Shown here: positions 1 to 60,760 of the stretch, piece by piece
Position numbering within the stretch: the stretch's first letter is position 1
Layout: the number at the start of each line of letters is the position of its first letter
Assembly (NCBI GenBank): GCA_026393975.1
Contig: JAPKZD010000007.1
Coordinates: 1 to 60,760, forward strand
Reading direction: 5' to 3'
Source: Candidatus Aminicenantota bacterium
GTDB taxonomy: Bacteria > Acidobacteriota > Aminicenantia > Aminicenantales > Saccharicenantaceae
DNA: 60,760 bases
Program-made: the position numbers and the translations under genes
The notes under the pieces: generated by a model
Seen by the model: only the letters and a program-made list of their open reading frames with translations
Told to the model about the DNA's origin: nothing
Databases searched by the model: none

Positions 1-2
1 CC

Positions 3-161
3 ACGCACGACATCTTCCGGGCCAAGGAGATCGGCGACCGCGTCGGGATCATGAGGGAGGGCCGGCTGGTCATGGAGCGGACCCGCGAGGAGCTCCAGCA
101 CGAGGACCTGAACAAGATCTACATCGACTACATGAAGTCCGCCGAGCAGGCGACGGCCTGA
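3..161 (+). CDS. ABC transporter ATP-binding protein, C-terminal end (partial)
   Basis: Only the last 52 residues of an ABC ATPase lie in the window; the 5' part is off the left edge. The piece opens with Thr-His-Asp, the H-loop (switch histidine) of the nucleotide-binding domain, followed by the usual alpha/beta tail with a GDRVGIMREGRLV-like strand. The stop at 159-161 lies 13 bases before the start of an ABC-2 permease, so this is the motor subunit of the same exporter. The substrate cannot be told from this fragment. Confidence 0.85.
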   Translation, partial: THDIFRAKEIGDRVGIMREGRLVMERTREELQHEDLNKIYIDYMKSAEQATA

Positions 162-174
162 GACAAGGGCCGCA

Positions 175-1419
175 ATGACGTGGACGATCGTCCGCAAAGA
201 GATCCTGGCGAACCTCCTCAGCTACAAGTTCTACGTCGTCATCCTGCTCGCGGCCGTCCTTGTCGCCACGAGCTTTTTCATCATGACCAGGGACTATAAG
301 GAGCGGCTGGCGGACTACAGCCTCATCCGGCCCAAGCCCGGCGAGCCCATCGCGGTCAATCCGCCGAACCCGCTTTCGATCTTCGCCAAGGGTCTCGACG
401 AGGCCATGGCCCGGTCCTTCGAGGTCGGCCCGACCGGGATCTCCGTCCGCGCCGGGCAGAAATCGGGGAACACCGTCTTCGCTTTCTTCCCGACACCCGA
501 TTTCCTCTACATCGTCCGGGTCGTCCTCTCGCTCGTCGCCCTGCTCTTCGGGTTCGACCAGGTCAGCCGCGAGAAAGAGGCCGGCACTCTCCGCCAGATG
601 CTGGCCAACCAGACCTCCCGCTCCGCAATCCTGATCGGCAAATGGGCCGGCAACTTCCTCAGCCTAGCCGTTCCGTTCCTGCTGGTGACGACGCTCGGCA
701 TCGCCGTCCTGGGGCTCGATCCGGACATCCGTTTCTCCTCGGACCAGGTGCTCAGGCTGGGCCTCATCCTCGCCCTGACGCTCGTCTACATCGCCTTTTT
801 CCTGAGCCTGGGCATCCTCGTCTCCGCGCTGACCCGGCGGGCGTCGAGCTCGCTCGTCATCCTCCTCTTCGTCTGGGCGCTCCTCGTCTTCGTCCTGCCC
901 AACCTTGGCACGCTCGTCGCCCGGCAGATGGTCGACGTCCCCTCGGTCCGGGCCCTGAGCGAGAAACGCCAGCAGGTCTGGACGCGGGAGGTCCTCCTCC
1001 GCATCCGCGGCGTGGGAGACTGGGCCTCGCACATCAAGACGATCAGCGCCGAAAACGACGCCCTCGAGGCGGATTACAGGGTCAAGTTCGACCGCCTGGT
1101 CAACCTCTCGAAGAACATCAACCGTATCTCGCCGGTGGCCAGCTTCGTCTACGCGGCAACCGAGATCGCCGGCACGGGAATCGGCGAGGAGGGCGCTTAC
1201 AAGAGCGAGGTCGGCCGGTATAAAAACGCCGTGCTCGGGAAGAGGCTCGCCTCCCCGGACCTGAAGAGCTCGGATTATCCGGCGTTCCTCTACCGTTACC
1301 GGCCGCTCGGCCGCGTCTTGGTCAGGGGAGCGCTTTTCGACACGGCCTGGCTGGCCGTCTGCGGCATCCTGTTCTTCGCCCTGAGCTATTTCGTCTTCGT
1401 GAGATACGACGTCCGCTGA
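175..1419 (+). CDS. ABC-2 type transporter permease
   Basis: A 414-residue inner-membrane protein. The N-terminus opens with a short amphipathic stretch and one membrane segment (about residues 17-36). A roughly 80-residue external loop follows, then a hydrophobic block with about four to five segments (about 105-255), a second soluble loop and a final segment ending in Arg-Tyr-Asp-Val-Arg. This layout is that of ABC-2 permeases of the NosY/DUF3526 kind. It follows the ATPase tail by 13 bases and precedes a paralogous permease by 18, so the three form one exporter operon. Two different permeases suggest a heterodimeric membrane part. The cargo is not visible. Confidence 0.85.
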   Translation: MTWTIVRKEILANLLSYKFYVVILLAAVLVATSFFIMTRDYKERLADYSLIRPKPGEPIAVNPPNPLSIFAKGLDEAMARSFEVGPTGISVRAGQKSGNTVFAFFPTPDFLYIVRVVLSLVALLFGFDQVSREKEAGTLRQMLANQTSRSAILIGKWAGNFLSLAVPFLLVTTLGIAVLGLDPDIRFSSDQVLRLGLILALTLVYIAFFLSLGILVSALTRRASSSLVILLFVWALLVFVLPNLGTLVARQMVDVPSVRALSEKRQQVWTREVLLRIRGVGDWASHIKTISAENDALEADYRVKFDRLVNLSKNINRISPVASFVYAATEIAGTGIGEEGAYKSEVGRYKNAVLGKRLASPDLKSSDYPAFLYRYRPLGRVLVRGALFDTAWLAVCGILFFALSYFVFVRYDVR

Positions 1420-1437
1420 GGAAGGACCGGGGAAGCC

Positions 1438-2865
1438 ATGATCAGGACCATCGTCAGGAAAGAGATCCTAGGGAATATCCTCTCCTTCCGCTTCGTCGTC
1501 ACGCTCGCCCTGCTTCTCGTCGTCGTGCCGGTGACGACCTTCGTCTTGACCAACGACTACTTGAAGAAGGTCGCGGACGCCTCCCTGCGCCAGTCAGAGA
1601 TCGAAACCTACCTGCGGAGCTACGGCCACTTCAACCGCATCGGCAATATCCTCAAGGCCGCGGAGCCGCCCATCCCCTTCAATACTCTCGTCCGGGGATT
1701 GTCGGCCGACGTCAACATGGCGGAGTTCGACGACGACCCCCTGCCGGTCATGTTCCCGCTCGTCGACCTCGTCTTCGTTGTCGCCATCCTCATGAGCCTC
1801 GTCGCCCTAATCTTCGCCTACGACGCGGTCAGCGGCGAGAAGGAGGACGGCACTTTGAAGCTGATGCTGGCCAACGGTCTGGCCCGGCCCAAGGTGGTCC
1901 TGGCCAAGGTCGCCGGCGGCGCGGTGACGCTCCTCGTCCCCTTCCTCATGTCGCTCATCGTCGGCCTGCTGGTCATCCTCGTCCACCCGGGCGTCGACTG
2001 GAAAGCGGCAGACTGGGGCGCTCTGGGCCTGATCACGCTGGGGACCGTCCTCTACGTCATGCTTTTTTACGCGCTCGGCGTATTTATTTCGGCACGCCAC
2101 CACGCGAGCTCGGCTTCGATCATGACCTCGCTCCTCGTCTGGGTCCTCCTCGTCCTCGTCGTCCCCAGCCTGAGCCCTTACATCGCCTCGTTCCTCTCGC
2201 CGACGCCGTCCCGGATCCAGGTCGAGCGGGAGGCCGAGCGGCTGGGGGACACGGAGCGGGACGACCTCGGCCGAAAACTCGAGGCGGAACGGATGCGCGA
2301 GCTCGTGGCCAGGTATCCGGTCTTGAACGAACGCTTATCCGAGGCCGACCAAAAACGTCTTATGGTGCGGGACCCGGCCGCAAGGGCGGCCTTCGAGGCA
2401 GCGACCAAAGCCAAGCAGGGCGCCTGGGACGAAGCCAACCGGGTCCAGGGTGATAAGATCGACGCCGTGCGGAGGGCCGCGGCCCAAAAGGAAGAGGCCC
2501 AAACGGAATTGGCCCGGACGATCTCCATGGTTTCGCCGCTCTCGGTTTTCACTTATTTAGCCACGGACCTCAGCTCGACGGGCTTGCGGGACGAAGCCTA
2601 CTTCGGCCGGATAAGCGGGGTTTGGGACAGGGAGTTCTGGGACTACGCGCGGAAAAAGATCGCCGACCTGCAGGCGAAGGACCCGGCCACGGACTGGTGG
2701 AACACCGCCATCGACATGAGCGACCGGCCTCGCTTCGAATATCGCGAGGAAGCGCTCGGCGGCCGGGTTCAGGCGGCCTTGCCGGGGTTCGTATTGCTTC
2801 TCGGCTACGGCCTCGTCTTCTTCGTCCTGGCCTATGTCTCGTTTCTCAAGTACGACGTCCGCTAA
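1438..2865 (+). CDS. ABC-2 type transporter permease (paralogue of the preceding one)
   Basis: A 475-residue permease with the same architecture as its upstream neighbour: an N-terminal membrane anchor (about residues 17-37), a large external loop, four to five membrane segments (about 105-250), a charged soluble region of about 150 residues and a last segment ending Lys-Tyr-Asp-Val-Arg. Both permeases begin with the same Ile-Val-Arg-Lys-Glu-Ile pattern, which supports an origin by duplication. The long charged loop (about 255-370) is longer than in the partner. It is probably the second half of a heterodimeric exporter. Its stop codon abuts the inverted repeat that bounds the toxin-antitoxin cassette. 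Confidence 0.85.
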   Translation: MIRTIVRKEILGNILSFRFVVTLALLLVVVPVTTFVLTNDYLKKVADASLRQSEIETYLRSYGHFNRIGNILKAAEPPIPFNTLVRGLSADVNMAEFDDDPLPVMFPLVDLVFVVAILMSLVALIFAYDAVSGEKEDGTLKLMLANGLARPKVVLAKVAGGAVTLLVPFLMSLIVGLLVILVHPGVDWKAADWGALGLITLGTVLYVMLFYALGVFISARHHASSASIMTSLLVWVLLVLVVPSLSPYIASFLSPTPSRIQVEREAERLGDTERDDLGRKLEAERMRELVARYPVLNERLSEADQKRLMVRDPAARAAFEAATKAKQGAWDEANRVQGDKIDAVRRAAAQKEEAQTELARTISMVSPLSVFTYLATDLSSTGLRDEAYFGRISGVWDREFWDYARKKIADLQAKDPATDWWNTAIDMSDRPRFEYREEALGGRVQAALPGFVLLLGYGLVFFVLAYVSFLKYDVR

Positions 2866-2867
2866 TT

Positions 2868-2895
2868 CGGAGACACAATACCAATTTCCGTATTA
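2868..2895 (+). repeat. Left arm of 28-bp inverted repeat flanking the vapBC-like pair
   Basis: This arm matches the reverse complement of 3635-3662 at 25 of 28 positions, including an unbroken 19-base core, gacacaataccaatttccg. It starts three bases after the permease stop and its inner end covers the stop codon of the toxin gene. Confidence 0.85.
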
Positions 2896-3291
2896 ACCAA
2901 GCTCGTCCCAAGTTCGCAGGCCGGGAACGGCGGCGAAGTGCGTATCGAAGGTAACGAGAACGGCCCCAGTCTCGAGCGCGTGGGCGGCGATCCAGACGTC
3001 GTTGAGAGGGATCGGTCGGCCGGCTTTCTTGAGCGCCACCTTGATCAACCCAAAATACTCAGCTGTCTCACGCGTCGCATCGAGAACTTCGACGCCGGGC
3101 TTGGCTAGGAAGCGGTCGAGGACTTGCCTGTTCTGTTTTTCGCGGGTTCCCGCGCGAAACCCGGCGATGAGTTCCCCCAGAACGAACACGGACATATGGA
3201 CGCGGTCGGCATGAGCAAGACAGCCCAGCGCTCTCTCGTCGCCGGCTAGAAATCGGACATAAGCATTCGTATCGAGGAGGACGGCTCTCAT
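2893..3291 (-). CDS. vapC: PIN-domain toxin, VapC type
   Basis: A 132-residue PIN-domain protein, the usual length of VapC ribonucleases. The N-terminal Leu-Leu-Asp-Thr-Asn holds the first catalytic aspartate (residue 7). A mid-protein Glu (in LGELIAGF), an Asp in the LNDVWIAA stretch and a C-terminal TFDTHF give the rest of the acidic metal site. VapC enzymes cut tRNA or rRNA when their antitoxin is lost; the target here is unknown. It overlaps the antitoxin gene by four bases, the typical translational coupling. The gene's stop codon lies inside the left inverted repeat, which suggests the pair moved as a unit. Confidence 0.88.
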   Translation of the reverse strand: MRAVLLDTNAYVRFLAGDERALGCLAHADRVHMSVFVLGELIAGFRAGTREKQNRQVLDRFLAKPGVEVLDATRETAEYFGLIKVALKKAGRPIPLNDVWIAAHALETGAVLVTFDTHFAAVPGLRTWDELG

Positions 3292-3542
3292 TGCCAGTCC
3301 TTCGCGTCCACGGTCTCGAGGTCGGCTATGAGTTCCATGAATTCAGACGCTTCCGCCTCGGTCCAAACACCGCACAGGTCCGCGAACTCCGCCCGGTTGT
3401 CGGGCGGCTTTTCGCCCATGCCGAGTGCCTTGGCGATCAGCTCTTTCACAACCTTATTGACGCTTTTCTCCTCGTTTTTTGCTCGCTCCTTGATCGCTTT
3501 TTCTATTTCTTCGTCGATTCCGTGGACACTGATTGATTTCAT
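3288..3542 (-). CDS. vapB: Antitoxin of the VapBC-like pair
   Basis: An 84-residue protein encoded first in the pair. Residues 1-45 (MKSISVHGIDEEIEKAIKER onward) look like a ribbon-helix-helix DNA-binding domain: a short beta strand, then two charged helices containing NKVVKELIAKAL. The C-terminal 35 residues are acidic and probably wrap the toxin. Such antitoxins repress their own operon by binding upstream repeats, and four attcat repeats lie just upstream. The ATG start at 3542 fits this reading. The gene symbol is by family, not by a database match. Confidence 0.8.
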   Translation of the reverse strand: MKSISVHGIDEEIEKAIKERAKNEEKSVNKVVKELIAKALGMGEKPPDNRAEFADLCGVWTEAEASEFMELIADLETVDAKDWQ

Positions 3543-3562
3543 GCTTACCCTGCCTCAAATGT

Positions 3563-3603
3563 GATTCATTAGTTAATTCATATTAATTCATAATATGATT
3601 CAT
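3563..3603 (-). promoter_or_regulatory. Probable VapB operator: four attcat repeats
   Basis: The hexamer attcat occurs at 3564, 3576, 3586 and 3598, spaced 12, 10 and 12 bases, about one helical turn apart, in an AT-rich stretch just upstream of the antitoxin start. It also contains catatt/aatatg dyad symmetry. Ribbon-helix-helix antitoxins bind tandem short sites of this kind. Confidence 0.6.
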
Positions 3604-3634
3604 TTGGATGCCGAAGTCAAGTCCGACTCAAGGC

Positions 3635-3662
3635 TAATTCGGAAATTGGTATTGTGTCCCCA
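3635..3662 (-). repeat. Right arm of 28-bp inverted repeat flanking the vapBC-like pair
   Basis: Reverse complement of the arm at 2868-2895 with three mismatches. It ends three bases short of the tsaD stop codon, so the toxin-antitoxin cassette fills the gap between two convergent genes almost exactly. Confidence 0.85.
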
Positions 3663-3664
3663 AT

Positions 3665-4678
3665 TTAACGGGCATAGGCGTCGAGGTCGAGGTCCGTGGC
3701 CGGGTCGGGGCGGCGAGCGAATTTCTTGAGGGCTAGGGCGCCGACCATGGCCGCGTTGTCCGTGCAGAGTTTCGGGGAAGGAATGTAGGCGGGTAGCCCG
3801 GCCTCACGGGCGAAATCCTGAAAGCGCGCCCGTAGTCTCGTATTGCGGGCGACTCCGCCGCAGAGGACGAGCGACCGGGGTTGGACCGCATCGGCGGCAC
3901 GGCGAAGGTTGTCAACAAGGGTCCGGGCGATGACCTCTTCGAAGCTGGCCAGGAAATCGGGGAGGCGCGCATCGTCCTTGGCGATCCCATGTTCACGGAT
4001 GTGCTTCAGGGCCGCAGTCTTGAGCCCGCTAAAGCTGAAATCGAGGCTCCGGTCCTTCGTCCGCGGCACAGCGAACGGGAAAGCCTTGGGGTCGCCGCCG
4101 CGGCCGAGCTTCTCGATGACCGGCCCGCCGGGATAGCCGAGGCCGAGGAACTTGGCGATTTTATCCAAAGCCTCCCCCGCCGCATCGTCGCGCGTCTTTC
4201 CGAGAAGCTTGTAGGAGAGCGGTTCTTCCATCAAGTAGAGAGCCGTGTGACCGCCGGAGACGAGGAGCCCCAAGACGGGATACTCGATGCCGGTGTTTTC
4301 GAGGAAACACGCTTCGAGATGGGCCTCGAGGTGGTCGGCGCCGACGAGCGGTTTCTTGTGGTAGTAAGCCAGCCCCTTGGCGAAGGACAGGCCGACGAGA
4401 AGTGAGCCGATGAGCCCGGGGCCCTGGGTCACGGTGTAAAGATCGATTTTCTCGAGCCCGACACCGGCCCGGGTCAGCGCCTCGCCGACGATGGCCGCGA
4501 TCGTCTTGATGTGCTGGCGCGAGGCGAGCTCCGGGACAACGCCGCCGTACGGCGCGTGGACCTCGTCCTGGGAGAGGACGATGTTGCTCAGGACCTCGGG
4601 GGCCGCAACGGCTTCAGGGGCGCGCAATACCGCCACGGACGTCTCATCGCACGAAGTTTCGATGGCTAATACCAGCAC
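3665..4678 (-). CDS. tsaD: tRNA N6-adenosine threonylcarbamoyltransferase
   Basis: TsaD, with TsaB and TsaE, transfers the threonylcarbamoyl group to A37 of ANN-decoding tRNAs. The protein shows the ASKHA start VLVLAIETSCDETSVAVL, the metal-binding His-Leu-Glu-Ala-His motif (residues about 111-115), SGGHTALY and the late LVLCGGVARN loop. The open frame runs further upstream, but the family starts at the Leu-Ala-Ile-Glu-Thr-Ser strand. A GTG at 4678 with an upstream GGGAGGAAAGG purine run gives 337 residues, the family's normal length. It is divergent from the RND adaptor gene. Confidence 0.95.
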   Translation of the reverse strand: MLVLAIETSCDETSVAVLRAPEAVAAPEVLSNIVLSQDEVHAPYGGVVPELASRQHIKTIAAIVGEALTRAGVGLEKIDLYTVTQGPGLIGSLLVGLSFAKGLAYYHKKPLVGADHLEAHLEACFLENTGIEYPVLGLLVSGGHTALYLMEEPLSYKLLGKTRDDAAGEALDKIAKFLGLGYPGGPVIEKLGRGGDPKAFPFAVPRTKDRSLDFSFSGLKTAALKHIREHGIAKDDARLPDFLASFEEVIARTLVDNLRRAADAVQPRSLVLCGGVARNTRLRARFQDFAREAGLPAYIPSPKLCTDNAAMVGALALKKFARRPDPATDLDLDAYAR

Positions 4679-4787
4679 GGGGCAAAGACCTTTCCTCCCT
4701 ATTCTAACAGAAACGGGAGAAGAATCTTTTTTTGGGCCCATGGGAAAATCCCGGCCTTGCCGCTGTCCTTTCCTAGAGAGGTGGACC

Positions 4788-6023
4788 ATGCGCATTCCCA
4801 AAGCCGTCCTGGGGAGGATTCTGATCCTCGTGCTCATCGCTGCCGGAGTCTATATTCTCGTATTCTCCAAGGGCCCGGCCGAGTCCGGAAACCTTGTGGA
4901 AAATCCCGCGGGCGAGGCCGCCCCGCTTCCCGTCAAGGTCGCCAAGGCGATCAAGGGCGACCTGGTCATGACCCTCAAATCGCCCGGCGAGGCCTACACC
5001 GAAAAGCGCATCGCCATGAAGGCCGAGGTCGGCGGGATCGTCAGGAACCTTTACGCTGCCGAGGGCCGCCATGTCCGCGAAGGCGACCTGCTCGTCGAGC
5101 TCGATGACCGTGAATTTCGTCTCCGTCTTGAAAAGCTCGAAGCCCAGCGGCTCCGTTTCCTGTCGGAGCTTTTCCTCGAAAAGCAGTTCTCCACGACCGA
5201 CCAGCAACCGGCCCCGGGCCTCATCGACAAGCTCGACAAGGCACAGACCGACTACGAACGCGCCTCCGAAGCCTTCAAGAAGGGCCTCGTCTCCCAGGCC
5301 GACCTGGAAAAAGCCCAGGGCGACTACGAACTCGCCCTGATCGACGCCGGCCGCAAGAAGGACGAGGTCATGGCCTCGGCCAAGGGCCTGACCCAGGCCG
5401 ATGTCGACGTCAAGATCGCCCGCATAGACGTCGAGAAAACCCGCATCCGCGCCCCCTTCGCCGGGATCGTCACGGACATCAAGCTCTCGCCGAAAGAACG
5501 TCTCGACGCCGGCCGCGAGCTTTTCACCCTTGTCGACATCAGCCGCATCAAGGTCAAGGCCCGGGTTCTCGAGAGCGAGGTCGGCAAGATCGTCGCCGGC
5601 CGCGAGGTCGACATCCTCTTCAGCGCCTTCCCCGGTCGGGCTTTCAAGGGACGGATCGAGGCTGTCAGCCCGGTCATCAACGCCGAGGACAAGACCTGCG
5701 CCGTCCACGTCGCCATGGACAACCCGTCCGAAGAGATCAAGCCGGGCATGCACGCCGAGGTCGAGTTCCCGACCGAGATCTTCAAGCACCGGCTGCTCGT
5801 CCCCCAGCTTGCCGTCCTCGTCCGAGGCGGCCGTAAGCTCGTCTTCGCCGTCGAGGGGGGCATGGCCAAGTGGCGCTACATCGAGGTCGGCCTCGAGAAC
5901 GAGCGCTTCGCCGAGGTCCTGCCCGGCAAGGAGCCGGGCTGGGGCGTCTCCGCGGGCGACACCGTCATCGTCGAAGGCCACATCACCCTGGCCCACGACA
6001 CCAGGGTCAGCATTGTCGATTAG
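4788..6023 (+). CDS. RND efflux periplasmic adaptor (membrane fusion protein)
   Basis: A 411-residue adaptor linking an RND pump to an outer-membrane channel. It has an N-terminal membrane anchor (about residues 7-27), then a barrel-sandwich (lipoyl-like) half with SPGEAYTEKRIAMKAEVGG, a long alpha-helical hairpin (about 100-215), the second lipoyl half with TRIRAPFAGIV, and beta-barrel and membrane-proximal domains. The in-frame reading extends upstream, but the ATG at 4788, preceded by GAGAGGTGGA, begins a sensible signal anchor. Two RND permeases follow within 25 bases and with overlap, so one adaptor appears to serve both. No outer-membrane channel gene is beside them. Confidence 0.9.
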   Translation: MRIPKAVLGRILILVLIAAGVYILVFSKGPAESGNLVENPAGEAAPLPVKVAKAIKGDLVMTLKSPGEAYTEKRIAMKAEVGGIVRNLYAAEGRHVREGDLLVELDDREFRLRLEKLEAQRLRFLSELFLEKQFSTTDQQPAPGLIDKLDKAQTDYERASEAFKKGLVSQADLEKAQGDYELALIDAGRKKDEVMASAKGLTQADVDVKIARIDVEKTRIRAPFAGIVTDIKLSPKERLDAGRELFTLVDISRIKVKARVLESEVGKIVAGREVDILFSAFPGRAFKGRIEAVSPVINAEDKTCAVHVAMDNPSEEIKPGMHAEVEFPTEIFKHRLLVPQLAVLVRGGRKLVFAVEGGMAKWRYIEVGLENERFAEVLPGKEPGWGVSAGDTVIVEGHITLAHDTRVSIVD

Positions 6024-6047
6024 CCCCGGCGCCCGAAGCGAGGGACC

Positions 6048-9000
6048 ATGAAGCTCGCCCGCATGGCCGTCGACCGGCCGGTGACGATGTACATGTTCTA
6101 CATCGCCGTCATTCTCCTCGGCACCGTATCCCTCCGGGAGCTTTCCGTCGACCTCCTGCCCGACATCAGCTACCCGCGCCTGTCGGTCATCACCAACTAC
6201 CCGGGCGTCGCCCCCGAGGAAGTCGAGACGCTCATCACCGCTCCCCTCGAGTCCGCCGTCAGCCGCATCCCCGGGCTCCGCCGCGTCGAGTCGGTATCGA
6301 AGGAAGGCGTCTCGCTCCTGACCCTCGAGTTCGACTGGGGAACGAACATGGACTTCACCATGCTCCACACCCGGGAACAGCTCGACAACGCCAAGGACCG
6401 CTTCCCGGAGGACACCGAGAGCCCGACCATCATCCCCCTCGACACCCAGAGCCAGCTGATCATGACCCTGGCCGTCACGGGCGACCGGAGCCTTCTCGAT
6501 CTCAAGGAGTTCGCCGAGGAGCTCGTCAAGCCGCGCCTCGAGCAGATCGAGGGCATCGGCTCAGCCAAGACGACCGGCGGCGTCGAGCGCGAGATCCAGG
6601 TCGAGGCCGACCCGCACAAGCTCGCCCTCTACGGGCTCACGGTCGAGGACGTCGCCCGCCGCGTCGACGCCTTCAACCGCAACCTCCAGGGCGGGACGAT
6701 CCGCAAGGGGATGTTCAAGTACGCCCTCCGCGTCGTCGGCGAGTTCGAGTCGCTCGACGAGATCGGCGAGATCGGTCTCATGGTCACAAAGGAAGGCGGC
6801 GTCGTCCGTCTCCGCGACGTGGCCACGGTCCGCGACGGGATCAAGGAGCGGCAGGGCATGACCCGCCTCGACGGCGCCGAGAGTATCGGCCTCCTCGTCC
6901 GCAAGGAATCCGGGGCCAACACGGTCAAGATCACGAAGCTCGCCCGCGAGGTCATCGACCAGATCCGTAAGGAGAACCCGGGCGTCGCGCTGAGCGTCGT
7001 CAGCGAGCAGGCCAAGACGATCGAGGACGCCATCGGCGCGGTCAAGGACGAGCTCATCCAGGGCGCCATCCTGGCCTTCCTGACCCTGCTCATCTTCCTC
7101 CAGGAGTGGAAAACCCCGCTCATCATCGGCACGGTCATCCCCATCTCGGTCATCGGCACGTTCAGCCTGCTCTTCTTCGGCAACATCACCCTCAACATCA
7201 TGTCGCTCGGTGGTCTGGCCCTGGGGGTGGGCATGCTCGACGACTGCGCCGTCGTCGTCTCGGAGAACATCTTCCGTCATCGAAGCCTGGGGAAAGGCCT
7301 GAAGGAGGCGGCTTACATCGGGACGAAAGAGGTCGGCCCGGCCGTCGTGTCCACCGCCCTGACGACGATCGTCGTCTTCCTGCCGGTCATCTACGTCCGC
7401 GGCATCGCCGGCCAGCTGTTCAAGGACACGGCCCTGACGGTCACCTTCGCCCTCCTCGCTTCGCTTCTCGTCTCGCTGACCCTCATCGGCACGCTCCAGT
7501 CGAGGACGTTCGACTTCGGCGCGGGCATGGAAAGCCGGTGGAAGTGGACCTGGGGGCTTAAGAAATTCCCGGTCGCGGAGCGGCCTCTTTATGCCGTGTT
7601 CAAAGGCGTCGGCTTCGTCCTGAACTTCCTCGCGAGCTTCATCGTCCAGCTCTTCGCCTTCATTTTCCACTATCTCGGGCTGCCGTTCCGGCCGGTCCTA
7701 CACGTTGTCTTCTCGGCCTTCAACGCGGTCTACGGCCGGTTCATCGACTGGTACAAGCGGTTCCTGACATGGAGCCTCGACCACAAGGGCCGGGTCATGG
7801 CCTGGACACTCGTCTTCTTCGCCGTCACCTTCGCCCTCGGCGGCCTCATCCGCCGCGAGCTCATGCCCCGGATGGAGACAAACACGTTCGAGCTCGACTT
7901 GAAGATGCCCGTCGACTTCTCCTTCGAGCAGACGACCGAGATGGCGGTCATGCTCGAAGGCCGCCTCCGCGGCCTCGCGCCAGTCCGGACCGTCCTCGCC
8001 CAGGTCGGAATCGTCAGCGGCATGGAGAGCGTGGACCCGAACATCTCCGTCAACTCCGCCCGCGTCTTCGTCGAAGTCGAAAAGCCCAACGAGCTCGAGG
8101 GCGTCCTCGACGTCATGCGGGCCCGCCTGGCCCAGTTCCCCGATATCGCCTACACGATCGTCCGCGAGCAGTCGACGATCAGCCAGTTCCTTGCCCTGTC
8201 CGCGGGCGAAGTGGGGCTCAAAGTCAAGGGCAAGGACCTCGACCGCCTGAAGGAAATTTCAGAAGAGCTCGTCGGCCGGCTCTCGGGGATCCCGGGCATC
8301 GCCGACCTGGCCACCAACATCGGCGAGGGCAAGCCGGAGTTCAAGGTCACGGTCGACAAGGAGGCCATCAAGAGATACCCGGGCCTGACGCCCTCGACGA
8401 TCGGCGATTTTCTGGTCAGCGCCGTGCGCGGCCGGGTGGCCACCCAGTTCCGGGAAATGGAAAAGAAGTACGACATCCTGGTCCGCCTCGAGGACGCCTC
8501 GCGGCAGAATATCGAGGCTCTTCTCGGCGAGACCCTGCCCTTCGAGGGCCGGCTCGTTCCTCTCCGGGACCTCGTCTCCTACGAAGTCGTCCGCGGCCCG
8601 CGCGAGATCCGCCGCGAAAACCAGCAGCGCGAAGTGCTGGTGACGGCGAACCTTAAGGGGCGAAAGATCAGCCAGGTCACGCCGGCCGTCGAGAAGGCCA
8701 TCGCCACTCTTCGCCTTCCGACCGACTACCGCGTCGGCTGGAGCGGCGAGCGCGAGGAGATGAGCCAGTCCTTCCGGAGCCTTGTCCTGGCCCTCCTGCT
8801 GGCCACCCTGCTTACGTACATGATCATGGCCGCCCAGTTCGAGTCCCTCCTCCACCCGCTCATCGTCATGTTCACCCTGCCGATGGGCGCGGCCGGGGCA
8901 ATCATCGCCCTGCTCCTCACCGGCCAGACGTTCAACGTCATCTCCGTCATCGGCATGGTCATCCTCATCGGCATCGTCGTCGACAACGCCACGGTCAAGA

Positions 9001-9266
9001 TCGACTACACGAACCAGCTCCGGCGGGGCGGCATGGGGCTCCGGGAGGCCATCGAGGAGGGCAGCCACGTCCGGTTGAGGCCCATCCTGATGTCGACGGG
9101 GAGCACGCTCGTCGGCCTCATCCCCATAGCCCTGGCCCTCGAGAGGGGCGCCGAGCTCATGCAGCCCCTGGCCATTGTCGTCATCGGCGGGCTGACCTTC
9201 TCGACATTCATGACGCTCATCCTCATCCCGGTCATCTACGAATGGGCGGAGCAGAAAAAACGATGA
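6048..9266 (+). CDS. RND family efflux permease (first of two)
   Basis: A 1072-residue proton-driven inner-membrane pump of the HAE/AcrB superfamily, close to the usual 1040. It begins with the typical ARMAVDRPVTMYMFYIAVILL segment, followed by the first porter domain (LPDISYPRLSV, then PGVAPEEVE). The second membrane block holds GGLALGVGMLDDCAVVVSENI, where the paired acidic residues in TM4 (here Asp-Asp) carry protons. The second porter half and the last membrane block (VIGMVILIGIVVDNATVKIDY) complete a full-length pump. An insertion of about 80 residues with extra hydrophobic stretches (about 490-570) is unusual. Substrate unknown. Confidence 0.93.
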   Translation: MKLARMAVDRPVTMYMFYIAVILLGTVSLRELSVDLLPDISYPRLSVITNYPGVAPEEVETLITAPLESAVSRIPGLRRVESVSKEGVSLLTLEFDWGTNMDFTMLHTREQLDNAKDRFPEDTESPTIIPLDTQSQLIMTLAVTGDRSLLDLKEFAEELVKPRLEQIEGIGSAKTTGGVEREIQVEADPHKLALYGLTVEDVARRVDAFNRNLQGGTIRKGMFKYALRVVGEFESLDEIGEIGLMVTKEGGVVRLRDVATVRDGIKERQGMTRLDGAESIGLLVRKESGANTVKITKLAREVIDQIRKENPGVALSVVSEQAKTIEDAIGAVKDELIQGAILAFLTLLIFLQEWKTPLIIGTVIPISVIGTFSLLFFGNITLNIMSLGGLALGVGMLDDCAVVVSENIFRHRSLGKGLKEAAYIGTKEVGPAVVSTALTTIVVFLPVIYVRGIAGQLFKDTALTVTFALLASLLVSLTLIGTLQSRTFDFGAGMESRWKWTWGLKKFPVAERPLYAVFKGVGFVLNFLASFIVQLFAFIFHYLGLPFRPVLHVVFSAFNAVYGRFIDWYKRFLTWSLDHKGRVMAWTLVFFAVTFALGGLIRRELMPRMETNTFELDLKMPVDFSFEQTTEMAVMLEGRLRGLAPVRTVLAQVGIVSGMESVDPNISVNSARVFVEVEKPNELEGVLDVMRARLAQFPDIAYTIVREQSTISQFLALSAGEVGLKVKGKDLDRLKEISEELVGRLSGIPGIADLATNIGEGKPEFKVTVDKEAIKRYPGLTPSTIGDFLVSAVRGRVATQFREMEKKYDILVRLEDASRQNIEALLGETLPFEGRLVPLRDLVSYEVVRGPREIRRENQQREVLVTANLKGRKISQVTPAVEKAIATLRLPTDYRVGWSGEREEMSQSFRSLVLALLLATLLTYMIMAAQFESLLHPLIVMFTLPMGAAGAIIALLLTGQTFNVISVIGMVILIGIVVDNATVKIDYTNQLRRGGMGLREAIEEGSHVRLRPILMSTGSTLVGLIPIALALERGAELMQPLAIVVIGGLTFSTFMTLILIPVIYEWAEQKKR

Positions 9267-12200
9267 AGGTCTTCATCGATCGCCCCGTGGCCACGGCCAT
9301 GGCCTTCCTGGCCCTGTTCGCGACGGGCGTCTATTCCTTCCTCAACACGCCGATCGAGCTCGCGCCGAAGGAAACCTACCCGATGGTCGACGTCGTCACG
9401 AGCTGGCACGGCGTGCCTCCCGAGGTCGTCCAGACCCAGGTCACGGCGCCGCTTGAGGAGGCCTGCTCGACGGTCAAGGGCATCGTCAAGATGACCTCGA
9501 CCTCCGAGATCGGGCAGTCCCGGATCACCCTGGAGTTCGACCCCAAGACGGACATGGAGTTCGCGACACTCGCCCTGCGCGAGGAGCTGACGAAAGCCCG
9601 GACACTCCTGCCGCCCCAGGTCCGGCCGATCGTCCAACCCTACATCCCCGAGGACTTCCGGGTCCGCCCCTTCCTCGAATACACGATCTCGGGCGACTAC
9701 GAGCTTCAGGAGCTCCGGGAGCTCGTCAAGGAGAAGCTCGAGATCGGCCTCGGCTCGGTCCGGGGCGTCTCCGGCGTCGAGGTCGCGGGGGGCTCGGAGC
9801 CTGAGATCCGGGTCATCCTCGACAAGGGCAAGGTCAAGGCCTACGGCCTTCATCCCTACACGGTCAACGCGGCCATCGGCGCCCGGCTCGGGACCTATCC
9901 CACCGGCCGCGTCCGGAAGGGGAACCAGGAGTTCCTCTTCAAGTTCGCCGACCGGATCGACAGCCTGGCCGAGCTCGAGGAGACGGTCATCGCCTATTCC
10001 GGGGAAAACCCGATCCTGGTCAAGGACATCGCCTCGGTCGAAGTGACCTACGCCGACATCCGCACGATCCACCGCATCAACGGCCAGCCCACGGTCAGCC
10101 TGACCATGTCCAAGGAGCGCGGCGCGAACACCCTCCGCGTCGCCGGCGACGTCAAGCGCAAGCTCGAGGAGGTCAAGAGGGATCTGCCCCCCGCCCTCGT
10201 CTTCAAGAGCGTCGACGACGAGAGCGAGGAAATCCGCAAGAACCTCAACGACCTCGCCCTCCTCGCCGGGCTGATCACGGTCATCGTCTTCGCCATGATC
10301 TTCGTCGTCCTCCGCCGCGTCCGGCCGTCCCTCCTCATCCTGTCTTCAATCGCCTTCTCCATCGTCATCACCTTCAACCTCATCTACGCCTTTAAGATCT
10401 CGCTCAACATGTTGACCCTCGGGGCGCTGGCCCTGGGCTTCGGCATGTTCGTCGACAACTCCATCGTCGTCTTCGAGAACATCCTCCGCCTGCGGGAGCG
10501 GGGGATGGAACCGCGAGAAGCGGCCATCCAGGGGCCCAAGGAGGTCTTCGTGGCCGTCCTGGCCTCGACGCTGACGACCATGGCCGTCTTTTTCAGCTTT
10601 CCCTTCTTCCAGGGGAAGCTCAAGATCTACTACCTACCCCTGGCCATCGTCATCGCCTCGGCCATGGCGGCCTCGCTCCTCGTCTCCTTCTCCCTCATCC
10701 CCGCCCTCAGCCCGCGGCTCATCGAGAAGCGGAAGACGTCGGGCGCCGAAGAGAAGCGGAGCCCTCGGTTCGAGAAGGCCCTCGGCGTCCTCATGCGCCA
10801 TCCCGTCGAGGTCCTGCTCGTCGCTGCCGCCCTGCTCTTCGGGACCTATCGCTGGTTCCGGGCCGAGGTCACGATCGGCCGCTGGTATTCCTGGTACTCC
10901 AAGGAGTACCTCTACGTCCGTATCGGCATGCCGCCCGGAACCGATATCGTCCGGACCGACGAGACGATCCGCGCTTTCGAGGACAAGGTCATGGCCCAGG
11001 ACTATGCCAAAGAGATGAATGTCCGCATCCAGTCCGAGAACGCCCAGGCCATCATCGGTTTCCCGCCGGATATCGAAAAGTCCTACCGGCCCTACACCCT
11101 GAAGGAGGAGCTCATCCAGCTGGCCACCCAGTTCGCCGGAATCGACATCAGCGTCTCGGGCTTCGACCCCCAGTGGTATTCCTCGAGCATGGGCGCCGGG
11201 ACCGCCTACAGCTCCCGGATCAAGTTCTACGGCTACAACCTCAAGAAAATAAAGGAGATAACCGCTGACCTGGAAAAGACCCTACGGCGCAATCCGCGCA
11301 TCAAGGAGGTCCGGACCGTTTCCAGCCGATACGGCTGGTGGCGGGGCGACACGCTCGAGGACATCCTCAAGATCGATAAGGCCGCGCTCCGCCGCTACGA
11401 CATCGACCCGGCCTACCTCTACTTCCACCTCCAGACGATGATCCAGGGCGAGTTCGGCTCGCCGGCCAGGATCCGGACGGGCGGCAAGGACATCACCGTC
11501 TCGGTCAAGTTCCCCGAGGCATCGACGCTCGACATGCGCGGCCTGCGCGAGGCCCTCATCCAGACGCGGGCGGGTGAGTATCTCCGGCTCGGCGAGATCG
11601 CCTCGTTCGACGAGGTCCCCATCGCCGGGTCGATCGACCGCGAGAACCAGCAGTTCCAGCAGACGATCATGTGGGAGTTCCGCGGCCCGTCGAAGGCCGA
11701 GGAGCGCTACCGCAAGGCCGTCTTCGCCTCCCTCCACCTACCGCCGGGCTTTTCGGCGACACTCGACGAACAGGGATATGTGACCGAGGAGGAGCAGAAG
11801 CAGATCGACTTCGCCATCGCCGTCGCCCTGGTCATCATCTTCATGATCCTGGCCGCGCTCTACGAGTCCTTCATCCTGCCCTTCTTCATCCTCCTGGCCG
11901 TGCCGCTCTCGCTCATCGGGGTCTTCGTCGCCTTCGTCGTGGCCAAGGCGCCGTTCGACCCGACGGCCCACATCGGGGTCATCCTTCTTTCGGGCATCGT
12001 CGTCAACAACGCCATCCTGCTCGTCGACCACATCAACCTGAGGCGAAGACAGGGATTGGGGCTTCGGGAGGCTATCGTCCGGGGCACGAGAGACAGGGTC
12101 CGGCCGATCTTCATGACCACGGCAACGACGGTCTTCGGCATGGTGCCGCTCCTCCTCATCGGTTCCGGGGCGAACAAGCGGCAGATCTGGTCGTCGCTGG

Positions 12201-12421
12201 CGCTCTGCACGGTGGGCGGCCTGACGACCTCGACGCTCCTCATCCTCATCGTCATCCCGGTCCTCTACTACCACGGCGACAAGTTGAGGGCCTGGGGAGC
12301 GGAGAAGGCGCGGGAAGCGCGGGGGCTCTTCGGGCCGAAAGTCAATAAGAGCGCCGGTCCGTCGGCGGGATGTGACAGCGCTTGCAGTCGAGGGGCAGGT
12401 CCGAGTGGAATGTGTTCCTGA
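9263..12421 (+). CDS. RND family efflux permease (second of two)
   Basis: A second full-length RND pump of 1052 residues, divergent from the first. The chosen ATG at 9263 overlaps the preceding stop in an ATGA junction and yields MKVFIDRPVATAMAFLALF, the expected first membrane helix; an in-frame ATG at 9242 would add seven residues. TM4 reads GALALGFGMFVDNSIVVFENI, with only one Asp where many drug pumps have two. The large porter domains are intact. Such side-by-side pairs may form a heteromeric pump like MdtBC, which is inference. The last 80 bases overlap a convergent gene. Confidence 0.92.
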   Translation: MKVFIDRPVATAMAFLALFATGVYSFLNTPIELAPKETYPMVDVVTSWHGVPPEVVQTQVTAPLEEACSTVKGIVKMTSTSEIGQSRITLEFDPKTDMEFATLALREELTKARTLLPPQVRPIVQPYIPEDFRVRPFLEYTISGDYELQELRELVKEKLEIGLGSVRGVSGVEVAGGSEPEIRVILDKGKVKAYGLHPYTVNAAIGARLGTYPTGRVRKGNQEFLFKFADRIDSLAELEETVIAYSGENPILVKDIASVEVTYADIRTIHRINGQPTVSLTMSKERGANTLRVAGDVKRKLEEVKRDLPPALVFKSVDDESEEIRKNLNDLALLAGLITVIVFAMIFVVLRRVRPSLLILSSIAFSIVITFNLIYAFKISLNMLTLGALALGFGMFVDNSIVVFENILRLRERGMEPREAAIQGPKEVFVAVLASTLTTMAVFFSFPFFQGKLKIYYLPLAIVIASAMAASLLVSFSLIPALSPRLIEKRKTSGAEEKRSPRFEKALGVLMRHPVEVLLVAAALLFGTYRWFRAEVTIGRWYSWYSKEYLYVRIGMPPGTDIVRTDETIRAFEDKVMAQDYAKEMNVRIQSENAQAIIGFPPDIEKSYRPYTLKEELIQLATQFAGIDISVSGFDPQWYSSSMGAGTAYSSRIKFYGYNLKKIKEITADLEKTLRRNPRIKEVRTVSSRYGWWRGDTLEDILKIDKAALRRYDIDPAYLYFHLQTMIQGEFGSPARIRTGGKDITVSVKFPEASTLDMRGLREALIQTRAGEYLRLGEIASFDEVPIAGSIDRENQQFQQTIMWEFRGPSKAEERYRKAVFASLHLPPGFSATLDEQGYVTEEEQKQIDFAIAVALVIIFMILAALYESFILPFFILLAVPLSLIGVFVAFVVAKAPFDPTAHIGVILLSGIVVNNAILLVDHINLRRRQGLGLREAIVRGTRDRVRPIFMTTATTVFGMVPLLLIGSGANKRQIWSSLALCTVGGLTTSTLLILIVIPVLYYHGDKLRAWGAEKAREARGLFGPKVNKSAGPSAGCDSACSRGAGPSGMCS

Positions 12422-12983
12422 AGAATTCGTTGTCGAGGAGCATCTCCTGGGCGATCTGGGCCCGGGACTGCTGGATGAAAGCCGCCAGGTCCTCCTCGAT
12501 CACAGCTCCGGCCTTGGGGTGGAGCCGGCCGACCTCGACGCCCAGCCAGTAGACGATGACTTCGGGGGCCACGGTGACGCCGTTGTCGGCGATGAGGGAA
12601 GCCGGTTCGGCCAGGTCCTTCGCGACGCCGATGAACTCCGCGGAGAGCGCGGTGTTTCCCGTCGCCTCGAATGTCCGGCCGATGGCCCCGGCGAGCTTGA
12701 GGTCGTCCGGTCGTGAAGCAACCAGGAACATCCGGACGTGGACCGGGTCGACCAGAGTGACGAGAGTAGCCAGGGCGGTTAGCGAAGGCGCGAAGGAAGC
12801 GAAGGAGCCGGCGGCCGCGGTCGCGAGCGCGAGGATCTTGTCCTTCGAGAGGTAGCCGACGAGCGCCTCCTCTTGGCCGCCGCGCCAAGCCAGGGACGCG
12901 GTCCCCAGGAGGACGCAAAAGGTCCCGGCGACGATCGCGCTTCTCGCCCTTCTTATCGTCTCAGGGGTCCTTTCGGTCTTCAG
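12342..12983 (-). CDS. Hypothetical membrane-anchored protein with C-terminal CxxCH motif
   Basis: Not recognised as a known family. The frame is open from a stop at 13017-13019 down to 12342. An N-terminal hydrophobic stretch (SAIVAGTFCVLLGTASLAW) is followed by a second one, then a soluble domain of about 130 residues. The C-terminus carries Cys-Lys-Arg-Cys-His, the shape of a c-type haem attachment site, 11 residues from the end. No ATG, GTG or TTG precedes the first membrane stretch; a CTG at 12983 is the nearest candidate, and the first ATG (12731) would remove both hydrophobic parts. The 3' end overlaps the convergent RND gene by 80 bases. Confidence 0.55.
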   Translation of the reverse strand: MKTERTPETIRRARSAIVAGTFCVLLGTASLAWRGGQEEALVGYLSKDKILALATAAAGSFASFAPSLTALATLVTLVDPVHVRMFLVASRPDDLKLAGAIGRTFEATGNTALSAEFIGVAKDLAEPASLIADNGVTVAPEVIVYWLGVEVGRLHPKAGAVIEEDLAAFIQQSRAQIAQEMLLDNEFFRNTFHSDLPLDCKRCHIPPTDRRSY

Positions 12984-13016
12984 TGGATCGGCGCCAATTT
13001 TTCCAGGCCTCCCCGC

Positions 13017-14039
13017 TCATTTGAGGCCTTTTTCGAAGGGCGGGCGGCAGACCCCCCGCTCGGTGATGATGGCCGTGATGTAGGCAGCCGGAGTGACGTC
13101 GAAGGCCGGGTTGCGGACCTCGGCATAAGGGAGTGTGACCAAGTGGCCGCCGACCTCGCGGACCTCGTCGGGGCTCCGCTCCTCGATGGGGATGCCGCCG
13201 CCGTCGGCGAGCGTCGGGTCGACCGTGCTCATGGGCGCCGCGACATAGAACGGCACGCTGTTCTCCTTGGCCAGGACGGCCAGCGAATACGTCCCGATCT
13301 TGTTGGCCGTGTCGCCGTTGCGGGCGATGCGGTCGGCGCCGACGACGACCGCGTCGACATCTCCGCGCCGCAGGAACCAGCCGGCCATGCTGTCGGTGAT
13401 GAGGACGACCGGGACGCCGTCCTTGTCGAGCTCCCAGACGGTCAGGCGGGCTCCCTGGAGGAAGGGCCGGGTCTCGTCGGCGAAGACGCGAACCCTCTTG
13501 CCCTCGGCGACGGCGGCCCGGATGACGCCGAGCGCCGTGCCGTATTCGGCCGTGGCCAGCCCGCCGGCGTTGCAGTGGGTCAGGATGGTCCAGCCGTCGC
13601 GGAGGAGGGTCTGGCCGTGACGGCCGATGGCCCGGTTCGTCACCGAGTCCTCGCGCTCGATCGCCTTGGCCTCCTCGAGGAGAGCCGTCCGGATGGCCCG
13701 CAGGCCTTGCTGCCGAGTGCGCTCGTAGACCGCCTTCATCCGCTCCAGAGCCCAGAAGAGGTTCCGGGCCGTGGGCCGCGTCCGCTCGAGCCGCTGGTAG
13801 ATTTTCTCGAAGTCACGGTCGAGCGACCGGCCCGTCCCCGCGGTTAGGGCCATCGCGCCCAGGGCGACGCCGTAGGCCGCGGCGATGCCGATCGCCGGCG
13901 CCCCGCGGATGACCATTTTCTCGATGGCTTGGGCCACCTGGATGTAGGTGCTGCAGCGGACGTAGGTCTCCTGGCCGGGGAGCTTCCGCTGGTCGATCAT
14001 AATGACGGAACGGCCACGCCAGGCGATGGTCGGCAGCAT
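13017..14039 (-). CDS. mtnA: S-methyl-5-thioribose-1-phosphate isomerase
   Basis: MtnA converts 5-methylthioribose-1-phosphate to the ribulose form in the methionine salvage pathway. The 340-residue length is typical. Visible signatures are the N-terminal [15 protein letters not shown], the catalytic cysteine in [19 protein letters not shown] and the catalytic aspartate in [20 protein letters not shown]. The eIF2B-like fold is shared with ribose-1,5-bisphosphate isomerase, but the cysteine motif and length favour MtnA. The ATG at 14039 has AAGGA seven bases upstream. It sits three bases downstream of a TPR lipoprotein gene, so it is likely read from the same message. No other salvage genes are in the window. 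Confidence 0.94.
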
Positions 14040-14042
14040 CGG

Positions 14043-14873
14043 TTAGTCCTTCTTCCAGGCCGGCGTCCGGGCGTCCCGCCAGCCCCATTTCTTCGTCCAA
14101 CCGGAATGGGCCGAGGCGAAAGCCTTCGACTCGGCCGCCGGGAGGGTTTCTATGAGCTTATCATAACAGTATATGAGCTGGTTGTCGTTGTCGCGCGATA
14201 TTTTTTCCGAGGGCAGGCCGAGCTCGCGGGCGATGACGGCTTCCTCGTAGGACCGGCGGAGGTCGCCGATGTGGCCGTCGACCTGCGCGTGAAGGTAATG
14301 GGTGAGGCCGCAGGCGAAGTCACGGTCGAGGAGCCGGTCGAGCGTTTTGGCCAGGCCGGCCAGCGTCCGGCCTTTTTCTTCGGGATCAAGGCCGGCGGCC
14401 CGGGCGAGGACCAGGTTCGTCCGCTTTTCGGCGGCCGTCATCAGGACGGGCTTGAAGGCGGACTTATCGAGGAGCTGGGCGTAAATCCGGAGGGCCGGGG
14501 CTTCGAGGCCCAGTTCTTCGAAAGACGCGGCGAGGCCGGCGAGAGCGACGTCGGAAGCCCACGCTTCGCCCGGTTCGAACCCCAGGCTGAAGGCCTTGAG
14601 AAAGCTTGCCTCGGCATCGCGCCACCGGCCGAGGTTCGTCTCGGCCAAGCCCTTGATCGTGAAGGCCTGGGCCGAGGGTTTCCGACGGCACTCGCGGTCG
14701 GCTTCGTCGAGGGCCCTCTTCCAGGACGCGACGGCGGCCTCCGTACGGAAGACGCGGGCTTGGTCCTGGCCTTCGGCGTAAAACTGCTTGGCTTTCCGAA
14801 GATGCGGGAGACAAGCTACCGAGAGGACAAAGACGAGGGCGAGGGCGGCGGCCGGGAAGAGTTTTCTTTTCAT
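14043..14873 (-). CDS. TPR-like lipoprotein
   Basis: A 276-residue secreted protein. The N-terminal signal peptide ends in Leu-Ser-Val-Ala-Cys, a lipobox, so the mature protein is probably lipid-anchored at Cys21. The rest is helical with repeated Ala/Leu patterns (RTEAAVASWKRALDEADREC, then GRWRDAEASFLKAFSLGFEP) that look like two or three degenerate tetratricopeptide repeats. No catalytic motif is seen. It overlaps the upstream gene by four bases (ATGA) and is followed after three bases by mtnA, giving a three-gene leftward operon. Its role is unknown. Confidence 0.75.
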   Translation of the reverse strand: MKRKLFPAAALALVFVLSVACLPHLRKAKQFYAEGQDQARVFRTEAAVASWKRALDEADRECRRKPSAQAFTIKGLAETNLGRWRDAEASFLKAFSLGFEPGEAWASDVALAGLAASFEELGLEAPALRIYAQLLDKSAFKPVLMTAAEKRTNLVLARAAGLDPEEKGRTLAGLAKTLDRLLDRDFACGLTHYLHAQVDGHIGDLRRSYEEAVIARELGLPSEKISRDNDNQLIYCYDKLIETLPAAESKAFASAHSGWTKKWGWRDARTPAWKKD

Positions 14874-15496
14874 GCGTCGGGAGGGATCGCCGGGCTGATG
14901 CCGGCCGGCTTTTTGATCAAGGCGATGATCATATTTTGGACATCTTCGTCCTTGATAAGATGGAGGCCGAGCGAGGCGGCCTCCATGCCGATGAGCTCCA
15001 GGTCCGTCCAGAAGTCCGGGTTGGCCGCGGCGGGTTGGATATCGTCCCTAGCCTTGCTTGTTCGAGAGGCGAATTCGACGACGATGCCGCGATAATCGGC
15101 CGCTTCAATTTCCGCCTTAAAGAGGGCGGTAAGGAAAGCGTCTTCGAGGCCGAAAACAGGATAGAGGGCAGGGAAGGCGGCCCGGAGGGTACGCAGATCG
15201 CCCCGGGCGAGCTCGTCGGCGTATTCGCGGCCCAGGGCTTCGTCCCCGGAGAAAAAATGCAGGACGAATTCGTCGGGCTTAGTCCGGACGAATTCGGGGT
15301 CGAGCCAGACCTGCCAGGCGAGGACCCTCTCCCTGTAATCGAAGACGCGCCGGACCGCCCAGACGCAGGCCGAATAGAGGACGGGGAAGTAGAGCCAGGA
15401 CTTCAGGGGCAGGAACCCGTTGAGGATCTCGACGCCCCGGGCGAGCGCGGCCTCGACGCCTTTCTTGCTCATGACCTCGTCGTTCTTCCCATACAC
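14870..15496 (-). CDS. Hypothetical protein, 208 residues
   Basis: I do not recognise a family. The protein is mostly soluble, with one moderately hydrophobic patch (LKSWLYFPVLYSACVWAVRR, about residues 31-50) and an acidic C-terminal half. The ATG at 15496 is preceded by AGGA at six bases, which is better than the internal ATG at 15472. It is the first gene of the leftward set with the TPR lipoprotein and mtnA and overlaps the former by four bases. Confidence 0.7.
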   Translation of the reverse strand: MYGKNDEVMSKKGVEAALARGVEILNGFLPLKSWLYFPVLYSACVWAVRRVFDYRERVLAWQVWLDPEFVRTKPDEFVLHFFSGDEALGREYADELARGDLRTLRAAFPALYPVFGLEDAFLTALFKAEIEAADYRGIVVEFASRTSKARDDIQPAAANPDFWTDLELIGMEAASLGLHLIKDEDVQNMIIALIKKPAGISPAIPPDA

Positions 15497-15628
15497 ATTC
15501 CTGATTCCGCTCCATTATACGTCAACCGCCGCCTCCCCGTTCAAGCCTTCCGGAATCGTTAAGAAATTAAAGATCCCCCCACCCGGCCGAGAGGTCAGCC
15601 TCCGCGTGTAGGGATAACGGCAAAGTGC

Positions 15629-15970
15629 GATGCCTGGAGGAGGCCGCCGAATAATGGGGTCGAGGGTATCGTCGGAGGGAGCGGCGGGGAGCGGAGTCTT
15701 CGTAGCGACCAGCAGAATTGTAGCGGAGTACCCGGAGCTACAATTCTGGTAAATATCTGAAAAGAAATTTCTTTCCTGGACTTGCTTAAGATATTTCCTA
15801 GAAGTGCGGCTCCGGGTACTTCGCCGCACTTCTATCGGTCGCTCCCCAGAGTCCGCTCCCTGCCGCTCCTCCCATCGGATCCGGCCCGGGAAGGCGTAAA
15901 AATCACCGCAGCGGACGGAGACGATACCAGAGGCCCCTTCGCGGCCGACGGAGCGGCGCGCCCCAAGCCT
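15629..15970 (+). repeat. Structured intergenic repeat, copy A, carrying a palindromic insert
   Basis: This occupies most of the 507-base gap between the gene at 14870-15496 and lepA. Its two ends (about 15629-15681 and 15867-15970) match the copies at 24848-25145 and, inverted, 33721-33876. Shared strings include gatgcctgg-type starts, ctcctcccatcg and aatcaccgcagcg. Where the other copies have about 42 bases, this copy has a roughly 186-base palindromic block. I see no gene in the gap. Confidence 0.8.
15689..15858. repeat. 170-bp near-palindrome with two covarying hairpins
   Basis: Arms 15689-15758 and 15789-15858 are inverted copies (54 of 70 positions) around a 30-base centre that itself holds the palindrome aaagaaatttcttt. 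Each arm contains a perfect 10-bp hairpin: 15714-15723 with 15738-15747, and 15800-15809 with 15824-15833. The two stems differ at three base pairs, and in each case both partners have changed so that pairing is kept. The 14-base loops are complementary at 13 positions. Weaker symmetry continues outward to about 15673 and 15875. Confidence 0.85.
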
Positions 15971-16003
15971 GCACGTTAGTAAACGGAAGCTGACCCCCGA
16001 GGC

Positions 16004-17794
<1,791 letters not shown>

Positions 17795-17848
17795 GGGAAC
17801 GCCCATTATCTCAGAATTCCCCCGGCCCGGCAAGACGGCCGGCTCCGG

Positions 17849-17877
17849 TTGACTTTTCGGGGGGGAGGGCGTATCTT
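17849..17877 (+). promoter_or_regulatory. Sigma-70 type promoter for tatA
   Basis: TTGACT at 17849-17854, a 17-base spacer and TATCTT at 17872-17877, 41 bases ahead of the tatA start. Confidence 0.6.
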
Positions 17878-17917
17878 TTAGGGGAGAATCGCGGAAAGAC
17901 CCATATAGGAGACGCCC

Positions 17918-18103
17918 ATGCTCGGATCCATCGGACCGACCGAACTGATCCTGATACTCCTGATCGTCATCATCATCTTCGGCGCCCGGAAACTGCCGGA
18001 CCTCGGGAAATCCATCGGCGAGGGCATTAAGAACTTCAAAAAGTCCATAAACACCAAGGACGAGCCCGAAAATCCCAAGAAGCCCGAGCCCCCCGCCAAT
18101 TGA
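17918..18103 (+). CDS. tatA: Twin-arginine translocase subunit TatA/TatE
   Basis: A 61-residue protein with the standard TatA plan: a short N-terminal [20 protein letters not shown] membrane helix, the hinge [18 protein letters not shown], an amphipathic helix and a short charged tail. TatA assembles the pore-like part of the machinery that exports folded proteins with twin-arginine signals. It is preceded by a TAGGAGA ribosome-binding site and a good promoter. tatC is not in the window. It lies just upstream of a sugar kinase gene, with 61 bases between. Confidence 0.95.
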
Positions 18104-18164
18104 CGGCCCGCCGCCCCGGCGCCTGCCGGGACCCCCGTCTGAGCGGGCCCTTTGAGTACCCTCC

Positions 18165-19088
18165 ATGAAGACCTATTGCGACGCCGGTTTTGACATCGGC
18201 GGCACCCGGCTGAAATACGGCCTCATCGACTCCGAAGGGCGCCTCGTCCTCAAGGGCAAAGTCCGCAGTCCCGAGGCCATGGCCGACATCCTGGCCGCCC
18301 TCGAGAAGGCCTGGGGCTCCCTCAAGAAAAAAGCGCCTGGCCCCATCCGCTCCTGCGGCTTTGGCATCGCCGGCTTCTACAGCTTGAAGCAACAGAAGAT
18401 CCTCCAGTCGCCGAACTACCCCAGCCTCAACGGTTTTCCCCTCGTCCCCGCCCTCCGCAAGTTCATCGACGTGCCGTTCCGGATCGGGAACGACGCCAAC
18501 ATGGCCGCCTATGGGGAATTCGCCCACGGGGCGGGGCGGGGCGCCCGGAGCCTGGTCCTGCTGACCATCGGGACGGGCATCGGCTCGGGCATCATCCTCG
18601 ATGGGAAGCTGTGGGAAGGCGAGGGCGGCTACGCCGGAGAGATCGGGCACATCACGGTCAACCCCGAAGGCGACCCCTGCAACTGCGGCAGCCGGGGCTG
18701 CCTCGAGACCGAGGCCTCGGCGCCGCGGATCGTCAAGAACTACCAGGCCCTCACGGGACGGACAGATGTCGCCGACTCCCAGGACGTCTATCTCCTGGCC
18801 AAAGCCGGCGACCCGGCCGCGCTCGAGAGCTTCAGGAAATGCGCCTACTACCTGGGCATCGGCCTGGGCATCGTCATCAATCTCCTGAACCCAGAGAAGA
18901 TCCTCATCGGCGGCGGAGTCGTTTCGGCCGGGAAATTCCTCCTCGGCCCGACCGTCGAGGAAGCCCGCCGGCGGTCCCACCGCATTTCCTTCGCCGGCTG
19001 CCGCATCGAGAAAGCGTCCCTGGGCAACGACGCCGGCCTCGCCGGAGCGGCCGCCTGGGCTCGTCTCAAGGCGGGGAATCGGAAATGA
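18165..19088 (+). CDS. ROK family sugar kinase (glucokinase-like)
   Basis: A 307-residue ROK kinase. The N-terminal phosphate-binding loop is [15 protein letters not shown], and the middle shows [20 protein letters not shown] and [15 protein letters not shown]. The ROK zinc site is clear: [21 protein letters not shown], with His and three Cys. It most likely phosphorylates glucose or a similar hexose; the exact sugar cannot be read. No helix-turn-helix domain is fused, so it is an enzyme rather than a ROK repressor. It is followed by its own downstream neighbour's strong promoter rather than by a coupled gene. Confidence 0.92.
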
Positions 19089-19147
19089 GGGTCCTCTCCT
19101 GCGGCGGCCCGCCTGTAACGTTCCGCCCCCGGCGAGAGTTAATTATT

Positions 19148-19176
19148 TTGACATCCCCAAAGGAAAAAAATATAAA
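19148..19176 (+). promoter_or_regulatory. Strong sigma-70 type promoter for the TonB-dependent receptor
   Basis: TTGACA at 19148-19153, a 17-base spacer and TATAAA at 19171-19176. Transcription would begin near 19183, which bears on the choice of start codon for the receptor. Confidence 0.75.
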
Positions 19177-19209
19177 GGACTGGTGGAGATCGAGACCAAG
19201 GAGGCCGCT

Positions 19210-22200
19210 TTGACCAGGAAAATTCTCGCCGCTCTCGTCCTTTCCGCGGCCGTTCTCGTCCTCTGCCTGCCGTCTTCCGCGGCCAGCCAGACCGGCTCCA
19301 TCAAGGGCCGGGTCGTCGATAAGCAGGGTCAGCCCCTGTCGGGGGCCTACCTCTACGTGTCCTCCCCGACCATGCTCGGCATCGCGAATTTCATCACTTC
19401 GAAGACGGGACGCTACGGCGCCACCGGTCTCACGCCGGGCCTCTTCAAGGTCCTCGTCGAGATGCCGGGGTTCAAGACGATCAACGTCGAGAACGTCGTC
19501 GTCAACGCCGGAGCGACGGCCACGCTCGATTTCAAGCTGGAACCCTCCGAGATCGAAGATGAAGTCATCGGCGGGCAACCGGGCCCGATCCTCGACCGGG
19601 AATCCGCGCGCTGGACCGTCGTCCTGGACAACGACCTCCTCAGCCGCCTGCCCCTGAAGCGTGATTTCACGGCCATCCTGGGGCTCGTCCCCGGGCTCGT
19701 TTTCGAAGGCGACACGCCCGGCACCCGGGCCTCCGTCAACGGCTTACCGGTCACGACCAACGTCTTCGTCCAGGACGGGGTCAACGTGACCCACCCCGAG
19801 GACCAACGGTCCATGAGCCGGATCAACGTCGATCTCATCGACCAGGTTGTCGTCGAGACGGCCGGCCACGCCGCCGAAGCGGGCCCCGCCCAGGGCGCCT
19901 ACGTGAACGTCATCCACCGGCCGGGCAGCCGTTCCTTCCAGGGCAGCCTGGCCTACACCAACGCGAGCAAGGGACTGGCCAAGTCGCTCTGGTCGGCCGG
20001 GGAAATCGCCGAGATGGGCGGAGTCACCCCACCCTCTCTCCAGAGGGAACACGACTTTTCCCTGACCTTGGGCGGCCCCGTGCTCGAGGACATCTCCTGG
20101 CTTTTCGCCAACATCCGCTACCGGGCCCAAAGCAGCAAGGCGCCTTTCCGCTACTGGACCGACCCGCTCGGGGTCCGCCACTTCGTCTACGATCTCGCCG
20201 ACCGGGACATGTCCAACCTGTTCAAACTCTCGATTGGCGTCCTCGACAAGTTCAAGGGCGTCTTGGAGTTCGGCTCTTCCGGCATCCGCCAGCCCGTCTA
20301 CGAGGAGGACGTCGACCGGCTCCGGCCCGAAGCGGCCACGCGCCGGCTCGACGGCGAGGGCACCTTCCTCGGCCGGGGCGGGTTCTCCTATAACGTCGAC
20401 CAGAGCACCCGGGTCGACCTGGGCGTCGGATACTCGAAATACAAGCAGCCCCTCCTCCTCAACGACACGGCCAGCACTAAACCCCAGTACTACGACGTCA
20501 TCACCGGCTACAGCTGGGGAAGCGGCTCCGTGAATGACCGCGAGGAAGCCAGCCGCGTACGGGCCGACGTGACTATTACCCGCCTTCAGGACAAGTTCCT
20601 GGGCATGCCCCATGAGTTCGTTGCGGGGGGGGATTATGAGACCGTTTACTCCACATCGTCCGTGTGGAAGGCGGACAACCTCATCTATAACTACACTTCC
20701 GGGAGCCCCTACACCTACGGCCGGACCGTTTCCCCGACCTCGGGCAACGATGTCGGCTGGGGACTCATCGGTTTCTGGATCGCCCCCGCGCAGGAAGGCA
20801 CGCTGTCGGTCCGGCGCGAGCTCAAGAGGCTGGGCTTCTTCGTCCAGGACACGATGCGGATCGGCGGCCGGCTGTCGCTTTCCGGCGGCCTCCGGTTCGA
20901 CCATTCCGAGGCCCGGTTCCCGGCAATCACCAAGGGCACCAGCGGTAACTCTGTCGCCACCGCCTTGGGGAGCTCGCTCATCGACCCGCTGATGGGCTAC
21001 AACCTCTATGACCAGCTCAGCCTCGGGGCGTGGGAAAAGGCCATCATCTGGAACTCGCTCTCGCCGCGGGTCGGGCTGAACTTCGACGTCCTCGGGAACG
21101 GGAGGACGATCCTCAAGGGGTCCTACGCAAGGATCCCGGAGTATCTGGGACTCGGCTATTCCCGGGATCTGGCCCAGCTCGATCCCTTGGCCTCCCACGA
21201 CTTCATCTGGTACGACGAGGACGCGAACGGCGCCGTCAACGCGTCCGATACGTTCGTCCTCATGCCCTATGACTTCCGCGTCTACAGGAATGATTTTTTC
21301 AGGAAGGCCGTCGACCCCAACCTCAAAGCCCCCGTCATCGAGGAATGGACCGCCGGGCTGGAGCAGGAGACCTTTCGCGATTTCACGCTCGCCGCCCGCT
21401 ACATCTCGAGACGTCAGACGAACATCATCGGACACGTCCTCTACGACCCCTCGACGGAAGCCCACTGGTGGCGGGCCGAGGACGCGCCGGAAGGCTGGTG
21501 GGTCCCCTTCTCGACCGTCGTCCCGGGGACGGACGGCTATTCCGACGTCCCCGTGACCCTCTCTCTCCGCTCGACCACGGCGCCCAATTTCTTCGAGAGG
21601 ATCGAGAACGTCCCCGAGCTTACGGCGAAGTACAGGAGCCTCGAGTTTTCCTTCCGCAAGAGGATGACCCACAACTGGCAGCTCTTCGGGTCTTTCGCCT
21701 GGAACCGGTCGACCGGGACGACCAGCGTGGCCTCCCGCTGGAGCGCCGGGAATTCCCCGGTCCTCCTGACGCCCAACGCGTTCATCAACATCGCCGCGAC
21801 CGATCGTCTTCTCCAGGACCGGCCGCTCGTCGCCCGCCTCGCGGGGACCGTGCGCTTCCGCCAGGACATCTACCTCAGCTTCCTCTTCAAGGCCCAGAGC
21901 GGTTCGCCCTGGGCCAGGACCGTGACCATCATCCCGCCGGCCGGCTGGGCCGGGGCGAACGGCGCGGACACGGCCCCGGTCACCGTCTACCTGGAGAGCC
22001 CCGGCTCGAGGCGCTTCGGGTCCTGGAAAAACCTGGACTTCCGGGTGGAAAAGGAATTCAAGAAGGCCGACCGAGTCCTGTTCTCGGCCTCGGTCGACGT
22101 CTTCAACGTGCTCGGGGAAAAGTACCGGGCGCTCGACCTGAACGACGGCGGGACCTGGGCCCCCGACGGCGCGGGCGCCAGCACGGGCACGCGCGTCCTC

Positions 22201-22275
22201 AGCGGAACCTACGGAACCTATCTGCCGCTGATGGGGACGCGGGTCGTCCGGTTCAACCTCAGCCTAAAATTTTAG
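19210..22275 (+). CDS. TonB-dependent receptor with N-terminal carboxypeptidase-regulatory-like domain
   Basis: A 1021-residue outer-membrane receptor. The TTG at 19210 is chosen: it follows AAGGAGG at six bases and starts a clean signal peptide (TRKILAALVLSAAVLVLCL, cut near SSAASQ). A GTG at 19183 is in frame but coincides with the predicted transcription start. Residues about 28-110 form a beta-sandwich (GSIKGRVVDKQGQPLSGAYL), then a plug (DFTAILGLVPGLVFEGDTPG) and a long barrel ending in Phe-Asn-Leu-Ser-Leu-Lys-Phe. Such receptors take up large substrates with TonB energy. No SusD-like partner is adjacent. Its 3' end overlaps the convergent gene by 12 bases. Confidence 0.9.
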   Translation: MTRKILAALVLSAAVLVLCLPSSAASQTGSIKGRVVDKQGQPLSGAYLYVSSPTMLGIANFITSKTGRYGATGLTPGLFKVLVEMPGFKTINVENVVVNAGATATLDFKLEPSEIEDEVIGGQPGPILDRESARWTVVLDNDLLSRLPLKRDFTAILGLVPGLVFEGDTPGTRASVNGLPVTTNVFVQDGVNVTHPEDQRSMSRINVDLIDQVVVETAGHAAEAGPAQGAYVNVIHRPGSRSFQGSLAYTNASKGLAKSLWSAGEIAEMGGVTPPSLQREHDFSLTLGGPVLEDISWLFANIRYRAQSSKAPFRYWTDPLGVRHFVYDLADRDMSNLFKLSIGVLDKFKGVLEFGSSGIRQPVYEEDVDRLRPEAATRRLDGEGTFLGRGGFSYNVDQSTRVDLGVGYSKYKQPLLLNDTASTKPQYYDVITGYSWGSGSVNDREEASRVRADVTITRLQDKFLGMPHEFVAGGDYETVYSTSSVWKADNLIYNYTSGSPYTYGRTVSPTSGNDVGWGLIGFWIAPAQEGTLSVRRELKRLGFFVQDTMRIGGRLSLSGGLRFDHSEARFPAITKGTSGNSVATALGSSLIDPLMGYNLYDQLSLGAWEKAIIWNSLSPRVGLNFDVLGNGRTILKGSYARIPEYLGLGYSRDLAQLDPLASHDFIWYDEDANGAVNASDTFVLMPYDFRVYRNDFFRKAVDPNLKAPVIEEWTAGLEQETFRDFTLAARYISRRQTNIIGHVLYDPSTEAHWWRAEDAPEGWWVPFSTVVPGTDGYSDVPVTLSLRSTTAPNFFERIENVPELTAKYRSLEFSFRKRMTHNWQLFGSFAWNRSTGTTSVASRWSAGNSPVLLTPNAFINIAATDRLLQDRPLVARLAGTVRFRQDIYLSFLFKAQSGSPWARTVTIIPPAGWAGANGADTAPVTVYLESPGSRRFGSWKNLDFRVEKEFKKADRVLFSASVDVFNVLGEKYRALDLNDGGTWAPDGAGASTGTRVLSGTYGTYLPLMGTRVVRFNLSLKF

Positions 22276-23238
22276 CCGGAATTCCAACACTTTTCGGAGC
22301 TCCTCCCCTTCGGTCGTGTTCTTGACCGAAACCTCGAGCCTGAGCTTCTGGTTTTTCAGCCGGGCGACATCCTTGTCGAGGAGGAGGGGGAATTCCATCC
22401 GGAACCTCCGGCTCCTGTTCTCCTTGAGCTCACGCTCGTCGAGCGTCAGGGGAAAGCTGTCCTGGGCTTCCCAGACGGTGCGCCCGGATTCGTCCGACAT
22501 CACGGCCTCGATGACGAAGGCCGTCTCCAGGCGCTCTTCCTTGAACGTGAACCAGATCGTGGCGTAGGGGATATCGATGGCGATCCTCCCCTCGTACACG
22601 CCCTCCTCCGCCCGGATCTTCTGGATGGCCACCTCGTAGTCGAAGAATTTCTTCTCCTGCGTGAACGTCTTCTGAAAATAGCCCTGGGCGATGTTGAGCT
22701 CCTGGAGGTGCTCCAGGTTGATGGCCTTCATGACGAAATTCCCGGCGCAGTGCTCGTCGACGAAAACGACGGGGAAACTGCCGTAATACCAGACCTCCCG
22801 GCAGAAGCCGGTCGCGTCCATGGGGTAGGTCAGGCGCTCAGACGGCGGGCCGAAGAGGATGTAGATCCGGCCCCTGTCGGTCTGCCAGCCCGGACGTCCC
22901 TCGCCGCGGAAGAGAGAGCCCGCCTTCTCCAGCCTGTCCTCGTACTCCATCTTGAACTCATTCCGCTCCGTGTCGGTGTCCGGGTCGCGCCGTTTCCAGA
23001 ATTCCTCGATGAAGCCGTCTTTCCCGGTTTCCGGAAGCTCGAGAAAGATTTTCCGCTCCTCGCGGGTGATGATATAGCCGACCTTGGACAGGAAGTCGGA
23101 GTGGGCCGGGGTGAGCTTTCTCTCAATGTTGTAGAGGCGGCAGGCGGAGACCGCGGCCAGGCCGAGAATCAACAGGGCCGGCCCGAGCACGCGGAAAACG
23201 CCCGCGACGGGGAGATTTTTATGGTTAACGGGTTTCAT
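22264..23238 (-). CDS. GWxTD domain-containing lipoprotein
   Basis: A 324-residue lipoprotein. The signal peptide ends Leu-Ala-Ala-Val-Ser-Ala-Cys. The signature motif appears in GRPGWQTDRGRIYILFGPP at mid-protein, the feature that names the GWxTD family; the function of these proteins is not established. The N-terminal half resembles the usual helical module (REERKIFLELPETGKDGFIE). The ATG at 23238 begins the signal peptide and has AAAGGA upstream; a longer in-frame start at 23292 adds a charged leader that would spoil export. The family is common in Acidobacteriota and relatives, which supports the taxonomic guess. Confidence 0.88.
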   Translation of the reverse strand: MKPVNHKNLPVAGVFRVLGPALLILGLAAVSACRLYNIERKLTPAHSDFLSKVGYIITREERKIFLELPETGKDGFIEEFWKRRDPDTDTERNEFKMEYEDRLEKAGSLFRGEGRPGWQTDRGRIYILFGPPSERLTYPMDATGFCREVWYYGSFPVVFVDEHCAGNFVMKAINLEHLQELNIAQGYFQKTFTQEKKFFDYEVAIQKIRAEEGVYEGRIAIDIPYATIWFTFKEERLETAFVIEAVMSDESGRTVWEAQDSFPLTLDERELKENRSRRFRMEFPLLLDKDVARLKNQKLRLEVSVKNTTEGEELRKVLEFRLKF

Positions 23239-23288
23239 GGGATCGTTCGTCCTTTCGTTTCCTAAGGTAGTCCTCCGGGGGCATATTT

Positions 23289-24577
23289 TCAACCCAGGGT
23301 CCGCTTAGAGGCGGCGAACTCCGGGGCGGAGATGTCGCTCTTGAGATAGGCGAAGGCGGTTTTGTTGTGGAGGAGGGGGTCGGAATCCTCGGCCAGGACG
23401 CCCCTGCGGACGAGGGTCATCCACTCCGCGGTCCCCGGGATCGGCGAAAAGAAGGCGACCCGGGGCGTCGCGCGGAGACTCCGGACGAACCGGACGCTCT
23501 CCGCGACGCCGGCCGCCTCCTGCCCGGGAAGGCCCATGATGAGGTAGACGCCGACGGCCCGTCTCTCGTAGCCCGCGCACTCCAGCTCTTCCAGAGCGCG
23601 GACCAAGTCCTCCGCCGAGGCCTTCGGACTCCGCTCCCGCATCAAGGCCTCGTCGGTCGACTCCAAGCTGAGATAGATGGACCGGACGCCCGCGGCACGG
23701 AGAAGCCGGGCTGTCGTCCTGTCGACCTCCCGAAGGTGAAGACCGTTCGGCGTGTGGAACGACAAGGGGCGGGCCGCTGCGGAAAGCCCCTCGAGAAGGA
23801 GCCAAGCGTGCCCCTTCTTGCCCGAGAGGAGGGCGTCGTCGTAGAAGGCGAAATGCCGCGTCCCGAAGCGGGCGTGGCTATTCAGGATTTCGGAGAGGAC
23901 CGAGGCGACCGGCCTTTGAGAAAAGGCCGGGCTGAGAAGCGCGCTGGCACAGAACGAACAACGAAGAGGACAGCCCCACGAGGTCATGATCGGGAGCCAG
24001 GTCTTGTCGCGGAGGAGGTCGAACGCGGGAAGGGGCAGAGCGTCCGTATCCGAAAGGTCCGGGGCCGAGGACGGGCCGGAATCGAGCGCCGCAGCAAGCG
24101 CCGCGAAGAGCGCCGCCCCCGCGGGGCCGGGCACGACCAGGTCGGCCCCCGTCTCCGCCCGGGCGTGTTCAGGGCAGAGCGTCGCGTAGACCCCGCCGAG
24201 AACGACGGGCACGGAGCCGAAGCGGCGGCGGACGAGGTCCACGACGGTCTGGACGCCCGGATACCAGTAGGTCATGGCCGACGTCAGGAGGACGACGTCG
24301 GGTTTCGGCGAGCGGGCGAGTTCCTCCTCGAAGACGGCGACCGGGATCCCGTAGCGGGAAAACCGCCGGGGGACGCCCTGGAGGACGGCCGGTTTGGGCA
24401 CTTCCTCTTTGGCGAATGGGAGCGGTCCAGGCAGTCGATGAAAGACACGGAGTGCGGGGTGAAGCGGCGGATGAGCGAGGCGATATACAGCAGTCCGAGC
24501 GGCTTCATCCAGAAATCGTAGGCGGTGAAGTCGTAGATCCAGGGGTTGATGAGGAGAACGTTCTTGGAGGGCGACAT
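23289..24577 (-). pseudogene. B12-binding radical SAM protein, split by a frameshift near 24405
   Basis: Two frames together make one protein. From the ATG at 24577 the first frame encodes a B12-binding-like start (SPSKNVLLINPWIYDFTAYD, then LGLLYIASLIRRF). Near 24400-24410 the reading must shift to the frame that continues KPAVLQGVPRRFSRYGIP, a cobalamin-domain middle, the radical SAM cluster motif WGCPLRCSFC (CxxxCxxC) and the TIM-barrel half. Each part is full and well conserved in style, so a single-base change is the only visible lesion. It could be a sequencing error, a recent inactivation or, less likely, programmed shifting. The substrate is unknown. Confidence 0.8.
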
Positions 24578-24607
24578 ATCGTCCGGGGGACGCCAGGAAA
24601 TAGAAAA

Positions 24608-24694
24608 TGGTGCGGAAGGAGGGACTCGAACCCTCAAGGCCTTACGGCCATAAACTCCTGAGGCTTACGCGTCTGCCAATTCCGCCACTTCCGC
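24608..24694 (-). tRNA. tRNA-Leu (anticodon CAG)
   Basis: An 87-base class II tRNA read leftward, with acceptor stem GCGGAAG pairing with CTTCCGC, an encoded CCA, T-loop GGTTCGAGTCC, a long variable arm (GGCCGTAAGGCC) and an anticodon stem TAAGC/GTTTA. The seven-base loop is CTCAGGA, so positions 34-36 read CAG, decoding CUG. Confidence 0.95.
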
Positions 24695-24709
24695 ACTCGG
24701 AGAGCCCTT

Positions 24710-24738
24710 ATTATAACCATTTTGCCCCCTGAGGTAAA
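24710..24738 (-). promoter_or_regulatory. Promoter for tRNA-Leu
   Basis: On the reverse strand, TTTACC (24733-24738), a 17-base spacer and a perfect TATAAT (24710-24715), 15 bases before the tRNA 5' end. Confidence 0.55.
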
Positions 24739-24847
24739 GAAGGGTGGCCCTCATGCCTATCAGGTTCCGGAGCACCGTGGCGACGGCGACCGCCTAACCC
24801 AAGGGCCGAGGGATTGGCTTCTGTCAGTAACGTCAAGGAAGCAGAGG

Positions 24848-25145
24848 CGATGCCCGGATAAGGCCGCTGGATAAAGGGGTTGAGGGTGTCGTCGAAGGAA
24901 GCATAAAGCGGTGATTTAGCCGTCACGGGCCGGATACGCGGACTCCTCCCATCGAATCCGGTCCGGGAGGGCGTGAAGAATAAACCCATTCGACTCCCCG
25001 GCCTGAAGGCCGGGGTATGCTCAGGGTTAATACTGAGCACCACCCGCCCCGTTTTAAAAATGCGAGGTGGATGGTGTCGAACGTATCACCGCAGCGAACA
25101 GAGACGATGCCCGAGGCCCCAAAGCGGCCGGCGGAGCGGTACGCC
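24848..25145 (+). repeat. Structured intergenic repeat, copy B, interrupted by a second repeat
   Basis: Most of the 604-base gap between tRNA-Leu and the baeRF gene. The segment 24848-24982 closely matches copy C (33721-33876, inverted), including a run cggatacgcggactcctccc. The stem gcggtgatt at 24908-24916 should pair with atcaccgc, which is displaced to about 25085 by an insert of roughly 105 bases. The remainder matches the end of copy A (gcgaac, gagacgatgcc, aggcccc). No gene is apparent here. Confidence 0.78.
24983..25034 (+). repeat. Second dispersed hairpin repeat (insert in copy B)
   Basis: It matches 37431-37482 on the opposite strand at about 41 of 52 positions (acccattcg, ctgaag, gctcagggttaa). 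It contains the hairpin ccccggcc-tgaa-ggccgggg, and just beyond it tgctcag/ctgagca. Confidence 0.7.
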
Positions 25146-25191
25146 CCGAGCTAAGTGAACTTGAAAAAAGAAGCCTATCCTGAGGCCGCTC

Positions 25192-25220
25192 TTGACAAAG
25201 CCGGCCACGGCACCTATTGT
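25192..25220 (+). promoter_or_regulatory. Sigma-70 type promoter for the baeRF gene
   Basis: TTGACA at 25192-25197, a 17-base spacer and TATTGT at 25215-25220, leaving an untranslated leader of about 70 bases. Confidence 0.65.
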
Positions 25221-25298
25221 GTAGAAGTTGATGGATTCCCGCATCAATCGTTTCCTTCGCTTCCCTAAAACCCGCCTACAATCTCCCTAGGAGGATGA

Positions 25299-26444
25299 AT
25301 GAAATTCCAAGACCGCACTCAGATCGAGGCTCTCACCAAGTTCAACAGCCAGGGCGACTTCGTGACCTCGTTCTTCCTGGACACGGACAAGGGCCGGCTG
25401 AGCAGGAAGGAGATCCAACTCGCCTTGAAGAACCTCCTCAGCGGCGCCAAGGCCCAAGTCGAGGCCATGGACGCCGGCCGGGAGAAGATCGAGTCTCTCG
25501 AACGCGACCTCGGCCTCATCGGCGATCACTGCGCCCAGACGATCGCCGCCGGCAACGCCGACGGCCTGGCCGTTTTTTCGTGCAGCCGCGGGAAATTCTG
25601 GCAGGCCCTGGAGCTGCCTCACGGTCCCCGCAATAGGGTCATCATCGACGCCAACTTCTATGTCCGGCCGCTGGCCGCGATCCTGGACAAGTACAGCCCC
25701 ATCTGCGTCCAGCTCATCAGCCGCCGGGAGGCCCGCTGGTACAGCGTCTCAATGGGAGAGATCAAGCTTCTGGACGAACTCCAGAGTGACGTTCCCAGCC
25801 GAGTCCGCGAGGGCGGGTTCGAGGGCAACGAGTCGAAGAAAATCGAGCGGCACCTCGACGCCCGGCTCCAGGACCACTTCAAGAAAACGGCCAAAAGAGC
25901 CTTCGACCTCAGCAGAAAGCACCCCTTCGAATGGCTGTTCATCGGCTGCGAAGATAATCACGGCGCCGATTTCGAGGCCCATCTCCACAGCTATCTCCGG
26001 GAAAAGATCAAGGCCCACATCAGGTCGCGCCTGAACGATTCTCCCGCCAAGATCCTTCAGGAAGTCCTGGAGGTCGAGGCCCGTCTCAAGAAGGCCGAGG
26101 AGGAGGAGACCGTCCAAAAGCTCGTCGGTGAACTCGAGCGCGGCGGCCTGGCGGCCTCGGGCCTTCGCGACACCGTCCACTGCCTGAACCAGTTCGAGGT
26201 CCAATCCCTCGTCGTCACCCACAACTTCTCCAAGCCGGGGCGGATCTGCCCGACGCACAAGATCCTCTACGTGGACGAGCTCCAGTGCCCCATCTGCGAT
26301 AAAAAGACGGACGTCGTCCAGGACATCGTCGACGAGGTCATCGAGACCGTCCTCAAGCGGAGCGGGTCCGTCAAGCACATCACGCCACCCTCGAGGCTCG
26401 ACCACTACGGGCAGATCGGGGCGTTCCTCAAGTATAAAGCCTGA
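25299..26444 (+). CDS. baeRF-type protein (bacterial eRF1/Vms1-like domain)
   Basis: A 381-residue soluble protein resembling the bacterial relatives of archaeo-eukaryotic release factor eRF1 (baeRF). A first alpha/beta region (TSFFLDTDKGRLSRKEIQLA, then DGLAVFSCSRGKFWQALELP) is followed by an eRF1 domain-2-like segment (YVRPLAAILDKYSPICVQLI, ARWYSVSMGEIKLLDEL) and a domain-3-like C-terminus with a zinc-ribbon-like Cys-Pro-Thr-His ... Cys-Pro-Ile-Cys set. There is no GGQ tripeptide. Family members are thought to act on stalled ribosomes or peptidyl-tRNA; that role here is inference. Strong SD (AGGAGG) precedes the ATG. Confidence 0.72.
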   Translation: MKFQDRTQIEALTKFNSQGDFVTSFFLDTDKGRLSRKEIQLALKNLLSGAKAQVEAMDAGREKIESLERDLGLIGDHCAQTIAAGNADGLAVFSCSRGKFWQALELPHGPRNRVIIDANFYVRPLAAILDKYSPICVQLISRREARWYSVSMGEIKLLDELQSDVPSRVREGGFEGNESKKIERHLDARLQDHFKKTAKRAFDLSRKHPFEWLFIGCEDNHGADFEAHLHSYLREKIKAHIRSRLNDSPAKILQEVLEVEARLKKAEEEETVQKLVGELERGGLAASGLRDTVHCLNQFEVQSLVVTHNFSKPGRICPTHKILYVDELQCPICDKKTDVVQDIVDEVIETVLKRSGSVKHITPPSRLDHYGQIGAFLKYKA

Positions 26445-26467
26445 ATTCTCGGACTCGGATTGACGCC

Positions 26468-27361
26468 CTAGACGGCCACGGTCTTCCTTTCCTTGAAGCG
26501 GATTTTGTTGACGACACTGTAAAGGACCGGGATGATGAAGAGCGTCAGGAAGGTCGTCGTCGTCAGGCCGAAGGCGATGGCCACGCCCATGGGGGCCCGG
26601 AACTCGGATCCGGAAGACCGGGAGAAGGCCATGGGCAAGGTGCCCAGGATGGTCGTCAGGGCGGTCAGCAGGACGGCCCGCAGACGCGTCGTCGACCCCT
26701 GGAGGATGGCTACGCCCCGCTTGATGAGCTGGTTGATGTAGTCGATCATGACGATGCCGCGGTAGCGCGTGGCCACCTTGCCCAAGGTGGCCGTCTGGAC
26801 GGTGTTGGCCACCTGGACCTCCGACCGGAGAAGGTCGAACCTCGAGGCCATCCCGACCTCATAGAGATTCTTGACGTTCACCCGAAATTTCTCGGCCAAA
26901 TCCAGGGCTTCCTGGGCCACGGCGGAGAACTCCCGGGCCAAGAGGTATCCATAAAACGACCTTTTCACGTTGAAGATCGTTTCCTGTTCGGATAGGCGGA
27001 CCGTCTCCCGGCTGGCCTGAAGGTTGTAATTGGCCTGCTTGTAGCCGGCTACGAGGCGGTCGCCGGCGAACAGGGGCAGCGAAAATGCGAGGGACATCTG
27101 GTAGTTCTTGGTGAAGTCGATGGAGATCCGCTGGGGCGGCTCGCCGGGGATGAAGGACGGGAATTCCAGGACGAAGAGTTTTTCATCCAGAGTGTCCTGG
27201 CCCTGGGCGTTCAGCGTCGGCAGGAACCTCGACACGGACTCCCGGACGAGAAAACGCGCCTGCTATTCTTTCTCCTGGGTGGCCATGAAAAAGGGGTTTT
27301 GCCGGAGGGCCATGGCGATGGCGATCCACAGTCCGAACAGCAAAACGGCTGTCTTCTTCAT
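26468..27361 (-). pseudogene. Collapsed efflux locus: TolC-like 5' part fused to RND permease 3' end
   Basis: From an ATG at 27361 the frame encodes a signal peptide, then TolC-type sequence (ALRQNPFFMATQEKE), hits a TAG at 27263-27265, and continues in frame as an outer-membrane efflux protein (RFLPTLNAQGQD, FDLLRSEVQVAN) for about 145 residues. It then passes directly into the last membrane block of an RND pump (GIVMIDYINQLIKRG ... LIIPVLY-like end). The middle of tolC, any adaptor and most of the pump are missing. The joint carries a perfect 10-bp palindrome (ggccaccttg-cc-caaggtggcc, 26771-26792). The chimera cannot be a working channel or pump. Confidence 0.85.
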
Positions 27362-27362
27362 G

Positions 27363-28019
27363 TCACATCTCCTTCAGGGGTCGTTCTGGGTTCCTGATCC
27401 CTTCGAGGATGAAGCGGGTCAGGAGGTCAACGGCGCCGGTTTTGATGGCCGCCTCACCCAGCCAAAAGCGGTTGTGGGCGTACCCTTGGAGGACGGCCTC
27501 GATGAAAGCTGCGGCGCTTCCGCTGTCTATTCGCCGGAACTCGCCCGCTGCGATCCCGTCTTCGATGAGCCTAACGCCCATTTCCGTGAATTCGCGTCTT
27601 TTCTGCTGCAGCAGGCCGAGCATCTTCCGGTCGGCCGCCGTCGTCGAACCGGCTTTTCCCGGCGAGGCGGAGAAAACACGCACCAACTTCAGCATGGCGT
27701 TGTCCATCCAGAGGACCCGTGTGATGTTCTCTTTGTCCTCTTGGTACAGGAGGATCATGTGGATGGACAGCCGGAGCTTCTCGCCGGCCGTCTCTGGCCC
27801 GGCCAGGATCTCGGCCATACGGTTCCGGACATCATCAAAATAGTGGCCCATGATCTCGAACAGGAGGACTCCCTTGCCCGGAATGTACTTATAGAGGGTC
27901 GCTTTCGAATACTGGGCTTCCCGGGCGACGTCGTCCATCGTCGTCGCGCTGTAGCCCTTGCGGAGGATGACGCGCTCGGCGGCGGGGAGCGGCCTCCGGC
28001 CTCCGGTTGTCAACCCCAC
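27363..28019 (-). CDS. TetR family transcriptional regulator
   Basis: A repressor-type protein of about 218 residues. The DNA-binding helix-turn-helix is AAERVILRKGYSATTMDDVA followed by REAQYSKATLYKYIPGKGVL; the C-terminal helical domain would bind a ligand. It lies one base upstream of the collapsed TolC/RND gene, the standard place for an efflux regulator, so its original target was probably that operon. The frame is open further upstream, but GTG at 28019 (or TTG at 28013) leaves a normal TetR N-terminus; the start is uncertain. Its 5' end overlaps the promoter of the divergent gene. Confidence 0.85.
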   Translation of the reverse strand: MGLTTGGRRPLPAAERVILRKGYSATTMDDVAREAQYSKATLYKYIPGKGVLLFEIMGHYFDDVRNRMAEILAGPETAGEKLRLSIHMILLYQEDKENITRVLWMDNAMLKLVRVFSASPGKAGSTTAADRKMLGLLQQKRREFTEMGVRLIEDGIAAGEFRRIDSGSAAAFIEAVLQGYAHNRFWLGEAAIKTGAVDLLTRFILEGIRNPERPLKEM

Positions 28020-28035
28020 AGAACCCTTATATAAT
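28007..28035 (+). promoter_or_regulatory. Sigma-70 type promoter for the gene at 28065
   Basis: TTGTCA at 28007-28012, a 17-base spacer and TATAAT at 28030-28035. It lies on top of the probable start of the divergent TetR gene, so the repressor could cover it. Confidence 0.65.
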
Positions 28036-28064
28036 AGGGCTATCCTGTAAAGATACGTCGAAGG

Positions 28065-28757
28065 ATGGAAAAAGGGTTCGTCCAGCGCGTTCTCGGCCCC
28101 CTCGCAGGGACCCTCCTTGTGTTCGCCCTGGCGGCGGCCCTCTCCTTTTCCCGGCCGTCCCCCGGCCCGTCGTGGTGGGAGGTCAGCCTGTCCGTGACCG
28201 TGAAGGGCGGCTACGTCATCGAGGGCGCCGGGCCGCCGGTTTCCGGTGAATTCACCTGCCGCGCCCGGTGGTCGGGGACCCTCGAGCTGGACAGAAACGA
28301 CTTCCTTCTCTATCACCTCAAAACGGAAGTCTTGGAGTGGCGGCTTGCGGAGAAATCCGGCCTGCCGAAGGGAGAGAGCCTGCTTCTGACCCAAGAGAGT
28401 TCCGAAACGCCTCGCCTCCGTCTGAATTATGTCTTGCGGGAGGGTTCGGACCTCAGGTTCGACTACGAGTTCAGGGAGGTCTCCGTCCCCCTCCACGCCT
28501 CTCCGGTGAAAGCGAACCTCGAATTTCCCCGCTCGTCAGGACACGCGGCTCTTTTGCCGGGCTCGGGCTACGGGAGCTGGATCAGCCGCGGCTCGAACCA
28601 GGTCGTCATCCCCGGATCCGACCTCGAGCGCCGCGCCGCCGAACGGACGTTCTCCTGGGAATGGCGGCGCGAGAAGCGCATCGCCGGGGATTCCGGGACC
28701 TTCCTTGTGACCCAACACCACACGGCCGAGGCCGTCGTCGTCCTCATCGCCCACTGA
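28065..28757 (+). CDS. Hypothetical exported protein
   Basis: A 230-residue protein with an N-terminal signal or anchor (about residues 10-29, GPLAGTLLVFALAAALSFSR) and a body rich in beta strands with conserved-looking Trp, Arg and Glu (WWEVSLSVTVKGGYVIEG, then GEFTCRARWSGTLELDRNDF). No lipobox or catalytic motif is seen and I do not recognise the family. It is divergent from the TetR gene and convergent with the Xer recombinase gene. A good promoter ends 29 bases before the ATG. Confidence 0.7.
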   Translation: MEKGFVQRVLGPLAGTLLVFALAAALSFSRPSPGPSWWEVSLSVTVKGGYVIEGAGPPVSGEFTCRARWSGTLELDRNDFLLYHLKTEVLEWRLAEKSGLPKGESLLLTQESSETPRLRLNYVLREGSDLRFDYEFREVSVPLHASPVKANLEFPRSSGHAALLPGSGYGSWISRGSNQVVIPGSDLERRAAERTFSWEWRREKRIAGDSGTFLVTQHHTAEAVVVLIAH

Positions 28758-28766
28758 CCCCGGCCG

Positions 28767-29669
28767 TCACGCCCGCGGATGGAACTGGTCGTAGGCGCGG
28801 CGGAGCCGTTCCCTGGTGACGTGGGTGTAGATCTGGGTCGTCGTGATCTGACTGTGGCCGAGCATGAGCTGGACCGACCTCAGGTCCGCCCCCCGTTCGA
28901 GCATGTGCGTCGCGAAGGAATGGCGGAGGATATGGGGGCTGATCTTGGCGGCGAGGCCGGCCTTGCGGGCGTGCTGGCGGATGAGCTTCCACAGGCCCTG
29001 GCGGGTAAAGGGCTTGCCCCGCCGCGACAGGAAGAGCTCGTCACGCTCCCCCGAAACGGCGAGCGGCCGAACCTCGGCCAGGTACCGCCCGACGGCGCCG
29101 CAGGCCGAGCGGCCGAGCGGAACGATCCTCTCCTTTCCCCCCTTGCCACGGCAGATAAGGAACCCGTCCTCGAGGTTGACCTCCGCGAGCTTCAGGGAGG
29201 CGAGCTCGGAAACGCGCAGCCCGGAACCGTAGAGGACCTCGAGCATGGCCCTGTCCCTCACGCCCCGGGGTTTCTTGTCGTCGGGAGCCCGCAGCAGTTC
29301 CTCGACTTCCTTGACCGTCAGAAACTTGGGCAGGGAACGCCAGGTCGAGGGCGTGGTCAGCTGGGACGAGGGGTCCTTATTGACGAAGCCGCTCAGGACG
29401 AGGAACTTGAAAAAGGAGCGGAGGGCGGAGATGAGCCGGGCCAGGGACCTGGCCGAAAGGCCGGCCTGGCTTTCCCTGTGGATGAACCGGACGATGGTCT
29501 CCTCGGACGCACGGTTCCACAGGAGCTTGCCGGCCTTGACGAAACCCAGGAACTTGCGGATGTCGCGGGCATAGGACAGGATCGTGTTCCGGGCCAAACC
29601 CTTCTCGACGGCCAGGTACTCGAGGAAAAGGCGAAGGGCGTCCTCGGGGGAGGAGGAGGCGGGTTTCAT
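28767..29669 (-). CDS. Tyrosine recombinase, XerC/XerD type
   Basis: A 300-residue site-specific recombinase. The N-terminal SAM-like domain (LFLEYLAVEKGLARNTILSY) is followed by the catalytic domain with the active residues in place: Arg in YGSGLRVSELASL, His-x-x-Arg in SPHILRHSFATHML, His in LMLGHSQITTTQIYTHV and the nucleophilic Tyr in the same motif. Length and the tail match chromosome-dimer-resolving Xer proteins more closely than phage integrases; the TTTQIYTHV ending favours XerD, but the C/D call is not certain. The ATG at 29669 overlaps the preceding gene's stop (ATGA). Confidence 0.88.
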   Translation of the reverse strand: MKPASSSPEDALRLFLEYLAVEKGLARNTILSYARDIRKFLGFVKAGKLLWNRASEETIVRFIHRESQAGLSARSLARLISALRSFFKFLVLSGFVNKDPSSQLTTPSTWRSLPKFLTVKEVEELLRAPDDKKPRGVRDRAMLEVLYGSGLRVSELASLKLAEVNLEDGFLICRGKGGKERIVPLGRSACGAVGRYLAEVRPLAVSGERDELFLSRRGKPFTRQGLWKLIRQHARKAGLAAKISPHILRHSFATHMLERGADLRSVQLMLGHSQITTTQIYTHVTRERLRRAYDQFHPRA

Positions 29670-30286
29670 GTCAGGAAGGGGTTGGAGTTTCTCTCCTGCT
29701 CGATCGTCGTCCACGGCCCATGGCCGGGCAGGACGATCGTTTCCTCGGGAAGCGTGAGGATCTTCTCGCGGATCGACAGTTCGAGGTCCTTCCAGGAGCC
29801 GCCGGGGAGGTCGGTCCGCCCGACGCCGCCGCAGAAGAGCGTGTCCCCGGAGAAAAGGACGCCGGCGGCGACGAAACCGACGCTGCCAGGCGTGTGCCCG
29901 GGGATGTGCATGACCCGGAGCGACGTCCGGCCGATGACGATCTCGTCCCCTTCGGCAAGGAGGCGGTCCGGCGGGGGCGAATTCCTGGCCCCCAGGAGGA
30001 GGCTCAACTCGATGTAGTCGGAAACTTGAAGCATCCCGGTGTCGGCGGAGTGCATGGCAAGGGGGACGGCGTATTTCCGGACGATCTCGCTATTGGCCCC
30101 GATGTGGTCGACGTGGCCGTGGGTGTTGAGGACGATCACCGGTTTGAGTTCCAGGTCGGCGACGGACAAGATGATCTTCTCGTGGTCCGCGCCGGGGTCG
30201 ATGATGGCGCAGTCCCGCGTCTCCTCGCAGTAGACGAGATAGCAGTTGGTTTCGAGGGCGCCGACGATGACCAGCTCGTACTTCAT
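29666..30286 (-). CDS. Metallo-beta-lactamase fold hydrolase (glyoxalase II-like)
   Basis: A 206-residue soluble enzyme with the metal motif NTHGHVDHIG (HxHxDH), a later His in IPGHTPGS, an Asp in LFSGDTLFCGGVGR and a terminal His in LPGHGPWT. These ligands match the dinuclear site of the glyoxalase II/hydroxyacylglutathione hydrolase branch; the true substrate is unknown. The ATG at 30286 has GGAG eight bases upstream and gives the usual start (KYELVIVGALETNCYLV). It is translationally coupled to the Xer recombinase. Confidence 0.87.
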   Translation of the reverse strand: MKYELVIVGALETNCYLVYCEETRDCAIIDPGADHEKIILSVADLELKPVIVLNTHGHVDHIGANSEIVRKYAVPLAMHSADTGMLQVSDYIELSLLLGARNSPPPDRLLAEGDEIVIGRTSLRVMHIPGHTPGSVGFVAAGVLFSGDTLFCGGVGRTDLPGGSWKDLELSIREKILTLPEETIVLPGHGPWTTIEQERNSNPFLT

Positions 30287-30325
30287 TCCCAATCTCCGCC
30301 ACATATTAATTCGAAAGCTCGGGGA

Positions 30326-30354
30326 TAGTCAAGAAACCCGAGCCCGGGTATAAT
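30326..30354 (+). promoter_or_regulatory. Promoter giving a leaderless mRNA at 30361
   Basis: A perfect TATAAT at 30349-30354 with TAGTCA 17 bases upstream. The GTG start codon of the next gene begins six bases after the -10 box, where transcription itself should start. Confidence 0.6.
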
Positions 30355-30360
30355 TGGGAC

Positions 30361-30768
30361 GTGGACGTTTTCATCACCCCGGAAGCCAGGCGGGAGATCG
30401 AGGCCCTGAGGGTCGTCCGGCCCGCAGCTTCGACCTGGGGATTACTCGTCGGGCACAAACGGGGGTTCCGGTTCATCGTCGAGAAGGTCTTTCCGGCAGG
30501 GAGCGGACGGACCCTGCCGGACGAGCGGGTGCTCGCCGGACTTGACGGGATCTGGCCGGGAGGGGTCATCGGTCTCTTCACCGTTCGCCTCAGCGCCCCG
30601 GTCAAGAAAGCCGTCTTAGGACCGATGTTCTACGGTAAGCTTGTCCTCGACCTCGGCTCGACCGTCCGGAAGCCGTCGATCCGGCCCTCGATCGTCGAGT
30701 TCGAGCGGAGATTTTTCCTGGCTCCGGTCCCGCTCGCGCCGACCGTGAAAGCGAAGGCCCATGAGTAA
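30361..30768 (+). CDS. Hypothetical protein, 135 residues
   Basis: A small soluble protein with no recognised family. It begins at GTG (VDVFITPEARREIEALRVVR). The N-terminal part recalls a JAB/MPN-like or similar strand-helix start (WGLLVGHKRGFRFIVEKVFP), but no JAMM metal motif is seen, so this is only a resemblance. It overlaps the AMMECR1 gene by eight bases, so the two are co-expressed. No Shine-Dalgarno sequence is present; the -10 box lies immediately upstream. Confidence 0.65.
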   Translation: MDVFITPEARREIEALRVVRPAASTWGLLVGHKRGFRFIVEKVFPAGSGRTLPDERVLAGLDGIWPGGVIGLFTVRLSAPVKKAVLGPMFYGKLVLDLGSTVRKPSIRPSIVEFERRFFLAPVPLAPTVKAKAHE

Positions 30769-31306
30769 ACCCCTGACGCCCGAAGAGGAACGCGCCTGTC
30801 TCCAGCTGGCCCGCCAGGCCCTCGCGCATAACTTCGAGAAGGGGAGCGAGCTCCGGACGCCCGTCAAGGCCGGCACGCTCAAAGAAAAAAGAGGGGCATT
30901 CGTCACGCTGACCGTCGACGGCAACTTGCGTGGCTGTGTCGGCTATCCGCTTCCCGTCAAGCCGCTCGACGAGACCATCATCGAAATGGCTGTCGCCGCG
31001 GCCAGCCAAGACACCCGGTTCGCGCCGCTCAGGCCCGACGAAACAGCCCGGCTAAAGATAGAAATCTCCGTCCTCGGCCTGCCCGAGCCCGTCTCCTCTC
31101 CTATGGAGGTCGAGGTCGGCCGCCACGGGATCATCATCTCCAAGGGTTTCAACCGGGGCCTGCTCCTCCCCCAGGTCCCGACCGAGCACGGCTGGGACAG
31201 GGAAACTTACCTCCGCCAAGGCTGTTTGAAGGCCGGGCTCAACTCCGATGAATGGAGGAAGGGGGCGAAGATCGAAATCTTCACCGCCCAGGTCTTTTCC
31301 GAATAA
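30761..31306 (+). CDS. AMMECR1 domain protein
   Basis: A 181-residue protein of the AMMECR1 family, found in all domains of life. The diagnostic LRGCVGYPLPVKPLDETI (RGCxG) sits at about residues 55-70, preceded by GAFVTLTVDG and followed by KIEISVLGLPEPVSS and the C-terminal LLLPQVPTEHGWDRETYL. Its biochemical role is not established; in many genomes it occurs next to MEMO-like or radical SAM genes, which is not seen here. It is translated together with the hypothetical gene upstream and is convergent with a TPR gene. Confidence 0.9.
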   Translation: MSKPLTPEEERACLQLARQALAHNFEKGSELRTPVKAGTLKEKRGAFVTLTVDGNLRGCVGYPLPVKPLDETIIEMAVAAASQDTRFAPLRPDETARLKIEISVLGLPEPVSSPMEVEVGRHGIIISKGFNRGLLLPQVPTEHGWDRETYLRQGCLKAGLNSDEWRKGAKIEIFTAQVFSE

Positions 31307-31323
31307 GGGGCCGCCCTCCCGCG

Positions 31324-32106
31324 CTATTTCTTCCTGGCTTTAAGCTTTTCGAGCTCGGCCTTGGCCTCGACCTTCAGGACGTCGTCCTTCGACGTCGTCT
31401 TGGGCAGGTCAATACATTTCTGGAAGGCCTCGGCCGCCTGATCGAACTTATTGAGCTCGACCAGGGTCCGGCCCAGCTCGAGATAATGGTTGGCGTATTC
31501 GGGGTGGAGCTCGATCGCTTTCCTGAGGTTTTTCTCCGACTCATTGAAAGACCCCTTCGGGATGGAGCCGTAGATAATCCCTCCGAAGAAACGCTTGGCG
31601 CCGCCAATCTCCGCCATCCGCCGGTGCCAGCGACCGAGGGCGTGGTAGGCGAGGTGATTGGTCGGGTCGAGCTCGATGGCCTTGTCGATCTCCGCGCGGA
31701 CGGCCTTGGAAGCATCGATCTGCTCCTTCTTCCCGAGGAGGAGGAGCCGCTTGCCGTTGGCGGCCGCGAGCTGGAAATGCCCCCAGGTATCGTTGGGGTT
31801 GGCGGCGACCGCCTTCTTGGCGAGCGCGGTGGCCTCCGTGTACATCTTCATCTGACGGGCTTCGATGTCCTTGTCGGTCGCCGGGATGACATCGGCGATG
31901 TCGACCATGGCCCGCGAGGTCTTCCAGAGGGCCTCATAGTTCGCGGATTCGAGCTTCAAGGCCTCGGAATAATGCTCGAGGGCCTTTTGATCGTCGAATT
32001 GGGCGTAGGCCTGGTCGCCGGCCTGGATGTGCTCCGCGGCCGTCTGGGCGAAGCCCAGCCCGGCCAGGCCCGCCACCAGGGCGAAGAGGATGATGCTTTT
32101 CTTCAT
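31324..32106 (-). CDS. Exported TPR protein (RMD1-like)
   Basis: A 260-residue protein with a signal peptide (KKSIILFALVAGLAGLGFAQ) cut near Ala-Gln. The body is made of helix pairs with tetratricopeptide patterns (DQKALEHYSEALKLESANYE at the start, SEKNLRKAIELHPEYANHYL near the end). The central GRWHRRMAEIGGAKRFFGG stretch resembles the bacterial relatives of regulator of microtubule dynamics proteins. It probably serves as a periplasmic scaffold; partners are unknown. ATG 32106 has GGAGGG four bases upstream; the longer in-frame start at 32118 is less suitable. Confidence 0.8.
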   Translation of the reverse strand: MKKSIILFALVAGLAGLGFAQTAAEHIQAGDQAYAQFDDQKALEHYSEALKLESANYEALWKTSRAMVDIADVIPATDKDIEARQMKMYTEATALAKKAVAANPNDTWGHFQLAAANGKRLLLLGKKEQIDASKAVRAEIDKAIELDPTNHLAYHALGRWHRRMAEIGGAKRFFGGIIYGSIPKGSFNESEKNLRKAIELHPEYANHYLELGRTLVELNKFDQAAEAFQKCIDLPKTTSKDDVLKVEAKAELEKLKARKK

Positions 32107-32128
32107 TTTTCCCTCCATACCCCTTAAC

Positions 32129-32156
32129 CTTTTATCTATTTCCGCAAAAAAGTCAA
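32129..32156 (-). promoter_or_regulatory. Promoter for the TPR gene at 31324-32106
   Basis: On the reverse strand, TTGACT (32151-32156), a 16-base spacer and TAAAAG (32129-32134), 22 bases before the start codon. Confidence 0.5.
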
Positions 32157-32194
32157 GCTGAGTCTCCTCATTTCCAGGCTCGGGGCCGGGCTTC

Positions 32195-32231
32195 CCACCG
32201 GCTTTGCAGTGCCGGTGCTGGAAACCGGCAG
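32195..32231 (+). repeat. GC-rich hairpin repeat, single unit
   Basis: A 37-base unit (ccaccggctttgcagtgccg and on) that recurs with one mismatch at 37515-37551 and with a few at 37557-37593. It contains the stem accggc/gccggt. It lies in the gap between the TPR gene and the symporter. Confidence 0.7.
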
Positions 32232-32268
32232 TCCCGGTCCTGGCAAGGCCGGGGCGTTCCGCTCCGTC

Positions 32269-33672
32269 CTAGGTTCGCCGGCAATGCAGGCGGTCGACGA
32301 GGAACCCGATCAGGAAGCCCGCGGCGCCCAGACCGACCCCCAAGGGGAGCGACCACGGCCAGGGGGGGACGGGGACAAGCCGGAGGCCCGACTCCTCGAG
32401 GAAACAGACGAACGCGTAGCCGCCGCCGCAAAGGATACTGAGGAGCCCCGCCCAGGGGGCTTTCTTCTTCAGGAAGAGGGCCGCGAGGCCGGGGACAAGG
32501 AGGCCCTCGGCCATGATCTTGGAGGCCAGGCCCAGGGTCTTGAGGATGTCGCCGAACCGGGTGGCGACAAGGAAGGCCGCGGCGGCGAGGGCCAGGGTGG
32601 AGATCCGGGCTAGGATCAGAGGGCGGTTTCCGGGGCCGAGGCCAGCCGTCCGGCCGAGAAGGTCCTTGGTCAGGGTGAAAGCGCCGGCATTGAGGGCCGC
32701 GTCCATCGTCGACAGGATAGCCGCCAGGACCGTGACGAAAAGCAGGCCGCCCAGGAAAGACCCGGATTCGCCCGATATGAACGTCGTGACCAGCGGGACG
32801 CCGTTCCCGCCTTGCGGGAAAAGGGGCAGGAAGAGCATTCCGGCCGCGACGATGCCGGCGTAGAAAACGGCCAGAAGAAGGGCGGCCCCGAGAAGCCCCC
32901 GGCGGGCCGCTCCTTCGCTCCGGGCAGCCTGCATCCTCTGCCAGGCGATGGGAGAGATGGTCCAGGCCAGGACGAAAGAGACGGCGATCAGGACGTTGCG
33001 GTCCGCGCCGGCCAGGACATCGAAGTACGAGCCTTTCCCGAGGCGTCCCGCGGCGGCACGCACGGCTCCCCAGGAGGTGCGCGAAGCGAGGGCGGCGATC
33101 ATCCCCGTGACCCCGGCGACGAGGAGGACGACCTGGACGACGTGCGTCCTGGAGACCGAGATGAGGCCGCCGGCGACGGAGTAGACGAGGACGATGCCCG
33201 CCGCGATCGCCAGGCTCGGGATCGGGGAGGTGCCGAGGAAGGCGCCCAGGAAGGAGCCGGCCGCGATCATCTGCGAGGCCGCGAGAACCGTCATGTACCA
33301 GACGATCAGGACGCTCGTCAGGAACCTGGCCGCCTTTCCGTACCTGCTTTCCATGAGGTCCGAAAGGGTCGAACCGGCCGCTTCCCTGACCGGCCCGGCC
33401 AGGGCCAGGAGGAGGAGAAGGGTGGCGACGGCCGGAACCCCCATTATCCAGATGGCGCTGAAACCGTCCCTGAAGGCCTCGTCCGTAGAAACGAGGAGCG
33501 AGGCCGCCCCGATCCAGGAGGCGCAGAGAGAAAAGGCCACGCGCAGGGAACCGAGCCGGCGGGAGGCCAAGAAGAAAGAGTCCAGCCCTTCGAGCCGCCG
33601 GGGGAGGCGCAGGCCCGCGGCCCAGAGGACGGCCGCGTAGGCAATTACGGCCGGCAGAATCCCGCTCTTCAT
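32269..33672 (-). CDS. Sodium:solute symporter family protein
   Basis: A 467-residue membrane transporter with about 13 hydrophobic segments. Family marks include the N-terminal LDSFFLASRRLGSLRVAFSL, the early SWIGAASLLVSTDEAF, TLSDLMESRYGKAARFLTSV and GGLISVSRTHVVQVVLLVAG. These are typical of the SSF/LeuT-fold family that couples sodium entry to uptake of sugars, amino acids, proline or other solutes; the solute cannot be read. The ATG at 33672 follows a TATACT box by eight bases, so translation may be leaderless. The gene stands alone. Confidence 0.88.
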   Translation of the reverse strand: MKSGILPAVIAYAAVLWAAGLRLPRRLEGLDSFFLASRRLGSLRVAFSLCASWIGAASLLVSTDEAFRDGFSAIWIMGVPAVATLLLLLALAGPVREAAGSTLSDLMESRYGKAARFLTSVLIVWYMTVLAASQMIAAGSFLGAFLGTSPIPSLAIAAGIVLVYSVAGGLISVSRTHVVQVVLLVAGVTGMIAALASRTSWGAVRAAAGRLGKGSYFDVLAGADRNVLIAVSFVLAWTISPIAWQRMQAARSEGAARRGLLGAALLLAVFYAGIVAAGMLFLPLFPQGGNGVPLVTTFISGESGSFLGGLLFVTVLAAILSTMDAALNAGAFTLTKDLLGRTAGLGPGNRPLILARISTLALAAAAFLVATRFGDILKTLGLASKIMAEGLLVPGLAALFLKKKAPWAGLLSILCGGGYAFVCFLEESGLRLVPVPPWPWSLPLGVGLGAAGFLIGFLVDRLHCRRT

Positions 33673-33720
33673 GCGCAAGGAGTATATACCATTTTACGTC
33701 GGCCGCGGAGGGCCCTCGAG

Positions 33721-33876
33721 GGTCATCTTCGTTCGCTGCAGTGATTCTTCACGCCTTCCCGATCCGGATTCGATGGGAGGAGTCCGCGTATCCGTCCCGG
33801 GAAGTCTAAATCACTGCTTTATGCTCACTCTGATGACCCCCTCGGACCCAAAATTAGCGGCCTCCTTCAGGCATCC
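33721..33876 (-). repeat. Structured intergenic repeat, copy C
   Basis: The least disturbed copy of the family, in reverse orientation, between the divergent symporter and lolA genes. On its own strand the stem gcagtgatt/aatcactgc encloses smaller symmetric parts. The equivalent stem in copy B reads gcggtgatt/atcaccgc, so both sides have changed together. Confidence 0.8.
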
Positions 33877-33930
33877 CCCCTATACGCTTTTTCCATAGGC
33901 CAAGAGGGGAAACGCCCTCAGGCAACGGTA

Positions 33931-33939
33931 TGATATAAT
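33931..33939 (+). promoter_or_regulatory. Extended -10 promoter for lolA
   Basis: TGATATAAT at 33931-33939 is a TGN-extended -10 box. It contains the upstream in-frame ATG (33938) and therefore points to ATG 33947 as the true, leaderless start. Confidence 0.65.
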
Positions 33940-33946
33940 GGCCCTC

Positions 33947-34606
33947 ATGAGGCGATTATTTGCCCTCGTCCTGGCCCTCGCCGCGCTCGCGGCCGGCGCA
34001 TTCGCGGTGACGCCCGAAGAGGCGGTGGCCAACATGGAACGGGCGCTCAGGGCCGCCGGGACCCTCCAGGCCCGGTTCGAACAGCTCCACTACTCCATGT
34101 CGGTGTCGGCCCCTCTCCGGGAAAAAGGGGAACTCTTCCTCCAGAAACCCGACCGCATGCGCTGGGAATACCGGGACCCCCAGGACAAGGTCTTTCTCTA
34201 CAAGGACGGCGTCCTCGAGATGTACATCGCCGAGGAAAAGCAGCTGACGCGGAGCCGGGTCGCCAAGGAGGCCCTGGAGTCGGACATTTTCGGCATTTTT
34301 CTCGGCGTGATGTCCTTCCGGGACGCCTATATCGTCGAAGATAGCCCCTTCCCGACCGACGCCGTCCGGGTCAGGCAGGTCAAGCTCACGCCTCGGACGG
34401 AGGGGGATTACTCCCACATCCTCCTCGAGATCGACGAGCGCACCTGGCTCCTGCGCCGGGCCGTTTTCCTCGAGTGGGCGGGCAACAAGCGAGAATTCAT
34501 CTTCAGCCAGGTCCGGACCGGTGTCCGTCTCCCGGCCAGGACCTTCGAGCTGAAGGTCCCCCCGGACTGTGAGATCATTGACGATGGGGAAACCGTCCGG
34601 CGCTAA
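33947..34606 (+). CDS. lolA: Outer-membrane lipoprotein carrier protein
   Basis: LolA ferries lipoproteins through the periplasm to the outer membrane. The 219-residue protein starts with a signal peptide (RRLFALVLALAALAAGAFAV) and continues with the LolA fold: MERALRAAGTLQARFEQLHY, then KGELFLQKPDRMRWEYRDP and a strand-rich second half. The start is placed at 33947 because the earlier in-frame ATG lies within the -10 box. It reads into an ECF sigma factor operon; the 3' end comes before the chosen sigma start by 49 bases. LolB or LolCDE are not present in the window. Confidence 0.88.
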   Translation: MRRLFALVLALAALAAGAFAVTPEEAVANMERALRAAGTLQARFEQLHYSMSVSAPLREKGELFLQKPDRMRWEYRDPQDKVFLYKDGVLEMYIAEEKQLTRSRVAKEALESDIFGIFLGVMSFRDAYIVEDSPFPTDAVRVRQVKLTPRTEGDYSHILLEIDERTWLLRRAVFLEWAGNKREFIFSQVRTGVRLPARTFELKVPPDCEIIDDGETVRR

Positions 34607-34655
34607 ACCTTCCCGCCTCGGGTCCGTATCAATACCCGAGGGCGGAGTGTCCTCG

Positions 34656-35216
34656 ATGGCCGAAGACAGCACGCTCGTAGCCCAAGCCCTCAAAGGAGAC
34701 CGGAAGGCCTTTGAAATGATCGTCCGCAAGTACGAGCAGCCCATGACGAACTACCTGAGCCGCATGACCGGTGAACGCGAGGCGGCGCTCGATTTCACCC
34801 AAGAGGTTTTCATCAAGGTTTACTGCTCGCTCGGGTCCTACCGCCCCGCCTACAAGTTTAGCACCTGGCTTTTCAAGATCGCCTCGAACCACCTCATTGA
34901 CCACTGGAGGAAGAAGAAGCTCCCGACCCTGTCCCTGGACCAGCCCGTCGACGATGATGAAGGGTCGCTCACGCCCCAGGTCCCGGACCCGGGGCCGTCG
35001 GTCGCCCGCAAGTTCGAGCTGGCCGAGATCCGGCAGAAAATCGAGCGGGCCCTGGGGTTCCTACCGACCGCCCTCCGGGAGCTTTTCGTCCTGAGGCACG
35101 TCAACGAGTTCTCGTACGAAGAGATCGCGGACATCAAGAGCCTGCCCGTCGGGACGGTCAAGAACCGCGTTTTTCAAGCCAAAGAGATGCTCAGGAAAAG
35201 GATGGAGGGGTTGTGA
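34656..35216 (+). CDS. RNA polymerase sigma factor, ECF subfamily
   Basis: A 186-residue ECF sigma factor. Region 2 covers about residues 10-90 (FEMIVRKYEQPMTNYLSRM, DFTQEVFIKVY, KFSTWLFKIASNHLIDHWR) and region 4 about 130-180 (LPTALRELFVLRHVNEFSYE, GTVKNRVFQAKEMLRK). A longer frame exists upstream, but ATG 34656 has GGAG at eight bases and gives the family's normal length. The next gene overlaps by four bases and encodes a zinc-finger anti-sigma factor, so the pair forms an envelope-signal switch. Confidence 0.93.
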   Translation: MAEDSTLVAQALKGDRKAFEMIVRKYEQPMTNYLSRMTGEREAALDFTQEVFIKVYCSLGSYRPAYKFSTWLFKIASNHLIDHWRKKKLPTLSLDQPVDDDEGSLTPQVPDPGPSVARKFELAEIRQKIERALGFLPTALRELFVLRHVNEFSYEEIADIKSLPVGTVKNRVFQAKEMLRKRMEGL

Positions 35217-35797
35217 GAGACGACTGCCGGAGCGCCGAGAGCTTTTACCTCTATCTCGAGGGAGAGCTCGGCCCGTCCGAACGGCGCGGGCTCGAAGCCC
35301 ATCTCGAAACCTGCCCGTCCTGCCGCGGCGTCCTGGCCGAAAGGCGGCTTCTGTACGAGGCCTTCACCAGTTTGCCGCCCTTCGAGGTTCCTCCGAATTT
35401 CGCCCTGTCGGTCATGGACAGGCTGCCCGAGCCCGCGGCGGCCGGGCCCCGCTGGCTCGCCGCCCTCGCCTCCGGCTTGACCGCTCTCGTCGTCGGCCTC
35501 CTGGGCTTCTATCTCCTCACCGGCGAAAGCCTGCCCGACGTCCTGGTCGCCGTCGGCCGGTCCTTCAGCTCGGGCTTCGGCCGGCTCCTGCCGCTCTTCG
35601 CCAAGCTGTTGAAGGTCGGCGGCCTTCTTTTGGACGTCGCGTCCGGCTTCGTTACGATGCTAGGCAAGGGCCTGGTCGCCCTCTTGAGCGCCCTCGGCCC
35701 GGAGGGCATCGGCCTCATCCTGGGCCTAGGGCTCCTCATGTCCCTGCTCTTTTTCTTCGGAGCGAAAAGACTCCTCTCCCTGGGAGAAAAATCATGA
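35213..35797 (+). CDS. Anti-sigma factor with zinc-finger (zf-HC2) domain
   Basis: A 194-residue membrane protein starting at GTG inside the sigma gene's end. The first 45 residues form the anti-sigma zinc domain, with the motif His-Leu-Glu-Thr-Cys-Pro-Ser-Cys (HxxxCxxC). A membrane segment follows (about 84-105), then a stretch with phenylalanine/glycine-rich amphipathic helices and a second membrane segment close to the C-terminus (about 162-182). It should hold the upstream sigma factor at the membrane until released by an envelope signal. It overlaps the next gene by four bases. Confidence 0.88.
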   Translation: MRDDCRSAESFYLYLEGELGPSERRGLEAHLETCPSCRGVLAERRLLYEAFTSLPPFEVPPNFALSVMDRLPEPAAAGPRWLAALASGLTALVVGLLGFYLLTGESLPDVLVAVGRSFSSGFGRLLPLFAKLLKVGGLLLDVASGFVTMLGKGLVALLSALGPEGIGLILGLGLLMSLLFFFGAKRLLSLGEKS

Positions 35798-36726
35798 TGA
35801 AAAAAAGTCTGACCCTGGGCCTTTTCGCCCTGCTCGTCCTCACGCCGCTCGCCGCCCCGCCGCGGGCCCTCGCCGCGGTCGTTTTTCAGAAAGATATCCA
35901 CGTCGCTCCCGGCGAAATCCAGGACAAGATCTTCAGCCTGGGCGGCAACGTCCTCATCGAGGGCAAGGTCCGGGACGACGTCATGGTCATCGGCGGCTCC
36001 ATCACCATCAGCGGGGAAGCCGGAAAGTCCGTCGTCGGGATCGGGTCCCGGATCATCGTCAAATCCACGGCGGTCATCGGCAAAGATCTGGCCGCCCTTG
36101 GCGGAACGCTGGAGAAAGAGCCTGGATGCACCGTCGGCGGCGACACCCTCTACTTCCAGACCGCCGAGATCAGGGACAAGATCTTCAAGGACGGCCTCCT
36201 CTCCGGCGCCTTGTCCCTGTCGCTCATCCCGGTCATCGTCATCTTCAAGCTGGTCATCATCTTCCTCTGGCTCATGGCCGCATTCCTCGGCGCCGCACTG
36301 TTACCGAAGCCGCTAGCCTTGGCCGCCGGGGAGGTCCGTAAGTCCTTCTGGCCGGCCTTCGGCATCGGCTTCCTGGCCATCATCGTCTTTTCGGGCCTCG
36401 TCCTCTTCTCCGCCCTGCTGAGCTTCATCCTCATCGGCATCCCTATTCTTCTCGGGCTCGTCGCCGCGGGCTTCATCATCAAGGTGTTCGGCCGGATCGT
36501 CGTCTTCTATTTCCTTGGCGACAGCCTCCTCCGCACCCTCGGCTCCCGGAAAATCTCCGCGCTGGGGGCCGTTCTCGCCGGCCTCGCGCTCTTCAGTTTC
36601 GTCGGCTTCATCCCCGTCGTCGGATTCTTATTCGGCCTGGTCATGGACGCCGTGGGCTGGGGGATCGCCCTCCGGACGAAGTTCGGCACGCGGGAGAACT
36701 GGTTTCAGAAGAAGCCGGCCTGCTGA
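35794..36726 (+). CDS. Membrane protein with polymer-forming (bactofilin-like) domain
   Basis: A 310-residue protein. It has a signal peptide (SLTLGLFALLVLTPLAAPPR), then a beta-helical repeat region of about 110 residues (FSLGGNVLIEGKVRDDVMVI, ISGEAGKSVVGIGSRIIVK) like the polymer-forming cytoskeletal domain, here apparently on the outside. Four to five membrane segments follow (about 145-290). This fusion of an exported bactofilin-like coat with a transmembrane C-terminus occurs in several bacterial groups, without a known function. It is the last gene of the lolA-sigma-anti-sigma set and could be that switch's output or sensor. Confidence 0.8.
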   Translation: MMKKSLTLGLFALLVLTPLAAPPRALAAVVFQKDIHVAPGEIQDKIFSLGGNVLIEGKVRDDVMVIGGSITISGEAGKSVVGIGSRIIVKSTAVIGKDLAALGGTLEKEPGCTVGGDTLYFQTAEIRDKIFKDGLLSGALSLSLIPVIVIFKLVIIFLWLMAAFLGAALLPKPLALAAGEVRKSFWPAFGIGFLAIIVFSGLVLFSALLSFILIGIPILLGLVAAGFIIKVFGRIVVFYFLGDSLLRTLGSRKISALGAVLAGLALFSFVGFIPVVGFLFGLVMDAVGWGIALRTKFGTRENWFQKKPAC

Positions 36727-36742
36727 CGGACGACGGGCGGGC

Positions 36743-37300
36743 TCAGCGCTCCAGGATTTCTTTCTCTTTCGCCCCGGCCAGCTCCTCGATCTTTCCGACG
36801 GTCTCGTCGAGGAGTTTCTGGAGGTGTTCGAGGCCCAAAAATTTATCGTCCTCGGCGATTTCTTTTTCTTTCTCTAACTCCTCGATGAACTCCTTGGCCT
36901 CGCGGCGCATGTTGCGGAGGGCCGTCTTCTCCTCCTCGAGCATCCGGCCGATCTTTTTGGCGATCTCCCGGCGGCGCTCTTCGTCGAGGGGCGGGATGGG
37001 GACGCGGAGAACCTTGCCGTCGTTGAGCGGATTGAAGCCGAAGTCCGAGCTCCGGATGGCCTTGTCGAGGGGCTCGAGCATCGAGGGGTCGTAGGGCTGG
37101 ATGACGATCAGGGTCGGCTCGGGGACCTTGACGGTGGCCACTTGATTGACGGGCGTAGGGACGCCGTAGTAGCTGATCTTGATTTCCTCAAAAACGGTGA
37201 TATTGGCCCGTCCCGTCCGGAGCATTCCGAGGTTCTTCCGGAAATGCTCGGTCGAGGCCTTCATCTTCTTTTCCACGTCCTTCAGCACGTCTTTGACCAT
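36743..37300 (-). CDS. frr: Ribosome recycling factor
   Basis: RRF splits the post-termination ribosome with EF-G. The 185-residue length equals the E. coli protein. It shows the helix bundle pattern and the conserved LGMLRTGRANITVFEEI near the N-terminus and VPIPPLDEERRREIAKKI in the middle. ATG 37300 is chosen with a GAGAGGG run just upstream; a TTG five codons earlier is the alternative. It ends a leftward group with pyrH and tsf, an order common in bacteria, but a 360-base repeat-filled gap separates it from pyrH. Confidence 0.96.
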   Translation of the reverse strand: MVKDVLKDVEKKMKASTEHFRKNLGMLRTGRANITVFEEIKISYYGVPTPVNQVATVKVPEPTLIVIQPYDPSMLEPLDKAIRSSDFGFNPLNDGKVLRVPIPPLDEERRREIAKKIGRMLEEEKTALRNMRREAKEFIEELEKEKEIAEDDKFLGLEHLQKLLDETVGKIEELAGAKEKEILER

Positions 37301-37430
37301 CGCATCCCTCTCCAAATGGCAAATTCGCCGGGATTTACGAGCCCCCGGGGAGGCTTGAGAGATAGTTAAACACGACCCCCCGACCCTGTCAACCCCTCGA
37401 CCCCCGGCCTGGCAAGGCCGGGGCTTGTTA

Positions 37431-37482
37431 GGGGTTAACCCTGAGCCTATCCCGGGCTTCAGACCAGGGAAGCGAATGGGTC
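37431..37482 (-). repeat. Second dispersed hairpin repeat, copy between frr and pyrH
   Basis: Matches 24983-25034 inverted, at about 41 of 52 positions. The hairpin stem differs from the other copy on both sides. Upstream of it (37404-37426) lies another hairpin, ccccggcc-tggcaa-ggccgggg. Confidence 0.7.
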
Positions 37483-37514
37483 AACCCCTCGACCCCCCGG
37501 TCCTGCCGGCTTCG

Positions 37515-37593
37515 CCACCGGCTTTGCAGTGCCGGTGCTGGCAACCGGCAGCACTGCCACCGGCTTGGCAGTGCCGGTGCTGGAGACCGGCAA
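37515..37593 (+). repeat. GC-rich hairpin repeat, two tandem units (42-base period)
   Basis: Units at 37515-37551 and 37557-37593; the first is 36/37 identical to 32195-32231. Together with the preceding element they fill the 359-base gap between frr and pyrH, in which I see no gene. Confidence 0.75.
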
Positions 37594-37659
37594 GGGCGGT
37601 GGCAAGGCCGGGGCCCCGGCCGCTGTGGAAAACGAAGGACGCGGCGAGGGCGTCGGGGC

Positions 37660-38373
37660 CTAGTAGATGCGTGTGCCGATCGTCTCGCCCAGGACGGCCC
37701 GCATGATGTTGCCCCCTCTGCCCAGGGCGAAGACGAGGATGGGCAGGCCATTGTCCTTGCACAAGGAGATGGCCGTGGCGTCCATGGCCTTGAGGTTCTT
37801 CTTGAGGACGTCGATGTAGCGGATGGACTTGAACTTCTTGGCCGTCTTGTCGGTCATCGGGTCGGACGTGTACACGCCGTCGACCTTGGTCGCCTTGAGG
37901 ATGACCTCGGCCCCGATCTCCAGGGCCCTTTGGGCGGCGGCCGTGTCCGTCGTAAAGAAGGGACAACCGATGCCCGCCGAGAAGATGATGATCCGGCCCT
38001 TTTCGAGGTGGTAAATGACGCGCCGGCGGATGAACGGCTCGGCTACGGACTTGATCTCGATGGAGGAGACGTGGCGCGTGACGGCGCCGGCCTTGTCCAG
38101 GGCCGACTGAAGGGCGATCCCGTTGATAACCGTGGCCAGCATGCCCATCTGGTCGGCCGACGCCCGGTCGATACCGACATCCGTCCCACTGACGCCGCGG
38201 AAGATGTTCCCGCCGCCGATCATGACGGCGATGTCGACCCCGAGATCGTGGACTTCCTTGATCTCCCGGGCGATGGCCAGGGCCCGGTCGTAATGGATCC
38301 CCGAGGGAATGTCGCCGAGGAAGGATTCACCGGACAGCTTGAGGAGGATGCGCTTATAGGCCGGTTTAGACAT
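37660..38373 (-). CDS. pyrH: Uridylate kinase
   Basis: PyrH phosphorylates UMP to UDP in pyrimidine synthesis. It is a 237-residue amino-acid-kinase fold protein, the standard length. Conserved parts include [15 protein letters not shown] at the start, [11 protein letters not shown], the [20 protein letters not shown] stretch and the [18 protein letters not shown] region that closes the nucleotide site. It is encoded downstream of tsf, as in many bacteria. Confidence 0.96.
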
Positions 38374-38413
38374 GGGCTTCGGGCCTTATTCTATACCCGT
38401 TCGGGCCCGGATT

Positions 38414-39010
38414 TCAATCCTGCCCGATCTCGTAGCGCGCGAAACGGCCGACTTTGATGTTCTCGCCCATCTTGGCGACGAGTTGGGCGATGAGGTCGCG
38501 GACCTTGATCTTATCCTCGCGGATGTAGGGCTGATCGAGGAGGCAGACCTCCTCGAAGAATTTGCCGAGCTTCCCCTGAACGATCTTCTCCATGATCTCG
38601 GGCGGCTTCTTCATGTCGCCGATTTGGGCCTTGATGATCTCCTTCTCCTTGGCGACGAGGTCCTCGGGGACGTCGCTCGAGGAGATGTAGCGCGGCTTGG
38701 CCGCCGCGATCTGCATGCCCAGCTCCTTGACCAACTCCTGGAACTCGCAGTTGCGGGCGACGAAGTCGGACTCGCAGTTGACCTCGATGAGAACGCCGAT
38801 CCGCCCGTTCATGTGGATGTAGGAGCCGACGAGCCCTTCTTTGGCGGCGCGGCTGGCCTTGGCCTCGGCGCGGGCGTGCCCTTTTTTCCTCAGGATCTCG
38901 ATCGCCTTGTCCATGTCGCAACCGCACTCGCTGAGGGCGCTCTTGCACTCCATCATGCCGATGCCGGTCCTCTCCCGGAGTTCCTTGACCTTGTCCGCCG
39001 TGATCTCCAT
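38414..39010 (-). CDS. tsf: Elongation factor Ts
   Basis: EF-Ts recycles EF-Tu by nucleotide exchange. The 198-residue protein is the short form of the family, as in Thermus and many other bacteria. It begins with the UBA-like domain (ADKVKELRERTGIGMMECKS) and has the core motif VLIEVNCESDFVARNCEFQE, followed by a single dimerisation-type domain. ATG 39010 has AGAGG five bases upstream and starts at the family's usual place; the open frame extends further back. It follows rpsB by 13 bases. Confidence 0.95.
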   Translation of the reverse strand: MEITADKVKELRERTGIGMMECKSALSECGCDMDKAIEILRKKGHARAEAKASRAAKEGLVGSYIHMNGRIGVLIEVNCESDFVARNCEFQELVKELGMQIAAAKPRYISSSDVPEDLVAKEKEIIKAQIGDMKKPPEIMEKIVQGKLGKFFEEVCLLDQPYIREDKIKVRDLIAQLVAKMGENIKVGRFARYEIGQD

Positions 39011-39023
39011 CGTGTCCTCTTTC

Positions 39024-39779
39024 TCAGTTGACCTCGGGAGTCTCTTCAACGGGTGGCGTTTCGTTCGTCTTCTCCGCGAGGAGCTCCTTGCTGATCCGAT
39101 TCTTCTTGCCCTCGATGATCGACTCGGCCGCCTTCGAAGCGAACAGCTCGATCGCCCGGACCGCGTCGTCGTTGCCGGGGATGGGGTAATTGATGTCCTC
39201 CGGGTCGCCGTTGGTGTCGACGACGGCCACGATGGGGATGTGCATCTTCCGGGCCTCGGCGATGGCGATCGTCTCCTTCGACGAATCGATGATGAAGATG
39301 GCCCCGGGCAACGTGTTCATAGTCTTCAGGCCGCCGAGGTTCTTTTGGAGCTTCCGGTAGACCTTCTCGAGCTTCGACTGCTCCTTCTTCGACTTGAGAT
39401 CCCAGCGGCCGTCTTCCTTCATCTCCTCGAGCTCCTTCAGCTTGTCGACACTGCCCCGGACGACAGCGAAGTTCGTCAGGAGCCCGCCGAGCCAGCGCTG
39501 GTTGACGTAGCTCGACTCGCATTTCAGGGCATAGTCGCGAACGATATCCTGGGCCTGTTTCTTGGTGCCGACGAAGAGGATCATCTTGCCTTCCTCGGCC
39601 ACGCCCCGGATGTAGTTCAGGGCTTCCTTGAAGTACTTGATCGTCTTCTGCAGATCGACGATGTAGATGCCGTTCCGCTGCCCGAAGATGTATTCTTTCA
39701 TTTTGGGGTTCCAGCGTTTCGTCTGGTGCCCAAAGTGAACACCCGCCTCCAACAGTTCTTTCATCGTGACAGAAACCAA
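39024..39779 (-). CDS. rpsB: 30S ribosomal protein S2
   Basis: S2 binds the small subunit's platform. It is 251 residues with [20 protein letters not shown] near the start and [20 protein letters not shown] and [20 protein letters not shown] later. The TTG at 39779 is selected: GGAGG lies six bases upstream, and the resulting [12 protein letters not shown] matches in length the start of other S2 proteins, whereas the ATG at 39764 is 21 bases from the SD sequence. It is the third gene of a rplM-rpsI-rpsB-tsf operon. Confidence 0.96.
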
Positions 39780-39794
39780 CTCGATCCTCCCCTC

Positions 39795-40199
39795 TTAGCG
39801 CTTGTGGTACTGAGGAGCCTTGCGGGCGCCCAGCAATCCGTATTTCTTCCGCTCTTTGACCCGCGCGTCCCGCGTCAGCAGGCTGGCCTTCTTGAGCACG
39901 GGCTTGAGCTCCCGGTTGAACTCGACCAGGGCCCGGGCGATCCCGAGCCGGATGGCTTCGGCCTGCCCCTTGGCCCCGCCGCCGCTGACCCGCAGGAAGA
40001 TGTCGAACTTGTCCTCCGTCTCCGTGAGGAGGAGCGGCTGGCGGATGATGACCTTGTAGGCGTCCAGACGGAAATATTCACTGTAAGGCCGCGGCCTCTT
40101 GTTGACGAACAGCGTGATGTCGCCCTTGCCCGAACGCAGGAAGACCCGGGCGATGGACGATTTCCTTTTACCCGTTCCGTAGTATTGGATCAGACTCAA
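39795..40199 (-). CDS. rpsI: 30S ribosomal protein S9
   Basis: A 134-residue protein with the S9 start [19 protein letters not shown], the central [20 protein letters not shown] and the conserved C-terminal [16 protein letters not shown] tail, whose last Arg reaches the P-site tRNA. TTG 40199 is the start, with GGAGG four bases upstream. It follows rplM with an eight-base gap, the normal rplM-rpsI pairing. Confidence 0.96.
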
Positions 40200-40207
40200 G
40201 GTGCCTC

Positions 40208-40636
40208 CTAAAACTTGTATTCCTGGGGGTTCTGGGCTTCGTGGGGGTGGGAGGGTCCACGGTAGACCTTGAGCTTCTTGTACAGGGCCCGGCCGAGCTT
40301 TCCCTTCGGGATCATGCCCCAGACGGCCTTCTTGATGACCTCTTCCGGCTTCCTTTCGAGGAGGTCCTTGAGCGTCTCCTCCTTGATTCCGCCGGGATAG
40401 AGGGAGTGGGTGTAGTATTTCTTCTGGTCGAGCTTGCGGCCGGTGACCTTGATCTTCTCGGCGTTAACGATGACGACGAAGTCCCCCGTGTCCAGATGGC
40501 TTGTGAACTGGGGTTTCCTCTTGCCGCGGATCAGGTCGGCGACCTCGGTGGCCATGCGCCCGAGGATCCGGCCCTCGGCGTTGATCAGCCACCACTTCTG
40601 TTCGATGTCATCCTTTTTTGGAATAAAGGTCCTCAT
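40208..40636 (-). CDS. rplM: 50S ribosomal protein L13
   Basis: A 142-residue protein, the usual length of L13. Conserved parts are [60 protein letters not shown] and the [19 protein letters not shown] stretch. It is the first gene of the leftward ribosomal operon and is preceded by a near-consensus promoter. Confidence 0.97.
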
Positions 40637-40674
40637 GAGCTTCTAACCTTAAAACAGAAATAGATAGATGGACT

Positions 40675-40703
40675 AAAATACTAAATCCGCAGGAAATTGT
40701 CAA
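40675..40703 (-). promoter_or_regulatory. Promoter of the rplM-rpsI-rpsB-tsf operon
   Basis: On the reverse strand, TTGACA (40698-40703), a 17-base spacer and TATTTT (40675-40680), with a leader of about 32 bases before rplM. Confidence 0.7.
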
Positions 40704-40737
40704 CTTGCGCCCCGGGCCGGGCGGCGGAAGGCCCCCC

Positions 40738-41739
40738 TCAGGCGCTTTTCTTCAGCTCTTCCTCGAGTTTCTTCCGTTCGGCCGCCCTCTTGCGCAGCTC
40801 CTGGAATTTCTCGAGGTAGCGGTCGCCCTCGGCGTTATAACGGGCTTCTTTCTCCGGCTCGAGCTTGGCCAGAACGGCCTTGTAGAGAGGGCCCATCCAG
40901 GCGTAAGGCTCGGGGTAGTTCGGGTCGAGATCGATGGCCTTCTGGATGGCCTCGAGGGCGGCCTGGGCCTGCTTCATCCTCTCTTGGACGGGCAGGAACT
41001 GGAAGCGGAAGGACCGCGACCAGCGGTTGACACCCAGGGCCAGCCAGGCCTCGGCGGAATTCGGCGTGAGGCTGATCCTCTTCTCCCAGAACTCGGCGGC
41101 CCGCTCGTAGGATTTCAGGAGCTCCTCGGGGCCGCCGGGGACTTCCTGGAGATAGGTCGCCATGTAGGCGTAGCCCTGGGGATTTTCGGGGTCGGTCTCG
41201 ATCCGACGCAGGTACATGGACTCGGCCTTCTTGGCGATCTCCTTGTTGTCGCTCGAATAGCGCTTATAGAACTCAGCCACGACGTAGTAGTTGCTCATGT
41301 TCTCGGGCTGGAGCTCGATGATCCGGAGGTAGAGCTTCTCGGCCTCCGGGAACTTCTTGAGCTTATCGTACATGTCGCCGAGGGAATAGATGACGTCCTT
41401 GTTGTTGGGCTCGATCTCCAGGGCCTTCGTCAGGGCATCGAGGGTCTTCTTCTCGAGTTCCTTGTTGATCTGCGAGTCCACGCCCGGCTTGTAGAGCTGT
41501 TTGTAGCTCTCGCCGAGGAAGCGGAACGCCTGGGTCATGTTGGAGTTGTATTTGAGCGTCGCCTCGTACTCGGTGATCGCCTTCCGGTACTGGTTCTCCC
41601 GGAAAAAGCTGTTGGCCCTGCCGAAATGGTAGTTGGCGGCAAGCTTGGAATAGCTGATGTTCTGACAGGCCGTGAAGGCGAAAATCACCGCGAGCACGGC
41701 CGCGGCAAGGATCAATCTTTGGGTCGTCTTTCGAGACAT
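40738..41739 (-). CDS. TPR repeat lipoprotein
   Basis: A 333-residue lipoprotein. The signal peptide ends Phe-Thr-Ala-Cys (Cys25). The mature part is a chain of about six to seven tetratricopeptide repeats (RKAITEYEATLKYNSNMTQA, DALTKALEIEPNNKDVIYSL, EKLYLRIIELQPENMSNYYV), ending in a Lys/Glu-rich helix. TPR lipoproteins act as scaffolds, for example in outer-membrane assembly; no specific partner is visible here. A strong SD (AAGGAGG) lies five bases ahead of the ATG, and a good promoter lies upstream. Confidence 0.86.
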   Translation of the reverse strand: MSRKTTQRLILAAAVLAVIFAFTACQNISYSKLAANYHFGRANSFFRENQYRKAITEYEATLKYNSNMTQAFRFLGESYKQLYKPGVDSQINKELEKKTLDALTKALEIEPNNKDVIYSLGDMYDKLKKFPEAEKLYLRIIELQPENMSNYYVVAEFYKRYSSDNKEIAKKAESMYLRRIETDPENPQGYAYMATYLQEVPGGPEELLKSYERAAEFWEKRISLTPNSAEAWLALGVNRWSRSFRFQFLPVQERMKQAQAALEAIQKAIDLDPNYPEPYAWMGPLYKAVLAKLEPEKEARYNAEGDRYLEKFQELRKRAAERKKLEEELKKSA

Positions 41740-41789
41740 CCTGACCTCCTTATAGTCAATAGCTCACTGCGGAGAAAGACAAGACCTCA

Positions 41790-41818
41790 TTTATAAACGA
41801 AGCCTCCTCCAAAGTCAA
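41790..41818 (-). promoter_or_regulatory. Promoter of the TPR lipoprotein gene
   Basis: On the reverse strand, TTGACT (41813-41818), a 17-base spacer and TATAAA (41790-41795), about 50 bases before the start codon. Confidence 0.7.
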
Positions 41819-41853
41819 GGAAAAACGGCCTGTCCGGGGGTTTCCCAGGGGCG

Positions 41854-43170
41854 TCAGCTCGTCCGGACGATCAAGCGGAGCGGGGTGCCGACAAAGCCGA
41901 ACGCCTCCCGCAGGGAATCGAGAAAGAATTTCTCGTAGGTCGGCGAAAGCGGGCCCCGGGAGCCCAGGAAGAGGATGAACGTCGGCGGGCAAACGCCTTT
42001 CTGGGTCATGTACCGGAGCTTGGCCCTGGCCCCGCTCTTCAAGCGCGGCGGGTGGACGTCGGTCGTCCGGGCCAGGAACGTGTTGAGCTTCGACGTCTCG
42101 ACCCGGGTCGAAGCGCTTTTGAAGACCTGTTCGGCCGTGTCCAGGATCTTCACGACCCGCTGCCCGGTCCGGGCCGAGAGGAAGAGGAGCGGCGCGTAGC
42201 TGACGAAGCCGAGCTTCCGGAAGACGCGGGTGCGCACGGCCTCGGGCCGGACGGCATCCTTATCGACGAGGTCCCACTTGTTGAGGGCGAGGATGAGGGG
42301 CCGGCCGGATTCGAGGGCCAGCTGGGCGATTCGGGCGTCCTGCCGGGTGGGGAACTCCTGGACGTCGAGGATGAGGCAGACGACGTCCGCCAGGCGGATG
42401 TTCGATTTCGCCCGGAGGATCCCGGCTTTCTCCCGGCTGTCTTCCGCGCCCGCGAGCTTGCGGATCCCGGCGGTGTCCACCAGGCAGAACGGCTTCCCGT
42501 CGCGGAGAAGGAGCGTGTCGGTGCTGTCCCGCGTCGTCCCGGGGATCTCGCTGACGATGAGGCGTTCCTCGCCGGCCAGCCGGTTGACCAGGGAGGATTT
42601 GCCGACGTTGGTCCGGCCGACGATGGCGATACGGAGGGGCGCCCGCTCGTCCCGCTCCGGTTCGGCCGCCGGCAGGGCGGCGACGATGGCTTCCTCGAGC
42701 AGGCCGACGTTGAGCTTGTGCTCCGCGGAGATGAAACAGATGTCCTTTTCCCCCAGCCGATAATACTCGGCCGTCATCGATTCTTCCTGGACCTGGGAAT
42801 CGACCTTGTTGACGACGAGAAGGATCGGGAGGCCGCGTTTTTTCAGGGAGATGAAGAGTTCTTTCTCGATCGGAGCGACATCCCGTTTGCCGTCGAGGAC
42901 GAACAGGACGAGGTCGGCCGCAGCCGCCTCCTCGAGGGCTTTTTCGCGGACCTTGTCGCTCAGGGGCTCGTCGGCGACGCCGAAGAGTCCACCCGTGTCG
43001 ACGAGGACGAACCTCCTGTCCTCGAGGACGCAGGTGGCCGAGAGGCTGTCCCGGGTCATGCCCGGGTCCGTGTGGACGAGGGCTTTCCGTTGTCCCAGGA
43101 TCCGGTTGAAAAGAGTGGACTTGCCGACGTTGGGAAAGCCGACGATGACCACCCGGGGGAGCTTCTTCAT
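41854..43170 (-). CDS. der: Ribosome biogenesis GTPase Der (EngA)
   Basis: Der has two GTPase domains in tandem and helps mature the 50S subunit. The first domain shows VIVGFPNVGKSTLFN, DPGMTRDS, VDTGGLFG and NKVDSQ; the second shows AIVGRTNVGKSSLVN, IPGTTRDSTDT, DTAGIRK and NKWDLVD. The C-terminal KH-like domain follows. The 438-residue length is normal. It lies 12 bases downstream of a GerMN gene in a leftward group. Confidence 0.96.
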   Translation of the reverse strand: MKKLPRVVIVGFPNVGKSTLFNRILGQRKALVHTDPGMTRDSLSATCVLEDRRFVLVDTGGLFGVADEPLSDKVREKALEEAAAADLVLFVLDGKRDVAPIEKELFISLKKRGLPILLVVNKVDSQVQEESMTAEYYRLGEKDICFISAEHKLNVGLLEEAIVAALPAAEPERDERAPLRIAIVGRTNVGKSSLVNRLAGEERLIVSEIPGTTRDSTDTLLLRDGKPFCLVDTAGIRKLAGAEDSREKAGILRAKSNIRLADVVCLILDVQEFPTRQDARIAQLALESGRPLILALNKWDLVDKDAVRPEAVRTRVFRKLGFVSYAPLLFLSARTGQRVVKILDTAEQVFKSASTRVETSKLNTFLARTTDVHPPRLKSGARAKLRYMTQKGVCPPTFILFLGSRGPLSPTYEKFFLDSLREAFGFVGTPLRLIVRTS

Positions 43171-43182
43171 GGCCGGACCGGG

Positions 43183-43782
43183 CTATCTCGCGACCAGGGA
43201 ATAATCGGGGAGGAAGGCCCGGGTCAGGTCGACATGCCCGCCGAGGGTCTCCTTCTCCGCTCCCTCGACGAGAATGACGACTTTCTTGACCGCCTTGAAA
43301 TTGAAGGCTAGGGTGTTGACGACGGCGTAGACCGCCGCAAGTTCCATGGTCGAGCCGTATGAGAATTTTTCCGCGATGTCCCGGCTGAAATCGACGGTGG
43401 CGACGCCGTTCTTGCCGATAAAGACCTGGCGCACCTTGGTCTGGGGAGGCAGCGGGGAGACATATTTCCCGTCCGAGCCCTTGATGAGCTCGGCCAGGGC
43501 CCGCTCCGCCTCCTCGGCGTCCGTCGGGCCGGCGACGATCTGACGCGTTTCCCGGTGGAGGAAGTCGTCATCGTCGTCGAGGAAGAAGAGCGTCACCGTC
43601 TTGGCTTCGGCGGGTTCCCCCGCGACGGCCGGCGTCTTGGGGATGTTGGCGTCGACGAAGCGCTTGGCCTTCTCCCGACCCCCGCCAATAAAAAAGATGA
43701 TGACGAGGACGAGGAGGACGACGGACAGGACGCCCAGGACGAGCGCCGGTTTCGGTTTCTTGGCTTTCTTGCGGTTGGCCAT
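43183..43782 (-). CDS. GerMN domain protein
   Basis: A 199-residue membrane-anchored protein. A basic N-terminus is followed by a membrane segment (ALVLGVLSVVLLVLVIIFFI) and, after a linker, a GerMN domain (KTVTLFFLDDDDDFLHRETR, VRQVFIGKNGVATVDFSRDI, ELAAVYAVVNTLAFNFKAVK). GerMN domains occur in spore germination protein GerM and in LpqB, and are thought to bind cell-wall or peptide ligands. It lies between an amidase gene and der, with very short gaps, so a cell-wall role in one operon is plausible. Confidence 0.88.
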   Translation of the reverse strand: MANRKKAKKPKPALVLGVLSVVLLVLVIIFFIGGGREKAKRFVDANIPKTPAVAGEPAEAKTVTLFFLDDDDDFLHRETRQIVAGPTDAEEAERALAELIKGSDGKYVSPLPPQTKVRQVFIGKNGVATVDFSRDIAEKFSYGSTMELAAVYAVVNTLAFNFKAVKKVVILVEGAEKETLGGHVDLTRAFLPDYSLVAR

Positions 43783-43788
43783 GGGCTC

Positions 43789-44583
43789 CTACTTGGGCAT
43801 CCGGAGGTAGCGGGCGAGCCCACGGTAGATCGCCTCGGCGACCTTGGCCTGGAAATCCTCGGAGGCCAGCTTCTGTTCTTCCTCCGGGTTGGAAATAAAG
43901 GCGGCCTCGACGAGGATGGCCGGGCAGGCGACGCCGGCCAGGATCTTGAATGGGGCCTGCTTGATGCCCCGGTTCCGCGTCCCGAGGAGGGCGTCAAGCT
44001 CGCCCTGGACGAGCTCGGCCAGCTGGCCGCTCTCCTTGATGTAGGCCGTCTGGGCCATGTCCCAGAGGATCATCATCAGGTCGTCATCCGACGATGGGTC
44101 GATGCGGCTCTGGAGCGCGGAGGAGTTGTTCTCGAGGTAAGCCAGCCGGCGCGTCTCCTCGTCGGTCGCATTAAGACTGAGGAAGAACGTCTCCGAACCG
44201 GCCGCCTTTTTCTGGACGGCCCCGTTGGCGTGGATGCTGATGAACAGGCCGGCCTTGCGGTTGTTGGCGATGGCCGACCGGTTCTCGACCGAAACATCCA
44301 CGTCTTTTTCGCGCGTCAAGACGACCTCGAAGCCCATGTTCCGCTCGACGAGGGCCTTCAGTTTGAGGCTGATGGCTAGGGTGATGTCCTTCTCGAGGTT
44401 CCCGAATTTGCCCTTGGCCCCGGTTTCCATCCCGCCGTGGCCGGGATCGATGACCATGGTCTGGATCCGCTGTCCCTGCCCAGCCGGGGCCTGGCCGGAG
44501 ACGGGGCAGACGACCAGGGCGGCGAGGAGGGCGGCGGCGAGGGCCGCGCCCCGGGCTGTCCGGTCTATCGGGTCTCTTTTCAC
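43789..44583 (-). CDS. N-acetylmuramoyl-L-alanine amidase (Amidase_3)
   Basis: A zinc amidase that cuts peptides from the peptidoglycan glycan chain. It has a signal peptide (GAALAAALLAALVVCPVSGQ), then the Amidase_3 domain with the zinc ligands: His in MVIDPGHGGMETGAKG, Glu in VVLTREKD-like strand area, His in FISIHANGA, and catalytic Glu in AILVEAAFISNPEEE. At 264 residues it is close to AmiA-like enzymes without a targeting domain. The start codon lies nine bases downstream of the tmRNA gene, so read-through from the tmRNA promoter may drive the amidase-GerMN-der group. Confidence 0.92.
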   Translation of the reverse strand: MKRDPIDRTARGAALAAALLAALVVCPVSGQAPAGQGQRIQTMVIDPGHGGMETGAKGKFGNLEKDITLAISLKLKALVERNMGFEVVLTREKDVDVSVENRSAIANNRKAGLFISIHANGAVQKKAAGSETFFLSLNATDEETRRLAYLENNSSALQSRIDPSSDDDLMMILWDMAQTAYIKESGQLAELVQGELDALLGTRNRGIKQAPFKILAGVACPAILVEAAFISNPEEEQKLASEDFQAKVAEAIYRGLARYLRMPK

Positions 44584-44592
44584 GTTCGGGTC

Positions 44593-44943
44593 TGGTGGAG
44601 GCGGCGGGAATCGAACCCGCGTCCGAAAGCATTCAACAGCAAGTCTCTACACGCTTATCCCCTTCATTGATCTCGTCGCCCGGCGCTCGAAGAGGAAAAG
44701 CACCGGGAAACCAGCCCCGAAGGAGTTTCGCTCCCCGGCCTCAGGACGAAACCGGCTCGCTATCCCGCCCGGTTGACGCTCCGGAAGCCCCGCGGGAGAG
44801 GACTCCAGGAACGGCGTGCCTTTCTATTAGGCCGCGACTGCTAAAGGTTCTGCAGTTAAGGTTTTTCCACCGTTTAGCGAGGTGGGTGGGACCTCGGCGT
44901 GCAACTTGTGCCTCATTACTTCCGTCGAAACCAGTACGCCCCC
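44593..44943 (-). ncRNA. ssrA: Transfer-messenger RNA (ssrA)
   Basis: A 351-base tmRNA read leftward. The 5' end GGGGGCGTACTGGTTTCGAC and the 3' end with GGTTCGATTCC, CGCCTCC and an encoded ACCA form the tRNA-like domain. A reading segment of the form NGGKTLTAEPLAVAA, ended by TAA TAG, gives the proteolysis tag; the resume codon just before it is uncertain. The typical hydrophobic LAVAA-type end is present. It rescues ribosomes stalled on broken messages. Confidence 0.95.
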
Positions 44944-44961
44944 ATACTCCTTTCAGGTTTT

Positions 44962-44990
44962 ATTATAGGGGCGGCCGGGGGGAGTGTCAA
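44962..44990 (-). promoter_or_regulatory. Consensus promoter of tmRNA
   Basis: On the reverse strand, a perfect TTGACA (44985-44990), a 17-base spacer and a perfect TATAAT (44962-44967), 18 bases before the mature 5' end. Confidence 0.85.
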
Positions 44991-45035
44991 CCGGAAGGGG
45001 TCAAACCGCTTCTTGTTTGACCCCTTCCGGTTGAC
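44986..45035. repeat. Perfect 20-bp inverted repeat between divergent promoters
   Basis: Arms 44986-45005 (gtcaaccggaaggggtcaaa) and 45016-45035 are perfect reverse complements around ten bases. Each outer end forms most of a -35 box: leftward for tmRNA and rightward for the alpha-galactosidase gene. Confidence 0.9.
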
Positions 45036-45059
45036 TCTGGAGTTCGCCGGCTCTATAGT
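45031..45059 (+). promoter_or_regulatory. Promoter of the alpha-galactosidase gene
   Basis: TTGACT at 45031-45036, a 17-base spacer and TATAGT at 45054-45059. The leader to ATG 45090 contains AAGGAG. Confidence 0.7.
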
Positions 45060-45089
45060 CCGCTTGACATTTCCCCGAAGGAGCGTGCG

Positions 45090-46331
45090 ATGAGGATAGG
45101 AGCGATCATAAAAACGGCCCCGGCTGCGGCGCTCGCCGCGCTGTTGGCCGCGGCGGTCCTGATTGCCTGCGGACCCGGGAACGCCCGGAAAGAGGCGGCG
45201 GCGGAAAAGGCGGTCGCCGAGCCGGTGCTCGCGCCCACCCCGCCCATGGGTTTCAACACTTGGAACAAGTTCGGCTGCAACGTCGACGAGAAGCTCATCC
45301 GCGAAACCGCCGACGCCCTGGCCGAAACCGGCATGAGGGATGCGGGCTACAAATATCTCGTCATTGACGACTGCTGGCAGGTCTCGCGCGACGCCGACGG
45401 CCGGATCGTCGCCGACCCGGCACGCTTCCCGGGCGGCATGAAGGCCCTGGCCGATTACGTCCACGGCAAGGGCCTCCTCTTCGGCCTCTACACCGACCTC
45501 GGGCCCAAGACCTGCGCGGGCCGGCCCGGCTCGGCCGGTTTCCATGACATCGACGCGGCCGCCTACGCCAAGTGGGGAGTCGATTACATCAAGGTGGATT
45601 GGTGCAACGCCGACGGCCTCGACGCCCCGACGGAATACACGAAGTTCCGCGACGCCCTGCGGCGGACCGGCCGGTCCATCGTCCTGAGCATCTGCGAGTG
45701 GGGCCGGAACGACCCCTGGACCTGGGCCAGGGGCGTCGGCCAGCTTTGGCGGACGACCGCCGACATCGGGGATAACTGGGAGAGCGTCACCTGGATTATC
45801 GACGCCAATTCCCACCACTATGCCGCAGCCGGCCCCGGCGGCTGGAACGACCCGGACATGCTCGAGGTGGGCAACGGCGGCATGACCGGCGAAGAATATC
45901 GGGCTCATTTCTCGCTCTGGGCGATCATGGCCGCGCCGCTCATCGCGGGCAACGACCTCCGGGCGATGACCGAAGAAACCAAGTCCATCCTGCTCAACCG
46001 GGAGGTTATCGAGGTCGACCAGGACCCGCTCGGCGTCCAGGGCCGGGTCGTCATCGACCGCGGCTACGGCGGCCAGGTCTGGATGAAACCGCTCGCCGAC
46101 GGCTCCAAGGCCGTGGCTTTCCTGAACACGACCGGGCGCGAGCTCGACCTTTATGTCCGCTGGTCCCAAATAGACCTCCCGGCCGGTCCCGCGCGCGTTC
46201 GCGACCTCTGGGCCCACAAGGACCTCGACGTCCACACGGACACGGGCAAGACCTTCGACGAGCGCTTCGAGGTCAAGGTCCCGGCCCACGGCGTCGTCCT
46301 GGTCCGCATCCGGCCAGATCAGACTCCGTGA
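45090..46331 (+). CDS. Alpha-galactosidase, glycoside hydrolase family 27 (lipoprotein)
   Basis: A 413-residue secreted hydrolase. The signal peptide ends Val-Leu-Ile-Ala-Cys, a lipobox. The catalytic barrel starts with PTPPMGFNTWNKFGCNVDEK and has YLVIDDCWQVSRDADGRIV; the nucleophile Asp lies in VDYIKVDWCNADG and the acid/base Asp in the GGWNDPDMLEVGNGGM region. A C-terminal beta domain follows. GH27 enzymes remove terminal alpha-galactose (or alpha-N-acetylgalactosamine) from oligosaccharides. It stands alone with its own promoter, divergent from tmRNA; the lipid anchor suggests action at the cell surface or in the periplasm. Confidence 0.92.
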   Translation: MRIGAIIKTAPAAALAALLAAAVLIACGPGNARKEAAAEKAVAEPVLAPTPPMGFNTWNKFGCNVDEKLIRETADALAETGMRDAGYKYLVIDDCWQVSRDADGRIVADPARFPGGMKALADYVHGKGLLFGLYTDLGPKTCAGRPGSAGFHDIDAAAYAKWGVDYIKVDWCNADGLDAPTEYTKFRDALRRTGRSIVLSICEWGRNDPWTWARGVGQLWRTTADIGDNWESVTWIIDANSHHYAAAGPGGWNDPDMLEVGNGGMTGEEYRAHFSLWAIMAAPLIAGNDLRAMTEETKSILLNREVIEVDQDPLGVQGRVVIDRGYGGQVWMKPLADGSKAVAFLNTTGRELDLYVRWSQIDLPAGPARVRDLWAHKDLDVHTDTGKTFDERFEVKVPAHGVVLVRIRPDQTP

Positions 46332-46353
46332 GTCCGCGGGCTTGCCCCGCCGC

Positions 46354-46452
46354 CTACCGAACGTCGTAGCGGACGAAAAGGACGAAGGTCAGGAAAAAGA
46401 GCGCGCTGACCGTAAATACGTTGATGGCCAGGTATTTCAACGCGGGTGCGAG
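46354..46452 (-). pseudogene. C-terminal remnant of an ABC-2 permease
   Basis: The reverse strand encodes about 32 residues, a last membrane segment (LKYLAINVFTVSALFFLTFV) followed by Arg-Tyr-Asp-Val-Arg and a stop. This ending is the same as that of the two permeases at 175-2865. No start codon or upstream permease sequence is found, so it is a leftover of a deleted paralogue. Confidence 0.65.
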
Positions 46453-46484
46453 GCCCGCGGCTGCCCGATGTTCGGAACAAACGG

Positions 46485-46856
46485 TCAGCGGATGAACTGG
46501 TAGGCGATGACGCTATAAGCGTGCCAGCTGAAGGTCCCGTCGGTCGCCTTGACCGGACGGACCCAGATCTTGACATTGTTCACGGCCGGCGTGAGCAAGG
46601 CCTCCCATTTGGCGGGAACGACCGGCAGGGTGAACGTCACGAGATTGGTCGCGGCGTTCCAGACGAAGGAGCTGACCACCGTCTGGAGGTCTCCGGTCGT
46701 GTCCAGCATGACGGTCATGGTCACCGGCACGGACTCGTCCCAGCAATCGTAGGTCGAAACGCTCATGGACCCGCTCCCGGCGGTGTAGCCCGTCGTGATC
46801 TTGGTGAAGTCATGGAGCTTCATGGGGGAAAGGACGATATTCTCGCCGATTGACAT
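46485..46856 (-). CDS. Hypothetical protein, 123 residues
   Basis: A small protein rich in Thr, Val and Ser with alternating hydrophobic pattern, likely a beta-sandwich (TKITTGYTAGSGSMSVSTYD, FVWNAATNLVTFTLPVVPAK). It lacks a signal peptide or membrane segment. No family is recognised. The ATG at 46856 has no clear ribosome-binding site, and an internal ATG at 46823 is possible. Its 5' end overlaps the promoter and possibly the start of the divergent HD-GYP gene. It might be a structural or carbohydrate-binding fragment; this is a guess. Confidence 0.5.
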   Translation of the reverse strand: MSIGENIVLSPMKLHDFTKITTGYTAGSGSMSVSTYDCWDESVPVTMTVMLDTTGDLQTVVSSFVWNAATNLVTFTLPVVPAKWEALLTPAVNNVKIWVRPVKATDGTFSWHAYSVIAYQFIR

Positions 46857-48237
46857 ATCTCAAATTCCGAGAGTAAGATACGAAAGGAGAATTACATCTA
46901 TTAAAAGCATCGCGCCTCTCTCCTTCCGAAACATCCGGGCCAAGGCCACCCTGCTCATTCTTTTTCTCCTCGCCGCCACGACGTTTCTGTCCTACGTCTT
47001 CACCATCCGCATCATGAGCAGCCATGTCGCGGAAAAGGTCATCCGGACGGCGGAAACCCTGGGCCGGAGCATCGCTCCCTCGGCGGGCTTCCTCATGGGC
47101 GCCCATGACCTGCTCGGCCTCGACTACATGGTCTTTCAGATCAGGAAAACAAACCCCGACATCAAGTCGATCGGCGTCCTCGGTCCGGAAAGGGACATCA
47201 TCGTCCACAGCGACATCAAGGAGCGCGGCCGTAAGCTGGAGCCGCCGCAGGGCGAAATCCTCGAGCGAAGCGAGGACGGGACCTTCGTCCGCAAGATCCC
47301 CGGCGGGTCGGGCACGCTCATCGAGATCGAAAGCCCGATCGTCTTCATGGACAAGCACCTCGGCTCCGTTATCCTCGAGCTCGATTGGTCCGTGCTGTCG
47401 ACGGCCCAGAGCGTGGCCCAGCGCAAGGTCATCGGGCTCTTCGCCGTCATCCTGGCCCTGGGCACCGTCAGCAGCGTCCTCCTGTCCTCCAACCTGACCC
47501 GGCCGATCAAGGAGCTCTCGTCCGGCGTCGAGGAGCTCAAGCGCGGGAAGACGGGCAAGCCCCTGCGCATCTTTTCCGGGGACGAGCTCGGCCGGCTGAC
47601 GGCGAGCTTCAACGAGATGTCCGGCCTCATCACCAACCAGCGAGAACGGCTGGCTCAAGACGCCCGGGAGCTCGAAGAGGCCTACATCTCGACCGTCCGG
47701 GTCGTGGCCGCAGCCATCGACGCCCGGGACTCCTACACGCACGGCCATTCCACCCGGGTCTCCGAGCTGGTTGTCGCCCTCGCCAGGGAGCTCGGGATGA
47801 GCGGGCAGGAGCTGGAGGACATCGAGATCGCCTGCCTCTTCCACGACGTCGGCAAGATCAAAATCTCGGACGCCATCCTCCACAAGGCCGGCAAGCTCGA
47901 CCCGGCCGAGTGGGCGGAGATGAAAAAGCACCCCGAGTACGGTGCCGAGATCCTGCGCAAGGCGCCCTCCCTGCGCCGGTTCATCCCCGCCGTTCGCCAC
48001 CATCACGAGTGGTACGACGGGAGCGGCTATCCGGACGGGTTGAGCGGGGAGAGAATCCCCCGCGAGGCGGCCATCATTTCCCTGGCCGACGCCTATGATG
48101 CCATGACATCGGACCGGCCCTACCGGAATGCGATGACCAAAGAGAAGGCCATGGCCACGATTCAAGAGTACATCGGAAAGCAGTTCAACCCGGAGCTCGC
48201 TCCGCTCTTCCTCGGCACCGTCGAAAAGATGGGATGA
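46822..48237 (+). CDS. HD-GYP domain protein with sensor and HAMP domains
   Basis: A probable cyclic-di-GMP phosphodiesterase. Domain order: membrane segment (KATLLILFLLAATTFLSYVF), an extracytoplasmic sensor (about 140 residues), second membrane segment (VIGLFAVILALGTVSSVLLS), HAMP (NLTRPIKELSSGVEELKRGK) and HD-GYP. The last has HGHSTRVSE, the metal pair in LFHDVGKIKIS, and the motif RHHHEWYDGSGYPDG (GYP present). The start is unclear: ATG 46822 follows GGAG at four bases but lies upstream of a fitting promoter (46850-46879), whereas an ATT at 46900 with AGGAG ten bases ahead would start just before the first membrane segment. Four bases separate it from the next gene. Confidence 0.85.
   Translation: MGERTIFSPIDISQIPRVRYERRITSIKSIAPLSFRNIRAKATLLILFLLAATTFLSYVFTIRIMSSHVAEKVIRTAETLGRSIAPSAGFLMGAHDLLGLDYMVFQIRKTNPDIKSIGVLGPERDIIVHSDIKERGRKLEPPQGEILERSEDGTFVRKIPGGSGTLIEIESPIVFMDKHLGSVILELDWSVLSTAQSVAQRKVIGLFAVILALGTVSSVLLSSNLTRPIKELSSGVEELKRGKTGKPLRIFSGDELGRLTASFNEMSGLITNQRERLAQDARELEEAYISTVRVVAAAIDARDSYTHGHSTRVSELVVALARELGMSGQELEDIEIACLFHDVGKIKISDAILHKAGKLDPAEWAEMKKHPEYGAEILRKAPSLRRFIPAVRHHHEWYDGSGYPDGLSGERIPREAAIISLADAYDAMTSDRPYRNAMTKEKAMATIQEYIGKQFNPELAPLFLGTVEKMG
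46850..46879 (+). promoter_or_regulatory. Possible promoter of the HD-GYP gene
   Basis: TTGACA at 46850-46855, an 18-base spacer and TAAGAT at 46874-46879. If it is real, translation must begin downstream of about 46886. Confidence 0.5.
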
Positions 48238-48241
48238 CATC

Positions 48242-49396
48242 ATGCTCAAACGATCCATGACGCGCGCGCTCGCCTGGGCCGTCGGGCCCTGCCTTTTTTT
48301 ATCGGCCTGCGCCTTGGCCGACAAGAATGTGACGAAACAAACCCCCGTCGAATCCCGGCCGGTGTTGGCGGAGGGCGATTTTCAGAAAGCCCTCGACGAT
48401 TTCAAGGCGGCCCACGAGAAGACCCCGCACAGCAAGGAGCTCGCGGCAAACTATGTCCGGACGGTCGAAGAGATCAAGGGCGCGGCCGACCGGGCCCTGG
48501 GCCAACAGGAGTACGCCCGGGCGGGAACAATCTATCGCATCCTTCTGAACAGCTACGACGATTTCGGGGCCTTGGCGTCAAAGCTCTCGTTCAAGAAGGC
48601 CCGGCTCGAGACAGCGCTGAAAGAATGCCGGATCGGGGCGGTCGACAACCCGGCCGCGCAGGCCGTGAAGGCCGGAAACTTCGCCCGAGCCCTCGACATT
48701 TTTCAGGCCGCTATCAAGGAGAATCCGGGGGACGCCGAGCTCGCGGCGAACTATCAGGGGACGGTCTACGAGATCAAGGCCATCGGAGACAATGCCTTCG
48801 GCGCCAAGGATTTCGCCCGGGCGGGCAGTATCTATCGGATTCTTCTCGATCGCTACGGCAATTTCGGGGCGTTCGCGGCAACGCTCACATTTAAGAAGAC
48901 CCAACTCGAGACGGCGCTGAAAGAATGCCGGACCGTGGCGGTCGACAACCCGGCCGCGCAGGCCGTGAAGGCCGGAAACTTCGCCCGAGCCCTCGACATT
49001 TTTCAGGCCGCTATCAAGGAGAGTCCGGGCGACACCGAGCTCGCGGCGAAATATCGGGGAACGGTCAACCAGATCATGGCCATCGGAAACAAAGCCTTCG
49101 GCGCCAAGGATTTCGCCCAAGCCGGGAGAGTCAGTGCCGTCCTTTTTGGGGATTACGCGTCGTTCGAAGGATTGCGGCCTCCCGTCGCCTTTAGCCGGGA
49201 GGCCCTGAAGGCCGTCGTCTCCGCCTGCCGGGAGAGCCTGACCAAAACGGGTCTCGCGGAATACCGGAAGGGGAACCTGGCCAAGGCCATCACCGTCTGG
49301 GAGGGCCTGCTCGCCTTCGACCCGGACAACGCCGAGATCAGAAAGGCCGTCAATACCGCAAAGACCCAGCTCGCGGGGATCAAGAAAAAGCATTAG
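48242..49396 (+). CDS. Lipoprotein with three tandem 100-residue TPR-like units
   Basis: A 384-residue lipoprotein. The signal ends Leu-Phe-Leu-Ser-Ala-Cys. The mature protein is built from three units of about 100 residues, each with GDFQKALDDFKAAHEKTPHS-like or GNFARALDIFQAAIKENPGD helices, then a YxxTVxxIK stretch and an AxxYRILL stretch; a final short TPR (GNLAKAITVWEGLLAFDPDN) closes it. Units two and three are nearly identical in DNA, so the last duplication is recent. It follows the HD-GYP gene by four bases and is probably co-translated; a role as an envelope partner of that signalling protein is possible. Confidence 0.85.
   Translation: MLKRSMTRALAWAVGPCLFLSACALADKNVTKQTPVESRPVLAEGDFQKALDDFKAAHEKTPHSKELAANYVRTVEEIKGAADRALGQQEYARAGTIYRILLNSYDDFGALASKLSFKKARLETALKECRIGAVDNPAAQAVKAGNFARALDIFQAAIKENPGDAELAANYQGTVYEIKAIGDNAFGAKDFARAGSIYRILLDRYGNFGAFAATLTFKKTQLETALKECRTVAVDNPAAQAVKAGNFARALDIFQAAIKESPGDTELAAKYRGTVNQIMAIGNKAFGAKDFAQAGRVSAVLFGDYASFEGLRPPVAFSREALKAVVSACRESLTKTGLAEYRKGNLAKAITVWEGLLAFDPDNAEIRKAVNTAKTQLAGIKKKH
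48601..49140 (+). repeat. Direct DNA repeat with a 300-base period inside the lipoprotein gene
   Basis: Sequence from 48601 recurs at 48901 at an exact 300-base offset. The stretch 48636-48725 is copied at 48936-49025 with almost no change. The first unit (about 48367-48600) is more diverged. Confidence 0.85.
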
Positions 49397-49406
49397 GGGG
49401 GATATC

Positions 49407-49859
49407 ATGTTCAGGAAGTTTTTCGCGACCGACAAGGGTCTTTCCGGGACCATCCTCAGGGTCCTGTTGGGAATCGTGATCTTCCCCCACGGCGCCCAGA
49501 AGCTTCTGGGCTGGTTCGGCGGCGGAGGCTTCAACGCCTCCATGAGATGGCTCGAATCCAGTCACCACATCCCGACGATCTTCGCTCTCCTGGCCATCCT
49601 GGCCGAATCGGTCGGGGCCGTGGCCTTGATCGCGGGATTCTTCACGAGAGTCGCCGCCCTGGCCATATCCGTTAACATGGTCGTCGCCGTCGCTCTCGTC
49701 CATTGGAAGGTCGGCTTCTTCATGAACTGGGGCGGGACCGCGAAGGGCGAAGGGTTCGAGTATCACATTCTGGCCATGGCCATCGGGGTCGCTCTGATGA
49801 TCATGGGCGGCGGCCGCTGGTCCGTGGACGGCGTCATCGCCAAGAAGCTGAAAAGATAG
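49407..49859 (+). CDS. DoxX family membrane protein
   Basis: A 150-residue protein with four membrane segments. It matches the DoxX/SURF4-like pattern: GTILRVLLGIVIFPHGAQKL with the His-Gly-x-Gln-Lys motif, GFNASMRWLESSHHIPTIFA, a middle AESVGAVALIAGFFTRVAAL and a final AIGVALMIMGGGRWSVDG. DoxX relatives are linked to thiosulfate oxidation and to redox defence at the membrane; the role here is open. ATG 49407 has a GGGGGGA run upstream. Its end overlaps the convergent peptidase gene by 26 bases. Confidence 0.88.
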   Translation: MFRKFFATDKGLSGTILRVLLGIVIFPHGAQKLLGWFGGGGFNASMRWLESSHHIPTIFALLAILAESVGAVALIAGFFTRVAALAISVNMVVAVALVHWKVGFFMNWGGTAKGEGFEYHILAMAIGVALMIMGGGRWSVDGVIAKKLKR

Positions 49860-51912
49860 GGGACGCCTCGATGCGGGACGTCGCCCATTCCAGGACGACG
49901 GCCATCTCCTCCAGGCGTTCGTTCAATTCGCCGAGCAGCATTCGTTGCTTAGCCTCGAGTTCCGCGACGACACCGGTGTAATCCTCGGACTGGATCTTGC
50001 GATACTGGGGCATGACGTCGAGGGGCTTGGGCAAGTGACCTTGGGCTCCCCAATGGATGCGGTCGAAGCCCGGGTCGAGGCGCGAGATGTGTTTCTGGTA
50101 CACAGGGTAGCTGAAGGCCAGGCCCAGGCGCGTCAGGTAGGTCCCACCCAGAGCCTTCAACGCGGCGGCCGGGGCGGGTTTGATCGCCGTCAGAGCGGCG
50201 AGAGCCGCGTCGATACCCCGCGCATCCCGGAGTACGGCCTGGTGCGGATAGACGGTGATGTCATCGTCCGCCGGCGAAAGGGCGGTGAAACTGCTGTTGA
50301 TGGTTTTTTCTATGGCCAGGAGGCCGCCGTTAACTTCTTCGACCCTGTCCGCGGGAATGGAGCTCGTGCGCGCGTCGAGAGCAGCCGCTGCCCTCCCGAA
50401 GGCAGCCAGGGCCCTTTCCAGGCGGGAGATGGTCTCCGGATCCGCACGTGAATCCTCGAGCTTGTCGGTTTTTAGGGCGGCGGCCAGGTCGTCGGCCCTG
50501 GCCTTGAGGCTGTAAGGCAGTAGTCCGTCGTCCATCTCGCCGGCAGCCCGGAAAACGAACTTGGCGATCTTCGCCAGGTAGGGCCAGTCCACGACGTCCG
50601 ATGTCTCATAGTCGGAGTGATAGAGCGCTTCATATTCAGGGGTCGTGGCATCGAACTTCACGCTGGGGATGCCGGCCGCCGTGAACGTCCACTGGTCGTT
50701 CCACGAGTTGACCGGCGTGAGGAACTCGCAGCCGTTGGGCAGGAAGCGGGGGTACTCTGAGGCAAGCCGCTCCAGCCAGGGTTTGAGTTCCGGGTTCGAG
50801 CGGAGCGCGAGGGGCGCCTCCTTGACGGCCATGCTCTCAAGGTTGATCAGCGCCCGGACGCGGCCGGCCCAATCGGCATGGGCGCGCGTAGCCGCCCACC
50901 AGGCGCCAATGATCCACTCGTAGTAGGAGTCCGTGTACCCGAACTCCTCGCCGGCCGTCGCCAGGAAGACGACGGTTCTCTTCGGCCGGTAGCCGCTCGC
51001 CTGCATCGACTTGGCGATCGTGAGCATGTTCACCAGGGCGGCCGTGTCGTCCGCGCCGGCCCGGAAATGGGCGTCCTGGTGGGCGGCCATGAGCATCATC
51101 TGACCGTCGCCGCGGGAACCGGGAAGTTCGCCGACGACGTTGTAGGCGACGCCGCCGTCGCGGGCAAGCGTGACCTTCTCTTTGAGCACCATCGTCGCGG
51201 TCACGGGCCCAGACCCGAGCTGGGACTTGAGCCAATCGCCGTCGCGGCGGGAGACATAGATCCACGGCGGGGCGCCGAGGTCGTATTGGCCGTCGAAACT
51301 GCCCAGAGCCTTATCGTCGACGGAGTAGTACTTCGGGTCGTCCGGCGTGTAAGTGCAGACGACGCCTGCGGCCTTGCGGTAGGCCGCTTCGAAGGCGGGC
51401 AAACAGAACCACCACGAGCTCATCTTCATGTCGATGAGGACGAGCCTGCCGGAAACGTCTCCGGCCGCGTCGAAGTCGGCCGCGGTACCGCCCTTGACGT
51501 AGACGATCGGGGCGCTGACGCCGTCCGGCGGAGCCGGCGGAACCCCGGCGATGGTCGAAGCGGTCATCCGTCGGCCGGCCACGGTGAGCGACGCTTCCTC
51601 GAACTCGAAGACATCGACCGGGACAGGCTCGAGCCTGACATTGCTGAGGCCCATCGCCTTCATTTCGGCGGCCACCCGGTCCCCGACGGCGCGCTCGGCG
51701 GAAGTCCCGGCCCAGCGGAATCCCAGGGCGGGACTGGTGCCGAGCGAGCAGAAGTAGGCCTCGAGGGCCTGGGGATAGCCTTGGGCGAAGAGCTTATCGA
51801 CGGCCTGGTCGAAACTCGGACGGCCAGCGGGGGAGCAGGCGGGAGCGAGAAGCGCCGTCAACAGGAGCGGGACGAGGAACGGCGAAGAGCGCATCAGAGC
51901 TCGTCTTTTCAT
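49834..51912 (-). CDS. M28 family zinc aminopeptidase (lipoprotein)
   Basis: A 692-residue secreted peptidase. The signal peptide ends Leu-Leu-Ala-Pro-Ala-Cys. A PA-like insert (VKGGTAADFDAAGDVSGRLV) precedes the M28 core with its co-catalytic zinc ligands: His and Asp in MLMAAHQDAHFRAGADDTAA, the Glu-Glu pair in FLATAGEEFGYTDS, a later Asp and a final His (ALYHSDYETSD). A helical C-terminal region of about 230 residues is added. It probably trims peptides in the periplasm or at the surface. Codon use is like the GC-rich part of the window, so the composition change falls just to its right. Confidence 0.9.
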   Translation of the reverse strand: MKRRALMRSSPFLVPLLLTALLAPACSPAGRPSFDQAVDKLFAQGYPQALEAYFCSLGTSPALGFRWAGTSAERAVGDRVAAEMKAMGLSNVRLEPVPVDVFEFEEASLTVAGRRMTASTIAGVPPAPPDGVSAPIVYVKGGTAADFDAAGDVSGRLVLIDMKMSSWWFCLPAFEAAYRKAAGVVCTYTPDDPKYYSVDDKALGSFDGQYDLGAPPWIYVSRRDGDWLKSQLGSGPVTATMVLKEKVTLARDGGVAYNVVGELPGSRGDGQMMLMAAHQDAHFRAGADDTAALVNMLTIAKSMQASGYRPKRTVVFLATAGEEFGYTDSYYEWIIGAWWAATRAHADWAGRVRALINLESMAVKEAPLALRSNPELKPWLERLASEYPRFLPNGCEFLTPVNSWNDQWTFTAAGIPSVKFDATTPEYEALYHSDYETSDVVDWPYLAKIAKFVFRAAGEMDDGLLPYSLKARADDLAAALKTDKLEDSRADPETISRLERALAAFGRAAAALDARTSSIPADRVEEVNGGLLAIEKTINSSFTALSPADDDITVYPHQAVLRDARGIDAALAALTAIKPAPAAALKALGGTYLTRLGLAFSYPVYQKHISRLDPGFDRIHWGAQGHLPKPLDVMPQYRKIQSEDYTGVVAELEAKQRMLLGELNERLEEMAVVLEWATSRIEASPIFSASWR

Positions 51913-51921
51913 GGGATGAAA

Positions 51922-52662
51922 CTATATTTTTGAAAGAATGAAAGCCGTCAAGAATCCCAACATCGTTAAAAACCCGATAAGAAATCCGCCGTCTTCATAA
52001 GCTTCTGGCATCATGCTGTCGGCCAGCATGGCCAGGATCGCCCCGGACGCAAAAGACTCGATGATGCCGAGCGAATTGAGATCCAGCTTTTCCAGGAACA
52101 GGAAACTTAAAACGACACTCGACGCCACACAGATGCTGACGATTGACCATGATAAATAAATGCGCTGTTTGGAAAAGCCCTCTTTTTTCAGATCATCTAT
52201 GGAGGAGAGGCTTTCGGGAAGGTTCGATAGAAAAATTGCAACGAGCATTAACAACCCAATTCCATTTTTGCTGAGAAGAGCAACGCCCAGGGCTATCGAT
52301 TCAGGGATTCCGTCAAGAAGAGAACCCAGGACGATGGCCTGGCCGTTCGTTTCTCTTGTCGACTTAAAATGCGCCTTTCGTTTATGGTTTCTTCCGCCAA
52401 TCCTGTGGATCAGGAAATCCCCGGATATGAAAACCAGGCCTCCCAATAAAAACCCTATGATGACCGCATCAAACCCTCCGTGTTTGAATGCTTCCTCCAT
52501 CAGCCCGAAAGTCAAAGCGCATATTAAAACGCCGGAACCGAAAGCCATTATGGCCGCAATAATTTTCTGGCTGATTTTTAAGGTGGTTCCTATGATGACC
52601 CCGAGAATCAAAGAAAAACCGGTCAGAAATGCATATAATAAAACCGTTGCTATCTTAACCAT
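51922..52662 (-). CDS. ZIP family metal transporter
   Basis: A 246-residue membrane protein of the ZIP type with eight hydrophobic segments. The central metal path is visible: SLLDGIPESIALGVALLSKN (HNxPEG-like, here DGIPES) and later IFLSNLPESLSSIDDLKKEG. ZIP proteins bring zinc, iron or other divalent ions into the cytoplasm. The gene has many A/T-ending codons, unlike those to its left. A TTGACT-18-TATATT promoter ends seven bases before the ATG and there is no ribosome-binding site, so the mRNA is probably leaderless. Confidence 0.88.
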   Translation of the reverse strand: MVKIATVLLYAFLTGFSLILGVIIGTTLKISQKIIAAIMAFGSGVLICALTFGLMEEAFKHGGFDAVIIGFLLGGLVFISGDFLIHRIGGRNHKRKAHFKSTRETNGQAIVLGSLLDGIPESIALGVALLSKNGIGLLMLVAIFLSNLPESLSSIDDLKKEGFSKQRIYLSWSIVSICVASSVVLSFLFLEKLDLNSLGIIESFASGAILAMLADSMMPEAYEDGGFLIGFLTMLGFLTAFILSKI

Positions 52663-52669
52663 TGTCAGG

Positions 52670-52699
52670 AATATATCGCCGGCTGGGCGGCAAAGTCAA
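52670..52699 (-). promoter_or_regulatory. Promoter giving a leaderless mRNA for the ZIP gene
   Basis: On the reverse strand, TTGACT (52694-52699), an 18-base spacer and TATATT (52670-52675); the ATG follows after seven bases. Confidence 0.65.
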
Positions 52700-52743
52700 T
52701 GTCCCCTCCCGCCGGCTTTGTTCGTAGTTCTCAACCCCCTTTT

Positions 52744-52780
52744 CCCTCTCTGTATTTAGGGGGGGACAGGAGGACGGCGC
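52744..52780 (+). repeat. Short GC-clamped repeat (also at 54067-54102)
   Basis: The pattern ccctctctgtatttaggggg followed by ggacaggaggacggcgc recurs at 54067-54102 with few changes. Each begins with a small stem (ccct/aggg). Both lie in gaps of the AT-richer region. Confidence 0.6.
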
Positions 52781-52804
52781 GCTGTATTTACCGTATTTTT
52801 TTGA

Positions 52805-53248
52805 TTATTTATCTGCCTTCACTTGGCCTGCCGGTTCCTCCCCCGATTTTTCTGCTTTCTTTTTCATCGTTGCCTTGCCTTCTTCGGGGGATTCCGTCGT
52901 TTTCTGGCTTTTGCCGCCTTCCGGTGCTTTCTTTATCTTCTTTTCCTTGCCCTCTGCGGCGGTTTTCTTAGGCTTCTCGCCTTTACCGCCTTCTTGTTCT
53001 TTCTTGGGGGCTGCCGCTCTTTCCGCCTTTATCTTCGCCATTTCTTCCGTTTTCTTTTCGCTGTCGGCGATCAGCCTCAGCCTTTTATTCAGGGCCCTGA
53101 TATCTGCCTGCAATTTTCTAACGAGAGTATCTTTGTCGGCCCTGGGAGATTCGATCCCCTTCCCCGACAGGAAAGACAGCCGATCTTGCAGTTCATGTTC
53201 GAAATATGACTTTTGCCGTATGAGCATTTGCTTCCGCTTTAATCCCAT
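52805..53248 (-). CDS. Hypothetical Lys/Glu-rich protein
   Basis: A 147-residue protein. Residues 1-70 form a charged coiled-coil (LIRQKSYFEHELQDRLSFLS, TLVRKLQADIRALNKRLRLI), and the remainder is a low-complexity tail of Lys, Glu, Gly and Pro, probably disordered. A very good ribosome-binding site (AGGAGG, five bases) supports expression. The basic disordered tail suggests nucleic-acid binding, but that is inference. Confidence 0.65.
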   Translation of the reverse strand: MGLKRKQMLIRQKSYFEHELQDRLSFLSGKGIESPRADKDTLVRKLQADIRALNKRLRLIADSEKKTEEMAKIKAERAAAPKKEQEGGKGEKPKKTAAEGKEKKIKKAPEGGKSQKTTESPEEGKATMKKKAEKSGEEPAGQVKADK

Positions 53249-53319
53249 TTCTTCCTCCTCTCCGATTTAGTTATTTTTCTCCGGCAGATCATAGATCAGC
53301 AGATAGTTGCCGAAGGTAC

Positions 53320-53670
53320 TTATATCAGGGTTTTGGCTAAAAAGCCATCGCATTTTAGGATGAGTTCTTCCTTGCGCCGCCGGCTCAGGGATTTGACGGC
53401 GCATTCCCGTGACAGGGACCGGGAACGGGTGCCGCACTCCTCCTGGTAGACCAGAACGATAGGGCGCCGGGTCCGGGTGTAGCGAGAGGCCGTGCCTTCC
53501 TGGTGCTCCCGGAGTCGGCGGTCAATATTGATAGTCACTCCGGTGTAGAAGGACCCGTCGGAGCATTCCAAGATATAGAGGAACCAAATGGCTCCTGCGG
53601 TCGCGTTCGGCGCCGGTTGTTCCTCCTTGGCCTTCATCGTCCGGAGCATGCGGCGGTACAGTGGTTTCAT
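53320..53670 (-). CDS. GIY-YIG endonuclease domain protein
   Basis: A 116-residue protein with a GIY-YIG core (AIWFLYILECSDGSFYTGVT, with LYI...YTG for the name motif, then the catalytic Arg in NIDRRLREHQEGTASRYTRT). It is like the small UPF0213/YhbQ family. The longer frame begins at a TTG that is the -35 box of a fitting promoter, so ATG 53670 was preferred. It could be a repair nuclease or a remnant of a mobile element; length supports an intact small protein. Confidence 0.85.
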   Translation of the reverse strand: MKPLYRRMLRTMKAKEEQPAPNATAGAIWFLYILECSDGSFYTGVTINIDRRLREHQEGTASRYTRTRRPIVLVYQEECGTRSRSLSRECAVKSLSRRRKEELILKCDGFLAKTLI

Positions 53671-53706
53671 GGAACCGAGATCAGGGTATCGGATATTCCG
53701 ATCGGG

Positions 53707-53736
53707 AGAATACTTCCGGCCGTTTGGAGATGTCAA
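53707..53736 (-). promoter_or_regulatory. Promoter of the GIY-YIG gene
   Basis: On the reverse strand, TTGACA (53731-53736), an 18-base spacer and TATTCT (53707-53712), giving a leader of about 30 bases to ATG 53670. Confidence 0.6.
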
Positions 53737-53762
53737 GAACTCCTGGGTTCGCCGGCCGCCAG

Positions 53763-54005
53763 CTAGTATCGGAAGCTGATCTGGGCGCAGAGGCTGCCTA
53801 GGCCCGGAGAGTCTTCCTCAAATACTAACCAATAGCGATAATCCAGGCTTAGAGCCAGCTTGTCCGACAGGCGAAATCTCACCCCGGCTCCGGCGTTGCC
53901 CACGGGAAAAATCCAAGGGATGACGGAGCCCAAGCCGGCCGTGATGTAGGGCTCGACGGGGCCAACCTGCGATCCGGCGGGAAGGCAGCCCCTTTCGATT
54001 GCCTA
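53763..54005 (-). pseudogene. 3' fragment of an outer-membrane beta-barrel protein gene
   Basis: About 80 codons remain. They encode alternating strands (GPVEPYITAGLGSVIPWIF, GAGVRFRLSDKLALSLDYRY) and end in Gln-Ile-Ser-Phe-Arg-Tyr, an aromatic end as needed for barrel insertion. An in-frame TAG just upstream (54006 side) and the absence of a signal peptide show that the 5' part is lost. It resembles the last strands of an OmpA-like or opacity-type barrel. Confidence 0.75.
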
Positions 54006-54066
54006 ATCAGAAGCAAATGACAGCAGGGATCACAAAAGCACCTCGCAAGACTTTGTTCTTACTTAT

Positions 54067-54102
54067 CCCCCTCTGTAATTAGGGGGAACCGGAGGACGGC
54101 GC
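54067..54102 (+). repeat. Short GC-clamped repeat (also at 52744-52780)
   Basis: Second copy: ccctctgtaattaggggg, then aaccggaggacggcgc. It lies 160 bases before the defence-like gene run, and together with the first copy could mark the ends of an inserted segment of about 1.3 kb. Confidence 0.6.
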
Positions 54103-54258
54103 TTTTGATTAAGGAATGGCAGGGGGTTCCTTTTTTCTGGCCCCGTAAGGCCGTGTAGAAAGATCGGAGTATCGGCCCACGTTTCGTTATCGTGTTGGCC
54201 GCCGGAAAGGCCGCAGACAGCCGTGCAGGTCGGTTCTCGGCGGGGATTGATGGGGGTA

Positions 54259-54287
54259 TTGACAAGTCCGTGTTTTCGTGCTATTGT
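54259..54287 (+). promoter_or_regulatory. Promoter of the winged-helix/HEPN gene run
   Basis: TTGACA at 54259-54264, a 17-base spacer and TATTGT at 54282-54287, then an AGGAGG ribosome-binding site at 54301-54306. Confidence 0.75.
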
Positions 54288-54313
54288 GTCTTTGTTTATA
54301 AGGAGGATTGAGC

Positions 54314-54694
54314 ATGCCACTTAAAGATTTGACGGTCAAAGGGACTGTTCTGCGCGAGAAGCAGATTGAGGAACTTGTGTCCGATTATGTAAGGTACGAC
54401 CCGGAAGCAAAGGAGATTGTGCTCCTCCCAGCGACAAACTCGCTTAAGAACAAGGCTAAAATCCTGGTTTATCTTGTGGCCTTACAGGGGTGGACCTTTG
54501 TAACAAAAGACCCGGTGCCAACTGATGCCACTCCGGCAAGTATTGAACATGCTCTGCACATTCCGGGCGGGACCCTCCGTCCTATCCTGAAGGAACTAAA
54601 GGACTCCCATATGATCTTGGTAAAAGGCCGATCGTACAGTATCCACCCCGTCGCTCTGACCCACATAAAAGATGCAATCCTGTCGGGAAAGTAA
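54314..54694 (+). CDS. Small winged-helix-like protein
   Basis: A 126-residue soluble protein of no recognised family. The second half looks like a winged helix: TPASIEHALHIPGGTLRPIL then KELKDSHMILVKGRSYSIHP, a helix-turn-helix followed by a wing. ATG 54314 was chosen because AGGAGG lies seven bases upstream; an earlier TTG is only one base from it. It is the first of five same-strand genes, following a good promoter. It may regulate the run or serve as an adaptor in it. Codons are mixed, less GC-biased than the left part of the window. Confidence 0.7.
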   Translation: MPLKDLTVKGTVLREKQIEELVSDYVRYDPEAKEIVLLPATNSLKNKAKILVYLVALQGWTFVTKDPVPTDATPASIEHALHIPGGTLRPILKELKDSHMILVKGRSYSIHPVALTHIKDAILSGK

Positions 54695-54739
54695 CAGGCG
54701 CGAGTGGCCGGAACGTGAATGAAAAAGGGGAATGAACCT

Positions 54740-55183
54740 ATGGACAAAGCCAAACTGATTTCCTCACTTCAGCAAATCAAGAATCTCGCGGAAGAGTGTC
54801 TCGGGGGTTTTCAGGATGCGGCAAAGCCACAACGGATCGCTAAAACGCCCTCTATCCCCTTACACGATCCGAAGCCGGCGAGAATTGACTTCGATAAACC
54901 ATTACGGCCCTTCATCAAGCAATACGCTAAGGGCATGAGCGGCGCGGAAAAATTCATCCTCCTGCTAAGTCGCCTTGTGAAAGGGGATTTGGAGCAGGAG
55001 GTGGCTCTTGTGGATATAGTAAATCAATGGAACAAGATGAAGTCAGAGTCTCTGCTGAGTATGGATTTCAATCGTTGTTATTCTTCGCTCGCGAAGGACT
55101 ACGATTGGGTCGAGTCCAAAAAAAAGGGCTTCTACAACCTCCGCCCGGACTGGAAAGAAATCTTTGAAAGCTCCAATGGCTAA
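54740..55183 (+). CDS. Small protein with C-terminal winged-helix-like region
   Basis: A 147-residue soluble protein. After a helical N-terminus (DKAKLISSLQQIKNLAEECL) and a Pro/Lys linker, the last 90 residues (AEKFILLLSRLVKGDLEQEV, YSSLAKDYDWVESKKKGFYN) look like a winged helix with the same plan as the protein at 56070-56558. The chosen ATG has AAGGGG nine bases upstream; ATG 54719 is in frame and possible. It overlaps the next gene by eight bases, so the two products are made together and may act as a pair. Function unknown. Confidence 0.65.
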   Translation: MDKAKLISSLQQIKNLAEECLGGFQDAAKPQRIAKTPSIPLHDPKPARIDFDKPLRPFIKQYAKGMSGAEKFILLLSRLVKGDLEQEVALVDIVNQWNKMKSESLLSMDFNRCYSSLAKDYDWVESKKKGFYNLRPDWKEIFESSNG

Positions 55184-55949
55184 GACTCGGATAGGAGCGT
55201 TATTAGTTCCGACTTTTTCCGTAAAGCATGTTACTTCCCTAATTTCTCACTATGGCGAATTGGTGAGCGATTTCCAGATGGGTGAGTGGGAAGATTCGCT
55301 CGCCAAGGCTGGAAAGTTTGTTGAGGCTGTTTTGAAAGCGTTGTTTGTTCACGTAGGAGAGAGTCCGCCCACGGGAAGAGGATTTAAAGCAGATCCAATA
55401 ATCACGGGGCTGGCCAACAAACCGCAAAATTCATGTGACGACAGCATTAGATTAACAATTCCCCGGGCCTGTCGGTTCGTCTACGATATCGCGAGCAACC
55501 GGGGAGGCCGTCATGATCCAGAGGAAATTAACGCGAATGAAATGGACGCTAATGCGTCGGTATCGACCTGTTCTTGGATTCTCGCCGAGATGATTCGCCT
55601 TTCACAGAAAGGTGTCGTCGATCTTGAGGAGGCAAGGAAATTAGTCGATTCATTAACCCGAAAGAAGTACCCCTTCATTGAAGAAGTTGATGGTCGCGTC
55701 TATTTTCACCTCGAAAAGAAGACTGCTCCTGATGTGGCCCTCCTGGCTCTGGACCACGCATACCCAGGTAGGCTTTCGAAGCAGAACCTCATTGATGCAA
55801 TAAAGCGGAATGGGTTTTCGAGCGACAACGCCCGCAAGGCAGTCCAGAGCATTTCGCATTTTGTCGACAATGATGGAAACGACCGGTTGCGTCTTCTTGC
55901 ACCAGGCTTAAGAAGGGCCGAAGAAATCATAAAAACAAAGGCCGTTTAG
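55176..55949 (+). CDS. HEPN-like protein with C-terminal winged-helix-like region
   Basis: A 257-residue soluble protein. The first 160 residues are helical, with GKFVEAVLKALFVHVGESPP and a later ACRFVYDIASNRGGRHDPEE. The Arg-Gly-Gly-Arg-His-Asp segment, followed by NANEMDANASVSTCSWILAE, recalls the HEPN/abortive-infection pattern in which Arg and His form a ribonuclease site, but the exact RxxxxH spacing is not met. The last 85 residues (ALDHAYPGRLSKQNLIDAIK) look like a winged helix. It is co-translated with the 147-residue partner. A toxin or RNase effector role is inference. Confidence 0.6.
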   Translation: MAKTRIGALLVPTFSVKHVTSLISHYGELVSDFQMGEWEDSLAKAGKFVEAVLKALFVHVGESPPTGRGFKADPIITGLANKPQNSCDDSIRLTIPRACRFVYDIASNRGGRHDPEEINANEMDANASVSTCSWILAEMIRLSQKGVVDLEEARKLVDSLTRKKYPFIEEVDGRVYFHLEKKTAPDVALLALDHAYPGRLSKQNLIDAIKRNGFSSDNARKAVQSISHFVDNDGNDRLRLLAPGLRRAEEIIKTKAV

Positions 55950-56069
55950 GGTGTATTAGCGCAATGCCGTTCTCCGCTAAAATCACCCTCCATTTCACCT
56001 CAAAAAGTAGTTGTCTTTAGATGCCGAATTTCATAAAATACTAAAGAGCTAAAAAGGAGGGAACCACCA

Positions 56070-56558
56070 ATGGCGTTTAAGTTTCGCGTTAAATTAGGGC
56101 CTGTTGAAGTCGAGTATGAAGGGGATAAGGAGTTCGAAAAAGAAAAGCTCCTTGAGCTTGTTTCGGACGTAATGCACATCCATGAATCGTCCGGAAAGAA
56201 AGCAGGGAGTGGTTCTGGGGCGGCACATGAAGGAACAGGTAAAGACGTCGGCAAAGGCCGTGGGATTCAGCTAACGACCGGCAACATAGCCGCGAAACTT
56301 GGGCTCGGAAAGGGAAAGGACCTGCTCCTGGCCGCATGCGCCCATCTTGAATTCGTTGAGGGGAAGCAAACCCACACGCGAGAGGAAATCATTGCGGATG
56401 CAAAGACGGCGACGGGTTTCTATAAAACATCGCATGTGAATAACCTCACTCTTTATCTTGGACGGCTCAGAGACAAGCTGAACGAAATTTCGAAAGATAA
56501 CTACACCCTCAACGACGCAACCCGGGCCGATCTAAAGGCGAAACTTGGTATCAGCTGA
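56070..56558 (+). CDS. Small protein with C-terminal winged-helix-like region (second pair)
   Basis: A 162-residue protein. The N-terminus forms a strand pair with an acidic pattern (FKFRVKLGPVEVEYEGDKEF), followed by a short helix and a Gly/Lys-rich linker. The C-terminal 90 residues (GKDLLLAACAHLEFVEGKQT, THVNN-like LTLYLGRLRDKLNEI, DNYTLNDATRADLKAKL) resemble the winged helix of the protein at 54740-55183. The ATG has AAGGAGG nine bases upstream. It overlaps the HEPN gene by 14 bases, so the pair is translationally coupled like the first pair. Not assigned to a known family. Confidence 0.65.
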   Translation: MAFKFRVKLGPVEVEYEGDKEFEKEKLLELVSDVMHIHESSGKKAGSGSGAAHEGTGKDVGKGRGIQLTTGNIAAKLGLGKGKDLLLAACAHLEFVEGKQTHTREEIIADAKTATGFYKTSHVNNLTLYLGRLRDKLNEISKDNYTLNDATRADLKAKLGIS

Positions 56559-57384
56559 TTCCCTCAAAGACATCCTTTGTCAACCGAAGCTGAAGAAAAC
56601 CCAGAAGCTCCTTATCTGTTTGGCCGTTGACGTAGACCACCCGAAGTCGATCGCCGAAATCAAAAAGCTGGCGTTAAGTGGAGGCCTCAATTCGGTCCAG
56701 AGAGACAAGAACCTCTCCCTCTACTTAACAAGGGCCTCCCTCTACGCCGCGAGGACTCCCGAAGGTTGGAGTCTAACTCTCCCGGGAAAGATGTACGTGG
56801 AAGGACTGGTCAAGCCGTTTATCAAAAGACCTGTGGCCAAGGTCACGACCAACCTTCGCATCCATCTAGCGAAGATCAGCGATCCCGATACCATGGCTTT
56901 CATCGAGGAAGCGATCGCGTGCTGTGAGGCGGGCTTTTGGAGAGCGGCTGTGGTGCTCTCGTGGGAGGGGGCCGTGTCCGTCCTCTACGATCACGTCATG
57001 TTACACAAGTTGGCCAACTTCAACACGGAAGCTCACCGAAATGACGCCAAATGGAAAACTGCGAAGACCAAGGATCACTTGGCCCGCATGAAGGAGTCCG
57101 ATTTCCTGATTACGCTACAGGGAATCGCCGTACTCGATAAGAACGTACGGATGGAGCTTGGGCACTGCCTGGAGTTGAGAAACGGTTGTGGCCACCCGAG
57201 CTCCCTGCAAATCGGAGAGCATCGCACGGCCGCTCACCTTGAGATGTTGATCCTGAACGTGTTCGCCAAGTTCGTGGCCCAGAAAGAAACCTCGGACTTT
57301 TTTGCCACGGCCCTTGCGGATTGGGACGAGTTCATCGCGGGGATGGAAGAAAACAGAAAGCGTGGCCTCTTAGGGTTCTTCTGA
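56545..57384 (+). CDS. HEPN-domain protein with N-terminal winged-helix-like region
   Basis: A 279-residue protein starting at TTG inside its partner's end. Residues about 1-90 are winged-helix-like (KKTQKLLICLAVDVDHPKSI, NLSLYLTRASLYAARTPEGW). The rest is a helical HEPN domain: FIEEAIACCEAGFWRAAVVL near its start and the diagnostic LELRNGCGHPSSLQIGEHRT, with Arg-Asn-x-x-x-His (Rx4H), the ribonuclease motif of HEPN toxins and effectors. The family's known members cut RNA in toxin-antitoxin, CRISPR and abortive-infection settings. Here it pairs with a small winged-helix protein, possibly its antidote or sensor. Confidence 0.7.
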   Translation: MVSADSLKDILCQPKLKKTQKLLICLAVDVDHPKSIAEIKKLALSGGLNSVQRDKNLSLYLTRASLYAARTPEGWSLTLPGKMYVEGLVKPFIKRPVAKVTTNLRIHLAKISDPDTMAFIEEAIACCEAGFWRAAVVLSWEGAVSVLYDHVMLHKLANFNTEAHRNDAKWKTAKTKDHLARMKESDFLITLQGIAVLDKNVRMELGHCLELRNGCGHPSSLQIGEHRTAAHLEMLILNVFAKFVAQKETSDFFATALADWDEFIAGMEENRKRGLLGFF

Positions 57385-57466
57385 CCCTCTCCGGCTGGCC
57401 GCGGATAATGTTATTATTGTGGGCTCATGTTATGATCGAAAAAGATCAGCCAGTGAGGAGGATTGA

Positions 57467-58291
57467 ATGTTAGTATTAATAAGCTGGGCGGGGTCCAGAA
57501 GTAAACATGTCGCTGAGAGCTTTAAAAACTGGCTAGGTCTAGTTATCCAGAATGTCGAACCGTGGATCTCTCTCGATATTGATAAAGGAAGTCGATGGGA
57601 AGGTGAGTTAGCAGAAAGACTGGAGAGGTCAAAAATTGGGATATTTTGTCTTACTAAAGATAATCTGGAGGCGCCTTGGCTCTTATTTGAGGCGGGTGCC
57701 GTGTCGAAGATTAGCGGAGCACAAGTGTGCACGTTTCTTTACGATGTGGATTATGCAGATATTAAGCAACCGTTAGCCCAATTCCAGCATACAAAAAACG
57801 AAAAGGACGAAATATTCAAATTAATGAAGACTATTAATCAAGCAGTGCTAGATGCGGGAGAAAAAGCGTTAGCAGAATCACAGCTTGAAGATGCATTCAA
57901 TACTTATTGGGGCAGGCTGGAAGCAACGCTCAAAACGACCCCTGCGCCTGAAAGTCATAAGCCTACCCCTTCACGGAGCCAATTAGAGCTAATTCAAGAA
58001 GTCTTGGGGACTGTCCGAAATATGCAGACAGTTCTTCAGGACGTTCAATCTAGGGTGTATAAAACTGTTGCTCCTCACAGTCGGAGTCCCTTCTTATCTA
58101 GCCGAGACATGAAGTTTGATTCGATTATGGCGGTACTAGAAGAATTTATGGATAAGTATAACCTAAGAGGTGAATCAGGGCAGACCGGACAAAGTGGATC
58201 AGAATACGATATTATTCCTCAGGAAGAGTGCCATGCTACAGGGCCTACTGGCCCAGATGTTATTTCGCAGAAGCCTTCCATAATAAAATGA
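57467..58291 (+). CDS. TIR domain protein (predicted NAD-consuming effector)
   Basis: A 274-residue protein. The N-terminal 130 residues form a TIR domain: LVLISWAGSRSKHVAESFKN, the box PWISLDIDKGSRWEGELAER, IGIFCLTKDNLEAPWLLFEA, in which the Glu of LLFEAGA is the expected catalytic residue. A linker and a coiled-coil (QLELIQEVLGTVRNMQTVLQ) follow, then a polar tail without a recognised sensor domain. Bacterial TIR proteins often deplete NAD or make signalling nucleotides during phage attack. It has its own AGGAGG site and follows the HEPN gene by 82 bases on the same strand. Confidence 0.82.
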   Translation: MLVLISWAGSRSKHVAESFKNWLGLVIQNVEPWISLDIDKGSRWEGELAERLERSKIGIFCLTKDNLEAPWLLFEAGAVSKISGAQVCTFLYDVDYADIKQPLAQFQHTKNEKDEIFKLMKTINQAVLDAGEKALAESQLEDAFNTYWGRLEATLKTTPAPESHKPTPSRSQLELIQEVLGTVRNMQTVLQDVQSRVYKTVAPHSRSPFLSSRDMKFDSIMAVLEEFMDKYNLRGESGQTGQSGSEYDIIPQEECHATGPTGPDVISQKPSIIK

Positions 58292-58474
58292 ATCCTGCCT
58301 AAGAATTCGACACCCTTTTGTTCATGCAAGAGGCACTGAGGGGCCCGAGGCCAAGTGAACAACACAGCCCCGGATACTCATAAGGACGCCGGTTAGGGCG
58401 GAAGAGCGCGCCTCGTAGATAGAGACGCTAGGGAGGGGGGAAGATTCTCATTCGGGGCCAGCTCCGCCAGTGGT

Positions 58475-59026
58475 CTAGAAGACTACCTTGATCGCCATAA
58501 TCAAGAGATACCCGAGCGTGCCAAGACCAAGGAGGAAAACGAGGAGCATCGCCTTTATGAGCCTCGGCGAGTACTGCCTCGTCAACTGCATATTCACAAT
58601 CCGAGCTGAGCCCTGATCGGACTCTGTGTAGGTGTTAATCTGATTGAACGTAAGCGGGGGGAAATAGAGGTAGTTGATCGTAATCTGTTTCTTCGGAACC
58701 AACGTCGGGATTACTATCTCTTTGGACCCATCGGGGAGATCCTTTACCGAATGATCGATTGACGGGAGGATTTGGAACGCCGGAAGTTCTGAATGTCCGA
58801 GTCGGACATCCGTTGCCGACTTCCTTCCGACGTTACCCACCACCACCGAATGCGTATGAACCATAAGGTTACCACCATTCGGGGTTTTGGTGTAAATTCC
58901 AAAAGTCTGGCTGATGTAGCTGATCAACTTAGGTCGATCCTCGAACCATTTGTTCAGGATGATGCCAAGAACCAACGTGATCAAAGGAATGGCTATCTTC
59001 GCAACGAGGTCCCAATTGATGTGCAT
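58475..59026 (-). CDS. Two-TM membrane protein with extracytoplasmic or cytoplasmic beta domain
   Basis: A 183-residue protein of no recognised family. A membrane segment near the N-terminus (IAIPLITLVLGIILNKWFED) and one at the C-terminus (AMLLVFLLGLGTLGYLLIMA) enclose about 120 residues of mainly beta structure (HTHSVVVGNVGRKSATDVRL, EIVIPTLVPKKQITINYLYF), probably Ig-like. ATG 59026 has AGAGGGG at eight bases; the upstream in-frame start at 59068 is not needed. A TTGACA-18-TATTCT promoter stands upstream. Membrane-disrupting effectors of cyclic-nucleotide systems can have a similar size, but no binding domain is evident. Confidence 0.7.
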   Translation of the reverse strand: MHINWDLVAKIAIPLITLVLGIILNKWFEDRPKLISYISQTFGIYTKTPNGGNLMVHTHSVVVGNVGRKSATDVRLGHSELPAFQILPSIDHSVKDLPDGSKEIVIPTLVPKKQITINYLYFPPLTFNQINTYTESDQGSARIVNMQLTRQYSPRLIKAMLLVFLLGLGTLGYLLIMAIKVVF

Positions 59027-59048
59027 GCTTATTCCCCTCTTTTCAAGA

Positions 59049-59078
59049 AGAATACCGCCCGCCTGCAACTAATGTCAA
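59049..59078 (-). promoter_or_regulatory. Promoter of the two-TM protein gene
   Basis: On the reverse strand, TTGACA (59073-59078), an 18-base spacer and TATTCT (59049-59054), 22 bases before ATG 59026. Confidence 0.65.
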
Positions 59079-59098
59079 GGTTCCCAGACACCCGACGA

Positions 59099-59156
59099 CC
59101 AGAATTTACAGAATTTGAGAACGTGGGGGATATAAGCGGTATATATTAAATTCTGG
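59099..59156. repeat. 10-bp inverted repeat upstream of the two-TM gene
   Basis: ccagaattta at 59099-59108 pairs with taaattctgg at 59147-59156. It lies between the two-TM gene's promoter and the IS3 remnant, and may be an operator or an old insertion scar. Confidence 0.5.
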
Positions 59157-59222
59157 GGGTAGGGCTCAGTGTGAGGAGAGTTCCAAGGCGCGAGTCCAGC
59201 GACCTCGGGAGGATATTCAGAA

Positions 59223-59609
59223 GACTCGGCTCACAGGTCTGAGGATGTCTTGGAACAACTCTACGAACTTTTCCTGACGCGGGGAGTGCCTGAACATATT
59301 CGGTCGGATAACGGCGCGGAATTCACCGCAAACGCGGTCAGGAGTTGGCTCGAAGACCTTGGCGTAATCACACTCTACATCATGCCCGGGAGCCCTTGGG
59401 AGGATGGCTACGTCGAGTCCTTTATCGGGAAGCTCCGGGATGAGCTTCTCAATGGCGAGGTGTTAGACACATTGACGGAAGCGAAGGTTCTTGTCGAGGG
59501 TTGGCGGAAGGAATACAATCGCTTCAGACCGCATAGTTCCTTGGGCTATCGGCCGCCGGCTCCAGAGGCCTTTATTGCTGGAAAATTCACTCAAGGGCTG
59601 GTACATTGA
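59223..59609 (+). mobile_element. Truncated IS3-family transposase (integrase core, 3' end)
   Basis: The last 128 codons of an IS3 OrfB-type transposase. The retained part has the second catalytic Asp (HIRSDNGAEFTANAVRSWLE) and the catalytic Glu (GYVESFIGKLRDELLNGEVL), followed by the usual YNRFRPHSSLGYRPPAPEAF tail. The first Asp, the helix-turn-helix OrfA and the 5' end are missing, so it cannot move by itself. It lies between the two-TM gene and the cyclase gene and has probably separated them. Confidence 0.88.
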
Positions 59610-59648
59610 TGGGGGGGGGCTGGTCACTTCAGATTTGTTTCAGATTTA

Positions 59649-60617
59649 TTATTGTTTTCCGTCCAGAATTACCATGAACACCTTATATGGCTCGCCTTTA
59701 GGGTCTACATAGCTCCATCCTTTAGAAGGAACTATTTGCCTACACATTAGGCGTCGAGGTGTATATAGATTCCTAAAGGCAATATCTCCAACACAAATGC
59801 CATTTGGGTCAGCACATGCTTGTATTTTTATTGCGAGATTAACAACCTCTCCAATAATATCAACATGCCGTTTTGTGGCTTCATTTCCTATTGTGAGGAT
59901 GGATGCGGCTCCAGATTCAATCCCAATACGTATCCCTATTATGGGCAATCCGAGTTCCATGAAAACAGGATTAATACCATGAATCAGGATTTTCCTCATT
60001 AACATAGCGCAATCGAACGCGAAATCGTTCTTCACAATAAAGCTTGGAGATGGAAAATAAGCAATGAATCCATCCCCTTGATATTTGAGAATATGTCCGT
60101 GGTGCTTTGGTACAATGGCACTCATCTCATATAAAAATGTATCGATGACCTTTGAATAGGTATCTCGAACTAGTTTTTGAGCCAGAGCAGTTGAACTAAC
60201 AATGTCAATTGAAATAATAGCAAACTCAAGTTCGTTATCTTTCAATGATTCCAAGAACTCATTGGATTTGTCAGAATACTTCTGCTCTTGTATCTTCCCT
60301 AATGCTCTCTCTCTAATCGGGTCTAATCGTGAAATAACATATTTATCAATGTCTTGGACGTCGCCATCCGGAAGTTCAATGCACAAAGGCGTTTTGTTTA
60401 TAAAATCCCTTATTTGCTCCATAATATTTTTGGGGAAAACTGCGTTATCGAGTTTGTCATAGAGCCTTGTTTCCCCATTTAAGATTTTCCATTCATACCG
60501 ATCAGGATGCAGCCGAATTTTAAATTGGCACAAACCTGATTCCTCATCATTCTTTTCAACATCAAACACAAAATCAATTCTGTTATTAAAGAACGTTTTC
60601 ATCCTCTGGTTTTGCAT
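59649..60617 (-). CDS. Class III nucleotide cyclase domain protein
   Basis: A 322-residue protein. The C-terminal 200 residues are a class III cyclase: metal-binding Asp in EFAIISIDIVSSTALAQKLV, second Asp in GHILKYQGDGFIAYFPSP, and the late RHVDIIGEVVNLAIKIQACA. In the last motif the Asn is kept, but the usual Arg is a Lys. The N-terminal 130 residues show no known sensor (FFNNRIDFVFDVEKNDEES). The product could be cAMP, cGMP or, as in Pycsar systems, cUMP or cCMP; the sequence cannot decide. The start is uncertain (ATG 60617 or 60602, or TTG 60632). Low GC suggests recent acquisition. Confidence 0.8.
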   Translation of the reverse strand: MQNQRMKTFFNNRIDFVFDVEKNDEESGLCQFKIRLHPDRYEWKILNGETRLYDKLDNAVFPKNIMEQIRDFINKTPLCIELPDGDVQDIDKYVISRLDPIRERALGKIQEQKYSDKSNEFLESLKDNELEFAIISIDIVSSTALAQKLVRDTYSKVIDTFLYEMSAIVPKHHGHILKYQGDGFIAYFPSPSFIVKNDFAFDCAMLMRKILIHGINPVFMELGLPIIGIRIGIESGAASILTIGNEATKRHVDIIGEVVNLAIKIQACADPNGICVGDIAFRNLYTPRRLMCRQIVPSKGWSYVDPKGEPYKVFMVILDGKQ

Positions 60618-60668
60618 CGTTGGTTGTGTCAACTAACGTTCGCAACTTCGGGGCCATCGTAACCCTCT

Positions 60669-60758
60669 TCAGTTAGCCGCTTGAGCCATCAGCTCATGGA
60701 GCCTATCCAAGGAACCAAGGGCCTTGTCCTCCCGGATATAGCTGCGCTCACTTCCCCA
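60669..60758 (-). CDS. C-terminal end of an unidentified protein (partial)
   Basis: The reverse strand carries 29 open codons from the window edge to a TGA, with a helical character (REDKALGSLDRLHELMAQAA). It lies upstream of the cyclase on the same strand with a gap of about 50 bases, and could be the first gene of the cyclase operon. Too short to name; it may be chance. Confidence 0.35.
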   Translation of the reverse strand, partial: WGSERSYIREDKALGSLDRLHELMAQAAN

Positions 60759-60760
60759 GT

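Follow-up and report, generated by a model that had tools for sequence, protein, structure and literature searches.

REPINs are inverted pairs of REP sequences (Bertels and Rainey 2011, PMC3116915), and the REPs of E. coli need conserved stem mismatches together with fold-specific recognition by TnpA-REP (PMC8266576). The CGTC-tagged REPs are palindromic and occur mostly as head-to-head dimers, with no associated transposase and alongside unrelated Y1 genes in the same genomes (PMC3733652). A literature search on palindromic repeats in Aminicenantes gave nothing on point. The window analysed here, a stretch of 60,760 nt from the genome of a Candidatus Aminicenantota bacterium (2.95 Mb in 25 contigs), contains a large palindrome at 15678-15869, which in our assessment is probably a REP/REPIN-like non-autonomous element, that is, an inverted pair of a unit here called ARM, set into the tip of a second repeat, CORE, and spread as folded single-stranded DNA.

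The palindrome consists of two inverted copies of this unit of about 80 nt, the left one at 15682-15761 on the plus strand (99.2 bits with the covariance model R1) and the right one at 15786-15865 on the minus strand (100.2 bits with R1). The inverted arms as a whole (15678-15761 and 15786-15869) are 84 nt long, 79% complementary and separated by 24 nt between the ARM tails (15762-15785), the gaps of other pairs being 10-13 or 24-25 nt. The original prediction had placed the arms at 15689-15758 and 15789-15858; they were confirmed, in a palindrome that extends further on both sides. Each ARM is made of two hairpins and a GTAAATATCTGAA tail. Hairpin 2 (left copy 15713-15748, plus strand; right copy 15799-15834, minus strand, from its perfect stem and pairing counts) has a 12-bp stem, a GGA/GGA internal loop, a G:C pair and a small loop. 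Its perfect 12-bp stems in the window pair 15713-15724 with 15737-15748 and 15799-15810 with 15823-15834 and read, in common sense, CAGAATTGTAGC vs TAGAAGTGCGGC. They differ at four of the 12 base pairs, three of these in the inner 10 bp, and the partner base in the same arm compensates for every change. The predicted hairpins with three compensated differences are thus present, the 10 bp first described being the inner part of a 12-bp stem. Likewise, 11 of the 12 loop positions are complementary, close to the near-complementarity claimed for the loops, which are 12 rather than 14 nt long; this follows simply from conservation of the loop sequence in the inverted copy. The smaller hairpin 1, which had escaped the earlier description, is found in every ARM. 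In the left copy it lies at 15687-15710 on the plus strand, with the form GG-(GA/GA)-GC-(GRA/GNA)-N:N'-UCUN loop, a covarying pair with 78 double changes and near-invariant G.A mismatches; in the right copy it lies at 15837-15860 on the minus strand, from the R1 match and pairing counts. The fold of the palindrome is far better than that of shuffled sequences (z of -9.8 as RNA and -9.4 as DNA, with 0 of 200 shuffles as good).

CORE is a longer dispersed hairpin repeat of the form GTCGTC GGAGGAAGC ATAAA GCGGTGATT .. AATCACCGC AGCGGACGGA GACGAC, with GTCGTC at its base and a tip that is variable and covarying, and the G.A motif seen in ARM is present twice at its base. Its left part lies at 15637-15682 (plus strand, with boundaries from BLAST over many copies) and its right part (CTCCTCCCATCGGATCCGG..GGCGT..AATCACCGCAGCGGACGGAGACGATACC) at 15866-15959 (plus strand, from BLAST boundaries and the CORE structure), the inverted ARM pair standing in place of about 42 nt of the tip. 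The intergenic stretch, used as a query, gave 73 matches in its own genome, which include six near-full composites of about 290 bp at about 92% identity, about 20 single arms and many surrounding repeats without arms. The insertion into a dispersed repeat that had been proposed is therefore real, though those 42 nt or so of the repeat are missing at the junction. The window holds two further CORE copies, one without ARM (33697-33875, minus strand) and one interrupted by a different insert of about 110 nt (24804-25151, plus strand); this insert (AAACCCATTCGACTCCCCGGCCTGAAGGCCGGGG..) forms a GC-rich hairpin of its own. In L017 (728-977) and L009 (3884-3979) CORE varies in having a large tip of another kind, GTTTCAGGGGAAACCGCCAAAACGTGTTTGAG..GTTGTTTTGGCGCCGAG. 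The tmRNA gene at 44593-44943 and the tRNA gene at 24611-24694, both found with Rfam on the minus strand of the window, are ordinary.

Besides CORE, two other hairpins host ARMs: the CCCCCGTAGCGGAGGGGGACC repeat and, in a number of species, GAAGGGGTCAAACCTA..TAGGTTTGACCCCTTCTT. In G008 and G012, versions of the latter flank Y1 transposase genes. The flanks of solo ARMs show a tendency, and no more than that, to pair with each other (10 of 61 fall below the 5th percentile of mismatched flanks); no such tendency was found for the flanks of ARM pairs, and these flanks are in part common to several copies. Another abundant hairpin repeat, the third, is GGGGACATGTACC..GGTACATGTCCCC; it often adjoins ARMs (L011 756-800, L025 600-660, L044 1324-1352) and in L044 also adjoins a Y1 gene.

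With the covariance model, ARM was found in the assembled sequence of all 13 genomes of the window's genus at 2-114 copies each, with 35 copies in the window's own genome and 53 in that of its closest relative, G004, which is about 96% complete. Among 94 genomes of the order, matches outside the genus were limited to a weak one and to two from a genome that is 7% contaminated. A degenerate exact pattern compared with 84,980 species genomes returned 93 stretches, all in MAGs of Aminicenantes or 'Acidobacteria', and no exact ARM match was found in viral contigs. ARM is specific to this genus of Acidobacteriota (Candidatus Aminicenantes) and occurs essentially nowhere else. The named genomes are all MAGs, in which some loci have N gaps; in G004, runs of 100 N stand at the repeat-bearing gaps of L236 and L238, where further copies may be hidden.

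The position of the repeats changes between close relatives. The stretch 15537-15993 (boundaries approximate) is absent from the lepA-flanking gap of G004, and this gap in G011 contains a different mosaic of about 200 bp; as G011 is more distantly related than G004, the difference may equally be due to loss in G004 or to gain in the window genome (G000). At other loci the same gap in G004 or G011 holds nothing or a different hairpin repeat. The original prediction had pointed to empty sites as something to look for, and sites that are empty or differently filled do exist in the relatives. Among the orthologous sites compared, replacement was as frequent as an empty site and no clean insertion with a target duplication was seen; at the lepA site a short C run lies at both ends, which could be a target duplication or deletion homology, and the compared sites are replacements or imprecise.

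According to a simple codon-usage gene caller, whose calls are approximate, 74 of 80 elements lie clear of all called genes, despite a coding fraction of about 81%. Solo ARMs account for 51 of the 80 elements, and all 27 two-unit inverted pairs are arranged head-out, with their GGCAGGG ends outward, and none tail-out. The arms of the pairs in G002 form two lineages, with identities of 0.92 and 0.84 within and 0.66 between them, compared with 0.74 among solos (n=5), figures which are descriptive given that the split was chosen to maximise within-class identity and that the comparison of solos with pairs covered few genomes. Because the pair lineages of G002 are each more uniform than the solos, the ARM pair appears to spread as a unit.

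Over 132 distinct ARM copies, in an alignment that was fitted to the covariance model and is hence biased towards the structure, the stem cells are paired in 95.8% of cases vs 82.7% when shuffled, double changes are seen at 13 of the 18 pairs, and covariation reaches a score of 0.348, against 0.121 for shuffled and at most 0.084 for slid alignments; the main stem is also predicted independently of the model, from a MAFFT alignment. G.A pairs, which the motif suggests are sheared, make up the internal loops, with GA/GA and GRA/GNA in hairpin 1 and GGA/GGA in hairpin 2. At the outer positions of these loops A.G and G.A persist in about 96-99% of copies (9/27 as A.G in 128/129, 12/24 as G.A in 125/130, 14/22 as A.G in 124/129 and 50/58 as A.G in 130/132), and the middle base is variable. 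In 28 copies the 48:60 position of hairpin 2 is C:G, U:A or U:G, and in all 28 of them 49/59 is then G.A and 50/58 A.G, a swap that turns the 3x3 loop into one pair and a tandem G.A; in hairpin 1, 17 copies have a C:G/G.A form instead of G:C/G:C. Since the stems stay paired, the mismatches are near-invariant and pair and mismatch swap together, ARM is under selection as a folded single strand, and the mending of imperfect palindromes does not account for it. Conservation acts on the fold of the individual arm and not on the large palindrome: in G002 the identity between the two arms of a pair is down to about 66%, while ARM's own stem is about 96% paired overall. The selection on structure that had been proposed from the two window arms is borne out by covariation, kept mismatches and coordinated swaps, and the covariance-model search of related genomes, also proposed at that time, brought many more homologues with further covariation. 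In the ARM stem G-U outnumbers A-C by 33 to 14 (17 to 7 among 54 less related copies), an excess that points to one strand as the folded strand and fits RNA and single-stranded DNA alike.

The compensated changes could be mutational in origin, template switching or quasipalindrome correction keeping the stems perfect while the repeat decays, as such events are expected in palindromes and the mosaic replacements at orthologous sites would suit them. However, correction would erase the very mismatches at the four G.A/A.G positions that ARM keeps in about 96-99% of copies, and these positions change mainly by coordinated swaps that correction can hardly explain; the loops and the tail are conserved as well, and the long-range palindrome formed by the two arms, on which correction could act just as well, has not been maintained (about 66% in G002), which makes this explanation very unlikely. 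Covariation and conserved non-Watson-Crick loops are also typical of RNA, and with the G-U excess on one strand and the intergenic location they could indicate a structured RNA, either a small RNA or an mRNA-borne protein-binding site, that is dispersed by a mobile carrier and kept for regulation. We regard this as unlikely, since DNA hairpins tolerate G.T as well, no Rfam match above the curated threshold lies in or near the repeat, copy number varies from 2 to 114 between species and orthologous gaps hold different elements. Moreover, solo ARMs in tandem context run with the neighbouring genes in 12 cases and against them in 7, a strand preference that is not significant, and of the intergenic elements 52 have both neighbouring genes called, comprising 27 tandem, 14 convergent and 11 divergent cases. 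Rfam microRNA matches below the threshold look like chance matches of a long hairpin. The mobile structured DNA of the original prediction is thus favoured, and the small RNA that it gave as the other option finds little support, with no Rfam match, no significant strand preference and all gene orientations represented. It is highly improbable that the hairpins serve gene expression as transcription terminators or mRNA-stabilising REP-type structures: convergent contexts, at 27% (14/52) vs 18% of all gaps, would speak for it, but most contexts are tandem or divergent, termination needs no conserved loops or mismatches, and the elements at the same gap differ between species.

In regard to a carrier enzyme, Y1_Tnp genes are present in 10 of the 13 genomes of the genus and were undetected in G004, G005 and G010. 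None of the 25 Y1 loci of the genus has ARM or CORE in the surrounding DNA (up to 1.5 kb on each side); they carry their own, different hairpins, and a RAYT as the linked partner of ARM was rejected because the RAYT-flanking hairpins are different sequences. In L043 (854-920/1935-2001), L071 (929-996/2014-2081) and L068 (182-243/1283-1344), Y1 genes of the RAYT type stand between long inverted hairpins that are specific to the species, a layout similar to that of the TIR-flanked transposases reported for Acidobacteria (PMC3733652). Reverse transcriptase was rejected as a carrier, its genes being rare or absent, as were an IS110 transposase, present only once in the genus, and TnpB, the Cas12f1-like/TnpB zinc-ribbon gene PF07282 being found in 0 of 13 genus genomes, a count that also bears on an IS200/IS605 or TnpB/omega-RNA origin. 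The scan of nine neighbour genes of ARMs for an autonomous element found no transposase among them. The carrier has perhaps been lost in some species, and perhaps acts in trans. These results also bear on whether ARM is the long terminal inverted repeat of a MITE from an ordinary DDE transposon, which the head-out inverted pairs and the roughly 290-bp composites, about 92% alike, would resemble. The scarcity of IS110 and absence of TnpB-type genes argue against it, as does the lack of any gene-bearing element with ARM ends, the single gene found between two nearby ARMs coding for an SRP54 GTPase; over half of the elements are single ARMs, the compared sites have no established target duplication, and constrained folded hairpins inside the arm would be unusual for DDE ends, so that we consider this origin quite unlikely.

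In the REPIN-like reading that we prefer, the mobile unit would be a head-out inverted ARM pair or a solo ARM, non-autonomous, whose single strand would fold into two hairpins. A protein acting in trans may then recognise ARM by the sheared G.A internal loops, the small loops and the 3' tail, and would move or copy it from one intergenic site to another, in many cases to the tip of another hairpin. The folded strand is probably DNA, recognised, by analogy with known systems, by a putative HUH/Y1-like nuclease or transposase, and solo ARMs may be remnants of pairs or alternatives to them. Against the REPIN-like reading stand the lack of a cognate enzyme, of a conserved GTAG head and of a clean insertion with target duplication. 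A rather doubtful extension is that ARM and CORE form a class of mobile structured elements with tandem sheared G.A specificity, settling in hairpin tips and moved by a single-strand-specific enzyme other than RAYT. ARM is a REP-like repeat from a lineage in which genetics on cultured members is scarce or absent, and because its shape is measurably constrained down to non-Watson-Crick pairs, the recognised features can be read from the sequence itself. It suggests that a REPIN-like population can persist genus-wide even where no cognate RAYT is detectable, and that repeats of this kind nest in each other, a point relevant to the site choice of REP-type elements.

Compared with RAYT-linked REPs and REPINs, ARM lacks a linked Y1 gene flanked by the same repeat and a GTAG head, GTAG at the hairpin foot not being conserved in 34 aligned copies and occurring as a variant in some only; because these two defining features are missing, we do not assign ARM to a named family. 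ARM may also resemble the attC sites of integrons, long imperfect hairpins that are kept by structure over sequence, with conserved unpaired bases, and are used as folded single strands; unlike these, ARMs lie outside cassette arrays. With the CGTC-tagged REPs ARM shares its dimers without a linked enzyme and the unrelated Y1 genes in the genome, whereas its hairpin 2 has 12 bp and an internal loop and no CGTC tag, compared with a stem of 8-9 bp and a loop of 4-5 nt (PMC3733652). Like the E. coli-type (group 2) REPs, it appears to be a folded, strand-specific single strand with conserved stem mismatches, which are essential for recognition there (PMC8266576); it differs in its mismatch motif of sheared GNA/GNA and GA/GA, its greater length, and in having no GTAG and no cognate enzyme. 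ARM is a unit of about 80 nt with two hairpins where the REP is short, and is nested in other hairpin repeats, unlike REPINs (PMC3116915). As in REPINs (PMC3116915), however, ARM is a short, high-copy palindromic repeat, intergenic, with no gene inside and species- or genus-specific, and its inverted pairs, with their short spacer, fold as one hairpin and are more uniform than the singles: ARM works like a REPIN.
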